Positions 1 to 64,000 of a DNA stretch of 64,000 nucleotides are shown piece after piece (position 1 is the stretch's first letter; the number at the start of each line of letters is the position of its first letter). A program made the position numbers and the translations under genes. Source of the DNA: Lenzites betulinus (taxonomy: Eukaryota; Basidiomycota; Agaricomycetes; Polyporales; Polyporaceae); the NCBI GenBank assembly GCA_022264855.1, contig JABYQU010000016.1, forward strand, positions 539,631-603,630, written 5' to 3'. The notes below the pieces were generated by a model. The model saw only the letters and a list, made by a program, of their open reading frames with translations, made no database searches and was not told the DNA's origin.

Positions 1-324
1 TTGGGAGGGCATGGCAGAGAGAAACATGGTAAGCCAGGTAAGGAGTGGACGGGCAAGCGGTCGCCCTGAGAGATGCGCAAGTACTAGTATTATGACATGG
101 GGTTTGAGCGGTTATCAAGCTGTCAGAGGAGAAACTGTGCTCATTCGTGACGCCTCGAAACACCGATTCCATCTTGCAGTATCTTTCCAAATGCGGACAA
201 TTGAAAGAAGCGCCTCGCTCGCGAAGCGGGCCGGGCCGAGCGGGGAGCACCAGTTTTTGGTAGACGCCCGTTCATTGCAGCTTGCGCTCAACCACGACCA
301 CCTTGTCTTTGCACCTTCGCGATC
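1..324. other. Non-coding leader of the window, upstream of IMP3
   Basis: I see no conserved coding sequence in this stretch. Open frames on both strands lack recognisable domains and run into the IMP3 start. It probably holds the IMP3 promoter and 5' UTR; a short pyrimidine/purine mix precedes the start codon but I cannot name a specific element. Confidence 0.4.
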
Positions 325-1170
325 ATGGTTCGCCAGCTCAAACATCACGAGCAGAAGCTGCTTAAGAAAGTAGACTTTCTCAACGTACGTCGCAGCTCTC
401 TCGAGTAGGACAATGGGCTACGCTAACTCCCTGAGCAGTGGAAGCAGGATGCGAACCTCAGAGAGATCAGGGTCATGCGCCGCTATCATATCCAGGACAG
501 AGAAGATTACCATAAGTACGCACAACCGCCGTAGTCGCTTCTATCGTCCGCGCGGCGCGCACTAAACGTCATTAGGTACAACAAACTGTGCGGTTCCCTC
601 CGCTCTTACGCCCACCGCCTATCCCTCCTCCCCGCACAAGACCCGTTCCGCGCGAAGATGGAGGGCCAGCTCTTGAACAAGCTCTACGATATGGGTGTGC
701 TCAACAACACCGCCAAGCTGAGCGATATCGAGAACAAGCTCACGGTGGCTGCGTTTTGCCGGCGGCGCCTGGCGGTCGTATTGTGCATGTCGAAGATGGC
801 CGAGACTGTCAGCGCCGTAAGTTCCACCGCAGTAGTCGGCTGCGTAGATTAAACCTTCTGACCTCGGGCGCGATGCGTTGCTTTCTCCCAGGCCGTAAAG
901 TTCATCGAGCAGGGGCATGTCCGCGTAGGACCGGATACGATTACGGACCCTGCGTATCTCGTCACTCGGTATGCCCGCTCTATTGGTACCCTGCGCGATG
1001 ACGCTCTGACATCCTTACAGGCACATGGAAGACTTCGTCACCTGGGTCGATACGTCAAAACTCAAGCGCACCATCATGCGGTACAACGACGAGGTCGGTG
1101 ACGTTCTCGCCCACGTTTCTAGCCTCCTGGCTCACCGTCTTTGCAGCTCGACGACTTCGATCTGTTGTAA
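325..1170 (+). CDS. IMP3: IMP3-like U3 small nucleolar ribonucleoprotein
   Basis: Six exons (325-384, 439-515, 576-816, 892-968, 1021-1093, 1147-1170) give 183 residues, the usual Imp3 length. The protein begins [20 protein letters not shown], which is the conserved Imp3 N-terminus, and ends in an acidic DDFDLL tail. The middle (from about residue 105) is an S4-type RNA-binding domain with the [13 protein letters not shown] core. Imp3 belongs to the small-subunit processome in the nucleolus and promotes base pairing between U3 snoRNA and pre-rRNA before cleavages that release 18S rRNA. Introns are 46-75 nt. The last intron has a weak donor (gtcggt at 1094), but only this junction gives the conserved C-terminus. 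The gene is convergent with the kinesin gene. The assignment rests on end-to-end family resemblance and is strong. Confidence 0.93.
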
Positions 1171-2017
1171 CCTGGTTCTGCCGAGCACGCCCCGACACAC
1201 TCCAGTGTCGCGCGCGCCGCTCTTCGCTTTCTTCGTTGTCTTCACATGCTATCGATACGCTATCCCGCTTTCGCCCCAACACTTCCCGCACTATCGTCTT
1301 GGCAGTGCACCTGCAGCCTCGCATATGACGCCCGCCACAACACATCGAGCGAATAAGTTTCAGCGTCCCGCCGAAGCATGTTAGAAACAGCGCCCAGCGG
1401 GCTGAACGTTTGAACGTTGAAGCTTGAAGACATATATGCGCGCCGTGTCAATATGACGGCTGCGTACAAGCGATACAACCGCCCATGGTTTGCTCACCGC
1501 CGTGCATTGATGTGTTCCGGTCAGCACAACCACCGTTCCGCAGAGGAATCAAGCCTCAAACCATTCGGCTCAGTCCCGGCCCCGGACTACTAATATACGG
1601 TTACAGCTCGGAGAGTGGTATGCAAAGACTAGGGATATCAGATCTAGAAGTATATGGGGCCGGCCGAGCGTACGTGCGATGTAGATGTGTGTGGTATGCC
1701 TAGATAGGGTAGCGGGTAGATGCATATGCGACGAGACTTGACCAAGACGACTGCGAACGATCCCTCCAGAGGCCAGCGAAAGACGGGAAAGAGTACAGGT
1801 GAGCGATCAGCACGACGAGCGATGGGGACGGCCGCGGGGCGGCGGGATTAGGATAGAGCGCAGCGGGCAGAACGGGCAATAAGAAGAGAAGATAGGAATA
1901 ATAGAGGGTTCCGGAACAGACGTCGTCGTAGTTGCCCGCGAAACAATGTTGACCGTTGCTGCAGAACGCGCAGGTCGATACTGTTTAGCAAACAACTGTA
2001 GGTTCGTTCGTGTCGCG
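1171..2017. other. Convergent 3' intergenic region, IMP3/kinesin
   Basis: About 850 bp between two convergent stop codons. No domain-bearing reading frame is seen on either strand. It should contain the 3' UTRs and poly(A) signals of both genes. Nothing else stands out. Confidence 0.4.
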
Positions 2018-5000
2018 TCATGAAGGAAGCCGGGTTGGGTCTAGTTTCGTGGTCCATGCTTGGAGCTCCTTCTGGCTTGGGGCAGCCAGTGCGTATGAGT
2101 TCGACGATGTGAAGAGCGTGAACGTGAACTTTTTCTAGACGTCGGGAAGAGAAGTCAGCGCGTGCCAGCCATTCAAACACCGGCACACGTACCCCCAGAA
2201 GAGCCTCCATCTCCGGATTGCTCTCGATGTTCACACCGTTGAGGCTGATCACGCCGGTCTCCTCCACCTCGTTCGACGATGCGTACACATGGAGATACGG
2301 TCTGCGAGGCCGTGTGTTAGTGGGCAGCGCTCGGGCAGCGCTCGAAGAAGCACGTACCTTCGGAGAACGAACCATCTCCGTTCCCAGATGTTCTCGTTAG
2401 CATTGGTCATGACCATCAAGTGCCCCTTCTTCGTCGGGCCGTCACTGATTTCGAGAACACAAAGCTGTCAGCACAACCGCTCATGACATGTCCAATATTA
2501 TCAGACGCACTTTCTCGACACAAGCTTCGTGCTCGAATTCAGCTTGAGCGATTCGTCCGACAGCGCGCTATCAGAAGCTTTCCCCGAGGTCACGCTCAAC
2601 ACGTCGGGTTCCATCGGTTCTTGGCTAATGACGATCTGCATTACATCCACGTTTAGCGTCGCGATTCCCGCTTGCGGAGGGAGATCGACACCCACCTCGC
2701 CACGGTGGCCGAACCGCTTCTGCCACAGCGCAAGCGCCTTCTGCAGACGCTCCTCCGACGCCTCCGATGCCCAGACCTCCGCGTCCTGCTGCCGCACCTT
2801 GCTGCTCGGCGAGCTCGCGAGGATGACCCTGATGGCCTGGACGTCCGCCGCGCGCCGCTCCATCGTCACCAGCCTCGAATAGTCCTCGACGACCGAGACA
2901 CCGCGCGGGCGCCAGATGCCGAGCGCCTCCTCCCCGCGTACATACTTCTCCGCCGTGTCGAGCCGCCAGAGGTCCTTCGGCGAGCGCGTCAGCGGCGGCG
3001 TGAGCTTCACCGAGAACAGCGTGCTCGTCTTCGGGAGCACCTTCGTCGAGCCAAAGAGCGCGGTGAGGCGCGACGGCGGGCGCGCGTCGCGCGTCTGGAT
3101 CGTCACCGCGGTGTCCATCGCGAACTGCACCGGCTCCGCGCACGTCTCGACCGCGACGGACCACGTCGCCTGCAGGAACACGCGCTGCCCGGACGCCGTC
3201 ACGCGGTTCAGCAGCACCGAGTTGTGCACGCTCGAGTCCCAGAGCGCCTCCGCGGTGATCGTGCCCGTGCCGTCCGGCCTGTACTCGACCTTCTGCTCCT
3301 GCAGGAGCGGGAGCGTCACGAGCGCCTTCGACGGCGACTCGTGCAGCATGCCCTTCGCGTCCAGATGCCGTACGTTGCCAAGCCGTATCTTGGTGACCTC
3401 CGTCCAGGGGAGCTGACGACCGGAGTGCGACGACAGTGTGAGCACGACTCTGCGTTGCAGGCCCTGGTGCAGCTGGAAGGAGCCTGGGTCGTGGTAGCCC
3501 TGGGAAACGACGGGGACGGGCTTGTACGTTCCATCCGGCGCGAGCTCGCATACTTGTAGCCAGGCCGTAACGTCGTGCAGCTGCTCCACAACGAAGTCGT
3601 TCTCCGAGCGCCGCATCGGGGGCAATACGGAGGGCTGGCTCTTTGGAGAACTTGACGACGAGGAGCCGTTGGTGGTCGGAATGCGGACTTCGCGCATCTC
3701 GTCCCAGCGCTCCATCCGTTCCAGGTATGTAGGCTTGAGGCGCGCGAAGAATTCGATTGGTGCATAGCCCTGGCGGAGATACGCCAGAACCCTTGTGGAT
3801 GCCACCATCGAAAAGCTCCGCCGAAACTTGAGGTCAGAGAGCGAGGCCGAGTCCAAGTCAACAGCAGTAGAGGGGTACACTTCTTCCGAGGTCAGGGAAG
3901 GCCCAAGGAACGAAGATAGTCTAACTTGTAGATGAACGAAAGAAAAGTCGTGGTGTGAAAGTCCTTTTACTTGATCGACAATAACATAGAATGTGAGCTT
4001 GCTGCCGGGAGGTACGGTTCCGGGCACGGGGGAAGATGAACGAGTAGATGTTGCAGACGCGTTAGCGTGTTTGGGGGAGAGGACAACATTGGCAATCTTG
4101 ATCTCGATACGACAAGAGCCGATCGCTTCCGAGGTATATCTGCAAAATATTGGGACCGTGGATGATGAAGAGAGCCGTCTAGAGAGCGGAGCTAGTGATA
4201 GGAGCGCATTGCCGATGAAGGAGTAGTCTGGTGGAGGGTTATCGTAAAAAGGCTCTTCTGATGAGAAATGTTGGGAGTAGGAGGGGCGGTCGATGAAGGT
4301 TGTGAGGTTGCGCATGCGCTGGAGCTGCTGCTGCAGACGATCGAGGGACCAGACATAGATAGCGTTATGTCGTCTGTCGAGAATCTTCACCGCAACGGAT
4401 GGCTGTGTCGCAGAGGCAAGGACTGGGTCCGAGACGTCGCCGAACTGGTCGAGGCCGGCGATAGAGTCAATGGCCGACGAAGGAGCTGCGAGGGTACCAC
4501 CGGCGGCGACGGTGAAGTTGTACAGGACATCCTTCTTTAGCTCTTTGCTGCAGGTCGTCGTCAATATCATTACCCGAATTCCGTTGTTTAGGTCGGGCGT
4601 ACCTAATGACGTTGGCCTCTTTGATCAAGACCGCATTGGACAAGACCACCTCAGCCATGGAGAAGGCCCGGTGCGCGCGCCACTTGTCCAGCACCCGACG
4701 GATGAGCCGCAGCTGCTTCGCCGTGTAGATGACAGGCTCGAACTGGAGGTCCTCCACGTCCTCGCCACGCGCGCGCGCGTCGTACAACCGCTTCATGTGT
4801 ATCTGCACCATCTTCAGCTGGCGCTCCATCTGCTCCTTCTCCACCTTCAGGTCCTCCGCCTCCGAAGACTCCGCGATCGCCTGCAGCCGCGTCTCGAACT
4901 CCGCGCGCTGGCTCTCGAGCTGGTTCTGCACGTCCTTCATGGACTCGCCGAGCTCGGGGCTGTCGTGGTTCGTCATAGCGTCGACGCTTGTGTCGTCAGT

Positions 5001-7843
5001 CAGAGCATCGCTCGGTCGCCCGGACTCGCTCCAGATATCGTCTGCGTGGCTCAAGCTGCTTTCCGGGCGCTTTGCGTTGTGGTCGCGCATTGTCTTGACC
5101 TTCGTGATCTTCTCGTACAGCTTGTTCAGATCCTCGTCCGGAAGGTTGTCAAGGGTCGGATCCAGGCCCAAGCGCGCCAACGCGGCTTCGCGCTTGGCGA
5201 AGGTCCAGTCGACGTCGCCGACGTCCACGTTCGACTCGGTCGGGGAGCTTGGTCGTGTTGCCTCTGCAAGGTCGCCGGCCGCCAGGTCCGCGGCGGTGAC
5301 GCTGATGCTCATGGCTGACTTGGCACGGACACGCTCTCGCAGTTTCCGCACTTCCTCCGGGTTGTTGAACCGGAAGACGTGATGCTCACCTATAGTAACG
5401 TTCGACTCACCGTTGATTATCACTCGAACGAAATGCACTCACCCAGAATGATACGGAAGCCCGACCGCAGCTTGTATGCCTATAATGCGAGGTTAGAGAT
5501 AGCCTCCAAGAAGTACGACTCATGTGACCGGGGTGTGAGGAGCGTACCTGACCGGGGGTGATCTGACGACCATTCAAGAACTGAAAGGAGAGATTAGCTG
5601 TTTGCAACGAGATATAAACAATTAAGCATACAGTGACGGAACCGGGCATTGCGTGCAGAGTGACTTTGCCATCGTTGTTGTCAAAGTAACAATGCTCTTC
5701 GGTGATACTCTCCCCGCTGAGTTTGATGGTAGCTGGCTTGTCGCTGTCTAACCGACCGACGTCCGTACGGCCACTCTTGAGTTGGTAGATGAGACACTCG
5801 CTCATGAGAGGATCTGCAAACGTGCGTTTAGTCAATCGAACGTGTGCCACACACACTTCCGCGCGACCAACCTTCGTTCTGTTGACGATATTAGCATCGG
5901 AAACGCGATACACGAAGTGAAACGCACCAAGTTGACAAGATGGGGCATACGCTTGGGCGTATGCACACCAATATTGTTCTTTTCGACCGTGATGCCCAAC
6001 TCCTCGAGCGCCTTCTCGCGCTCCTGCTGAATCTCCTGCGTGCGCTGCATCTTCTGCTCCCAGGTCTCGTTTAAGCTCTCCATCAGCTTCTCGCTCGTCT
6101 CGAGCTGCTCTTGCAGTTCCGCCTTCGTGACCGTCTTGATCGTCCCGTCCTTCGCTTGGTACGTGACTTTCTGTTGCGCTGCCGGAATGCTCGGGTCAAA
6201 GACAGCCTCACTGCTTGCCCCAGAGACACGCGCGCGGAGCATCTCGAGCTCCTCCTTGAGTTCGCGCACGAGTTTCGCATTCGGGTCCTCGTTGATGATG
6301 GCCTTGTTCTTGATCTTCTTGGCCTGATCAGCATAACGCAGCGTACTGAGTGTCTCCTCGTATTGAACGTCAGCGGGAGAGATGGCTGCAATCATCGCCG
6401 TCTTGGAGTTTCCACCCAGACTGTCCTTCAACAGCCATGTCAAGACCTGTTACGCCGGTGCGATTAGTGTATATGTTGCTGCATATAGGCGGATACCCAC
6501 TGAATCACGGTAAGGAATGAACTCCTCCGCTTTCCCCTTCTTTCCCTTCTTGCCTTCCGCTTGACTGGCTGTGGCGAGGGCGGAAATGACCTTACCAAGG
6601 GTGGTGAGCGACTTGTTGATATTTGCACCTTCCTTTAGACGTTGACCCGTCGCGCCTGTCGAATTCGCACGTTCGGACCCTGCAAGATCGACAAGGTTGA
6701 TGCGGGAGACTTTCTCCGTGTCCAAGTTGGTGTCAACGTCGTGCCGCTTCATCGTGAGCAGCAGCGTGAATACCGCATGTGAACGCGACGACCTGGTTAT
6801 ATGCATGAGTTATGGGACCATAGCCACACATAACGACCCTACGTACGTCTCGTTCATGTTTGTCGCCGCAACCGTACGCGCCTTATTACCCTCGTCCATG
6901 AGCGTCATCATTTCATCATAGTTATTCACCACGAGCTTCGACAAGTCCTCCACGTACGGTCCCAGGCTAGGATGTTCACGGACCCTCAGGTTGCCCGTGT
7001 TCTTCGGGTTGAGCAAGTCGCGGACTTTCTCGTTGTAGATTTCAATGTAGGATACTTCAACTGTGAAGTTGATGTGTGGATCCTGTGTCTTCTTCTGTTC
7101 CACGCGCAGGAACAGTTCGGAACACGTGAGAGGGATGATACCCTTGTCGGGACCGTCTGGGGGGAGCGTTACTTGGAGTTTGCGAAATGCAAAAACAATA
7201 GCACGTACAGCCCATCATACTATGAAAAGCGGACGTTAATTGGGAGAGGTTCTTGTGGATACTGATCAAGAACGTACCTGTAAGACTTCCCAGAGCCTAC
7301 GCGTCTCCTGCATCAGTTCCATTTCACGCATACTCTTTCATATTGGAACACACCTGTTTGCCCATCTGAGTGCGTGTTAGTCAACAAGACCACGAGGCAA
7401 TGTTACAGCCACTCACAAGCTAAGATACACGCGTTGAACCCAGAAAAACTATGGTCTAGCAGCTCCTTTCCAAGATCGTCGTACAGAGTCTGTTGCGAGC
7501 AGTACTGCGGCTCGTCCCTAGGCCCCGCAGACCAGTAACTCTTGTCGAAGGCGAAGTTCATCGGTTTGCGCTCTGCTGCGCGTCCCGACGTAGCCTGTGC
7601 CCCTGCAGAACCCGCCTCTGGAGGATCCAGGATGGTTTGGTTGCCCTCCATGCGCACGAGACATTTCGCGCCACGCGCAATTTCTGTTCGTCACATTGCA
7701 TGGTGCGGAAATGACATATAGCAAGGCAGAGCGGGAATAGTCAATACCAGGGACGCGAGGACGCGACTAGAATACGAACCGCGCGAGTTGAGGGGGCGAC
7801 ATCGCACTACGACCTTGATGTTTCCATCGCCATGCTCAGCCAT
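2018..7843 (-). CDS. Kinesin-3 motor (UNC-104/KIF1A type)
   Basis: A plus-end-directed microtubule motor for vesicle and endosome transport. The start at 7843 gives [20 protein letters not shown], the first strand of the motor domain. The P-loop AYGQTGSGKSYSMMG is assembled from three consecutive microexons (7354-7365, 7278-7296, 7209-7219). Switch I (SSRSHAVF) and switch II (DLAGSE) are intact. A neck/coiled-coil follows, then an FHA domain (about 5.3-5.8 kb), more coiled-coil, a long kinesin-3 middle region with no introns (2501-4570) and a C-terminal PH domain. The PH domain is split by an intron at about 2189, and its last exon ends [13 protein letters not shown] at 2018. This motor-FHA-PH order is diagnostic of the KIF1/UNC-104 group. 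The PH domain normally binds phosphoinositides on cargo membranes. All motor residues look functional. Several internal exon borders were not checked to the base. Confidence 0.93.
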
Positions 7844-9490
7844 GGCACCGTCTACAATTCGCAAGCAGTTTCTGAGGGTTCAACCACAAGCACAGTCTAG
7901 AGCCGAAACAGAACGAGTGGAGATGGAGGGAGGTAGCCAAAGAGCAAAACAAGAGAGGAGCAACAGAAAGCGCCCGAAAGGGTTGCAGCCTCGTGCGTTG
8001 CCACGCCCATCAGCCGAGCGCGATTCACTCACTCACTCACCACCACCACCACCACCACCACCACCACCACCACCTCTGGCCCTGGATGTGCATGTTTTTT
8101 TGGATGTGTCATTGCTGTCCTCCTCAGATATCGCTGCTTCATCTCAACTTGCTTGCATATTCTATTGAATGTCCTGAACTAGACTACTAGCGTGACAATA
8201 CCGGCATTCCTCAACTCCGTCACTCATCCTCTCACTGGACCGGTAGCTGCGCCATCGCCAACGCTGTGTAAAGACTTTGGGTTATCAAACTGTATCTGGA
8301 CGATTGACCTATGTTCGATTGTGTGGCGTGTGTCTCTACCGGTGTTGCAGGATTCTATCTCCGAGAGCTCAAAGAGGAGTCTTGAATGCGATTTCTTCGG
8401 AGTGGGCCGTGCGCGTGAAGCTTTGAAGCTCTAAAGTCCAAGTTACACACGACCTATTCAGAGTCCTAGCAGACATATGGACGCGAGGTGGGTTTTGGCA
8501 AAAGCTTAGTGGATATTTGAGGCTACGTCCAAGATCCCAAAGGTTGCTCCCTTTTCACGCTGTGGACTTCCGGGACGTCTGCTCTTTATCTCGTCCAAGC
8601 GAATAAGACTGTCGAGTGGATGAGCTTCGACCATGTATTACGCACGATCTGAGTGCTGTAGCACTAGCCGAGAGGATTACAAGTTGGGAAGAAGTCGGTG
8701 GAGAAGCTGATTGGATGGCCCTTCGCCCCATTTACGTATCATGTTGGCTTGGAGGCCAAGGGCCCTGAAGGTGTCCAACGCTGAAGCCAGTGAAAATTGA
8801 CTAGAACGTGAGAAGAGGGCCGCCCATGAGGCGATAAGTGGTGCACAGACAATGCAGCCCGCCGTCGGTCGCGCTCTGTCGCGTTGTCGCTGCATTATGC
8901 TGCGTAGCTTGTCGGTTCGAGTGACAAAGCGGTGATTGGCAATGAAAGCATTTCGACAGATAGTCGGAGCCGTGGTCGATTGAGATGACGATGGGGGAGC
9001 GCCCGCGCGCGTATCTGCCGCTCTCGAGATCCGGCGTCTGCCCCGGCCCCGCCCCTGCGGAGAGCAGCTCGTGCAGGTCGAGCAGTACGAGAGCGCAGGC
9101 GTCGAGGCGGCGCAGCGCAGGGCACACGAATAAAGAGAGCGGAGAGCGGGAGGGACAATAGGAGGAGACGCGGGGAAGGAGGAGGGCGACGGACTCGTGG
9201 CGTGGAAGAAGCAGTGCCGTCGAGCGTGTGAGAGCTGCCACAACGCGACTCTTTCCCTCACCGTCGTCCTCGACGCCCTGCTCGAGCTCTCCCTCGGCCC
9301 CATTCCTCCCCCCGACGTCGCTCCCCTCGTCCGCCGAGCCCCCGAGCTCGTCGCGCTCTATCTCCCCCGCGCGCGGCCTTCCGATCGTCCGCTTGCAGCT
9401 TGCCTTTTCCGTCCTGCATGCGACAACACGTCCTTGCCTTCGCGTCCGTGAAGCACTCCTCCTCCCTCTCCTCGCCCTCTCTCCTCTCCG
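7844..9490. promoter_or_regulatory. Divergent intergenic region, kinesin-3 / LDB gene
   Basis: A 1.65-kb region between two divergent start codons, so it should carry both promoters. It contains the CAC microsatellite listed separately and a C/T-rich tract (about 9240-9490) just before the LDB start, which is typical of fungal 5' UTRs. Open frames here on the minus strand are low-complexity antisense frames without domains. Confidence 0.4.
8022..8074 (+). repeat. (CTCA)n/(CAC)n microsatellite
   Basis: A short CTCA-type run passes directly into eleven to twelve CAC triplets. It lies about 180 bp upstream of the kinesin-3 start codon, on the promoter side. It is probably polymorphic by slippage; there is no sign that it is translated. 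Confidence 0.85.
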
Positions 9491-12400
9491 ATGAACGTGC
9501 AGCACCCAGACATGCTTCGCCAGGGCGTTCCCACCATGCACCAGAACCTCATCAACCAGCCCTTCTTCCCCCAGCAGCAACAGGGCCAGCCGTCGTCCGC
9601 CCACAACATGGGCCCCTTCCAAAACGCTCAGGGCAATAATCCCGGACTCGGACTCATGGGTGGCCAACCCGGCGCATCCAACGCCGGATATCCACTCAAT
9701 ATGCCTCCGGGCCCACCAAGTCGACGTCCTGCGAATATGTTCATGGGTCCCCACCCCGGCGCCCCCGCGCCCTCGAGCCTCAACCCTGCTGGCGGCGGAG
9801 GGCCGTCACACATGTCTGGCCTCGGTCCTGCTCAGCTTCAGAACATGTCTGGATTCCCTGCTGGTATGATGGCTGGCCAACCCACGATCCGACGCGTCCA
9901 GTCCCAGCCGATGAACCCTAACGGAGCGCACATGTCTGGAATGCAACCCGGGATGATGGCTGGTGGGATGAACCTCAATGGGCCACCAAGCATGGCTGCA
10001 TCGCGAGCCTCCATGTCCGCCGCTCAGCAGCAGCAACAGCAGATGCAGCTCCATCTACGACAGCAGCAGGCCCAACTTCAGGCTCAAGGTGGCGCGATGT
10101 CGCCCGAGATGGGTCTCCCGATGAGCAGACCTGCACACATGCAAGGAGGGGGGCCGATGCCACCACATGCACGAAACGCGTCGGGGCAACCGCTCATGCC
10201 GACGTCGATGCCCCAGCACGGGATGCAACAACAGATGGCACACAACGGGTACTCAAATGCGATGTCGCTCCAACATCAGCACCAGCACCAGCAGTCTCAA
10301 CTCGGCACCTCACCACACTCGATGGGAGGCAACCAACTCTCTCCGCAAGCCACCGGCAATCGCGCGCAGATGACGCCAGACAACTCGATGTTCATGGGCT
10401 TCCCAAACCAGCCTATCCAACCACCTATCCTCCACGGCGTCCCCCGTCCACCTATGGGAGGCTCCCAGTTCAACGTGACCTTCAACCCATCGCCAACGCC
10501 GCCCAATCAAGGCGTGGACATGTCGCAGAGGGGGAACGCCGCCATGAACCCTGGAGGGCCTGCCACGCAGAGTCTCATCACGCCAGCCCAGGCTCTCGAC
10601 AAGATGAATGCTGGAGCGGAGAATTTCCCTGCCGGTTCGTACGGAATGGGCCAGCCCCAGATGAACGTACCTGCGCGTCCACCGTCCCAACACAGCCCTC
10701 ACAACCACAACCCTTTCCCCATTCCCCAGTCTCAACAACCCCATCCCTCCCAACAATCCCCGCGCCAGGCTGACCGCCTTACTGGGCAAATGCCGCCGCC
10801 TGGGGGCATGTTGCAGCGACCACAATCGCAACCCCAGGTAGCGCATCGCCAGTCTCCGATACCCCCCGGTCCTTCGCGAACACCGCATGTATCCCAAACG
10901 CCTCTCCCGATGAATGCCCAGGGTGGCATTCCCCAGGGGCGTATACCCGGACCAGGGCAAAGCCCCCAGGGCCCAGCGCACCAGCAGGTGCAGCAGCCTG
11001 GAGTCGCACCTCCCTCCGCGCATCCCACTCAGATCGCACCGAGACCTCCTTCGGCGGCGGCGGCTGCCTCCGCTCGCGCGGGCCCTCCGCAGTCGGCGCA
11101 TCCTGCACCAGCAAATCAGCCGGGACCGGAGAACGGCCAGACATCTCAGGCTGCGTCTTCTACTTCGGCTCCGCCCCCGGCCCCTGCGCCCGTACCCGCA
11201 ACAGCGCAAGCGCCTGCCGCGGCTGCGCGTGCACCGTAAGTTCCGTAATCTTAGGAATATCGGCCCGCTGCTCACACGCTCGGACCCAAGTAGCATATAC
11301 CCCGTTGGATTTGGACAAGCAGTATGTCGAATATTGCAACTAAGTGGTAGTCTAGGAGTGGATCATAAGGATGTGAGTATCTACGACACCTGACGTATCA
11401 TTCCGATAGGCGTCGAGCTAATACCTCCGCCTCCACAGAGGCTGAAGCAGTCGTACTGGGATCAGATCGTCGCCGGCTTTTTTACGGAGAAGGCGACGAT
11501 GAAGCTCACGCTATGGAAAGACAACCAGCAGATCGAAGCCAAACCTTTCGGTATGGGAGCAACTGGTTTCGCGCGGCAGAAAGACTCACCAGAGAGTACA
11601 GAAATCGGTTTCCCCATCCTTCCCCGCTTCTTCCTCGTGACCAGCCAATCAGGGGTCAAATCCATGACGATCAATATCGACGGCGCGCGGGAGCGACTTG
11701 CGTCGCCTTCCCATGCCCTCGTCGAGTGCGCAAACGCCTCCTGGACGTTCCGGTACCAGAACGGCTACCACATCACGCTCCGCGGGCCTCTCACCGCCGA
11801 CGTCATCGTCCAGCCACACACCCCTCCCGGCCACCCCTCAAACACCAGCCCTGGCGTCGCCCCGTACACGCTGAAGCTCGACCGGCTTCAGTTCGACGCG
11901 TTCTGGCACGACAAGTATGTCGCGCTCGACTCGATCGTGGGCGAGCGAATACCGGAGTCGCCGAGAGGGCTTCCCCCGTCTCCGGGTATGTTGGGCGCGC
12001 AGAACGACGATCCGAACCGGTTCGATGAGGCGAAGTACATCATCGAGCACGCTATCGTCCCCGCCGAGCCGATCAACGCGTTCGGGATCCCTCAGGCTAC
12101 GATGCGATGTTTAGAGGTGAGCGAGCCTCCTGATCATATCCAAGAGCGCGCCGCTGACTGAAGCACTGGTCATCGTAGCTTGCGGAGAGCGTAGCACAGA
12201 TGTCGGAGCTCATCCAATTCTCAAAAGACGCCGACTTGGGGCCAGTTGGTACGTGCTGACACAAGGCCCGGCGACGCGTGCACGACGCTGACCAACCTTT
12301 GCAGACGCACTCGCGAAGTTTGCGGAGAAGCTGCGAGCGGCACGTATGATGAGTCGCGCAGTTCCCATGACGGGGCTGGGTGGTCCGGTGCCCCCCTACC

Positions 12401-12801
12401 ACGTTGAGTCATCCTCGGCCTTCGAGGGACACGGCATGAACGGCATAAACGGAGCGGTGAGCAACGCTAGCAACGCCATCGCTGGCCCTTCAAGCGGCCC
12501 CGCGGGCGGCGACCCGTCTCAGCGCCCCGCCCAGCCGGATGCGATGGACGTGAAGCAGGGCAAAGGGACCCCACAGGCCTCGCAAGCGTCGGGCTCGACA
12601 CCCGCCGCATCGGCGTCGACGCCAGCCTCCGCGCCCACGCCGGGCGGCCCGACGACGCCCTCGATGGCGAACGCGACGCTGAAGCGGAAGGCGCCCCAGG
12701 GCGGGCGCGCCGGAGACGACTCGCCGACGACGGCGAACGCGGAGCAGGCGCCGCCGGCGAAGCGGGTGGCACGAAAACGCGGGCGGACACAGGGCTCGTG
12801 A
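9491..12801 (+). CDS. LIM-domain-binding protein (LDB/Chip/SEUSS family, PtaB-like)
   Basis: Five exons (9491-11235, 11294-11372, 11439-12116, 12179-12248, 12305-12801) keep frame throughout and encode about 1,020 residues. Residues 1-580 are low-complexity, rich in Gln, Pro, Met, Ser and Gly, as in transcriptional co-regulators. The conserved LIM-bind/dimerisation domain begins near residue 590. It carries the family signature WDQIVAGFFTEKATMKLTLW and, after an insertion, ILPRFFLVTSQSGVKSM. A basic C-terminal segment (KRKAPQGG, then PAKRVARKRGR) is a likely bipartite nuclear localisation signal. In Aspergillus, PtaB pairs with Som1/Flo8-type factors downstream of PKA in development and adhesion; that role is inferred here from family membership. 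Exon 2 is only 79 nt. Confidence 0.88.
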
Positions 12802-13523
12802 GCCGGGCGGCTGCCGCGCGCACTGACGCTTTCCCGCTGGCTCTCGTTCGTTGATTGCTTTATGCGCTCCGCCCGGCTCTTCTTCTGCTCTTTGCTGTTA
12901 TTCCCCCCGTCCAGTCCTGCGGCCCGCCCCGCGCCCGTCCTGCGTCTGTGTGTGCGTGCAGCCGTGCCCCCGTGTCCATTCCCATCTGTTATCTGTTCTG
13001 AGGATCTCGCTGCAATCATCGCTCAATCGATATTTTACCAGCATAGCATATACGTAGATTTGTATCTTAGTACTACTGTCGGGTCTGCGGAGGACGACCG
13101 CGCGCTTTCGCGGGACCGGGCTGACGGGTACCTGTTGTCTTATCACCTTCTATTTATCCATCGCTGTTCTGTAGTGTATACTAATCGCATCTCTCGTCCC
13201 CGGCGCTGCCGTGATGCTGCGTTCGCGAGTCTGTTCCTCGGGCCTTGCGGGTGGCCATGCTGGGATGCCTGGATCGCCCAGATGGAGATTGCGGGTCCGA
13301 AAGAATGGACGGTGGCCAATCGACACGCTCCTACCTCTTGATTACGTCTTTATCTAGTGGATGGTGTGCCACGCCGACACCGCGTTGTGCGGATCCATAC
13401 GCAGATGTCAAGAACATACGGCACACGTGCCATAAGATGCATAACGGCGCTATGCGACAAGCAGTATTAGGTAGAGTATACAAGCAACCTCTCCAACGCG
13501 CAGCGGGGGCGGCGCGGGGCTCG
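12802..13523. other. Convergent 3' intergenic region, LDB/PNUTS
   Basis: About 720 bp between convergent stop codons. It includes C/T-rich and TGTGTG-like stretches fitting 3' UTRs. No convincing coding sequence is seen on either strand. Confidence 0.4.
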
Positions 13524-16500
13524 CTAGTTGTAGTTGAGCGGCTCGTGGCTGTAGTCGCATTGATCGCCATACTTGCATCTGTGGGCAGAGAAGCGGAGAG
13601 GGGTGTGTGATCAGCTTTCCGCTTTTGGACAGCCCGTGCGGGCGGAACTGCAAATGCTCGCCTTCCTGCCTGAAAGAAACTGCATGGTTTTCGCTTTGTA
13701 TTTCTTATAAACCCCTCGCCCCGGCCCCGCCCCCGCAGCGACCCCCGGCCGCGGCCGCGTGGCCCGCCGCTGCCGCCGCCACGCTCGCCCCAGCCGTCCT
13801 CTCCCCACCGCCGGCCGGGCTCCGCGCCCCGGCCGGCGCCGTTCGGCACGCTCGGCTCGTGATATCCGCGGTCGAATTCTGTGTACGGTCCCCCCCATCC
13901 CTGCGCATGCTGCTCCGCCGCGGTCGGCGGCGGCGGCGGCGGGTGCTGCGCGCCCCCGAGCCCGCCGAAGAGCGCGTTTTGCGAGAGCGCCTGCGCCTGC
14001 TGCATGAGCTGCTGCAGCTGCTCGGTGTTGATGTTCGCGAGCCCGGGCAGCAGCATGCCCGTCGCGTCGCCCATCGTCACGTCCATCGCGGGCGCGGGCG
14101 CCGCCGCCGCGAGCTGCCCCACGAGGTCCGCCACGGACGACGCCGTGTGCGCGCCGTCCGCGAGCGTGGGCGCGGGCGCGCCGCCCTCCCAGAAGAGGCC
14201 TTCGACGTCCTCGCCGGCGAGCATGACCCGCACATCCGCGTCCACCTGCTCGTCGGGGATCTGCGTGGGCGGTTCGGCGGGGCTGTCGGGTATCTGCGCG
14301 GCGGAGGCGTACGACGCGACGAGCGCGGTCTGCTCGCGCTCCTCCTGAGCCGCCCGTTCTTGGCTCTCCCCGCCTCGTGGCGGTATTTCAAGCTCCGGGG
14401 GCATCTCGAGGGCTGGGGAAGCAGTGTCAGCCACGGCGCAGAGCCCAGAGAAGCAGGTCGCGTGCTCACGCTGCGGCTCCGTCCACTCCATCTGCTCTTC
14501 GAACAGGTGGTTGTGCAGCGCGGCACCCTCGTCTCGATCCAGGTCGCGCAGGCTATGTGTCGGTAGCGATCCCTGTGTAGCGGCGCGCAGCATAGCGCGA
14601 TCAATATACAGTACATGCGGCGATGCGGATGGGAAACGCTAACAGATGCGCCGTCGTCGTCGTACACCGCACGCTCGATGAGCTTGATCTGCTCAAGCCT
14701 GCCTTCCGGTGCCCATGTTACCGACTTCTTCCGCTTGCCGAGGCCAGGTCCTCCAGGTGGCGCCCCTGACGGCCCGGCGGCGGGCCCTGTCGAAGGCCCA
14801 GGCGCCGAGGACGGCGGTGGTGTCGATGTCGACGGGCCCGCCCACGATCTCAGGATCTCCTGAAAACCGTTCACCGACGATGGCTGGGCGACGTTCGCGT
14901 CGGGCTTCTTGCCAGGGGCCGTCGAGCCCGACGCGGCTGGTGCAGCGGGCGGCGTCTTCTTGAAACTGGGGAGCTCCTTCTTCGTCGGCTTCGGCTTGGA
15001 GAAAAAGGACGAGTCCGACTTCGCGTCCTTCACCACGGGCTTTGTCTCCTTCTTGACCGGGACGGCCTTTGGCGTGGACGAGCCAGCGAGCGGGATGGCG
15101 GCCTTCTTGACGGGTGGTGCAGATTTGGACGACGATGGCTCCGCTCTCCGCTTCTTGCCTTTCGGGTCTGCGCAAACATGCCTCGCGTCAACTGCTGTGT
15201 GCGTCGCGGCGCGGACTGACATGGCTCACCCTCTGTTTCTTCGGTTTCGGCTTTATCCGGCACCTCCTGCTGGGAGAGCATCTTTCGCCACTTGATTTCC
15301 AGGTTCGCTGCCATGTCCTTGATCGCTGATTTTGTTTTCGACGGATATGGGATGGGGGGACAGTAGTTAGATACATGTATTTAATGACGACGACGGGGCC
15401 GGGCTCGGACGTAGCAGCTGTTCTACGGAGTCGATGCGATATCGGTTCACTCGCGACGCAACTTCCTTTTGGGTCATACTTACGATACCCGAGGACGGGA
15501 GACATTGTATGTCGTGATAATGAAGGTCTCAACTCACCCGGAGTGGGGGGCTCTTTAATCAGCTTCATGATCAGCCTTCCCAGCTTGGATTGTTTCAGCT
15601 TCTCCAACGTCAATGGTAGGCGATCGATGATCTGTTAAGCATACAATGAGTACTTGGTCTACCCGGTCTCGATTTGGTTCATTGTACTCACTTGTAGGAG
15701 AGGCATGATTGTCTCAACCATTTGTTGGTCGTCGCGCCCAACGAAAGCCAACTTCAACCACTCTCGCGCAACCTCCATAGCAGTACTGTTGTCGACCCAT
15801 GCACGGAAGTAATGATTGCCGGCGTTGTCTCTAATCTTGGTCAGTATTTCGAGACGAATCTGCGCGTCGACGTCCGCAATGCCGTAATCGTCTATGATGT
15901 TCACAAGCTGCGCGACTGCACCCCCGCCAGTGAACGAGTTCGGCTGGATGAAAGGTTTGACATCAGTGACAAGGTTGGCCCTTTGTTGTTCAGTCGTGGG
16001 CTTGCTCGCAAGCGCGGGAGGTGGTGGCGGTATAGGCGCGACAGACTGTGGTGTCGGTTGCGATGCAGGAGATGCAGAAGTAGAAGGGCCGGCGATGGGC
16101 TGGGCCGACTGGCCGTAAAACTGGGAGGGAGCGATGCTGGCATAGTAATTAGTGGTGGGCGAGTGGAGGGCGTAGGGTGACAAGGTGGCCTGCTGCTGCT
16201 GCTGTGGGGGAGAATGCGAGTGGCGGACAAGCTGGGCGGGATGTTGCTGTTGTGATGGCGGCGACTGCTGGTATTGTGAGGGTCCGGAATGTACGAATGC
16301 AGGGTTGATGGATAACATGGGTTGATGCATTTGTTGGGAGTACGGATACTGCATGCGTTGTTGGACCTGTTGGGACAGATACGGGGATTGTTGATATTGC
16401 TGTGGAGGGCTAGACGACGAGCCATTCATGGTTGTGAGAGCAGGGCTAAAGCGACGGTGAGGATGTGCAACTAAAAGAAGGCACAGGACGCACTCTATAA

Positions 16501-17023
16501 CCATCGGCGAATGCCCCTGCGACTGCCCTTGGCTCTGTCCCTGCCCCTGCGCGTGTGTTTGGGAATGGGAGGAGGAACTGTTCGCGCCATCGAGCGTAGA
16601 GTAGTTGGATATGTGGACATGGCTGCTGGCGGGGATCCACTGCTGGTACGAACCCGCGGGAATGGAGCCGTAGGCTGGGGCGGCGGACAGGAGGAGGGCG
16701 TATGGATTCGAGGTCGGGTTGAGCGGCGGGGTGGGCGAGTGGTGGGCTGCGGCGACGGAGGGATGAGCAACGGACGGGGTGCGGTCGAGAGGGCCTCCGC
16801 TGGCCCGCAACGCGTCGCTGTGGCCGGCGCCTAGCCAAAAGTGCTCGTGCTCACCCTGCAAGTCGCCGAGAAAGTCGTTCAAGCTGGCCCCCTGCACGCT
16901 CGCCGCGACCTCCTTCCAGTCATTCGACACCGAGCCCACCGCCGACCGCTCGTCGTGGACGGCGGCGTGCTGGAGCTCGGGAATTTGTTGGGACTGCAGC
17001 CACGGTGCACTGTTATAGTCCAT
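13524..17023 (-). CDS. PNUTS/Ppn1-type PP1 regulatory subunit (TFIIS-LW, RVxF and CCCH)
   Basis: The start codon at 17023 gives MDYNSAPWLQSQQ. The first ~300 residues are Gln/Ser/Pro-rich. Next comes a TFIIS N-terminal (LW) domain containing WLKLAFVGRDDQQMVETIMP and LPLTLEKLKQSKLGRLIMKL. A Lys/Ser-rich linker leads to GKRKKSVTWAPEG, a canonical RVxF-type PP1-docking motif (KSVTW). The C-terminus is Gly/Arg-rich and ends in a CCCH zinc finger (C-x7-C-x5-C-x3-H, finishing DYSHEPLNYN). LW, then K-[ST]-V-T-W, then CCCH is the layout of metazoan PNUTS (PPP1R10) and matches the role of S. pombe Ppn1 in the CPF-associated phosphatase module acting at transcription termination. The finger is split by a probable GC-AG intron (13579-13661). 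A 48-nt segment (16446-16493) may be an intron or retained coding sequence, since either keeps frame. Function is inferred from architecture. Confidence 0.87.
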
Positions 17024-17667
17024 CTGCCAGAAACGCGACGATTCTTTTTGCAAAGCGGGCTCTTAGGCAATTACTGCACGTCCGCCAACCGTCAGATGTC
17101 ACCTTGCCAGGCCTTAGCTGCAGCTCGCCGTTCGTTCAGCTCGCCGTTCGTGATGGTGGTCAGAGGGTTGGCCGACTGTCCCTTTCAGTCTCCGCTTTCT
17201 ACTCCCCTCCCAGCCAAATACGGCCACTATTCTCACGCTACTGCGCCCCCTAGGACACCGCCTGGCGCCCACCCCCGTCCCCCATTATTCACCGGGGCAT
17301 CGCATGCGGCAGACATGCCGGGGTGCTGGGCACTGGTGTCATCTGTGATCCTTGGCGAGACCAGGAGAGGGCACAATCAGCCGTGGGGCATGCGGCCGGA
17401 CGGGGAACAATAGGCGCGCAGTTGAAACCATTCCATAATAGTTGAAATTTGAAACCTAGGACTAATCGAGTTTGTAACGAGACAAGGTGCCAATTCAGCC
17501 AAACAAGTACAACGCGTCCCGTATCACCTCTTCATCTACAACGACAACAAAGTTTTCAACCTCCCCTTACCCCCCTTTCAGCCCTTCTTACACGCCCTCT
17601 AACCGGACGCGTCGCGTCGCGTCTACACACAACAAATCCAACAACAATCTCCCGCCGCCGAAACAAA
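17024..17667. promoter_or_regulatory. Divergent promoter region, PNUTS / HMG-box gene
   Basis: About 640 bp between two divergent start codons. A C/T-rich, AC-rich stretch (17480-17667) leads into the HMG-box start and is likely its 5' UTR. No reading frame in it has recognisable domains. Confidence 0.45.
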
Positions 17668-18572
17668 ATGGCCATGGCGCCCGACAATACCGCACAGCTC
17701 GAGATCCACAAGATGCAGGTTCGTCGCTGCTCGCCGTCGCCGTCCCGCGCTCACCATGCCCCCAGCAGCTCGTGAACAACCTCCACCAGCTCGCCCACAC
17801 CATGCGCGAGTGCGCGGCCGTCGCGGATTCCTTCGTCCAGACGCTTACCTACGGCCCCAATGCCCCGCCCCTGAACGCGATGGGTCCCAACGGGCACTTC
17901 CCCATGACCATGGTCCCTATGCAAGTGGCTCAGGAGGAGGGCAAGAAGCGCAAAGGACGCGCAGACGACGGCGATGTCAAGAAGCGGGCCAAGAAACTCA
18001 AAGACCCCAATGCACCGAAGCGGCCCGCGTCGTCGTATATCCTCTTCCAGAATGACGTGCGCAGCGAGCTGAGGAAGAAGAACCCTGAAATGCGCAACAA
18101 CGAGTTGCTCAGTCACATCTCGAAGTTGTGGCAGGAGATGCCGCAGGAGCAGAAAGAGGTGCGTTGCCGATCGTATGGCCTGTGAAACATGCCTGACTGT
18201 CTGCAGGCGTACGAGGCTCGCAACAGGGCGGATAAGGACAAGTGGCTGGCGCAGAAGGCCATCTACGAGTCGGGCGGCAAGCCCGGGGAGGCCTCCGCCA
18301 TTCCAGTCAGCTCTTCCCTCAATCCCGCATGAGATGGTACGCTCACCTAAGAGAAGATGCAGGTCGCCCCTGTCGTTGTCGCCGCCATCCCCAAAGGGAC
18401 GCCGTCGACTTCGGAGGAAATGTCGCCGGAGGAGGACCTTGACAGTTCCGACGACTCCTCTGAGGACGACGATGCAGCCAGCCCCCCGCCTCCCAAAAAG
18501 ACGAAGCGGGACAGTGCGAAGGAGGATGCGTCGTCGAAGAAGGAGAAGAAGCATAAGAAATCGAAGGCTTGA
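17668..18572 (+). CDS. HMG-box nuclear protein
   Basis: A predicted DNA-bending chromatin protein. It starts MAMAPDNTAQLEIHKMQ and has a short N-terminal helical region (LVNNLHQLAHTMRECAAVAD). One HMG box follows, from KKLKDPNAPKRPASSYILFQ through ELLSHISKLWQEMPQEQK and RNRADKDKWLAQKAIYE. The C-terminus alternates an acidic Ser/Asp/Glu stretch with Lys-rich runs ending KKHKKSKA. Introns fall after the first 17 codons (from 17716) and inside the box (about 18159-18207). A third, probably 18306-18353, is needed to remove an in-frame TGA; its donor (gtcagc) is unusual, so that junction is the weakest part of the model. The N-terminal region before the box differs from the minimal Nhp6 type. Specific partners cannot be deduced. 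Confidence 0.85.
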
Positions 18573-19352
18573 AGGGGTGGCTGCTGCTTGTATGTTTGCT
18601 TATGCGATATGTGCCGTGATCTTGATGCTTCTTGTGCAGCTTCCACACTCCTTTCGAACTTCAGTATACAGTAGGATAGTAGTGTTGCTTGTCCATAATC
18701 TCGCGAGTATGGTACCGAGACGTGATTGATAGTGTTACTCTTTACCAGAGCGATTGATGTGTATTGGAATCCGTCGTGGTCGTGTGCTTGGCTGGATGGA
18801 TGGTGAGAGCATGGTGGTGGTGGCGAGAGACGGAGTCGGATGGTTGTCGGAGAGAGAGGACGCCTGTCGCGCGTCTGCCGTGCGCACGGCTGTGGGTCAC
18901 GGTGCCTGGCAATCGCGCTCGTCGCTTGCCCAGCTTCTCTCCGGGCAGTGCTGCTCGTCGGACCACCGTGCCCTCCCGGCAGCCATAGAGATGCCCCGAG
19001 ATATGGACTCGGAGCCCCGGTCGACGCTCTCCTTCGAAGGCTCCAGATACTGCACGATGCATCGCCCCGCGTGGAGAGGCCTGCTGCGCACCGTTCTACA
19101 AGGCGGTGAAGGTGTCCGCTCTACAATCGCTGTCGCTATAGCATGTCTCTCGTAGTCGTTTGACATCTATCGCCCACATAAGCAGAGCGCCGCGCCGCAG
19201 CCCATGGGCTAATACTAAGAGCGAATATGGCGATTGCTTACACTTCCGGACTCGCTCCGGAGCCCACGGCCAGCTTTCTGCCGAAAGCTATATAACCTCT
19301 CGCGCGCCCACCCGCTCGTCCTCTTCGCCCAACTTATCACTTCCCTCCATCG
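18573..19352. other. Intergenic region, HMG-box / WW-domain genes
   Basis: About 780 bp between two same-strand genes. It holds the HMG-box 3' UTR and the WW-gene promoter; C/T-rich sequence precedes 19353. Small open frames on both strands lack domain features. Confidence 0.4.
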
Positions 19353-20220
19353 ATGTCCCAGCCGCCGCCCTACGCATCCAACGGTCCCCCCATCAACCCC
19401 GACAGGCGGCCTCTGCCTCCGGGCTGGATCGAGCAGTGGGACTCAAGGTGCGCTCCCAGATCGCTCTGACTGTGACTTTCAAGCTGACATGATGTGCTCA
19501 TTCACAGCTACAAGACCTGGTGTGTAGCCCGGGACTCTGGCTAACATCGATCTGTTAATCTCATATGTCGCTGTTCTTTAGGTTCTACGTAAACACATCG
19601 GAGAACCCGCCCCGTTCGTCGTGGGTGCACCCACTGGGTCCTGCACCCCCCACGCCGCAGCCAGGCTACGCGCCTCCCGCAGGGCCACCGCCTCCAGAGA
19701 ACCGTGGTTACAGCCCGTACCCCCCTCAGGGCGGTGGATACAACCCCGGCTACGGCCAACCTGCCCAGCAGTGGGCTCAATCCCCTCCTCCTGGTGGCTA
19801 CTATGCCGGCAGTCCTCAGCCGCAAGGCGCCTACTCGCCATATGGCGGCGCTCCTCCGCAGGAGAGCAGGGGTGCGTGCATCTGCTTCTGTGGATGTGTG
19901 AATGACGCTGCTGATATCCATCTGTCAGGCTGGTTCGGATCGAATAGTGCTCAGCCTACCGTTGTCCAGCAGGCGCCGCCGAAGAAGTCCGGTCCGGGGG
20001 TGGGAACTGCTCTGTTGGCGGGTGCGCATGATAAACAAGATATATCGAAGGACTTCGCTGATCGCTTGTTTTAGGTGGTGCGGGTCTTGTCGGTGGTGCG
20101 CTTCTCATGGATGCCTTCGAGGACCACGAGGACCACGAACGCGAGCAGGCTTACGACCAGGGCTACGATCAGGGCTACGACCAAGGCTTCGATAACGGGG
20201 ATGGGGGTGGTGACTGGTGA
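19353..20220 (+). CDS. WW-domain protein with glycine-zipper and repeated YDQG tail
   Basis: The protein starts MSQPPPYASNGPP and has one WW domain at about residues 20-52, with both signature tryptophans (LPPGWIEQW and SSWVHP) and the YKTWFYVN core. The domain is encoded across a 12-nt microexon (19508-19519). A Pro/Gly/Tyr/Gln-rich region follows, then a small-residue zipper (GVGTALLAGGAGLVGGALLM) that could pack against a membrane or oligomerise, then an acidic tail with YDQGYDQGYDQGFDNG and a final tryptophan. Two further introns interrupt the Gly-rich and zipper regions. WW domains bind proline-rich peptides. Similar short WW/glycine-zipper proteins occur in fungi with no firm function that I know of. 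No signal peptide is seen. Confidence 0.83.
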
Positions 20221-20759
20221 TGACTCACCGCGCAGCCTTCTTCCGAGTAGCCTTGCAATGTTTTCGACTCTCCCAGTGCACGCCATCGATGCCGGTGCCA
20301 CGCTGTACATTAGCTTTTCTTTGGATGATACCATGGCGTCCCTAGCATAACAACCATTGCCCAATGCCCGCGGTAGCAAAGTGACAGCCTGATGAACGGA
20401 GCGTTCATCCACCTGGTTCACCAATGCCTCGGGCGTTCCATATTTTCCCTTGGCTCATTTGACTAATCATATCATTTTAGGGCCCTCAGTCTAATCATCC
20501 TGCACTCCAATGACGCCACAATTCAGTGTCGTTCGGGCGACTCAGAGTGCGTCTCTTGGCAACCTTTTGCAGTCAGAGTCTAGATTCAACGTCGTTTACG
20601 CAACCCCACAAGTACGCGTGGCCCTGTCGCGAGCGTGCATGACATCAATATATGCGCCACTCATATCGAACAAGGACGTGGCACCAGTCAAGGAACTACA
20701 AATACACTTCTCAACCAAGAAGAACAAACATCGGACGCATGGCGCGTAAACACATTCCA
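20221..20759. other. Convergent 3' intergenic region
   Basis: About 540 bp between the WW-domain gene stop and the stop of the methyltransferase-GT8 gene. No domain-bearing frame is visible; it is probably the two 3' UTRs. Confidence 0.4.
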
Positions 20760-22370
20760 CTACGAGCTTGCATCTGCTGACTTGTCCTTGAACACCGCTA
20801 ACCCTACCTGGGCGGCCTCCTCCATCTTCTTCTCCTTCAGCTCGCGGAACTCGCCGCTTGCGCGCCATCCATGCCACGCAGTCTGCTCGCAGACCTCCCA
20901 CCACTCCTCCGCAAACGGGTGGCCGGGGGCGCCCGCATACCCCCATGGCTTTCCGGTGTAGGGCTGGACGAACGGGTTGATCACCGCCGCCATCGTAGGG
21001 TGCAACGCCCCCGTGAAGTGGACGATCTTCGGGTCCTCCATCTCGTCCATCGCCAATGCCTCGCGCTCCGGCGTACGATGTGCCGCGTACGTGCCCAACC
21101 CCTGCGCGTTCCACCGGAGGCTCAGCGGGACCCACTTCCCGTCAAAGTGGACGTTCAGCGCGTCCTGGTCCTGCATCTTCGCGCCCTTCATCGCCGAAGC
21201 GATATCGTTCAGCTCGCCGAGGCGTGCACGAATGGCCGCAAGGTCCATGAGGAGTACGCCGGCGTTGAAGTATGAGGCAGAAGGTCCCTCGGTATGGCCC
21301 GCCGGGAACCCGACGTCTACCGCTGCTGCGATCGGCTTCCCCTGGAGGTCGGTGTCCCAGAGCTCCCTCAGATCGCTTCGGACAAGGACATCTGCGTCAA
21401 GGTACAAGACCCTCTCTACAGGCAGTCTCGGGATCATCGCGATCTTGTCCCAGGTGGGCCCAGGAGGAAGTGCGGACCTGTGCTCGGAGGGGGAAAGATC
21501 GACAAAGACGATGGTAGCATCCACGCCCTCCGGAAGCGACTGTCTCAACTTGTACATCACGTCTTCAGGCAAGCCCGTGTTGGCGACATAAAAGGTGATC
21601 CCTCCCCTCGTGTGCATCGCTGCGCTCCTGATAGCTACAGCGGCAGCGATCGCATAGCCAGCGTCGATCGTGAGCACGACGTTCACGCGATACCCCAGCG
21701 CGCCCTCCAGCCCCTCCTTGGACTCCTCGCCCGCAACGAGGAACCCGATGCGCATCTCCGCCGTCTTCTGGATCACGACCTGCGATTCCGTCTCAGCCGA
21801 GAGCAGCTCGTACTCGCCCCTATGCAGCGCGAGAAACGCGTCGATCCCGCGCTTTGGGTGGTGCATGCTCTCCTCGGGCTCCTTGTCCCAGTGGTAGTCG
21901 TCAAAAATCACGACCGCGCCCTTGCGCGCCAGCCGCCACGCAAGCTCCCCGTCGAGGAGCGTGTCGTCGGCCTCGTGCGAGCCGTCCACGTACACCCAGT
22001 CGTAGCCCGGCCGCGCGGCGCCCATCTCCTCCGTGAGGAGCGCCATGAGTGCGGGGACGCTGAACTGGGCGAGGACGCGGGAGGGCCGTCCGGTGAGCGC
22101 GAGGTTGTGCGTGAGCTTGCGGTGGCGCTCTCGCCCGGCGGCGGTCGACATGAGGTCGAAGTGGTCGATGCAGACGATCTCGCCGCCGTCCTTGCACAGC
22201 TCGGTGAGGAGGAAGACGGCGGAGCGGCCCTCCCAGGAGCCGATCTCGAGGACGCGCGGGCTGGGGGTGGCGATGCGCGGGAAGAGGCCGCGCCATCGAT
22301 CGATGTTGAACGAGAACCAATCTTGGGTCTTGGTGAAGAGGTAGTTTGGGGGGCAGACTTCGTCAGGCAT
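20760..22370 (-). CDS. Fusion: SAM-dependent methyltransferase + GT8 glycosyltransferase
   Basis: An intronless coding exon of 536 residues. The start at 22370 (ACCATGCC context, MPDEVCPPNYLF) is preferred because the upstream in-frame extension lies in a probable 5' UTR intron. Residues about 20-210 form a class I methyltransferase: motif I VLEIGSWEGRSAVFLL, then EIVCIDHFDL, then YDWVYVDGSHEADD and VIFDDYHW, as in the Methyltransf_24 group. Residues about 250-500 form a GT8-like GT-A domain: LYLDADVLVRSDL (the DxD metal/donor site), SYFNAGVLLMDLA, DQDALNVHF and KIVHFTGALHPTM (the GT8 HFxG element). No signal peptide or membrane segment is seen, so the product is probably cytosolic. It is divergent from the epimerase-GT fusion, which suggests co-regulation. 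Donor and acceptor are unknown; O-methylation of a sugar or glycan is the simplest inference. Confidence 0.85.
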   Translation of the reverse strand: MPDEVCPPNYLFTKTQDWFSFNIDRWRGLFPRIATPSPRVLEIGSWEGRSAVFLLTELCKDGGEIVCIDHFDLMSTAAGRERHRKLTHNLALTGRPSRVLAQFSVPALMALLTEEMGAARPGYDWVYVDGSHEADDTLLDGELAWRLARKGAVVIFDDYHWDKEPEESMHHPKRGIDAFLALHRGEYELLSAETESQVVIQKTAEMRIGFLVAGEESKEGLEGALGYRVNVVLTIDAGYAIAAAVAIRSAAMHTRGGITFYVANTGLPEDVMYKLRQSLPEGVDATIVFVDLSPSEHRSALPPGPTWDKIAMIPRLPVERVLYLDADVLVRSDLRELWDTDLQGKPIAAAVDVGFPAGHTEGPSASYFNAGVLLMDLAAIRARLGELNDIASAMKGAKMQDQDALNVHFDGKWVPLSLRWNAQGLGTYAAHRTPEREALAMDEMEDPKIVHFTGALHPTMAAVINPFVQPYTGKPWGYAGAPGHPFAEEWWEVCEQTAWHGWRASGEFRELKEKKMEEAAQVGLAVFKDKSADASS

Positions 22371-23201
22371 GGTGCCAGTGTGCTGAGGATATGTCGGAGG
22401 ACTTAGGTGAGTGAATGCGAAGACAAAGAGCACTGGCCGGCCGAGCACTCACCTCCGTGGATGTTGACAGGGTTTCAGCATCCTGGTCGAGACTTGCCGA
22501 TGAATATGAGGCGCAAGATACACGCTGGCTGTGCCCAACCCCCTTTCTTTTTTGGGAGCGGCGACGCGCTCCAGACCCGTCCTGTGGTTCTAGTAGTACC
22601 GCAGCACAAACTCTACGACATCGATGTGTACACGGACCGTCATAATGACCGTGGTTCTACCCGGCGAAGTACACGCCACATCGCAGGATGGCGGCCTTCA
22701 TGACTTGCCCGTTCGTTCGGTGCCTTGGTCCCATCGAGCAAAACATCACTTCGACGCCAGATTCACCGCTAAATCAGGTCGCACATATTCCCCACATCCT
22801 GGCGGCCAACCCACGGTGCGCATAGAAGGTGTTGGAGCAGCGGCTTCGCCGTCATATCACTGGCCCTGCGGTAGTGGATCTCCAGCGTGCCGAATGACAG
22901 GCCCTCTGCAACATCTGTCGCCGGGATGTTTTCCCTGAATTCTTATGCGGCACCGAGATTACCCATTGTAGGACTGAAGCCTGCTGAGCGTGTGGACTTA
23001 GTCGCTGCGGTAGGATGACATCTGCAACCGAGCGCCCTAGTGGTGAGCGCCCCATCGTCGAGCGGATAATCGGGATGCCTGTCGTACGGGCCGGGCCACC
23101 CAGCCTCTCTGTCGCCCCGAAAAGATATATCTGGAGAGAATGAATCCTCAGAACCGCTGCGACTCCCCGCTGACGCCGTTTCACCGTATCATCGTCTGCC
23201 C
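22371..23201. promoter_or_regulatory. Shared divergent promoter of the two glycosylation fusions
   Basis: About 830 bp separates the two head-to-head start codons. On the minus side, a donor-like GTGAGT near 22454 and an acceptor-like CAG just upstream of the 22370 start suggest a 5' UTR intron. No coding domain is present in the gap. The arrangement would allow a shared promoter, but I cannot name a motif. Confidence 0.5.
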
Positions 23202-26200
23202 ATGCCGCTCAACAAAACAGAACTCATCCTCGTAACCGGCGGTCATGGCTTCATCGTGAGTGACACTTTATCGATCCATCCACTGGCTGACCTTTGGACT
23301 CTGCTAGGGAGGTCATGTCGCCCGGAAACTCGGCGAGCTTGGCTACAGATTAAGGGTTGTCGATACAGTCCCTGAGCCCCTCTACGCTGCGCCCCCCGTC
23401 GGCGAGGTGGTCGTGGGGAACCTATGCGACTCCGCATTCGCCGCCCGGGTCGTTGACGGTGTAGGTTACGTCCTGCATTTCGCCGCTACCATGGGAGGTA
23501 TGGGCACTATCCACGCCGCCAACGGCGTCGTCATCTACAAGGAAAACCACACCATGACCGTCAATCTCATCGACGCCTGCGTCGCTGCGGGCACCCGGGG
23601 CTTCTTCTACGCGTCCTCCGCCTGTGTTTATCCCGAGTCTCTTCAGGGTCTGGACACGGACATCTCATTGGCGGAGTCTGACGTGTGGAAGAACGCCCCT
23701 CCCCATCCGCAAGGGCTCTACGGCCTGGAGAAGCTCGCCAGCGAGCTCGTCCTCGAGCAACACCAATCCCGCATGGAGGTCCGCATCGCGCGCTTTCACA
23801 ACGTCTTCGGGCCGCTCGGGTCTTGGTACGGGGGGCGCGAGAAAGTCCCAGCGGCGTTCCTCCGCAAAGCCGTCGCCGCGCAGTTGTCCGGGGATGTCCC
23901 GGCAACGTTCGAGATCTGGGGGGACGGCCTGCAAAGGCGGAGCTTCTGTTTCATCGAGGACGCCGTCGAAGCGGTGCTCCGCCTCCTGGAGTCTGACTGC
24001 AGCGAGCCCGTGAACATAGGCTCGGACCAGGCCGTCTCCGTCCAGGATCTCGCCGATATGGCACTCGCTGTCGCCTCTGTCGACCGCGAGAGCGTGGTGT
24101 TCCGGTACAAAACCGACAGGCCTGTGGGGGTAGGCTCCCGAAACTCGAACAACGCGCTCGTGTCCTCCAAACTCGGGTGGACGCCGCGGCACTCACTGGC
24201 TGAGGGCATGCGTATCACCGGCGACTGGATCCGCTCGCAGACAGTGCAGATGCTCTCCACCGTGGACGACGCTGAGAAGGAGCGACACATCCAGCTCTGG
24301 CAGACTAGCGACGTCGTGGACCTCCAGGCGGATGCGATAACCTTCGCTGTTCTCCTTCCCGTCACATCGCGTGGATCCAACTCACCCGAAGACTGCCTTG
24401 CGAACCTCCGGGAATTCGCTCGATCCTTGCTCTTGACTACGGCCGACGACGTTGCACGGCTTGGCGAGCGATACGCTGTGAAGATCTACATTGCGATAGA
24501 TGACGACGACGAGTTCTTGTGGAAGCCGGATGGCATCAACCGCGTGGAGTCTGTTCTTCGAGAGGAGCGCTTCCCGCCTGAGAGCCTCATTAGCTTGCGC
24601 TGTGAGCATCCGCGAGGGCACGTCTGTGCGCTGTGGCGCGACTGCGCCGAGAGGGCCTACCGCGACAGGTGCGACTACTACATCCTCATGGGGGACGACC
24701 TGATCCTGCAGGACTCGGGCTGGATGTCTGCAATTCACAGGACGTTCAGCGACCTCGCGAGGATGGAGGGTGTTCCGCACGGTATCGGCTGTGTCGCGTT
24801 CACCGACACGTCTTTCCCTGGCATGCCGACTTTCCCTGCTATCCACCGCACCCACATGGATATATTTGGCGGACAGGTCATCCCGGACGTTTTCACCAAC
24901 CAAGACGGGGACCCGTTCCTGTTCCAGCTCTATCGTCGCTGGGGCTGCTCGCGTATGGTCCCTTCTCGCATTTCCAACAAGCTCGGTGGTAGCGGCGATG
25001 CGCGGTACGAGAAGGTCCACGCGTCGGGCTGGACGCTCAAACCTCTAGACGACGCCACGACGGCGGTCGAGGACTGGCTTCGAGTCCATGCACACAAGGC
25101 GGAACGGAAGCTCTCGCTCGACGTGATCGTACCATGCTACCGCGTCAGCATGTTTCATCTTGACATGTTCCTTACTCTTCCCCATTCCCACACTTCGGCG
25201 GTCATGTTTATCATCATCGTCGACGACCCTCAGTCTCCTCGGATCGGCGACCTGGCGCAGAAGTACGGTCACCGACCCGACGTCCGCATCAGAGTCAACT
25301 CGCGAAATCTCGGCGCATCTGCGTCCCGAAACAGAGGCCTTCAAGAGTCGGCAGCCGAGTGGGCCCTTTTCTTAGACGACGATGTAGTCCCCGACGAGGA
25401 CATCCTTCTGGAGGCGGAGAAATCCATTCGCGCCCACCCGAGAGCCGCAGGTTTCGTCGGTAACGCTCAGTTCCCTCTCGCGACGTCTGTCTTCACCACT
25501 GCAGTACATCTGGCAGGCGTTACGTTTTTCTGGGATATTGCGGAGAAGATCGAGAAGGACCTGCCGTGGGGCGTAACGGCGAACCTCATCGCTCGCCGCA
25601 ACGTCCCGGACGCCGTCCAGTACAGTCTCCAGTTTCCCAAGACCGGCGGCGGAGAGGACATCGACTACTGCCGCCAAAAGAGGAAGTATTCGCTCCAGCA
25701 CGGAGGCGAGGGCTTCTGGGCTGCTCCAGCGGTAAAAGTCACTCACCCGTGGTGGAACATGGGTCGCCGGTCCTACTGGAGGTTCTACATGTGGTCGAAG
25801 GGCGATGGCGGACTCGTCAAGCTCTATCCGGAGCACTCCTACCGCGACGTGTCGCCGAATGCAGCGGAGTGCTTGTTTCTGGGCGGCCTCGTTCTCATCG
25901 CCGGATGCGGTATCGCGCTTCTTGACGCCGCCTTGGGCTTCCGCGTCGCGAAGTTGGCGTTGATGTTTTGCCTGGCCGTGACCATCACGAATATTGCGCA
26001 CGACATTGTGCGCCATGCAGTACTTCACCCGGAGCGGACGCGCGGCATGAAGAGTACCGTGACGGGAACGTGGTGGGTATGCGCGATGGTGGAGGGCGCG
26101 GTGCTGCGAATGTTCTCGGAATGGGGTAGGGTCGTTGGGATCTTTGAGCGTCGTGAGTACACAAATTTGCTCCTGCGATTTGACTGGTTCTGTGGGAGGT

Positions 26201-26301
26201 GGGGTGAAGGGCCGAAGCAGGAGGAGATGAGGAACAATCGGACCCGGTTGGCTTGCAGCATCGCAGTTTTTGGGCTTCTGGCCGCGGTGGCTGGAGCGTA
26301 G
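23202..26301 (+). CDS. Trimodular fusion: GDP-mannose 3,5-epimerase-like + two GT-A-like glycosyltransferase domains + C-terminal membrane segments
   Basis: Exon 1 (23202-23255) and exon 2 (23308-26301) encode about 1,015 residues. Residues 1-330 are an extended short-chain dehydrogenase with the NAD motif TGGHGFIGG and ATMGGMG. It closely resembles plant GDP-mannose 3,5-epimerase, with YASSACVYP (Ser122, Cys124), YGLEK (Tyr156, Lys160), RFHNVFGPLGSWYGGREK (Lys197), WGDGLQRRSF and EPVNIGSD. These are the counterparts of the GME catalytic Cys, Tyr-x3-Lys and second Lys. Residues about 345-600 are GT-A-like (YIAIDDDDEF, YYILMGDDLILQDSGW). Residues about 620-860 are GT2-like (LDVIVPCYRV, NLGASASRNRGL, LFLDDDVVPD). 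Hydrophobic segments follow near 870-920 and at the extreme C-terminus. By inference, one enzyme makes an epimerised nucleotide sugar and transfers it at a membrane. Substrates are unknown. Confidence 0.85.
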
Positions 26302-26651
26302 TATTTCTTGGCAGTAGTTTCACATTTCTGTACCATACGTACTTTGAAGGATCTTATTCGAAGTGACCGCCCTAGTGTGAGCATTATCAAACCTCTTGCG
26401 AGTTTCGATAGTAGATACCTTGCCCGATTCAGGAAGAGTTGCCCTTTTTGACTTTTTGCCGAACGAGTCAAAAGGCGGTGCAAGCGTACACGTGATGGCG
26501 ACGGTTCCGTGAAAAAAGCGGGCGCTTGGCACGACGCGACCATAAATAAGGTTCAGGCGCGTCTTGTCGCGTCGTCCGCGTTCACGGCGCTGACTTGTCC
26601 CGCACAACCACTTTCCCGCCATCCACCTCCTTCCCCCGCGCACGTATTGCC
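26302..26651. promoter_or_regulatory. Intergenic/promoter region upstream of RAD16
   Basis: 350 bp between two same-strand genes. An AT-richer first half (3' UTR of the fusion gene) grades into a C-rich stretch before the RAD16 start. No coding sequence is seen. Confidence 0.4.
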
Positions 26652-29600
26652 ATGCGAGTCACCAGGCAGCGCGCACGAACTGCGCAGTCAGTCTCTACGA
26701 CGCCTAGCACTGCTGTGTCGCCTGTGTTCAGTACCGGAGTGTCTTCGCGAGCTACTCCTGAAACGTCAAACCTTGATGAAGACGAGGACGAACTCCCCAA
26801 GCGTGCAGGAAAGCAGGTCAAGAAAACGAAAGCGTCGACTGCCGTTGGCAAGAAGCGTGCTCGTGGAGATGTTACCGACATGGAAGATGAAGAGGTTGAT
26901 ACCGGACGAGCCTTGAAACGTCGCATTTCATTGCAAACGGCGTACGTCGAGATATCGGCGGTGAAAACAACAAAGGTCAGGCATACTATGTGTCTACATG
27001 AAGCCCGTCTTACCGTGATGTCCTAGAAGACTGAGAGCACCTCAACGTTGCGCAAGAATGGGCGTGCCAAGAAGGCTGCTGTCATAGAGAAAGACGCTTC
27101 CGGCTCAGAGTCAGGAGACTTTTTCGAGTCTTCTGATAGCGGTTCTGAGTTCGACCCTGATGGCGATGCCGGGGAGTCTGATTTTGCCGACGAATTCGAC
27201 GAGGAGGACGAGGAAGTTGTGCTTGACACCGCCGTCCGCGAGTCTCTCCAAACAGCTCGCGAGGAGCAAGAGCGTGCTGCGGGCTTGACTAGCGCCGGTG
27301 CCAGCTCGTCAAAACCAAGATCTCCCACCAACAAGGCCGCTGCCTTGAGGGCTGCTGCGGCAGAACGACGTCTTGCTGGTCGAGAGCAATCTGAGGTCAT
27401 CGACCTCGTCAGCGAGTCCGACGCTTTGTTATCTGAGGGCGAGTCGGAGGAGGAGCCACTCGCCAAGGGCAAGGGAAAACAAGTTGCCAAGTCAAGGACA
27501 AAGAAAATCATGACCTTAGCGGAGCTGCGCGAGGAGAGGAAGAAAGCCAGAGCAAGGCGCAACGCAACCTCCGTGGAAGAAGCGGCTATGCGCAAGGAGC
27601 TGGGACGTCGCCTAACATACGTGAGCCCAGCTCTCACAAGGATGTCATTGGCAGTGTCACTTATGTGCATGTAGGCTGAGAAATCAACTGTCGCATTGCA
27701 CAAGCACCATCCGGAACTCCAAGACGTCTGGGGCAACATCGAGAATAAGATCGAAGTTGTCGTCCCGCAGAAGGCTGAACAGCCGTCGAACCTCAAAGTC
27801 AAACTGCTGCCATTCCAACTTGAGAGTCTGTACTGGATGAAGCAACAGGAGAAGGGTATCTGGTGTGGAGGCATGCTTGCTGTGCGTCCTTTGTCCTCTC
27901 TGTGTAGCGTTTACTTATCTTCCACAACTATGATAGGATGAGATGGGGTTCGTATGTTTTTGCTGTCTGCGCACTCTCTATCTGCTAACTATCGCTACTC
28001 TTCAGGATGGGCAAGACTATCCAAATGATCTCTCTTATGGTATCCGACAATGGGGCGAAGCCGAATCTCGTGATAGCGTGGGTCATGTCTATGTTTTATA
28101 TGTCCATCAGTCTCATGACATCACTCAGTCCTACCGTCGCAATCATGCAGTGGAGAAATGAGATAGAGTTGCACACAGACAACCTACTCAAGACTCTGGT
28201 ATGGCATGGCGCCTCCAGGGAATCAAGCATCAGCGAGTTGAAGAAGTTCGATGTGGTGCTTACCTCGTACGCCGTGATGGAGAGTTGCTTCCGTAAACAG
28301 CACAGCGGGTTCAAGCGTAAGGGGAGGATTGTCAAGGAGAAGTCTGCCCTCCATTCCATCGAGTGGAACAGGGTTATCGTACGTCTTCTCGTGAAGTGAG
28401 CTGCTCGCATGCTCATGGCGTCTTGCTCCAGCTTGATGAAGCACATAACATCAAAGAACGAGCCACGAATACCGCTAAGGCGGCGTTCGAGCTGAAGGCC
28501 AAGTATCGGTGGTGCCTATCCGGAACGCCCCTTCAGAACCGCGTTGGGGAGCTGTACAGTCTTGTTAGGTTCCTCGGCGGCGACCCGTTCTCCTACTACT
28601 TCTGTGAGTATTGATGCGCACGTCAATTCCTATTGTCTGCTTATCATCCGCCAGGCAAGATGTGTGATTGCAAGTCCTTGCATTGGAAGTTCAGCGATAA
28701 ACGGTCGTGCGACGGTATGTCCTTCAGTATTTGATTCATAACTCTGGGACACTGACGGCGTTCATGTAGACTGTGGTCATAGTCCAATGAAGCACGTACG
28801 TGTACCATAGACTGATTTTGCTACATTTGATCCTGATTTACTGGCTACTAGACCTGCTTCTGGAACAATGAGATCCTCACCCCTATCCAGAAGAACGGAA
28901 TGGTCGGTCCAGGGCAAGCTGCTTTCAAGAAGTTGAAGATCCTGTTGGACAGGATGATGCTGCGACGCACAAAGGTCTGTTGATTCCTTATCTATCGTGC
29001 TCACTCGAATTCATGCCATCTCTCAGATTCAACGTGCGGACGACCTGGGACTCCCTCCCCGCACTGTCGTAATCAAACGAGATTATTTCAGTCCTGAGGA
29101 GAAGGAGCTCTATCTGTCTTTATTCTCAGACGCGAAGAGGCAGTTCACAACATACGTGGACTCCGGGACAGTCCTGAACAGTACGTTGCGTCTACGATAT
29201 CGTATGGTCATTGACGTTGACAATAATCTTGTAGACTACTCCAATATCTTCAGTTTGTGAGTTTCTTCCGCATTTGAATCATTTCTTGTCTCTGACAAAT
29301 ACACAGGCTTACCCGCATGCGTCAAATGGCCTGCCACCCGGATCTCGTACTGCGTAGCAAGAACAATGCGGGAATGTTCATCCAGGACGACGGCGGAGAA
29401 GGGACTGTCTGCCGCCTCTGCAATGAATTCGCGGAGGATGCCATCCAGTCCAAGTGCCATCATATCTTCGACCGCGAATGCATCAAGCAATATCTCGAGG
29501 CTGCTATCGAGCAGACTGTGAGTTGCTTCTTCTGCGTCTTCCCAAGCGCGCTGCCTCACACCTCGGCTTCAGCCGGCATGTCCGGTCTGTCATGTTCCCC

Positions 29601-30488
29601 TCACCATCGACTTGGAGGGACCTCCCCTGGAGTTTGAAGCGACGACGAAGGTGCGCCAAGGCATCCTAGGTCGCCTCGACCTCAACAAGTGGCGTTCGTC
29701 AACCAAGATCGAAGCGCTCATCGAAGAGCTCAGCAACCTCCGGCAGCAAGACGCGACGACCAAGAGCATCGTTTTCAGCCAGTTTGTCAACTTCCTCGAC
29801 CTCATCAACTTCAGGTTGCAGAAAGCGGGCTTCACCGTGTGCCGTCTCGAAGGTACGATGAGCCCGCAGGCACGCGACGCTACCATCAAGTACTTCAGTA
29901 CGTCTTCCAGTCCGTACACCAAAACCTAGTCCCTGACCATTGCCGCAGTGAACAACGTGCATGTTACGGTCTTCCTTGTCAGTTTGAAGGCGGGAGGTGT
30001 AGCGCTGAACCTCACTGAGGCTTCGCGTGTATACCTGATGGATAGCTGGTGGAATCCCGCAGTTGAGTACCGTAAGCGAAATAGTCTCCTAACCCAGGCA
30101 TCCTTGCTGACGTTGCAATACAGAGGCAATGGATCGTATTCATCGTCTTGGCCAACATCGTCCCGTACAAGCGATCAAGCTCGTCGTTGAAGACAGTATC
30201 GAGAGTCGCATCATCCAGGTATGTGTGAAACGTATGGCCCTTCGCAAAACGACGTTCAACCTCCACTTCATCAGCTGCAAGAGAAGAAGGCTGCCATGGT
30301 AGACGCGACCTTGTCTGCTGACGATTCGGTAGGTGCTCCCGGTCTCTTCCCGTCGCCCTCCCGCTGAAGGAAACACATAGGCGATGGGGCGTCTGACTCC
30401 AGAGGATGTAAGTTCACTCGTGTTTTGTTCCTGTTCACTGTGCTGACGACGCAATTTTCTGTAGCTTGGGTTCTTGTTCAGGCTGTGA
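26652..30488 (+). CDS. RAD16: RAD16-like SWI2/SNF2 ATPase with RING finger (global-genome NER)
   Basis: A multi-exon gene starting [13 protein letters not shown]. The N-terminal ~300 residues are acidic and Lys-rich. The SNF2 N-lobe follows: [18 protein letters not shown], then ADEMGMGKTIQ (Walker A, joined through the 11-nt microexon 27937-27947), LDEAHNIK (DEAH) and [17 protein letters not shown]-rich insert ([11 protein letters not shown] and HCGH-like region) leads to a RING finger ([19 protein letters not shown]) inside the C-lobe, then [28 protein letters not shown] and [12 protein letters not shown]. The end is [15 protein letters not shown]. Rad16 works with Rad7 and an E3 ligase to find lesions in non-transcribed DNA. 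The RING has Asp where a metal-binding Cys is expected. At least twelve introns are present; junctions near the RING and DEMG were checked, the others are approximate. Confidence 0.92.
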
Positions 30489-30858
30489 ACGAGACCTTTG
30501 TCGTTGAAGTCGACGTCTGCGCTCAGCTACCCCCGATACCCGTTTCTCTTGTGCCTATCCTATGGATCCTACTAAGTTCGAGCTCAAAATATGATTATCT
30601 GTTATGTTGTATAGTTCTTCTCTTCGTACAGGCCCCTCTCTCATCTAGATCGCTTTCTTGATACGCTGCTTTCGATACCGCACGATCCTGTATCTTGTAT
30701 GAAGTACCATATGTGTATACACGTTTTCGTCTGTGTTGGTCGAGAATAGTTCCTTGAATGTTGTGGTGTCGCAAAATCCCTCCTAGTATCCATTATATAA
30801 CAACTAATATTACACGAACTGTGTGGTATGCGGATGTCCACAGCCAGCAAGATTGAGA
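30489..30858. other. Convergent 3' intergenic region, RAD16 / cytochrome b5-ACAD
   Basis: 370 bp between convergent stop codons. It is AT-richer than its surroundings and holds both 3' UTRs. Nothing else is seen. Confidence 0.4.
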
Positions 30859-32977
30859 TCACAGGCGCACATTCTTGGGCAACTTCTTGATCGCCTGCCG
30901 TACGCCCAAGTCACCTAGCACATCCTCAGAGCCTCCCAGGATAGCATCATATGGGGAAGTCCGGTGGTACTATAAGGGCGCAATGAGAGGCTGCCCTGGG
31001 AACAATGGCAGGATGCACGTACGTTCTCAATGAGTTTGCCCATGCCGGTGGAAGTGATTCCGCGGCCTCCGAACAGGAGCGTCGCGTCTTCCGCAGTCTC
31101 ACGCCCGGAGCGGGTGATGTACCTACACAGCGGATGAATGAATACCGCATGACAGAGCCTCCATGCCAGAAGCAACCACGCACTGTTTCAGCAGCCCAAT
31201 TGTGCCCGCAATCTTGTCCGACTGCTCGTCGTACGACATCTGCGCGCGCCCCAAATCAGCGTCAGCACCCGCGTCCCCCCACGCCCACTCACGTTGTTCA
31301 TCTGGTGGGTCACGAACTCGAGCCAGTTCTGGCCGGCCTCGACGCGCGCGAGCATGTTCGCGAGGCGCGCGCGCACGACGGGCTGCGCGTTGAGCGGGCG
31401 CCCGAACGCGACGCGCTGCGCGGTCCACTTCAGGCACTCCTCGACGACGCGCCGCTGCGCGCTCAAGCTCGTGCATACGATCATCCAGCGCTCGTGGTTG
31501 AAGTTGCTGAGCACGACCTGCATGCCGCTCCCGACCTTGCCGAGCGTGTTCGCGACGGGCGCGCGGGCCCCGTCGAAGGTGACGTATGAGGTCCCGGCAG
31601 TGGAGGAGTAGGCGGTCTTGACGGCCTTGGTGAAGACGGCGTCTTGACGGGGCACGAGGATGACGGTGTAGCCGCCCTGTTGGAGCGGAGAGGTGTCAGT
31701 GCTATATGGTGAGAGCGAGACGATGGCGCGTATTGTGTACCTCTGTTCTGCAAGCCACCGTGAAGTAGTCCGCAAATGTGCCATTGGTGATCCACCTGCG
31801 ATTTCCAGTTAGCTATTACTCAAAAATGTTTCGCAATGTGCAAGAATACGAACTTCTTTGTTCCGGTGATTACCCACTCATCACCATCACGTTCAGCGTA
31901 AGTCTGCAGGCCGCCAACATCGCTACCCGCGAATGCCTCGCTGATAGCTAGGCAGATAAACTTCTTGCCATCAAGCACTTCGGGTACGACCTTCGCTTGC
32001 AGCTCAGGCGAGCCATAGTTGAGTACAGGAGGCAGACCGATAACCTGGCCGGCGAGCAGACCGTCAACATAAGACCGTGTACCCAGACGGCCGACCTCAT
32101 AATTGAGGATCAACTACACAGGAATGTCAACAACAGCGGACGATGAGCTGATGCCCTAAAAACTCGCCTCGTGGAAGTGGTCGAAGTCTTCCGGTGTTAC
32201 GATGCCGCCCATAAGTTTCCGCCCCTTCAGGTGCTTTCCGGGTCCAATACGCATCGCGGGGATGTTCAGCTCGCTGTGTATAGACATGAGAATATGAACT
32301 TTCATGAACATGAAGAGGCCTACCAGAGCTTGTCCACGACATCCTGTGATATCCGTTTGCCGTCCTCTTCGTGCTTGACGGCGTCCGGCTGGACGATCTC
32401 CTCAAAGAACTTCCGAGCAGCCTTCTGGAATGCACGGTGCCCGTCGGTGTAGTATGGACTGTGGAATCCCGGAGAAAGCCACGCAGGTTCCGCATACGGT
32501 ACTTGTGATGCTTCACCCGCAGCCAAGGGCTTAACAATCTCCTGCTGCCCTTCGATAGTGCCGATTTGCAAGCGCGCGTATTGGGGTTTCAGAAGAACTT
32601 CGAGACGGTGCAGACCAAAGAACGCTTCAGTAGCATCCTTTCCCGCTACAAAATGCGTTCAGACACGTCCCCGCAGACACTAACACGTTGGAACACGATA
32701 TACACGCACCGATATTTTTTGTGAGCAATACACCCGCACCTCCGGGATGCATCTTCACGAACCGCGAGATATCATAAACTTTGGAGTCGATGATTATCCA
32801 CTATATTCCCGTCAGTAAATAGAATCATGCCGGCTAAAGCAGCAAGCCTACCAGGTCCCCTGCCTTGTTGTGCTGTTCACACGTCGTACCATTAGAGTTA
32901 GACATCGCCTGAGACGCGCGTCAAGACCTGGTACACACCGAGGCAACCTCTTCTGCGGTGAAAGTCTTTCCGGACAT
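30859..32977 (-). CDS. Cytochrome b5-like / acyl-CoA dehydrogenase fusion
   Basis: The start at 32977 gives MSGKTFTAEEVA. Residues 1-~85 are a cytochrome b5 heme domain: HNKAGDLWIIIDSKVYDIS, MHPGGA (first axial His) and FFGLHR (second axial His). The rest is an acyl-CoA dehydrogenase: N-terminal helical domain (YYTDGHRAFQKAARKFF), mid domain with CLAISEAFAGSDVGGLQT and WVITGTKKW, and C-terminal helical domain (VAFGRPLNAQPVVRARLAN, then LFGGRGITSTGMGKLIE). It ends KKLPKNVRL. At least seven introns are present, and HNKAGDL is on a 21-nt exon. The enzyme would oxidise an acyl-CoA with FAD; the fused heme domain suggests electron hand-off within one chain. Such fusions occur in fungi. The exact substrate and compartment are not visible; no clear mitochondrial presequence or peroxisomal SKL is seen. 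Confidence 0.9.
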
Positions 32978-33390
32978 GTCTCTCCCCAGTTCTTGTAGTT
33001 CGTGTACGATGAAAGTGCAAGTCAAGGGCAAGAGGGGTCCGATGGCTACCCCGCACGGGGATACCGACTGGAAAGTAACCGGAGTGATCGGCCGGCGCCT
33101 ACGATGCGCATATGATTCTTCGAGTCCGAAGCGCGTTCTTGTTAGAGGTTCCTAGCCGCCACACCGACCAATCCCGCATCAGCTTTTACTGTTCGAGCAG
33201 TATAATTCCCGGAAGGTCGAGGTTGCTCCGGCTCGGGGTTGTGCCAAGGACGCCAAGGTCTGGACATACAAGTTAATCGTTGGAAAGAACGATCGGAGGC
33301 AATTGGTACTGTAGTTTCGATGCAGCCTGCTCTGAACGGACGGTTTATTGACCAAGTGCAACTGGTCGCAGGACGGCTTAGTTGTCGAGC
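32978..33390. promoter_or_regulatory. Divergent promoter region, cytochrome b5-ACAD / TAD2
   Basis: 413 bp between two divergent start codons, so both promoters should lie here. No coding sequence is recognised. Confidence 0.45.
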
Positions 33391-34233
33391 ATGATGTCAA
33401 GCGTCGCTGAGGATGGATCAGTCGTACACGACACGCCAACCAACGCGGAGCTCGTTCACTTGAAATGGATGCAATGCGCTATGGACATGGTCAGCAGCTC
33501 GCGTGCCGCCCCAGCTCTCAGCTAAAGTTTCTCAGGCAGAAGAGGCACTAGCCGCGCAAGAAGTCCCTGTAGGTTGCGTCTTCGTGCGTAACAACACAAT
33601 CATTGCAAGAGCCCGCAACCGCACCAACCAGCTTCGAAACGTCAGTATTCTCGCAGCTACCTCGCGACATACGCTTACCCGCTTCTCCCCAGGCGACGCG
33701 TCATGCCGAACTCGAGGCCATAGACGAGATCCTCGCCGACAAGCAGCTCACGCCCGTGGTCACAGCGCACCCGCTCGCAGATACGACGCTCTACGTCACC
33801 GTCGAGCCATGCATCATGTGCGCGTCCGCCCTCCGCCAAATGGGCATCAAGGACGTCTACTACGGCTGCGCCAACGACCGTTTCGGCGGGTGCGGCAGCG
33901 TGCTCGGGGTCAATAGCGCGTTAGTCCTCTTACCTCCTACACTCTCCACCGGAAGTCCGACCCTTCTCACGCGTGCCTCACAGCCTCCCTCACCCGAAGC
34001 ACCCTGCATATCGCGCCGTCGGCGGGTACATGCGCGACGATGCTATCATGGTCCTGCGCCGCTTTTACATCACCGAGAACACCAATGGCGAGTGTCCTTA
34101 CGAGCGCACTCCCAGCACGTTCCGCCCGCTGACATCGTTTTCTTGCACAGCACCGGCCCCAAAGTCGAAGGCGAACCGAGTCTTGAAAACGGAGATCCCC
34201 TCGGCACGGACCTCCCCGCGGCCGCAAGGCTGA
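33391..34233 (+). CDS. TAD2: tRNA-specific adenosine-34 deaminase catalytic subunit
   Basis: Five exons (33391-33489, 33536-33640, 33693-33919, 33984-34087, 34151-34233) encode 205 residues; a second ATG lies one codon in. The cytidine/deoxycytidylate deaminase fold carries HAE (in [11 protein letters not shown], zinc His plus catalytic Glu) and PCIMCASAL (two zinc Cys). The C-terminus [20 protein letters not shown] then [14 protein letters not shown] matches Tad2. With Tad3 it converts adenosine 34 to inosine in tRNA anticodons. The last intron (34088-34150) starts with GC (GCGAGT) and ends CAG. It is 63 nt with no in-frame stop, so it could be retained, but only splicing yields the conserved C-terminus. 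TAD2 is divergent from the cytochrome b5-ACAD gene. Confidence 0.9.
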
Positions 34234-35032
34234 CCCCGTGGTATGCACGCCGTTGCCATCGTAAGGATCGGACTTCCGCCCCGCACATGCGCAGACAAAT
34301 TCGCGAGCGGGAAAGCTCGATGGCTCGATATCGCTTAGACGACGCCACTGCGTGTATCCGCCGCTGTCGAAGGCACATCCGCGCCGGCGTGTGCACCCGC
34401 CACGCTCCGTTCTTCTCGGGGAGGCCATCGATCACTGGGGTCGGGGAGATGCATTAGTGCCCGGAACCCGCTCAATGTCCCTGACACGCGTCTCATACCG
34501 CACTAGAAGTCCTGGGCTATGGGCTCGCTCAATCAGAGCTCGATCTCACGCAGTGCAGCTGTATCGATAGCCATCGCATCGCCCCTACGGCCCCTCGGCC
34601 GCTGCTCAGATCCCGCGCCCAGACAGGTAATAACGCATGGTGGCCGTGGCCGCTCCGCACCCGAGGGCACACACTCCGCGCCGCGCTGCACACACGCGCC
34701 CACAACTCGGAACCTTCATTGGCCCGTCCGGCATTCTCGTAATCGGTGGTGGATTCTATGCGCGTACAAGGCGCGAGATTATGGTACACAGGCTGCTATG
34801 CATGCACATGTGACGAACATAAGCTACTGTAAGTAATTGGTCGCCTGTAGGGCTGTCATCTAAGCGTCGCCGCCAGGCTCGTGCTGGCCGCTCTACGATC
34901 CCCACGTCCTGAATCTACAGCTCCGACACCGCTAATCCCCGAGCACGACCTCGTAGGTGTGCACACGTGGATATGTCGAGGTAAACGCGACAGCTGCGCG
35001 CTCCGTTCGCGAGGCCCGCGCCATACCGCGGG
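34234..35032. other. Convergent 3' intergenic region, TAD2 / mitochondrial carrier
   Basis: About 800 bp between convergent stop codons, longer than needed for two 3' UTRs. Open frames on both strands have no recognisable domain. I see no repeat or RNA gene. Confidence 0.35.
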
Positions 35033-36349
35033 CTACGACCCGGCATCGAGCTGTGCCCGCTGTTCGCGCCGCGCGGCGGTCGTGCGCAAGAGCCATGCGA
35101 GGTTTTCGTAAACGACGAACGTTACGCAGGTGCCCGGGAGCACGCGCACGAGGTTCGTGCCGAGGCCGCGGTAGAAGCCGCGCACGCCCTCCTCCGCAAA
35201 CGTGCGTTTGATGCACTGCGGGATCGTGGGGTATAGGTGGGTCGTCGCGTTGTTCTACACGTAGGAATTGGTACCAATTTAGGATGACGTAAGTGAAAAG
35301 CTTACTTGGATGCGGGACCGGACCACTTGGTAGGGGTAGGTTGAGGCGAGCGCGATGAGTTTACTCGCGCCAGACATCATCGTGTATAGCGTGTTAGACT
35401 GCGCGTGAAGGAGTCAGAAGAGGCATGGGGCAGGGGATACTTCGAGCACGCACGAGCTTATCATCGGAGGGGGTGTATTCCTTGCCCGCTGTGGCGAACT
35501 GCCGCTGCTTGCGCTCGAAACCCCATCGCTTCATCTTCTCATACACCATGAACTGTATAGCGCCGTTGCTGACGCCGAACAGAGCCAGGGTCGTCCCGCG
35601 GTACAGGCCGGACGCGCCCTCTTTTCGGTATATAGACGACAACCCATCTGCCGCAGGTCCGTGTCAGGTCCGTATAACGTATGTGCGCCGTAAATACTCA
35701 CCCCAGAGGCTACGGTATGCTTTCGGATCGTTTGGCTGCGTCGTGAACATACGGACCTTGACCACCCATATGGGATTTGTCATTATCGCAGTCACGGCAC
35801 CTGCGGCGGAGCATACATTAGCACATCCGGCCAAGATAGCGACGGGGGACGTGCGAACTCGCTTCCGCGGAACATAGGAGGTACGACCCCGCCGAGAGCT
35901 TGTAGTTGGGGTCGCCGCCTGAAGCACGCTGCTTGAGCGTGTGGTAACTTTAAAGGTTCGCATACGACGTTAGTTCCGGCATGAGGAAGGCTGCGCGCGG
36001 ACTCACAAGAGGAAGTACAGTCCCCAGCTCGACGCGTTCCCCGCGATGTTCGCGCCGACGCCTCTGTAGAGGCCCCGCCACCCGTCCCGCGCCTGGATCT
36101 CGGTGAGGGAGGACCATATGGCCTTGCCGATGCCCCCGGTCGGCTTGTCGGTCGCTACCTGGAATTTGACCTTGAGCAGGTCAAGCGGGTGCATGCATAG
36201 GACCGCGACGACGCCTGCGCCGAGCCCCGCAAAAGCATGGTCCTTGACGCAAACACGGTGTCAGCGAGTCAATCCGTTTAAGCTCGATGAAGACGTACGA
36301 TTGCGGAGGTTGGGAAGAAACTGGGCGGGGCTTTTTGCGGTTGGGACAT
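35033..36349 (-). CDS. FLX1: Mitochondrial carrier, FLX1/SLC25A32 type (FAD/folate)
   Basis: The start at 36349 gives MSQPQKAPPSFFPTSAI, followed by an intron and DHAFAGLGAGVVAVL. Three mitochondrial-carrier repeats are visible with their signatures: HPLDLLKVKFQ, NPIWVVKVRMF and YPYQVVRSRIQ. Each is followed by a GLYRG or GFYRG matrix-helix motif. Trp in the second signature and YPYQVVR in the third are characteristic of the FLX1/SLC25A32 branch, which carries FAD (yeast Flx1) or folate (animal SLC25A32) across the inner membrane. Five or more introns interrupt the gene; borders between 35640 and 36000 are approximate. The C-terminus is short and ends AQLDAGS. There is no presequence, as usual for carriers. 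Substrate preference cannot be decided from sequence alone. Confidence 0.87.
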
Positions 36350-37415
36350 TCACGCCCACGTAGCGGGCGCCGCTTGTACAGAGACCGAGAGAGACCTGTA
36401 GGCTGCAGGCTGTGGACAACGATGGCGAGGAGGACTCCGGCGACGATGACGTTGGGCGTGTTTTCAAGGCGCTTGTCGCCGAGCGCAAACAGCCGGCGAC
36501 GCGCGCCAGTCGCACGCCACCGTCCCACCTTACCTCAGGACCACCAACTTCGACGGACTATCTCTCTCTCTTTCTGTTGAATTTTGACATCTGTAGACCT
36601 TTTGAATTGGCGCACGAGCTGGCACGCTGGCACAGTTAGCAGGCAAGATTAAGGCCATCGACAACATGATCATGTCAATCTCGGAGACGGTCGCGTGAAA
36701 TTTGGGGACGTTTCACGCGTGCGGGAAGCATGTCGGGCTATGTTATGGCAGAATTTGCGGGGTATTAGGTGTGTTCCGGTGTTCGGAAACATTCAATTCG
36801 TCCCAAGCCTCCGTTATCGGGTCTCATGCACAATATATGTGCTTTACTAGCAGATACCCGTGCCTACGGCCCGAAATGGTTTTGCATTATTTACCAACCC
36901 AACTGCTCCGCAACCTTTGGAGGGCCCGCCACCCCGCACGGCGGGGTGGCAGGCCCTTTCGCCCACAGCCTTGGAAACCAATGCCTGCGATTCCTAACAG
37001 CCCACGGTGAGAAGTTCATAAATAATGTCGGTGAGTGGAAAGCCCTCAGATGAGGATACCTGTGCTAAGCTAGTAGTAGAGGCGTCAACGACACTGCGAC
37101 CGTGCACTTTCTAGTGCCCGCATGCCAGTGCTATTCACCGGGACTGTTGACATACTCACCTCAGACTCTATTAGTATATTCACCTTGTGTCTATTTCCAT
37201 TGTCTACTCACCTGGTTCACTCACATCCCCGGCTAGCCCCGGTCGTGCTTACCTTAATATATTCTAATATTCCAGTACCTACGCTGGCAGGCCACGCTTG
37301 GTTTACCCCGTAGCCTGTCTGTGTACGAAGTACGATTTTGCCCCGAGAGATCCCCGTACCAAGTCCTGCATCCCGATGTCAGTGGGTAAAGCACCGGTGG
37401 CATTGTCAGTGGCAA
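36350..37415. other. Intergenic region between gene arm and transposon island
   Basis: About 1.07 kb with no domain-bearing frame on either strand. It contains the FLX1 promoter and the GC-rich hairpin listed separately. It lies against the poly(T) end of the LINE and is probably the original host flank of that insertion. Confidence 0.4.
36922..36956. repeat. GC-rich perfect-type hairpin
   Basis: Two 16-nt arms separated by the triplet ACG (36938-36940) pair with a single C/A mismatch: GGGCC-C-GCCACCCCGC against GCGGGGTGGC-A-GGCCC. It stands alone in an otherwise AT-richer intergenic stretch. It could be a relic of a small transposon end or a structured RNA/DNA site; no T-run follows to suggest a terminator. 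Confidence 0.75.
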
Positions 37416-37437
37416 TTTTTTTTTTTTTTTTTTTTTT
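37416..37437 (-). repeat. Poly(A) tail of the minus-strand LINE (22 T on + strand)
   Basis: An uninterrupted run of 22 T on the + strand lies about 230 bp beyond the C-terminal stop of the LINE ORF2, so on the minus strand it is a poly(A) run. This is the expected 3' end of a non-LTR retrotransposon copied by target-primed reverse transcription. I found no matching target-site duplication at the 5' end. Confidence 0.75.
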
Positions 37438-37665
37438 GGTGGAGCGTGTCTTGAGCCCTGTCCCGCAGTGAGCCTAAGGTGGCATGTGGTGCTGGTCGAG
37501 GGCGCGCTTAGGTGAGCGACCAGGGAGACAGGAGAGACCCCGGTAGCCACTTTACCGGCTAGTTAGTACATGCAACATGTTTTCACCATACCGCGAGGGA
37601 ATGCTTTTACGCACAGTGTGTGGGACTCGGAGGTCATCGGAAAAATCACGCGGGACAATGTCCCA

Positions 37666-38038
37666 TCATCTTCCTCGCTCAATACCCACTAAAACCCCGC
37701 TGTTTCCCACCCAATCTGGGGGGAGATCCGAGGCTGCGTGGAGGAGGGGCCCCCACACGCCTTCAACTCGCTTCGCCAATTTTGCCTTCCTCTTGCCCGG
37801 GGTGAGGGCCACCAGCCGCCTCTCCAGTGCGAGCCGCCTCTCCAGTTCGGCATACCAGCGGTTTGTTACCTCGCGGTCATCAAACGGCCTGCCCTCTCTC
37901 GCGATCACTCGCTCACATCGGAGCTTCCAGATCAGGCGCGCGGATTCAATCGCCAGAATCCTCCATCGGCGCTCTTGTATGGGTCTCCTATCGCCGTTTG
38001 CCGCTCGCATCACCACACACCCAGCACCGAATATTGTC
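37666..38038 (-). pseudogene. LINE ORF2 C-terminal end, distal to the foldback insertion
   Basis: The minus frame resumes at the foldback target site with TIFGAGCVVMRAANGD, continues RILAIESARLIWKLRCERVI, then an Arg/Glu-rich tail, and stops at 37666. The ESARLIWKLRCERV segment is typical of the extreme C-terminus of basidiomycete LINE ORF2 proteins. The preceding residues (ECVPSWG) lie on the other side of the 2.1-kb foldback element. The piece is an orphaned fragment. Confidence 0.75.
38031..38038. repeat. Target-site duplication, left copy (foldback element)
   Basis: The octamer ATATTGTC here recurs at 40186-40193, immediately outside the other end of the inverted-repeat element. An 8-bp duplication is typical of hAT, P and KDZ-type DNA transposons. 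Confidence 0.85.
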
Positions 38039-39063
38039 CACCTGATCATCACAGTTTCCCGAGCTGATTAGCTTGGCACACAAGTCGATGTGCCAAGCTA
38101 AGGAGCGTCGCTTTGCATGTTCCTCTACACTGCCAGTATTACTGCTGTTAAATGCAATAGCTCCAGCTTTAAAGTCTTGTCCCTCCAGCGCGCGATATAG
38201 ATCAAGTAGATAATAGACAAGATAATGATCTCTGACACAGATAAGCTCATCGCGCTGATAACGACTGCCGCCGGGCGTTGAGTATCCATCACCGCCGTCG
38301 GCAACGCCCCCGCCTCTGCCGCCGTCCCCCTCCCACGGTGTCGGAAGGTGTCTCGACACCATCAGGAACAGCGCCGACGCGTGGCGCACGCGCGCTCTCC
38401 CGCCCCGACGCCTCCCAATATAGTAAGTATCCCTCCAGGTACCAGGGTACCCTCCCCCCGAGGCCCCTCCCCCCCCTCCCCCTGCACCTATTAACTCCGT
38501 TCTTTTTGCTAGTTGTTCCCTATATGTAGGACTACATCTGTGTGTATTTGTATAGGCATAGGACCAATACCAGTGCTTGTATTGACTATATACTGGGATC
38601 TTGCTGTACATAGTACATAGTAACCTCTGTATTCATATTACTTGCGTGGTATTCTGTACTGCATATATACCCATATACTACTATACATTCCCGTCAAAAC
38701 GCGCTACTTTGCGCCCGGATTGGACCAGTAGAAGCAATGTTATGCACTGCTCTCCTGGCAGGCTACCTACCCATGCAAGAACACGTATACCGGGCACATA
38801 CTCGTGGCGCGTTGTGGCGCGTACTGCGTTTTACATTTATTAGTACGTTATGCGCCCGCTCTGGAAGTTTCAGAGCCCTCCGGTCTGTATATATGTCTGT
38901 GTGCAGCTGTGCGCTCAAAGGTGCGTTTTTCGACATAAAACATAACATATGTAACGACACACCTCTCGCACAAATATGCGAACATCATGGGTATATGCCC
39001 GTAGCATGCACGGTCATTTTGCGCCCCTACTCGTGAATATCGGGTGGGTACAGCCCGAGATAC
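38039..39063 (+). repeat. Foldback element, left inverted arm
   Basis: A ~1,025-bp arm whose reverse complement is 39162-40185. It is GC-rich in its outer half (C-runs, GCGCGC) and AT-rich in its inner half (many TATA and ATAC words). It contains no recognisable coding domain. Confidence 0.88.
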
Positions 39064-39161
39064 ATCCTGATATGCGTAGAAGTGAGCAAGTTGTGCAAGA
39101 GTAAACACACAATTACTGGTCAAATCCTGCACACCGGTGCTATCCAACAGCTCTTGACACC

Positions 39162-40185
39162 ATATCTCGGGCTGTACCCACCCGATATTCACGAGTAGGG
39201 GCGCAAAATGACCGTGCATGCTACGGGCATATACCCATGATGTTCGCATATTTGTGCGAGAGGTGTGTCGTTACATATGTTATGTTTTATGTCGAAAAAC
39301 GCACCTTTGAGCGCACAGCTGCACACAGACATATATACAGACCGGAGGGCTCTGAAACTTCCAGAGCGGGCGCATAACGTACTAATAAATGTAAAACGCA
39401 GTACGCGCCACAACGCGCCACGAGTATGTGCCCGGTATACGTGTTCTTGCATGGGTAGGTAGCCTGCCAGGAGAGCAGTGCATAACATTGCTTCTACTGG
39501 TCCAATCCGGGCGCAAAGTAGCGCGTTTTGACGGGAATGTATAGTAGTATATGGGTATATATGCAGTACAGAATACCACGCAAGTAATATGAATACAGAG
39601 GTTACTATGTACTATGTACAGCAAGATCCCAGTATATAGTCAATACAAGCACTGGTATTGGTCCTATGCCTATACAAATACACACAGATGTAGTCCTACA
39701 TATAGGGAACAACTAGCAAAAAGAACGGAGTTAATAGGTGCAGGGGGAGGGGGGGAGGGGCCTCGGGGGGAGGGTACCCTGGTACCTGGAGGGATACTTA
39801 CTATATTGGGAGGCGTCGGGGCGGGAGAGCGCGCGTGCGCCACGCGTCGGCGCTGTTCCTGATGGTGTCGAGACACCTTCCGACACCGTGGGAGGGGGAC
39901 GGCGGCAGAGGCGGGGGCGTTGCCGACGGCGGTGATGGATACTCAACGCCCGGCGGCAGTCGTTATCAGCGCGATGAGCTTATCTGTGTCAGAGATCATT
40001 ATCTTGTCTATTATCTACTTGATCTATATCGCGCGCTGGAGGGACAAGACTTTAAAGCTGGAGCTATTGCATTTAACAGCAGTAATACTGGCAGTGTAGA
40101 GGAACATGCAAAGCGACGCTCCTTAGCTTGGCACATCGACTTGTGTGCCAAGCTAATCAGCTCGGGAAACTGTGATGATCAGGTG
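39162..40185 (-). repeat. Foldback element, right inverted arm
   Basis: Reverse complement of the left arm. Positions pair so that coordinates sum to 78225 in the inner part and 78224 in the outer part; the shift marks a single-base length change in the C/G run. Confidence 0.88.
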
Positions 40186-40193
40186 ATATTGTC
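40186..40193. repeat. Target-site duplication, right copy (foldback element)
   Basis: ATATTGTC, matching 38031-38038. Removing the element with one copy of the octamer brings the flanking LINE frame back into register, which confirms the insertion site. Confidence 0.85.
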
Positions 40194-40435
40194 CCCCAAG
40201 AGGGCACACACTCACGGCCACCCGCAGACTCCCACAGGCCCCGGAGGAGGCGCCAGATCGTCGCTCTCCCGCGCTCCGTACAGGTGAAGAGCACGTGTTC
40301 CATTGATTCCGTCTGCTGACAGGCTGCACAAGTGGCCCGAAGCTGGAGCTCGGGGGGCATGTTTCCACGCAGCCACTTGCTCCCGATCATGTAGCCATCG
40401 TGGATGCTCATCCATAACCACTGGCGGGCCTCCTT
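40194..40435 (-). pseudogene. LINE ORF2 zf-RVT segment, between two insertions
   Basis: The minus frame reads KEARQWLWMSIHDGYMIG, then WLRGNMPPELQLRATCAACQ and ESMEHVLFTC, the zinc-binding zf-RVT pattern C-x2-C with a downstream H and C. It is bounded on the upstream (gene-direction) side by the TIR element and on the downstream side by the foldback element. It is the missing middle of the LINE ORF2 C-terminus. Confidence 0.8.
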
Positions 40436-41749
40436 CCCGGTGAGAAATGACTATGGGCGCCTAGGGTCTGTTCTGGTGGGATATTGCGGCACGAAGTCCT
40501 TCTGCTGCACTCGGACGGCATCGTGATGAGCGTCTAAGTATTTGACATGTCTTGCTCCTGTTTCGTCTTTGTGTCTCTACATCAACTCGTTCCTGTAGAA
40601 CTAACAGATTTACACCTTGAGTCAAGACCTTATGGGAGCATAGTGTGCCATATATATGCCATGACACAAAAAGTTGTGTGTGCCTTCGAAATTGCGGCCT
40701 TTTTGTGTATCGGCTCTCCTTCGGGTCCCTTGCAATTAACGTTCACTCAAGTTCAACTTGCCCCTCGCACTCTCCTCCCCCTCTCATGTCGCCACCTACT
40801 GCTCTGGCCACGGCCGCCACAACGTCCCCCACTGGTTCATTTCAGACTTTGATTATCTTCCGGGATGAACTTGAGAGTTTTGATTGGCTTGTACCTCACG
40901 GGTATCCAGCAAAGGTGCGTCCTCGCGCCTGCGGGCAGCGGCTCTCGTCAGAAAAACAAATGCAAGGGAATTAGTGAGTCGTTTTTTTGTGATAGGCCAC
41001 AAGATGAGGGAAGGTATCGAGGTGTGTCCATTCCCATTCATCGGGCTCAGTGCAAGCAGCCAGTAGTATATGTGCTCAGTATGAGGTAGGCCGTCAACAG
41101 CGACGCGACGTTGAGGCCGCGAAACCTCTGACAACCTCTGTGCAAGCTGCATCGCGGCCTGTGCGGCTGATATTGATACTTCCAGGCACCCTTGCGTTCA
41201 CAGCTTCATGCGCGAGAGCATACAGGTGCGTCCAGACTCTCAACGATCCCACAGCTTCATGCGCGAGAGCATACAGGTGCGTCCAGACTCTCAACGATCC
41301 CACTACAACCACCTCCACTGTCCCGCGACCCCTTTCCCCGCCTCTCTCAAGGCCGCCCGCCACCGGGTGGCAGTTCAACGTTTCCAGCCCTTTTCATTGC
41401 AGTGGAGGATATCTGGGATCCGAGCAGGGACAGAGCGGGCACGTACAAGGCAGGTACTGGTGAGCTAGCGGGGCGGGGCAAGAGCAGCAGCGGCGAGGGG
41501 CGAGGGCGGGATTGTAGTACTGGGATTTTCGTGTACCATAGGGCCCAATAGATTTGCATCTGCCTATCATATTCAGCCACACCCTGACCCATGAGAGCAT
41601 AATCGAATATATTGCAAGTCCTATACCGCACGAAGACGGTGTATTGCACTATTGCGACATCGGGAAAGTGTTCCCGTTTTCGGCGCCCATCGTGCGGGCA
41701 TAATTTGAGCGCACCAGGCCCTAAGCGCCCATAGCGATTTCTGACCGGG
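40436..41749. mobile_element. TIR DNA transposon, ~1.3 kb, inserted in LINE ORF2
   Basis: The two ends are imperfect inverted repeats of about 33-35 bp with five mismatches (40436-40469 against 41716-41749); both contain a CTATGGGCGC-type core. The flanking sequence CGGGCCTCCTT occurs on both sides (40425-40435 and 41746-41756), so the target duplication is 7-11 bp depending on whether the terminal CCC/GGG is counted in the repeats. The reading frame of the LINE stops inside the right end and resumes beyond the left end. No transposase motif is seen. A short frame (MSPPTALATAATT, from about 40786) is not recognisable. A Mutator-like (9-11 bp duplication) origin is possible. Confidence 0.75.
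41200..41301 (+). repeat. 51-bp tandem duplication (two copies)
   Basis: Copies at 41200-41250 and 41251-41301 are identical. The unit begins ACAGCTTCATGCGCGAGAGC. It lies inside the TIR element. Because 51 is a multiple of three, overlapping frames repeat as well, but none is recognisable. Confidence 0.9.
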
Positions 41750-41756
41750 CCTCCTT

Positions 41757-44700
41757 AGTGATGTCACCAGATCTGAGAGATCGCCACAGAGCAGCCGGTG
41801 TGACCGACACACCTACATCCTCCTGCAGGTCAGCGAGGATTTGCTGGACTCGCCCGTCTGTGCTCGGCCGCGACGGTGTGCGCGACGCTTTCTCCGCTCG
41901 TATAGCGTGGTATGCTAACTTTTGTGACACACAGGACAGTTTCGCACCAGTCAGGGACAGCTCCCGGGGGACTTCAAGGGAGACGTCATCGCGGACTTGC
42001 CGGCTCGCGCCCCGCGCTGCAAGCTTATCCGCCGCTTCATTGGCCGGGTGGCCACGGTGGCCCTTGACCCAGAGGAACGCAGAGTGCGCCCGGCGTGCCA
42101 GGGTCGCGCCTATAATTGCGCGGGTAAGATCTCGATTCTTCTGCATTATGAAGCCCTCGTCCTCATATTTTCTCCTGCGGACAGTGACCGCATCCATGAC
42201 CGTTCTCGAGTCAGTTATTTGGAGGAGGGGGGCCGACGGGGAGCCCCATCGTGAGGCAAGTAAGGATGCTACTGCCTCGCCTGCTTGATTCGTCTGATCG
42301 AGGGACTCAGGGAGGTGTACGCTGCGGTTGCGCGCCGAGTGAGGTGCAAAGAACACGCCCGCTCCGGCACGTGCATCCCGGTGTCCATTGTTGGTGCAGG
42401 AGCCGTCCGTAGCCACCGCTTCGAGTGGGTGGCCATCATGGGTCGCCATGTCCGGGAGGGTGCCAGGTACGCTGGGAGAGGGCTCAAAAACCCGGAAAGC
42501 ATTTGTGAGCGTCCCATCAGTAGTTACGCGGCGGTCGAAGATAACTGGGGTGCCGTCATCAGACGGGAAGAGCTCCGCCGCAGCGGTATGCGCTGCATCT
42601 TCGTAGTCACACGGATGCTCTCCACGCGGGTCCCACTTCGGCGGGAGGGCATCCAGGAACTGCGTCGCCCGTTCATAGCATCGTTGCGGGTCTGTGCATC
42701 CGAGTTCTGATGTCAGGTACGTACACCGGTCGCACCGGCACCCACCGAGCCTCGAGTGCGCCGGGTCACTCACTTCAGCCTCTAGCGCCTCAAAGTCGCC
42801 CACTGTGCGGAGCCGGTGGACGTCCTTAAGGCATGCCGTCGCCGCTGATCTGCTGCCAAGTCTCCGGATCAGCGTTTTCTCTGCCTGGGCATGATCCCAC
42901 ATGGGCATCGCGCGTAGTATGTCCCGCGTGAAGGCGCGGCCTTCGAGGCGCAGCCCAGTGTTTTTCGCGGTGTCGATAATTGCCAGTAGCTCCTTGGGGA
43001 GCCCCTTTCGAAGCGGCCTCCAGTGCTGGAGGAACATGTTTATTCGGAGTTCCGGGTCCGCCGGCGAACATTGCGCGGGCGTGTTGCGGGCGAACAGGTC
43101 ATCCGCCACGTACGCCCACATCGGCCGCTCCTCAGAGAAGTTGAGGTACTCCTTGAGCCAGACCACGTCAATCGTGTCATTGCGCGTCGTCAGGTCAAGG
43201 AGGCCAAGGCCACCGGCCTCCACGGGCAGAAGCAGTTGGGCAAAATGCACAGGGGGTGAGTGTTTGTCGTTCCAGAGGTACTTCCGTGTTAGTTTGCTCA
43301 GTCGTTGTATAACAGGCTTCGGCATGCGCTGCGTGTCTGTCAGGAACTGCGACATTCCCCCAATGATCATTTGGACGACATGTCGCTTTCCTTCCAGAGT
43401 TGGGCGCGAGCGGGTCCATTTGGCGACCACCGCGCTTATTTTCTCAATCTTCGGGAGCCATACGCCGGCTTCGTCCACACCGTTCCCGAACCATGCTCCG
43501 AGGATGCGGACGGCTTCGCCGTCCTTGACGAGGTGGACATTCCTCGGGAGGTTCTGCCACGCCCCCGTTTCTTGGTACGTCCTCAGGACCTCCCCGCGGT
43601 AGGCAGGCGTTCCGATGGGGATGATCTCTGTCTTGCCCAGGTTGAAGCGCGCCTTTGCCGCAGCACACCACGTATCGAGGATTCCCTGGAGTACCGCGAA
43701 ATCATCATCAGACGACAGGTACACCGTTGTGTCATCTGCAAACAGCGTGGCCTTCAGCGCCGTGGCGCACCTTGGTATGTTCAGGCCGTGGATGTCCCCT
43801 AATCGTATCATTGCTGACAGAGGCTCTATCGCCAGGTCGAAGAGTAGGCAGGAGAGTGGGTCACCCTGTCGTACTCCTCGGGTGACCACGTATGGTGAGC
43901 TCAGGGTCCCATTTACCATCACCGATGTCTCAGCGCCGTTGTACATAGCCTGCACCGTCCGCACAAACTGCGGTGGGATCCCCATTCGCGCAAGCACACG
44001 CCAGAGGTAATCGTGGGCTATTTTATCATACGCCTTCTCTTGGTCGAGCGCCACGATAAAGCCATTTACTTCATTTGTTTCTGCCCAGTTTATCATGAGT
44101 CGAGCAAGCTGGGTGTGATTACGGAGCTTTCGGCCGGGGATGAAGCCTGCCTGCGCGGGATCTACAAGCTCAGGGGCAACTGCAGCAAGGCGCAGCGCGA
44201 GAACCTTCGACAGGAGTTTGTAGTCAGTGTTCAGAAGGGTGATCGGGCGATAGTTGACTATCTTAGAGCGTTCTCCTTTCTCCTTGTATATTGGGGCCAT
44301 CCATCCTTCCGCAAATGGGACGGACGGAGCAATGCCTGACTTCTGGACGTCGAGTAAGGCTGCCGAGAGGAGTTTCATGATATCCATTGTCAGTCTGCCC
44401 TCATGCCTCCTGTCCTCTAGGTACTGCTCATGGAGTGTCTTCCAGACCTCGTATGGGAGTCCATCGCGTCCCGGGGCCGTACCCGACTTCGAGTGCCGCA
44501 GCGCAAACTCACATTCTTCGTAAGTGATATCCGCTCCAAGTTGCTGCGTTTGCTCATGCGCAAGCGTTGCTTGGATGCTGTTCAGCGCTACTGCAATGCA
44601 TCTTTCTCGTTCAGCCGCAGGCGGGACACCGCCCTCATCGCGTTGTATCGAGTCATGGTGTGCTCGGGCCATCTCCGCCATGCGGTCAGAGTCTGTCTCA

Positions 44701-44951
44701 TACTCGCGCGGTGCGTCATCGTTTGCTCCCTCCGCGTGCTGGCGTTCAAAGGCGAGGATCAGGTCCCTTGGGGCAATCGGTTTGTGGAGCCTTGACCAGT
44801 ATTTCGTCGGCCGCTCGCCTTCAAGATGGTGTTTAGCACGGCTAGTCACCTGCATCTGGTGGACTCGCTGGACTTTGAGGTTTGTGATCTTCTGCGTTAG
44901 TTTCGTGACAACGGCCGCGCGCTCACGCTCAGTCAGGTCCGAATCACTCAT
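41757..44951 (-). pseudogene. LINE ORF2: reverse transcriptase and RNase H
   Basis: The minus frame runs from ATG at 44951 to an artificial stop at 41721 inside the inserted element. Reverse transcriptase motifs are intact: NYRPITLLNTDYKLLSKVLA, GFIPGRKLRNH, VALDQEKAYDKI, GVRQGDPLSCLLFDLAIEPL and LFADDTTVYL (the FADD catalytic box). RNase H follows with VATDGSC, GEAVASLLAS, ITDSRTVMDA and VKGHRGHPANEAADKLA, giving the full D-E-D-H-D set. The frame is continuous with the endonuclease upstream except for one TGA (+ strand 45024-45026). It would copy element RNA at the target site. The C-terminal zinc region is displaced by insertions, so the protein from this copy would be truncated. Confidence 0.88.
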
Positions 44952-45023
44952 TACTCGCGCGCGCTCAGCGTCAAGCTCGCTGACTTCAGCGAGGAGCTTT
45001 GGGACAGTCGCTTTTTTGTGCGC

Positions 45024-46016
45024 TCACGCTTGCGCCAGCCAGGTTTGTTTCAGGTTGAGGAGGATGGTTTGGGGGTTGTGTGCGTCCGATCGCTCGCCCT
45101 GCGTAAGTAGGTCATCGAGTTCTCTCAGCGATCGCATACCTGCATCCTTCATCTGTCTCGCTAGCGTCCGATTTTTCAGGAGATGCAAGGGGAACGTTGG
45201 GCGGCCCTTACCAACACTGGGGGCGTTCGCCATCGTGACTTGGACAGCGACCATGCTATGGTCTGTTTTTACACCCAGGGTGATGATCTGCCAGTCGTGG
45301 CAGCGGGCGAAGATATCGCGAGTGCAATAGATGCGGTCAAGCCGCGAGCACACCGCCGCATCCCCGGTTCCCCGGTGGAAGGTGTAGCTGCGCGATGTTG
45401 GGTGGGTCATCTGCCACCCATCGGCGAGCATCAGACCGAGGGCTTCTTTAAGCATGTCGAGGTCCTCGAGGGATGCATCTGGGTTGGACTCAGGGAGACG
45501 ATCCAGGCGATCTTCTACATTATTAAAATCACCTGCCATGATGTGTGGGCGGGGAGTCGTTGGGTGTGTCTCGTAGAAACTGCGCACGTCGCGAAAAAAG
45601 GCACGTCGCTCCTCTGTACCATCGGAGGTTGGCGCATACATGCACAGGGTGTGGAGGGGGTCGCCACTGCGCGTGGTGACAGACACCTGCAGCGCTCGGC
45701 CAGGGACAATTTGCGTGACTTTCGCGCCATCGGCATTGATCTGCGCTTTGTTCAGGACGACTGCAACACCCTCTTTCCGCGTCGGCGCGTCAGGATGCGC
45801 TGAGTAGAGTACCTTAAGGCGGCCTTTGAACATTCGTTTTATGTCGGCGCATCGTTCCGCCGTCAGGTGAGTTTCCTGCAGTAGGAGGATGCCAATCGAA
45901 TTTTGCTTTATCGTTCTGTACATGGTCCCCCACTTGTTATCCAGGTGCTCTGGGCAGAGAGACCCAAAGCCATTGATGTTTAGCGAGGCCACTTTTAATG
46001 AGGTGCGCTGTGCCAT
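45024..46016 (-). pseudogene. LINE ORF2: apurinic-type endonuclease domain
   Basis: A 330-residue frame starting MAQRTSLKVASLNINGFGS. The exonuclease/endonuclease/phosphatase motifs are all present: LNINGFG, LLLQETHL, VAVVLNKA, MAGDFNNV, SRLDRIYCT and VKTDHSMV. This domain nicks target DNA in LINE retrotransposition. The frame ends at a TGA (GCG-TGA-GCG context), beyond which the same frame stays open into the reverse transcriptase. The stop could have arisen by a C-to-T change at a CGA codon. Confidence 0.87.
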
Positions 46017-46804
46017 TCGGTCGGCTCTGCGATGCGGGCGCGGCCCGGGGGGCTCAGCTATGTGGGCATTGGGCGCTGCCCTCGGGGGCTGGTGGGGTTC
46101 GCGCAGGCGGCTGTTGTCCCGCCGTGGGTCTACGCCCCTAGGGGGGGGGGGTGTTCTGGGGCCCTCCCGGGCCCCTGCACTGGGTTGCTATGCCCCATGT
46201 TCCGCAGCTCATTTAGGCTGGGGTGCGCGTGCGGCCGTGGGCCGCCGCTCAGGACATTCGCCCCGTCACCGCCCTGCATCGAGGACAGCGGCCTCAGAGG
46301 AGGTCGGACGGGCTCGGGGGCAGCCGCGCACAGCCTCCTCCGTGGCCTCCCGCTGTCCAATTCGCCGCTCTGGTCACGAGGACGGGGGGCCGCAGGTTCG
46401 CTCCCCGTCCTTCGAGAGAGCGTCGCCGCGTCGCCGGTGCCATGTTGATTACCGTCAGAGTGGGTTGTATTTTCAGTAGGTGTAGTTGTGTTCGTCGCAA
46501 TTTTGCTCCCTTAGGACTTGCTAGGCCATAAGATCGTAGCGGGGGTTTGGCGTAAATATCCTTCCGTGGTACGCCATTCCACGGGGTGTGATTTGCTAAA
46601 GGGAGAAAGAACGGGGGCCACCTCCACCTGTTGAGCGCCGGGATGTCAGCAGGGGGGGGTGGCAGTCAGTATACATTCATTTTTGGTCCTGTTGTGTGGG
46701 ACGGTCACACAGGTTCCGGCATGGAGGAGAGAGAGTCAAGACAGATGTCTCGTGATTATCGGGGGGGGCTATCGTATGCAGACGTAGTTACAAGACGGTA
46801 GTTA
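46017..46804 (-). other. LINE spacer between ORF1 and ORF2
   Basis: About 790 bp, GC-rich near 46020-46440 and containing long G/C homopolymers (for example 11 G at about 46141). Minus-strand frames here are short, Pro/Arg/Gly-rich and broken. It may be an eroded N-terminal extension of ORF2 plus the inter-ORF spacer. Confidence 0.45.
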
Positions 46805-47479
46805 TTAGGCAGCGATGCCCTGCCCTCCTCTGCCACCACGGGCGCCTCGACCGCCACGCCCGCCACGGCCACCCTGTCCTTGGCCCAGGCCGCGGCCACG
46901 GCCTCCGTGTCCTGCTTGGTTCGTGCCTTGCCCGTTCGGCGCAGGTGGGGCGGGGTGCTCGTTGACAGCTCGTCTGAAGGCGAGGATGATCGGGGTTATG
47001 ACAGCGCCGGCCGGGCCTGAGTAGGTCGGCGGGGATGACGACGTCGCACGGACGCCCAGGTCCTTCGGGGTGATGCCCAGCCAGCCTTCCACGGCGGGCC
47101 ACGGGCAGCGTGCTGTGCAGTGGATGCGTGATTTGCAGAGGTCGCACCACACCTTGACCGGGAGGAACGCGATGTCGAAGCGTTGCAGGGCGATCCTAAA
47201 GGCGTCGCGGAGACGAGCGCCGTCACGTAAGAAGAACTTGCACCACTCGGAGTGCTCTTCCTCAGTCCCGGTGGGGGGGCGCGCTAGGAGCACGTACACC
47301 GGGACGAGTTTTCCGGCACCGTCGAGGGCTTCGGTGCGCTCCAGGTGGAAGGTGTCGGCGAGGGTGGCTAGCGCAGCTTCAAGGTCCCCCGTTGATACGC
47401 TCCACAGGCGTTCCAGGCCAGAAACCCTCCTTTTCCACCCTTGCGCGCGCACGCCAACCACAGCACGCGCCGAGCCCAC
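46805..47479 (-). pseudogene. LINE ORF1 (nucleic-acid-binding, CCHC knuckle and RGG tail), 5'-truncated
   Basis: The recognisable part carries a zinc knuckle WCDLCKSRIHCTARCPW (C-x2-C-x4-H-x4-C). The C-terminus is a Gly/Arg-rich RGG-type tail (GGRGGRGGRGARGGRGG) ending QGIAA. ORF1 proteins of LINEs coat element RNA. Upstream of about residue 25 the frame runs into GCGCGC-rich sequence belonging to the neighbouring gypsy element, so the true start is probably missing. The first methionine shown by the frame is likely accidental. Confidence 0.72.
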
Positions 47480-48365
47480 CGCACACCTCGGTACCCCCTA
47501 CGTCGCGCGCGCAGTGCGCGTAGCCCATCGCGCGCAAGGTCAAGATGCGCGCGGGCACTTTACCACGGCGCGCGCGATGCCTGTCGCTATCCAGAGCCCT
47601 CTGCCCTAGCTGCTCGCGCGCGCGGGTCCGCTGGGCGCATCAGTGGCGCGCGCATGAGGCGCGCGAAGAGTCGGATCGCGCGCGGCGAGTGCGCCCGGCG
47701 CGCGAGGCATCCCGGGCCCGGTTTCCGCTTATCTTCCGTGTGGTAGCACGTGTTTTTGATTCAGCCTGCGGGCATTCTTGTACATAGTCATTTCGGGGCA
47801 TTCGAACCCCCCAGACAATCCACCCCTCACTCTCTCAACTGCTGGGAACGTGTCCCTCGCGCTTCGCGACGTGCAACAGCTTCCCCTTCAAGGCAGGACG
47901 ACTGGAGACCTCTCCGCTGTGACAGCGTACCGTTAGTTGCGTATATTGCGTCTATCCCGTTGCTCCTGCGTTTCACTGCGTGCGTACTGCGTTGCGAAGC
48001 CCCGTGGCTGACTGCGAGCGTTGCGTTATTCCTGCGCGCGTTGCGTTACTGAGTTTACCTCCGCGCGCGCCCTTCTACCGCGCGAGTCCGCGCGCGCTCC
48101 CACCCGGTGCGCGAGAGACCTCCCTCCTGCTCGCGCGCGAACAGTATACGGACCGGCCTACCAGCGAACCTAGGGAGCTCGAGACCTTACTCCCCTTCAT
48201 CACACACCTAGACGTCCTCTACCTCTCGGCTATCGGCCGTCAGAGCACCTCTTACCGTAACATTTTGGAGCCCACCGCGAGGGGGTTTCAGATCTCGACC
48301 TACACCTTCGGAACGCACCCTAGAGCCGACTGCGCGCGCGCGCTGCTACCACGGCGTCCGACCTA
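47440..48365 (+). other. 5' region (possible LTR and leader) of the gypsy-like element
   Basis: Dense GCGCGC words start abruptly near 47445. No matching second LTR is found in the window, so the LTR cannot be proved. TGGTAGCA at 47740 resembles the start of an initiator-Met tRNA primer-binding site, but only about seven bases fit and I give it little weight. Short frames from 47980 are Arg/Pro-rich and lack domains. Confidence 0.4.
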
Positions 48366-50520
48366 GCTGCGGAACTGCTCGATAGTGCCTTGCGCGAGTT
48401 ACTCGCCATCGGATACAGCCAGTGCACCCCTCAAGACCTCCACACCGTTGTCGAGTCCCTTTCCCTCTTCCTCAGCTACAGCGCTCGGCGCCTGCGTTCG
48501 AATCCCACCACCACGTGGTTCCAAGAGTTGGCCCAGGCCCTCCCTCGAGAAGACTCGGCGCCTTCCTCACCAGAGGTTCCCCCATCTCCACCTTCGGACT
48601 TCGACTTTCCTACGAACCTACGTCATTCGCGCCGTACCATCTCCACTACCGCGCTGCCAGCATCTTCAGAGCGGGACATTCTCGAATCCGCCGTCCCTAC
48701 ACCGCTAAGCACTTCTGAAAGCGCGCGCTCCCCTAGCCCTCCAGCGCGCGATATGGCCGACGAACAGCATCCAGAACCGCTCGCGCAGCCATGCCCGCGC
48801 GCGGGCATAGCACTGCACCTGTTTTCGACCCCGCGAACCCGCGAACGCTCCGCCGCTTCTTCCAGGACCTGGAGTTCTTGTTCGAGCGCACAGCGACCCA
48901 TGGCGAGGCGGAGCGCAAGAGCTGGGTCGTTCGGTATCTTCCCATCGACGTCGCAGACTTGGCGGAGGCATTGCCCGAGTCGGAGGGGGAGGCCACGTAC
49001 GCCGAATTTAAGGCCGCACTCATCCAACTCTACCCGGGCGCCGGGGTCGTTAAAGCCTACTTCGTGCGGGATGCTCAAGCGCTCGCGCTCCGACGCGGCG
49101 CGTCCGTCATCAACTCTATCGCAGAGATGGCGGAGTATCATCGCGAGTTCAAGGCGATCACGGCCAGCCTCATCAAGTCCGGGTCTACAGCCTCACCGAG
49201 CGCGATCGTCTCTTCATTGAAGGCATCAGCGAGCCCCTTCGCGCGCAGGTCAGGAACCGGTTGCAGCTCAAGTTCCCGGATCAGCCAGCCGACCAGCCGT
49301 ACGACCCGGATAAGGTCCTCAGCGCGGCCGAGTATGTCTTGACAGGTGCGATGGTCAATCTACCGGCAGCCGCAGCCCCCGCGCCGCAGGCCCTTCAGAA
49401 TTCGGGCGCGCGCGCAGCCGACCTGAAGGTAGAGGACCTCGCGCCGCTCCTCAAGCTTCTCGCGAAGTCCATGGTCGAGCAGAGCGGGCCCAGCAGCAGT
49501 TCCCAGGGCGTCAACCCCGCGGCGATGACTTCCGCACAGCGCGCGGCCGCGGGTGGCCCATCGGCGGTCAGAACCAGTACGACTACCGGCCTAACAGTGG
49601 TTACTGCCACTACTGCGGCGACGCGGGCTGTCAGGTGCGCTTCTGCCGGCATGCCGAAGAAGATATCAAGGAAGGGCGTATCGCGCGTAATGGAGAAGGC
49701 AGGATCGTCCTAGCTAATGGAAGTTTCGTCCCGCGCAACCTTCCTGGGCTCACTATGCGTGATCGGGTCTTCGAGTGGTACCGCCGCTATCCTATGGCGT
49801 CGGGTGGGGCCCCTCCGGCCCCCGCTGCCCAGATGGTCCTCCAGGTCGTGCCGAGCGCGCCCATCGATGTGTCGACGTTCCAACTGTCCACCGGCGCGCG
49901 CATCGACCAGTTGGAGCGCGAGCTGTACGCGCTGCGAGGCAAGCAGGCCTTCGACGGAGTCGAAATCACTTCTAGGCCCCCACGCATCTTCCAGAGGCGG
50001 CCAGTGGCTCCCGCAAACGCTCCACAACCGGACGCGGGCCCAGCGCCCCCTGTATACCCGGACACAGCGGGTGGGAGGCCGCGCGCGCAGCGCGCGAGGC
50101 TGCTAAGCCGGACCTCCCCGCGCGCGATCCGCCGCCACACCAGCGCGCGCCGATAGTGCGCGCACCTCTCCGACCCCTGAGCCCTCACGCGAGCACCCCT
50201 TTGCGAAAGCGCGCGATGCAACGTATGCGCCTCCGCGCGTGCGCAACTTCGGTGCGCCGCCCGTACCGCCGAAGGACAAGGACACCGCCTACAAGACCCA
50301 AGTTCCGGTCTACCGCGCGAGCTTCGCGGAGGACATCTTCGAGCGCTCCATGAAGGCCCCTACGCTCACCCTGACACCGGAGGAGCTCCTGTCCATTTCC
50401 CCTGAGGTTCGCGCACGCTATCGCGAGGCAGTCACGCCGAAACGCGTCCCTACCGATTCGCGCGCGCCAGCCGACGCGCGCGGTAGTAACGAGGGCGCGC
50501 GCCGGATGATACGCGCGTGA
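48366..50520 (+). pseudogene. gypsy gag-like region with zinc knuckle, frameshifted
   Basis: The reading frame changes at least three times (near 48815 in a GCGCGCG run, near 49190 and near 49560) while similarity to the family continues. Recognisable blocks are FFQDLEFLFERTATHGEAE, YPGAGVVKAYF and SAAEYVLTGAMVNLPAAAA. A zinc-knuckle-like block reads CHYCGDAGCQVRFCRH; the usual His is replaced by Cys, with CRH just after. Gag would form the particle and bind RNA. With these breaks the copy cannot make a full protein. Confidence 0.68.
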
Positions 50521-50851
50521 TTGCGATGGCGTCTTGCACTACCATCGAGGAGGTCTTGGAGGAATACACCGACGACCCTGCCCTATTCTCCTGTAGTGGC
50601 GACCCGTTGCTCCCGGAGGGCGTGGTGGTGCCTGACCCTACGAAGTCTACCTCAAGCGGCTCGAGCCAGGTAGCGACCCTGATGTCCTGACGGTCGCCAA
50701 GGAGTCTCACGCGTTACGCTCCATCGTCGGATTGGTGGACAACAAGGAGTTTGTCGAGGCAATCATCGACCCGGGCTCTCAGATCGTAGCCATGTCCGAG
50801 GACGTCTGCCATGCTCTTCGGCTCGCCTACGACCCGACCATCGTCCTTAAC
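50521..50851 (+). pseudogene. gypsy aspartic protease, N-terminal half
   Basis: The frame shows LVDNKEFVEAIIDPGSQIVA, an active-site loop of retropepsin type (D-x-G-S with Pro as x), then CHALRLAYDPTIVLN. It is cut at 50851 by the hAT element and resumes at 55985. Upstream 50521-50690 is broken coding sequence of the gag-protease linker. Confidence 0.65.
50844..50851. repeat. Target-site duplication, left copy (hAT)
   Basis: TCCTTAAC, repeated exactly at 55985-55992 on the other side of the element. Eight base pairs is the hAT standard. Confidence 0.92.
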
Positions 50852-50861
50852 TAGTGTTGCA

Positions 50862-51075
50862 CAGTCCGGTCCGGTCCAGTCTTTTCGACCTCTTCCTATG
50901 GACCGAGGACTGAGACTGGGACAGGACTGGTATAATTTTCAGGACAGGACCAAGACTACAGTCCTCCGAGGACCGTGGAGGACCACAGTCCTAAGACCGG
51001 TTATAACCAGTCTTGGACCGCCAACAGTCCTTAGTCGGTCCAGACCAGTTATAACCGGTCTGGACACAGTCCTTT
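50862..51075. repeat. hAT subterminal repeat array, left
   Basis: Dense short motifs GGTCC, AGTCC, GGACC and their complements (for example CAGTCCGGTCCGGTCC at the very end) fill about 210 bp next to the left terminal repeat. Similar motifs fill the right end. In hAT elements, subterminal repeats are transposase-binding sites. Confidence 0.7.
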
Positions 51076-51545
51076 GTACTTCATTCACAAAAAACGGGGA
51101 CAATGTATATTAAAAACAGACAACATATAATTTATATGCTAGACACTCATTGTACATGATGCAGACGGTGAGATGTGGCTACAGTGGTAGGTACAAGTCC
51201 ATACAAGTCGTGGAGGGGCGGCGCAAACGGAAATGCACAGAGAGCAGGATGTGAGCGAGAACGGGACACGGGAACGCGGGCCCAGCGGGGTATACGGGCC
51301 AAACGCCGGAGGCAGGTAGGGGTACAGAGGCAGGCGGGGGCAGACGTGGCATTGCAAGGCAGGTAGACGCATGCCAAGCGGGGGAATCCGCAGATGCGGG
51401 AAGATGGATGCGGGAAGATGGGTGGTGGCGGATGCGAGAATCACACGGGAGGGGCGGGGGATGCTGCTGGCGGAGCATCGCCACGGGGCAAGCAGGGCAT
51501 GCGGGGCCATCGGGGGATGTGGGGAGATCGGGGGATGCGGGGGAT

Positions 51546-51622
51546 GCGGGGCAAGCGGGGGACGACGCGCAGGGGAAGCGGGGCAAGCGGGGGACGACGC
51601 GCAGGGGAAGCGGGGCAAGCAG
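51546..51622 (+). repeat. 32-bp G-rich tandem repeat
   Basis: Units start at 51546, 51578 and 51610 (third partial), each beginning GCGGGGCAAGC. It lies in the G-rich non-coding part of the hAT element, with irregular GGGG(A/C)-type repeats on both sides (51400-51680). Confidence 0.8.
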
Positions 51623-52150
51623 GGCAGGCGGGGTACGCAGACGGCGCATTGCAGGGCGAGTGGAGGACGCGGGATACCAGCCTGCATGCACGACGTACCT
51701 TGAGAGACGTCGGCTGCGAGGAGGGGGCGAGGGATGCAGTTGTGGCAGAGGGAGCTGGGAATGGTGGGATGGTGAGGTCAACGCGAAAACAACAAGATCT
51801 GTGAGCGAGGAAGGGGTGCTAGGTGACTCAATTTACTCACCGGGGTTCCCATCCCATGTGTCCCTTCCAAACGCGAATGTGTGTATCCAAACGGGCGGGC
51901 TAGGTCTTGTGTGATGCAGTCTAAGGCGGTCGAGGGTGTCATAAGGCAGTCGAGAGTGTCAGGGAGCTTGAGGAAGATAGCAGGACAGTGCCAGCGCAAT
52001 AGTCGTCCAGTTCGTCGACTAGGTTAGAGAAGCTTACGGCCGTAGACGCTCATGCGGACTATCTCCAATCAGCGAATGATTGCGGGCTGTGCACGGCGCG
52101 TTAGACATACAAATATTTGTAATGTAATAGAACTATTGATCTATTGTACT

Positions 52151-55100
52151 CTACCCCGAAACGAAGTCATACATGTCCGAGTCTTCGTCATCTCGCAGGA
52201 GCTCGTCAAGCTCGTTATACTCAGCATATTCGTCTGACTCATACTCCTCCACCGTCTCGCTATTGACCCGCGCCAAGTCGACGACGTCTTTTCCCCAGTG
52301 GTGGCCTAGACATTCAATCCATTCGAAGACATCCGGACTGAGCCGAGAGCGGCGGGCAGTTGAAACCTCCTTGGCGCTTGAGAAGAGACGCTCGGAACCA
52401 ACCGAAGACGCCGGGACAGGGAGAATGTCGAGCGCCATCCGAGCCAGCGTCGGGAAGCTGTCGGTGTGTTTCTATAATAATGTATGCTACTGTCAGGTCG
52501 CATTGCAGATCTAATATGATCTGTACTTACCGACCACCAAAGCACTGTGTCGGCTTCTTTCTCCACGTCGAGGCTTGGGTCTGCGAGATACCGATCTAAC
52601 TCGCCCTTCCACCCACCTGACTGGTCGGCCAGCAGCCGTTCCTTGCGCGCGCGGGCGTAGTTGTCGTCGTCTGAGCTGCTATCAGCGTCACGCCGAGCAG
52701 CTTGGGCGGCCCGCCCATTTGCAGCGTTGGGATCAGCATCGGCGGCACCCGCGTTTGCAGCGCCGTCGGACTTCTGACCGAGTCGCTTAGGCCAGTAAGC
52801 TCGCATCTGTTAATAGAAAGTAAGTGGTGGGTTGATCCGTTGTGTATCTGAAACTTACCGCATCTTCGGTAATGTTCCGAGCATGTGCCTGCCAGTTGAT
52901 GGCATCGGGGTTCCCGGCCGCGATCTCCTCCATCTGCTCGGCCTCCCCACCCCATTCTTTGCTGATGTACTCTAGTTTGTAGTACGGATGCAGGACTATA
53001 AAGACAAGGAATTAGTCGTAGTCATGTACATACAAGCGCGTGAGTGCTTACGTAGAGATAGAATATAAACGTTCGTGTGATCGAGACGCGTGTAATACTT
53101 GTTCAACTTCTCCAGCCCGCGCCGGATCGCCGGATGATAGAGGGAGTACTTCATTTTGTGGAGCTTCTTCTCCCACCTTGTGCAGAGGGTCTCGAGGGCA
53201 GGAATCACGCGGTGCAGCGTTGGGATGGTTTCTGATGAGAAGGCTTGCTGATATCGGGTCGCGTCCTGAAGTTGTACGTGATTAGATCAGTGTCAGGCTT
53301 GTGCGGAAAATGACGTACCGCAAGGATGTCTACACAGAGGGCCACACGACGCCAGTCGTCTTCCTCGAGCCGAAAAGCCGACCACGGAATCTTCTTGACA
53401 ACCTTGCCCTCGCGGCGAATGATTGTTATCGGGCCGAATTTCGCCTCGGCAGTTGCCACGAACGAATCAATGGCCTGAAGGGCCGGAGGCATTTAAGACA
53501 AATTAAGCAGGAATGATCCGAGATACTTACCTCTCGGAGATGGTAAGCGCGCTCGCACATACCATGCGCACTGCCCCAACGGGTGTTGCCGTGCAGCGGG
53601 ATTACGAGTGGGGACTTGATGCCAAAGTTCCGTTGATGCATCTCGAACGCTTCCTTGCGCTGCGGCGAGGCTTGGATCTAATTAAAGCTGTTAATATAAC
53701 GCCGTAAATGGGGTGGAAAGAGTACCTACCTTGATGGCGAGTGTGCGGATAACTGCGATAACATCCAGCCCGCCACAAACTATACGGTTCTCCGGCAATG
53801 TCGGATCGTAGTCCCAGATGGCTTGTTTGTTCTCGATAACAGCAACCTTTGTTACCTCGCCCATGAAGTCTTCAATTCCGAGCTGTACAACATGCCCGAT
53901 ACACCTGGTGCAAGCGATTAGATAGCTGTGCGACCGTGTGATCGCCGAAATAAACATACCCTAGTTTACGTTCGGCAGCCTTCCAGTCAGTGCAGCCACG
54001 CTTGCGCAACAGCCGCTCAACCTCGCGCGCGGTCGTATCGTTATTACTTGTATTATCCGCTGTAATATGGCCAAGCTATGAATAGATTTGTTAGTAACAG
54101 CGCGCAGCGCGGTGATTGCGAGACCGGTGAGTATTACCTTGTTGGGCTCCGTCTTAGTCGTGATCCCGATTCGGTCCGTGAACTTGATGAAGTAGCGGCC
54201 CAGGTTCTTGCCAGAGTGGTCGCCCGAAATCTTGTGGAAAGCCGCTACATCGGCGCGGAGCTTCCAAATGTCTCCCTTGACTTCTATCCACTGTACCATC
54301 ATACCAAAGAAAGCAAGACTAGCGTGCTCTTCACTCCACAAGTCCCAGTTAGGGCACACATCGCCGGGCGCAGACCGGATATCTACACGAACAGAGCGGA
54401 CGTAATCAATAAATTTATTCTTGATGTTTGTCCGAACGGTTGAACGTGTCGGAAGATCCTCGCGTGTTGTTTTCGGGCGCATGAGGACCAAGCAATTGGT
54501 AAACGTCGGCGTGCTTGCTAGAAGGAGTGCCTGATGTACATAAAGTGAGCGCCTGGATGTACGTGAAATGGTAAAACACCCGCGCACCTGATCACCCAGC
54601 ACAACGTGCTGTGTGACGCCGTCGAGGATGCCCGTGCGTGAGAAGGAGGTGGGCGTCTGAACCTTGCGGGCGACGGCATCCAGCGTCGTCTGCTTCCCCT
54701 CCTTCTTCCTCTCTCCCTGCTTCATCGCCGCCTCTTTTCTTGCATTCAAGACCGCCTTCGGTATGGCCGCCTCTTGTTCTTCAAGCTTGTCAGCCTTACA
54801 CTTCTCATGGTACTCTTTGTAGTGCATGGCACCAATGTGCCGGCGGCAGGTCGTATTCGAGCCCGTGTACCAACCCGGCTTCTGACCACGCCGGGCCTTT
54901 GCGTGTGGGTTCTCTCTGTTTGGTGGTGAGTATCCTCTCCGACTCCATGCATGTGATGTACTAACTTGCATATCTTGCACCAGCGGCCGCTGACGATGAC
55001 GACGTCTCCCGCGGGGTTCTTGACCTTGCGTTCGACAACAGGAGTGAAGATCGTCAGGAGATCCGCCGTCCGCTCGACCTTCATAAGTGTTTTCTCCGGT

Positions 55101-55578
55101 ATGTCCAGTTCTGACAGGCTCAGCTCCTGCGCCACTGACGTTTAGCTCAACAGCGATTCCATGGACCATATGAACGTACTGCTGCCTTCGCGGCACCCTC
55201 TTCATCATCGTCATCATCGTCTTCCCCGCCGTCGGGTTCATCTTCCTCCTCGTCCTCACCCTGATATTGATCGTCCTCGTTGTTGCCCTCACCTTCATCC
55301 TCGTTCTCAACCATCTCCACATCGCTGTCCTCGCCCTCGTCCACATCGCTGTCCTCGCCCTCGTCCTCACCCTCGTCCCCTTCGTTCTCGTCTTCATCCA
55401 CATCTATTGCTTCCCGGGCTGCCCTGCCTCGCGTCCTCGCCTGTCCACCTTTAGCACCACGTGTTGATGCCTTCCTCCGCGCCGTCGTCGGTCCATTCCG
55501 CTGTCCTGTAACCTTTTTACCATTTGTGGATGCAGGCTTGTCCCGTTTACGTTTATGTTTTGATGAGCTAGGTGCCAT
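52151..55578 (-). CDS. hAT transposase with BED-type zinc finger and C-terminal dimerisation domain
   Basis: The start at 55578 gives MAPSSSKHKRKRDKPAS. Exon 1 is basic then strongly acidic. A BED-like zinc finger is split over two exons (GRWCKICK, then NTTCRRHIGAMHYKEYHEKC). The RNase H-like core shows LGHITADNTSNND (a conserved catalytic Asp region), CIGHVVQLGIEDF (the C-x2-H motif) and HGNTRWGSAH (the conserved R-W). The C-terminus is the hATC dimerisation region (LARMALDILPVPASSVGSER, with the conserved Glu), and the protein ends in an acidic tail, SDMYDFVSG. Roughly ten exons join in frame and I saw no nonsense mutation in any of them, although not every junction was checked. The protein would cut and paste this element and related non-autonomous copies. 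Confidence 0.85.
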
Positions 55579-55734
55579 GTGTAGTGTAGTGCAGTGATAG
55601 ACAAAGCCTCTGAGTGGGATGTTTGTGCGCTTTTTTTGGATGGATTGGAATTATCAGATATGATGCCCTCAGCTCTGATGTCAGGTGACTGTGGAAATAA
55701 ACTATACAGTATCTGTTTGAGTGTACAGCTTTTC

Positions 55735-55975
55735 TGAGACCCATTCCGTGCTTTGCAGGACTGGGATAAGACCGGTCTTTGGCAGTCCTTTTCGGTCCTT
55801 TGCATGGTCCTGGACCGGCTTTGACCGGTCCTGTCCTGTCCTCTCTTAATTGCTCTCCTTAGGGACCATGAACTGCAACTGAGACAGGACTGCTTAGGAC
55901 TATATAAAGTCCAGTCCCTATGCCTGCCGGTCCCGGTCCTGCGACTGGTCCTGATCGGTCCTGGGACTGGACTGT
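55735..55975. repeat. hAT subterminal repeat array, right
   Basis: Mirror partner of the left array: repeated GGTCC, AGTCC and GGACC words over about 240 bp up to the right terminal repeat. Confidence 0.7.
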
Positions 55976-55984
55976 GCAACACTA

Positions 55985-55992
55985 TCCTTAAC
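55985..55992. repeat. Target-site duplication, right copy (hAT)
   Basis: TCCTTAAC, identical to 50844-50851. The gypsy protease frame resumes directly after it. Confidence 0.92.
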
Positions 55993-56281
55993 ATGCAGTC
56001 CGCCAATGGGGATGTGGACCGGTCGCTCGGCTTGGTACGGAACGTGCCTTTCGCAGTGGCGGACATTGTCTTGTACCTGCAGGTGCACGTCATTCGTCAT
56101 GCAGCCTACGACATCCTTCTGGGTCGGCCCTTCGACGTTTTGACCAAGAGCGTCGTCAAGAACTTCACTAACGAGGAGCAGACCCTGACCATCGTGTGCC
56201 CGAACATGGGGACGATCGCGACCGTGCCCACCATCGCGCGCGGGCGCGCGCGCTTTCGCGCTTCTGACGCCGGACATCCCC
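55993..56281 (+). pseudogene. gypsy aspartic protease, C-terminal half
   Basis: The frame begins MQSANGDVDRSLGLV and contains AAYDILLGRPFDVL, the retropepsin C-terminal I-L-G-R block. It is the continuation of the segment that ends at 50851. A frame change near 56240, in a GCGCGCGG run, separates it from the pol frame. Confidence 0.7.
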
Positions 56282-58819
56282 TTGGACAGCCAGCCCTTGC
56301 TTGAGGTCCCAGATGGCGAGATCGCATGCGTAATCACTGTAGACAATGGCGTGCCGCGCATCACGTCGTATACCCCGACTCCTGATCCATCTCTGCCTCT
56401 TTCCGCGCTCTATTTCTCTGCCTGCGACGCACTACCTATAGAGGTGCTATCTCTGCTCGACAAACTTGAAAAACCACATGGAGACGCACCGCGCGCAACC
56501 CCTTCTCCCTCTACGCCCCTAAAACCCCATGAAGACGCCTATAGCGCGCGCCCACCTCACGTCTTTGTTCCGTCTATGTCCAGTTCTGCTCCTCTGGTCG
56601 CGTCTATGTCTCCTCTAGGTTCCTCTCAGTCTCAAGGGCTCCCTAGCCCCTCTACTCCCAAGGCGGGCGCAACCCCAGCCACCAATACCCCCGTGCGCGA
56701 CCCAGTGTTATCGCGCGCGGAAGACACCGCGCGCTCGACTTCCATTGCGCGCGACCCCTCGCGCGCGCATCCAACGCGCGCGCCCGCCAAGGCCAAGCTG
56801 GCCTACGCATCGCGCGACCCCTCCCCACCACCGACATGGACTTACCGCGCGAAGCCAATACGTTCGGGCGTACTTACCGAGGCGTACATCTCGGCCAAAA
56901 AGAAGTACAAGCCGGTCGCGCGCAAGGTTCGCCCGGTCCTCGGCACGTCGCCTGAACACTTTCGCATCGAGCGCAACATCACAGGCGACCCTCTCGCGAG
57001 CATACCGCCGCTCAGTCCTCACCCACCCGCGTTTGTACCGACGGGCCGCTATACGCAGGAGCGCATGGAGGCCGTCGACAAGGCTCACGGCGACGGCTTC
57101 CTCTGGCCAGAGGAACAGAAGCTCCTTCATCACTTCTTTAGCCAGCAGAACGAGGCCTTCGCGTGGAATGATGACGAGCGCGGGTGCTTCAAACCCGAGT
57201 TCTTCCCTCCTGTGGAGTTTCCGGTGGTCCCGCACACGCCCTGGGTCGAGCGCAACATCCCCATTCCTCCAGGACTCTACAAGGAGGTCTGCGACATCAT
57301 CAAGAAGAAGATCGCGGCCGGCGTGTACGAGCCATCCAACTCCTCCTATCGCTCGCGCTGGTTCTGCGTCCTGAAGAAGGACAAACACTCCCTCCGTATC
57401 GTCCACAGCCTAGAGCCGCTCAACAAAGTCACTATCCAGCATAGCGGGGTGCCTCCTACACCCGACCACCTCGCGGAGCAATTCGGAGGGCGCCCGTGTG
57501 GTTCCATCTTCGATCTCTATGTCGGCTATGACGAACGGCTCATCTCAGTCACTTCGCGCGACCTCACCACCTTCCAGACTCCCTTCGGCGCGCTGCGCCA
57601 TCGTACCCTGCCTATGGGGTGGTGTAATTCGGTTCCTATCTTCCATGACGACGTCACGTACATCCTGCGCCTCGAAATCCCTCATCTCACCATTCCTTAC
57701 ATCGACGACGTACCGGTCAAAGGTCCCGCGACAGACTACAAGCGCGCGGATGGCACCTATGAGACCATTTCCGCAAACTCCGGTATCCGCCGCTTCGTGT
57801 GGGAACACTTCCAAGACGTCAATCGCGTCACGCAGCGCATGAAGTACACAGGAGGCACTTTCTCAGGGACCAAGTCGATGGTCTGCCGGCGAGAGATTAT
57901 GGTCGTCGGGCACCGTTGTACACCCGAAGGACGTCTCCCCGAGGAGACGCGCGTCGAGATCGTCAAGAATTGGGGCCCATGCAAAGACCTTTCCGAAGTG
58001 CGCGCGTTCCTGGGCACCATCGGGGTCGCGCGCATCTTCATTCGCAACTTCGCGCAGCGCGCGCACGCGCTGGTCCACCTGACGCGCAAGGACGTACCCT
58101 TCGAGTTCGGCGAGCCGCAGCGCGCGGCCCAGCGCGACCTGATCGACGTGCTACTGGCCTCTCCAGCTTTGCGCGCGCTCGACTACGAGTCCGAAGCGCC
58201 AGTGATCCTAGCGGTAGACACGTCCTACATCGCAGCGGGCTTCCATCTATGCCAGTGCGACGAGGAGGACCCGCGAAAGCGCTACTACGCGCGCTTTGGA
58301 TCGATCACGCTTAACGAGCGCGAGGCACGCTTCTCCCAGCCCAAACTCGAGATCTACGGACTGTATCGCGCGCTGCGCGCGCTCAAGCTGTACCTGATTG
58401 GCGTGCGCAACCTGATCATCGAGGTCGACGCGCGCTACATCAAAGGAATGCTTAACAACCCGGATATCTCACCCAGCGCGAGCATCAATCGCTGGATCGT
58501 CTCCATCCTCACCTTCCACTTCGAGCTCGTACATGTTCCAGGGACGTCTCACGGCCCTGATGGGCTCTCGCGACGGCCTCGACACCCAGGGGACCCGAGC
58601 CCATCGATGACGAAGATGACTTCGAGGATTGGATCGACAACCTACACGGGTTTATCCACCACATCCTTCCATCGGCAGCTCTCCACCGCGGCCCAACTCT
58701 TTCCTTCACCACTCTATTGTTTGCACTGGGCCTGCCGGCACTGGCCGAGGACGGCACAGATTTCAGTGGGGGGAGGAGTTAGAGCTCAGAGCGGATTCAA
58801 TGGCGCGCGCGAGCAGTAG
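56282..58819 (+). pseudogene. gypsy pol: reverse transcriptase and RNase H
   Basis: An 845-residue frame starting MDSQPLLEVPDGEIACVITV; the methionine is probably internal to the polyprotein. Reverse transcriptase spans about residues 340-560: YRSRWFCVLKKDKHSLRIVH, FQTPFGALRHRTLPMGWCN and the catalytic box PYIDDVPV (about residue 473). RNase H follows at about 630-740: VILAVDTSYIAAGF, FSQPKLEIYGLYRALRALK and VEVDA-like IIEVDARYIKGM. The YIDD box replaces the commoner YVDD/YLDD; the two Asp are present. After HGPDGLSRR the frame drifts into other sequence. The enzyme domains look intact although the element as a whole is defective. Confidence 0.8.
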
Positions 58820-59187
58820 AGCAGCGCGCGCACCCAGCGCGCGCACCCACACCGCGCGCGCGGACACACCCACGCCGGAGCAACGCGCGCGCGAGGTCGA
58901 GGCCACGAGCGCCGACAGATCCGCGCGCGCACACACACCAGCCGGAGACGAGGACGCGCAGGAGCCTCCACCGGCTATCCCCAAGTCCAAACACACGATT
59001 CGTGGCGATGAGAGGCTATTGGACGTCAAGGACTGGCTTGGGACTCTCCACCGGCCTTTGGACATCTCAGACGAGACCTACGCGCGGTTCATCAAGTACG
59101 CACAGCAGTTCTTCCTTCACGACGGGCGGCTTTGGCGCAAGGACCCTCACGGCGCGCACAAGCTGGTCGTACCTTACGCACAGGCCT
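58629..59187 (+). pseudogene. gypsy integrase N-terminal fragment, truncated
   Basis: The frame carries an Arg/Ala/Thr-rich linker full of GCGCGC words, then LDISDETYARFIKYAQQFFL and DGRLWRKDPHGAHKLVVPYA. This is the region just before and at the start of the integrase HHCC zinc domain. Similarity ends abruptly at 59187, where AT-rich sequence takes over. The catalytic DDE core is absent from the window. Confidence 0.65.
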
Positions 59188-59778
59188 TTTTTAGTCTGTT
59201 AATGTATTCACCTTTACTTGATGCATTTCAATGGTTAACACGACCATTAACTTAGGAGCTTTGATGTCATATATTCTATGCTGCTACAATAATCTCATTA
59301 CATATAGCCACTTTAGATTGTCAACTCGGTCGTAATCACCATGTTTACAGCCTAGCTCATCTCCGTCCCTCAAAACAGTGGTTATCTCAGTGATTACCAA
59401 GTGCTTATGATAGTGTTAGCCCCACCAGTTTGTGCCTTTGCCACATATCTGCTCACCATGGGCATTAACACAGGCGTTCAACAACCCACTGATCCGATAA
59501 CAAATGTGATTATCGCCTGCTTACCATGCTGATCCTTATGGGTGTTAACACTATGGGGAGGTTATAACACAACGGCCTTCAAAGTCAATATATTGCCGTG
59601 CACATCATCTAGCCTCGGGCTGTCGTACAAGATCATAATACCCTGTCAAACCGTCGTCGCCTGGATCGACGAGTGCCATGCTCCGATTGCTCTTGAGCCC
59701 GCTGAGATCGCGTCTTTCTCTGAGATGACTCGCTGTGGCCACTCATCAGCAACAATCTGCGCAGCCCAGTCAAACAAC
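59188..59778. other. AT-rich insertion or breakpoint sequence
   Basis: Composition changes sharply at 59188 from GCGCGC-rich to AT-rich. Words such as GTTAACAC, CATTAACAC and TGTTAACAC recur (about 59234-59560). No coding domain is visible. It may be an LTR or other element that truncated the gypsy copy, or the flank of a deletion. Confidence 0.45.
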
Positions 59779-62700
59779 TTACAGCTCTTCATTACTGCCC
59801 CCGCGTCCCGACCTTCTCCGCTTGCTTGACGGTGGGTTCACGTTGGCGTGGTCGCTGTTGTCCTCCAATGGACCTCCTACATGGCTGCGAGGCGCATTCC
59901 TTTTGCGTGTACGATGTGTCGCAGACCCCGACGGTGGCACTTCGTCGGCTGAGGACTCCTTGTCTTCGGCCGTAGCGCGTTGTGGATGACGCGTCAAAGG
60001 CGAGAGCAGCCCGGGGCCCTCCTCATCATCGTCGGGGTCGCGTGCAGCCTGCTGCGGGCGTTTGTCAAGCCACCGCGTGCGGCGAGAAGTGTCCTTCGAC
60101 CGTGCTGCATCGTCGGCCGAGCCCTCGTCGTCTTCCGCGGTAGCGCGTAGTCGAGGTCGCGTCGAAGGCGAGACTATCGGGGGGTAGTCCTGACCGTCAT
60201 CCGGCACGTCCACCGCCTGCTGCGCGCGTCGACGCCGTGTACGACGCGGAGCCTGCGCCGACGGTTGTGCATCATCAACACCCTCTCCGTCATCAGGGAC
60301 ACGTGTGGCCTCCTGCGCGTGTTTGTCGTGCTGCCGCGTACGAAGAGTTGAAGCGTCCTCCAGACGTGCCGCGTTGTTGGCCGAGCCCACGTTGTCTTCC
60401 GCGGTAGCGCGTAGTCGAGGGCGCGTCGAAGGCGAGAGCAGTGGGGGGTCATCATCATCATCGTCGGGCACGAGGGCGGCCTGTGCGCGTTTGGCAAGTC
60501 GCCGACGAGGAGCCTGTGCGGAAGGCGACGCGTCGGCATCACCCTCTCCGTCGCCGGGCTCGGGCGCGGTGTCCTGCGCGCGTTTGGCAAGTCGCCGACG
60601 AGGAGCCTGTGCGGAAGGCGACGCGTCGGCATCACCCTCTCCGTCGCCGGGCTCGGGCGCGGCGTCCTGCGCGCGTTTGGCAAGTCGCCGACGAGGAGCC
60701 TGTGCGGCAGGCGACGCGTCGGCGTCACCCTCTCCGTCGCCGGGCTCGGGCGCGGCGTCCTGCGCGCGTTTGGCAAGTCGCCGACGAGGAGTCTGTGCGG
60801 CAGGCGACGCGTCGGCGTCACCCTCTCCGTCGCCGCGGATCTCGCTGTCTGTTACTGTGCGACTGAGAGGTAAAAGCGGCAATTCATCGGCATCAGCGCC
60901 GGCCATATTGCCTGCGGCATCGTTCGCGAAGCCAGCACGGTCTCCGAATAACACCTGCCAGGTGGACCCACGTTCTCGGTTCTGCGAGTCGTTAGTCTGT
61001 AAGACTGACATCGCAGTGGTAATTGACACACCTCGAGAGTCGGTCGGGTTGCGGGGCCTGCCGTTCCGTCCTGTGCGTCGCGGTCCTGCATATTTGGTGT
61101 ACCGGAGGGTTGGCGTATTGAGGCCGACGATTGGCGCATGGGCGTGGGGTAAACCTTCATAAAGCGAGTTCCCACGGCGGGAGTATGGGGGGTGGAGTGG
61201 ACATATGGCGTAACGCGTCTCTCGTGCATCACTGGGGGTCGGAGGGGATGCGGCGCTGCCCCCATGTGTGGCTGTGGTTGGACCGACTTGCGCCAGCACT
61301 TGGGGGCCACGGAAGTCGAACGCGTCGCCACCCTCTTGGGCGTCCAGAAGCTGTGAGTACAACAGGATGACTTGTACTAGGTTAAGCTTGGAGGGTTCAC
61401 ACGTGCACCTATTGTCCCACGGCGCGTTGAGGTATTCCGTCGGAGTGGTGATGATTGTAGTCCAGTCCAGAGTGTCCTCCCTTCCTCGGACATGAGCTGT
61501 CATCATCGTGAGCAATCGGTCTTAGCAGGTCCAGTTATAAACAAGCGCACCCCAAGATAGTCGAAAGTATGACTCGAGGACTGCAACAATATCGTCTCTA
61601 CTCCAACCGTTGTCCACTTGGGGGAGGAGCGCGCGTCCCTCCGCCGTTATCATGAGCCTGGGGTCACCGCGAATCGGGTTAGGGGCTGCTGAACAGTCAG
61701 CTCATGTCGTCGTGGCACCGGTGTTATCAGACATACGCAAAGCCATGGCCAAGAAACGCTCCCCACCGATCATGTTCATCGACCTCCGCCCCACCTTCAA
61801 CGAGGCGTACGACGGCATTGCAGGTCCTCGCGGGCCCCCACCGTGAGCCTAAGGGATATGTAAGCGGATCGAAACGGATAGGTAATGTGCAGTGCAACTC
61901 ACTCTTCACGCAGAATCACCCCTCTCGGTTGCGCATGCCGACGCGAACGTATATCACGACAGGTCCAAAATTTTGAGCGCCATGTCCGGGGAAGTCGTTC
62001 AGGACGCGACCTAATAGTTGAGGCAGCAATTGCTGATTACTGTTATGGACGATGAGCATTAGATGTAGAATAATGAGCGGAGGCACATACTCGTAGCACT
62101 GGTTAGGGTTGGCGTTGGGCTGCGATCCATGAATCTCGCTCGGGCGCGCCATTCTGCCTGCTCTCTTCAGGGAGTCCCTTAAAAGCGCGCTTCACAGCGC
62201 GCTGCCAATCGCCGATGCCTTTGCCCCTCCTTGTGGCTTGGACGGTGCTCGCATCTCCTGCGCCCAGAGTGCGGCGCCAGATCGTGCCCGCCCCTTGATA
62301 GCTTTCTTGAGCTCCTTGGCGATGTCGGCAACCAACGGCACAGGTACATCTCCGCACTGTCTCCGCCGGAGCATTGGCTGTGCAGGGTGCGGTAGTACGT
62401 ACGCGGCGCAAGGTATTCGAAACCAAGTTTTGACACACTATGTGACGTGTGAGCCGGCGCATAAGTCGTAAACTATATCTCATACCTTGCGGACGTCCCC
62501 GGAGTTATGATGGGAAGCGGAAGTTTTAACAACGTGCTCCTGAACTTCTGCAACACGCCCAGTCGGGTAGCATGCTCCAAGCAGTTAGCCCACTCATCAT
62601 AGCGACCTTGCATGTAGTCTCGGCCTTACGACCAACACCATGCACCAGTCGATGCGGCGATGGCGGGATGAATGAGCGAGGTCCTCGTCATCGGATCCGC

Positions 62701-63003
62701 CTTCCGAGCATCCGAACGCGTTGCGGGCTGCGCATGCTTACCCTCTTCTTCTTCCGGCGGATGTGTCGTTGGCTGCGTTCAAGCTGTCTTCTCCGTCGTA
62801 GAGTCGTGTAGTAAGTGTGGTGCAGTCTTACTAGTGGTCGCGCGGGGACTATGGGAGCACTGTGGCTGCCGCACTCTTCGCAACACGTGACGGACTCCGC
62901 CTTTCGCTCGCGTTGTCGTCTGAAGAGTCACTGGAAGACGACGAGGAGGACGAGGAGGATTGGCGTTGGTAGTTGGAGTGGTGATCGGAATTGGAGGCTG
63001 ACA
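59779..63003 (-). CDS. Unresolved multi-exon gene of unknown function with internal 31-residue repeats
   Basis: The last exon is a long minus frame (about 61510 to stop 59779). It begins with an ordered-looking part (MTAHVRGREDTLDWTTIITT, LVQVILLYSQLLDAQEG) and passes into a disordered region with four 31-residue repeats of the form GDGEGDADASP..QAPRRRLAKRAQ. Diverged modules LLSPSTRPRLRATAED follow, and it ends in a basic tail SSKRRRSGRGGSNEEL. Probable upstream exons carry GRVLNDFPGHGAQNFGPVVI, MITAEGRALLPQVDNGWSRD and KRAFKGLPEESRQNGAPERD. A plausible start at 63003 gives MSASNSDHHSNYQRQ plus a Ser run. I do not recognise the family. Exon joins are not worked out and the upstream part could be a separate gene. 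Confidence 0.45.
60488..60838 (-). repeat. 93-bp coding tandem repeat (about four copies)
   Basis: Units start at 60488, 60581, 60674 and 60767 on the + strand; the spacing is exactly 93 bp each time. Each unit encodes 31 residues on the minus strand. Copies differ at a few positions, for example SPSAQ versus SPAAQ. It is part of the unknown gene. Confidence 0.9.
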
Positions 63004-64000
63004 TCGTGTGAGCCGCGTCAAGCAATGCGTAGTGGAGGTTTATACTGCGAAGGTCGTGAGGATCGACTCGTAGCAGCTTCACGGGAAGTTCTGCGTACGG
63101 GATACGGCGGGCGTGATGCTTGGACAGATCAGAGCACAGCGGGAGTCGTGCACTCGGATGGTGAAGACGCAAACGCGCGATGTGGTTGGGAGGATTCGGA
63201 CGTAGCGGAAGGTGGAAGGTGGAAGCGGGATGCAGCGTGGGGAAGTGCTCAGTAAGATTGCGCTTTCGGTGGCGGCTGGGCACGGTCTCCCGGGTGGGAA
63301 TGGCTACGCAATCATTGGAGTTCGGAGGTTCGCGCGATGCGTAGGGCGATAGCTCGGTGTCTGCCATCTAGGCTCCCCTGTGGCTCCTTGAAACCGATGA
63401 ACGCGCCCCGATTTTGCATCCACGTCTTCTGATCCTGCCCAGCGCACTGCGTAGGGCGATAACTCGGTGTCTGCCATCTAGGCTCCCCTGTGGCTGCTTG
63501 AAACCGATGAACTCGCCCCGATTTTGCATCCACGTCTTCCGTTCCTGCCCAGCGCACTGGAAGACGCTCTATCTTGGGGCGATAATCGAACATGCTACAT
63601 GTGGGACGGCTGGGAGATTAGTGTACCTCAGGTGTCTTGCACGGCCGGCGCATAGGAACCAGGTCGTTGGTGCCGGTGCCAAACCTCTTCCGAAGCTTTA
63701 ACCGTGTCTAGCACTTTGTGGACCTGCTCATAGTCAGGCACGGCCAAGACGGCGTAATGCTCAGTCCGGAGTTACTCACGTTGGTCAGACATTCCTCTCG
63801 ACGCCGTGTATGGTCTCTCATCGCATTTATCAGAGACTACACATTTTGGGGGTATTATCCTGATGCATGAGTACGAATAATGGCAGTGAGATATGTGTTT
63901 GTCCTTTTGCATCCTTAGCACTGTGCGACTCACGTAGTCCATCGGTTTTTCCATGTCAATGATCGGTTGCCAGCGCGTTGGTGTCTCGATCGCTGCGCCA
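63004..64000. other. Window end; upstream region of the unknown gene
   Basis: No domain-bearing frame is seen on either strand. It contains the 110-bp duplication listed separately and is probably promoter plus intergenic sequence. Confidence 0.35.
63339..63558. repeat. 110-bp tandem duplication (two copies)
   Basis: Copies at 63339-63448 and 63449-63558 begin GCGTAGGGCGAT and include GTGTCTGCCATCTAGGCTCC. They differ at a handful of bases. The spacing is exactly 110 bp. Confidence 0.88.

Follow-up and report, generated by a model that had tools for sequence, protein, structure and literature searches.

What does a domain resembling the plant GDP-mannose 3,5-epimerase (GME) do in a mushroom-forming fungus, at the head of a chain that runs on into two glycosyltransferase domains? 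Plant GME converts GDP-mannose to GDP-L-galactose, and a gene of this composition lies in the window analysed here, a 64-kb stretch of DNA from Lenzites betulinus (Basidiomycota, Agaricomycetes, Polyporales). The first-pass annotation had described an epimerase, two GT-A domains and a membrane anchor in one protein; all of them do lie in a single reading frame after a single intron, with the fold and the anchor being predicted, and the residue numbers it gave for the epimerase domain were exact. The spliced product has 1015 aa and is identical to the public protein P0003, which very likely annotates the same contig and so provides no independent check of the splice. The features of the gene and of its surroundings are compiled in Table 1.

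Table 1. Features of the GME-GT1-GT2 fusion gene and neighbouring frames in the 64-kb window.
Feature	Position	Strand	Remarks
Fusion gene	23202..26301	+	two exons, 18 codons + 997 codons + stop
Exon 1	23202..23255	+	residues 1-18; the GME Rossmann fold begins here; MPLNKTELILVTGGHGFI
Intron, 52 nt, GT...AG	23256..23307	+	splits the NAD-binding glycine motif GGHGFI^GGH
GME domain, remainder, residues 19-340	23308..24273	+	GME-diagnostic residues matched
GT1, GT-A-fold domain, residues 360-612	24331..25089	+	D416, D419, GDD 480-482, NQDGD 549-553 conserved
GT2, Glycos_transf_2 domain, residues 616-860	25099..25833	+	D657, DDD 708-710, ED 801-802
Membrane hairpin (predicted), residues about 866-919	25849..26010	+	hydropathy and predicted helices
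Tail-anchor-like C-terminal helix (predicted), residues about 995-1015	26236..26298	+	hydropathy; predicted helix 986-1014
Methyltransferase-GT8 gene	20760..22370	-	Methyltransf_24 + GT8 (LgtC-like)
Retroelement frame	41724..46187	-	reverse transcriptase/RNase H + endonuclease
Retroelement frame	56189..58816	+	RT_RNaseH

A whole-protein search, in which the 7994 candidates sharing most words with the query were scored at lengths of 0.55-1.75 times its own, yielded 404 proteins with E values of 1e-3 or lower. The best 120 of these 404, which include the Lenzites protein itself in first place, are 52-100% identical to it, and domain profiles recover the order GME-GT1-GT2 in all 120, so that the three-domain order proposed for search in other basidiomycetes is kept in every relative of this set. 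An artefact or a wrongly fused gene model is ruled out by this conserved order and by the open exon of 997 codons, and separate mRNAs for the individual domains are unlikely because the single reading frame is conserved. Elsewhere in the 37.4-Mb Lenzites genome, the sole further match to the fusion is a stretch of 62 residues (E 1.1e-5).

The Agaricomycetes with the fusion span at least five orders, namely Polyporales, Agaricales (Amanita), Boletales (Suillus), Hymenochaetales (Rickenella), and Cantharellales (Tulasnella). Neolentinus, Auriscalpium, and Jaapia, among others, also carry it and presumably belong to further orders. No named fungus from outside the Agaricomycetes is among the matches listed for the fusion, for GME alone or for GT1, sets in which fully named entries are a minority and of which two comprise the best 120 matches. 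The protein family is real and widespread within the Agaricomycetes. When the GME domain alone served as query, GT1 was also carried by 10 of the best 120 of 2502 matches. Stand-alone GMEs may exist in fungi: among five short GME matches, the sequences of P0123, P0124, and P0125 run on into GT1, but P0135 (Lentinula aciculospora) and P0144 (Suillus spraguei) stop inside the GME domain or shortly beyond it. In L. aciculospora, the GME (P0135) and the glycosyltransferase part (P0244) are annotated separately, each on a contig of 1,370,632 bases, which is either a split gene model or a gene fission. The S. spraguei protein, GME-like and 306 aa long, lacks the stretch bearing the second catalytic Lys as well as the glycosyltransferase part, and may be a copy in decay or the result of poor gene modelling.

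The analysis of the epimerase domain indicates an extended SDR Rossmann fold with its glycine motif, in which S122, C124, Y156, K160, N183, K197, R229, and R296 are the GME-diagnostic residues. The catalytic triad S122, Y156, and K160 corresponds to S143, Y174, and K178 of the Arabidopsis enzyme (At), whose residues were mapped through the PDB chain, with a chain index 2 ahead of the native numbers. Among the best 120 of the 404 fusion relatives, the acid-base couple is kept almost without exception (C124, At C145, in 119 with one gap; K197, At K217, in 120), and R296 (At R306, which acidifies the Cys), R229 (At R243, the diphosphate Arg), and N183 (At N203) are each present in 120. The top NCBIfam model for the fusion is that of GDP-L-fucose synthase (GER), which is likewise an SDR with a Cys acid, at 69.5 bits, far under the cut-off of 500; in GER, however, a His is the base and a Lys acidifies the Cys, whereas the Lenzites domain has K197 and R296 in those roles. 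In aligned structures the fungal domain shares about 42-43% of its residues with the solved GMEs, and the matches listed for a fold search with the whole predicted model are to its epimerase part. Score, predicted fold, and diagnostic residues all back the original assignment to GME rather than to another epimerase or dehydratase family, and the domain probably acts as an epimerase on GDP-mannose.

What distinguishes the Lenzites protein from the known enzymes is its architecture. The solved Arabidopsis chain (PDB 2c54/2c59) is a stand-alone enzyme of 379 residues, whereas the Lenzites GME forms the first third of a membrane-anchored fusion of 1015 aa with two glycosyltransferases. The bacterial and cyanophage GMEs (Thalassobaculum, Azospirillum, Skermanella, Methylobacterium, and phages S-SCSM1 and Bellamy), which are 36-41% identical to the Lenzites domain, are also encoded by separate genes, unlike the fusion, and a glycosyltransferase gene directly adjoins GME in three of the five annotated bacterial or phage loci (Thalassobaculum, Skermanella, and Bellamy). 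At the phage Bellamy locus (L123, 1950-4551), the GME-like gene is followed directly by two glycosyltransferase genes, comparable functions in unfused form.

To place the fungal domain among its relatives, a careful tree of 58 rows was built. The fungal GMEs form one clade (100/99) on a long branch of 0.8 changes per column. Eight GER, GalE, RfbB, and UXS rows separate from the GMEs and fungi at 89/89, where long branches meet; the placement in another family that would have counted against GME did not appear, a result that the long branches make tentative. The best tree then sets the fungi, with weak support (78/71), as the sister group of the remaining GMEs, again with long branches meeting. 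AU tests did not reject a grouping of the fungi with plant, algal, and protist GMEs (p 0.66), with four green-lineage rows (p 0.20), or with bacterial and phage GMEs (p 0.41), and the first of these trees surpassed the free tree, which had missed it, by 8.8 log units. The named bacterial GMEs are thinly sampled in this comparison, and one scan of genomic contigs with a single query sequence gave four distant epimerases. A quick tree had placed the fungi outside the plant, algal, and protist clade; the AU tests give no support to such a separate origin. Since the fungi form one clade and none of the donors tried is rejected, the trees point to a single origin of the GME domain in the sampled fungi and single out no donor; horizontal acquisition, raised at first reading, is possible.

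The identity of about 42-43% to the solved GMEs and the long branch of the fungal clade mean that the substrate or the product may have shifted. The best-surviving alternative, which we nevertheless regard as unlikely, builds on this: the fold and residues of GME would be kept, and the enzyme would either yield mainly one epimer, GDP-D-altrose or GDP-L-gulose, or take a related GDP sugar as its substrate, for instance a 6-deoxy-mannose derivative, serving a mushroom-specific glycoside or glycolipid. Besides the branch length, it is favoured by a fungal precedent, as an ascomycete reportedly uses GDP-6-deoxyaltrose in the biosynthesis of sordarin. Against it, both acid/base residues and the acidifying Arg that double epimerisation calls for are retained in 119 to 120 of the best 120 of 404 relatives.

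The transferase part of the protein comprises one unclassified domain and one of a familiar type. GT1 has a predicted GT-A fold with a DxD-type motif; no Pfam family matched the Lenzites domain, and a profile of GT1 found nothing among PDB sequences at E 1. An F-box match of one of eight GT1 members (E 0.61) was taken as chance. A GT1 search limited to short proteins found 41, with 25-71% identity and with Earliella, Lentinula, Tulasnella, and Ephemerocybe as named sources, and 39 of them (without P0274 and P0281) were used to build the GT1 model. Several of the distant ones carry GT1 beside a GT2-type domain with no GME in the available piece. Such is the arrangement in the metagenomic proteins P0256, P0258, P0264, and P0275 (35-39% identity), which come perhaps from other eukaryotes that possess the transferase pair alone, or are exon fragments.

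GT1 has fold matches among viral proteins. Its top ones in BFVD are the giant-virus GT-A proteins A0A0N9QZS9 of Chrysochromulina ericina virus and E3T529 of CroV (E 9e-17, 20% identity), and P0256 matches phrog_14945, annotated as "glycosyltransferase" (E 5.6e-9); the Lenzites GT1 itself has no match in PHROG. Viral contigs scanned with the GT1 alignment gave 84 pattern-matching stretches, none of which was confirmed, and scanning with a distant metagenomic relative of GT1 gave one partial locus (L104). A scan of the 99 non-Lenzites loci, nearly all of which surround bacterial, phage or viral-contig epimerases, turned up no GT1-like frame; its reach was limited, as it also missed the distant relative in L104. 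Many of these loci carry GT2-type frames.

GT2 fits PF00535 at 48.2 bits, compared with a gathering score of 23.3, and its D657, DDD 708-710 (DxD-type), and ED 801-802 are kept in all of the best 120 of 404 relatives. Against the PDB it has weak matches to 3bcv, TarS, a diNAcBac-PP-undecaprenol glucosyltransferase, and DPM synthase (E 1.3e-5 to 0.016); unlike those GT2-family enzymes, it comes after a second GT-A domain and an epimerase. In a comparison bearing on which of the transferases takes the epimerase product, WrtF was tied with UDP- and TDP-using enzymes.

Hydropathy and the structural model agree on a hairpin and a tail helix, both C-terminal to the catalytic domains. Upstream of the hairpin, 19-residue windows exceed the hydropathy threshold only at 354 and 638, and these are probably buried strands because in the model they lie next to GT1 and GT2 strands. 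With the predicted helices at the C-terminus and neither a hydrophobic signal nor a membrane segment ahead of the catalytic domains, all three domains should face the cytosol, which is where GDP-mannose is made.

Divergent from the fusion gene, with 831 bases between the likely start codons, lies the methyltransferase-GT8 gene, which is single-copy and is another two-enzyme sugar fusion. A shared glycan pathway for both genes is possible. Elsewhere in the genome, on contig C50 (C50:264403-267574), a multi-exon gene resembles GDP-mannose 4,6-dehydratase (GMD), its best exon scoring 326 bits; on the same strand, at a distance of about 1.2 kb, there are exons weakly similar to GDP-fucose synthase (60.8 and 51.3 bits), the second of which has two stops inside the matched stretch. 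None of these matches reaches its cut-off, the cut-offs being set for whole proteins. Given these GMD-like and GER-like exons, GDP-fucose is probably made by dedicated enzymes in Lenzites and the fusion would serve something else; the weak step is the assignment of the exons as the GER of this genome, because the GDP-fucose synthase model scores the fusion (72.7 bits) above them.

The literature that we searched names no such enzyme in fungi. A survey from 2021 that covers the nucleotide-sugar enzymes of 491 fungi (PMC8092308) lists the interconversions found; in its main text, "GME" and L-galactose each have 0 occurrences, and GDP-L-galactose is absent from the interconversion lists examined. 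A review of GDP-mannose 3,5-epimerase (GM35E) gives an alga, two plants, and a bacterium as the sources of characterised enzymes and notes the activity in a snail; it contains no word starting with "fung". In the accessible text of the open-licence PMC literature, which mostly leaves out the older carbohydrate chemistry, we found no description of a fungal GME and no L-galactose as a component of a basidiomycete polysaccharide. The mentions of L-galactose found there concern chemical standards, substrates in assays, inhibition of lectins, sugars of plants or algae, feeding of yeast, or, in the name "6-deoxy-L-galactopyranose", fucose. Two findings come closer: binding of red cells by Rhizoctonia hyphae is inhibited by L-fucose and L-galactose, which is only suggestive, and a metabolite table for Inonotus hispidus names 1-O-(3,4,5-trimethoxybenzoyl)-beta-L-galactopyranose, the sole L-galactoside given for a mushroom in this literature, by a metabolomics annotation in which the L form is perhaps not fixed (PMC9399111). 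The protein family is undescribed in the literature searched, and represents a GME in a new architecture.

We consider it reasonably probable, from the domains and their conserved residues, that the membrane-anchored fusion makes GDP-L-galactose (or the L-gulose or D-altrose counterpart) and passes it to an attached glycosyltransferase. The protein would be a bifunctional, perhaps trifunctional, sugar-nucleotide epimerase/glycosyltransferase, in which the GME domain would bind NAD and oxidise GDP-D-mannose at C4, the Cys124/Lys197 pair would epimerise C5 and C3, and back-reduction would give GDP-L-galactose; GDP-L-gulose or GDP-D-altrose may also arise, either as the main product or alongside it. 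Before this rare product equilibrates back, it would be used by one GT-A domain at least, and the same acceptor may receive a second sugar from the other. Given catalytic domains that should face the cytosol, likely acceptors would be lipid-linked glycans, glycolipids, or polysaccharides that are extruded across the membrane.

It is improbable that the product is instead released to a soluble pathway, for ascorbate analogues or catabolism, the fusion having no channelling meaning. Fungi make ascorbate analogues and ascorbate glycosides (PMC4396506), and a dehydrogenase of Coprinopsis can oxidise L-galactose and L-gulose as free sugars in vitro, which is only suggestive (PMC4332668); however, the fusion is conserved in all of the best 120 of 404 relatives, opisthokonts use GULO for ascorbate and fungi other routes (eLife, PMC4396506), and fungal D-erythroascorbate is derived from D-arabinose (Polyporales review, PMC7998620). 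A GME domain that has no catalytic role and serves both transferases as a scaffold or regulator is very improbable, for its diagnostic catalytic residues hardly vary, where relaxed selection would have let them change, even though GT2 is the better conserved domain (mean identity to the Lenzites protein 69%, compared with 56% for GME, over the 49 other members of alignment A1).

Transfer of the epimerase product to an attached transferase thus remains the reading that we favour, with fair confidence. A more elaborate version is tentative: mushroom-forming fungi would possess a dedicated L-hexose branch of their nucleotide-sugar metabolism, in which the fusion builds a disaccharide cap containing an L-sugar on a lipid or wall glycan at the cytosolic face, with GT1 founding a GT-A family shared with giant viruses, and this branch would have been overlooked because its enzyme is fused to glycosyltransferases.

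The recurrence of the same fusion across mushroom-forming fungi suggests that these organisms make and attach an L-sugar that has not yet been described for them. If so, a sugar nucleotide not predicted for fungi would be produced throughout a large class to which edible and wood-rotting mushrooms belong, and would be both made and used within one chain. Predictions of the composition of mushroom walls and glycolipids would change, a ready fusion catalyst for rare L-sugar glycosides would be at hand, and GT1, an unclassified glycosyltransferase domain, would become a target for study.
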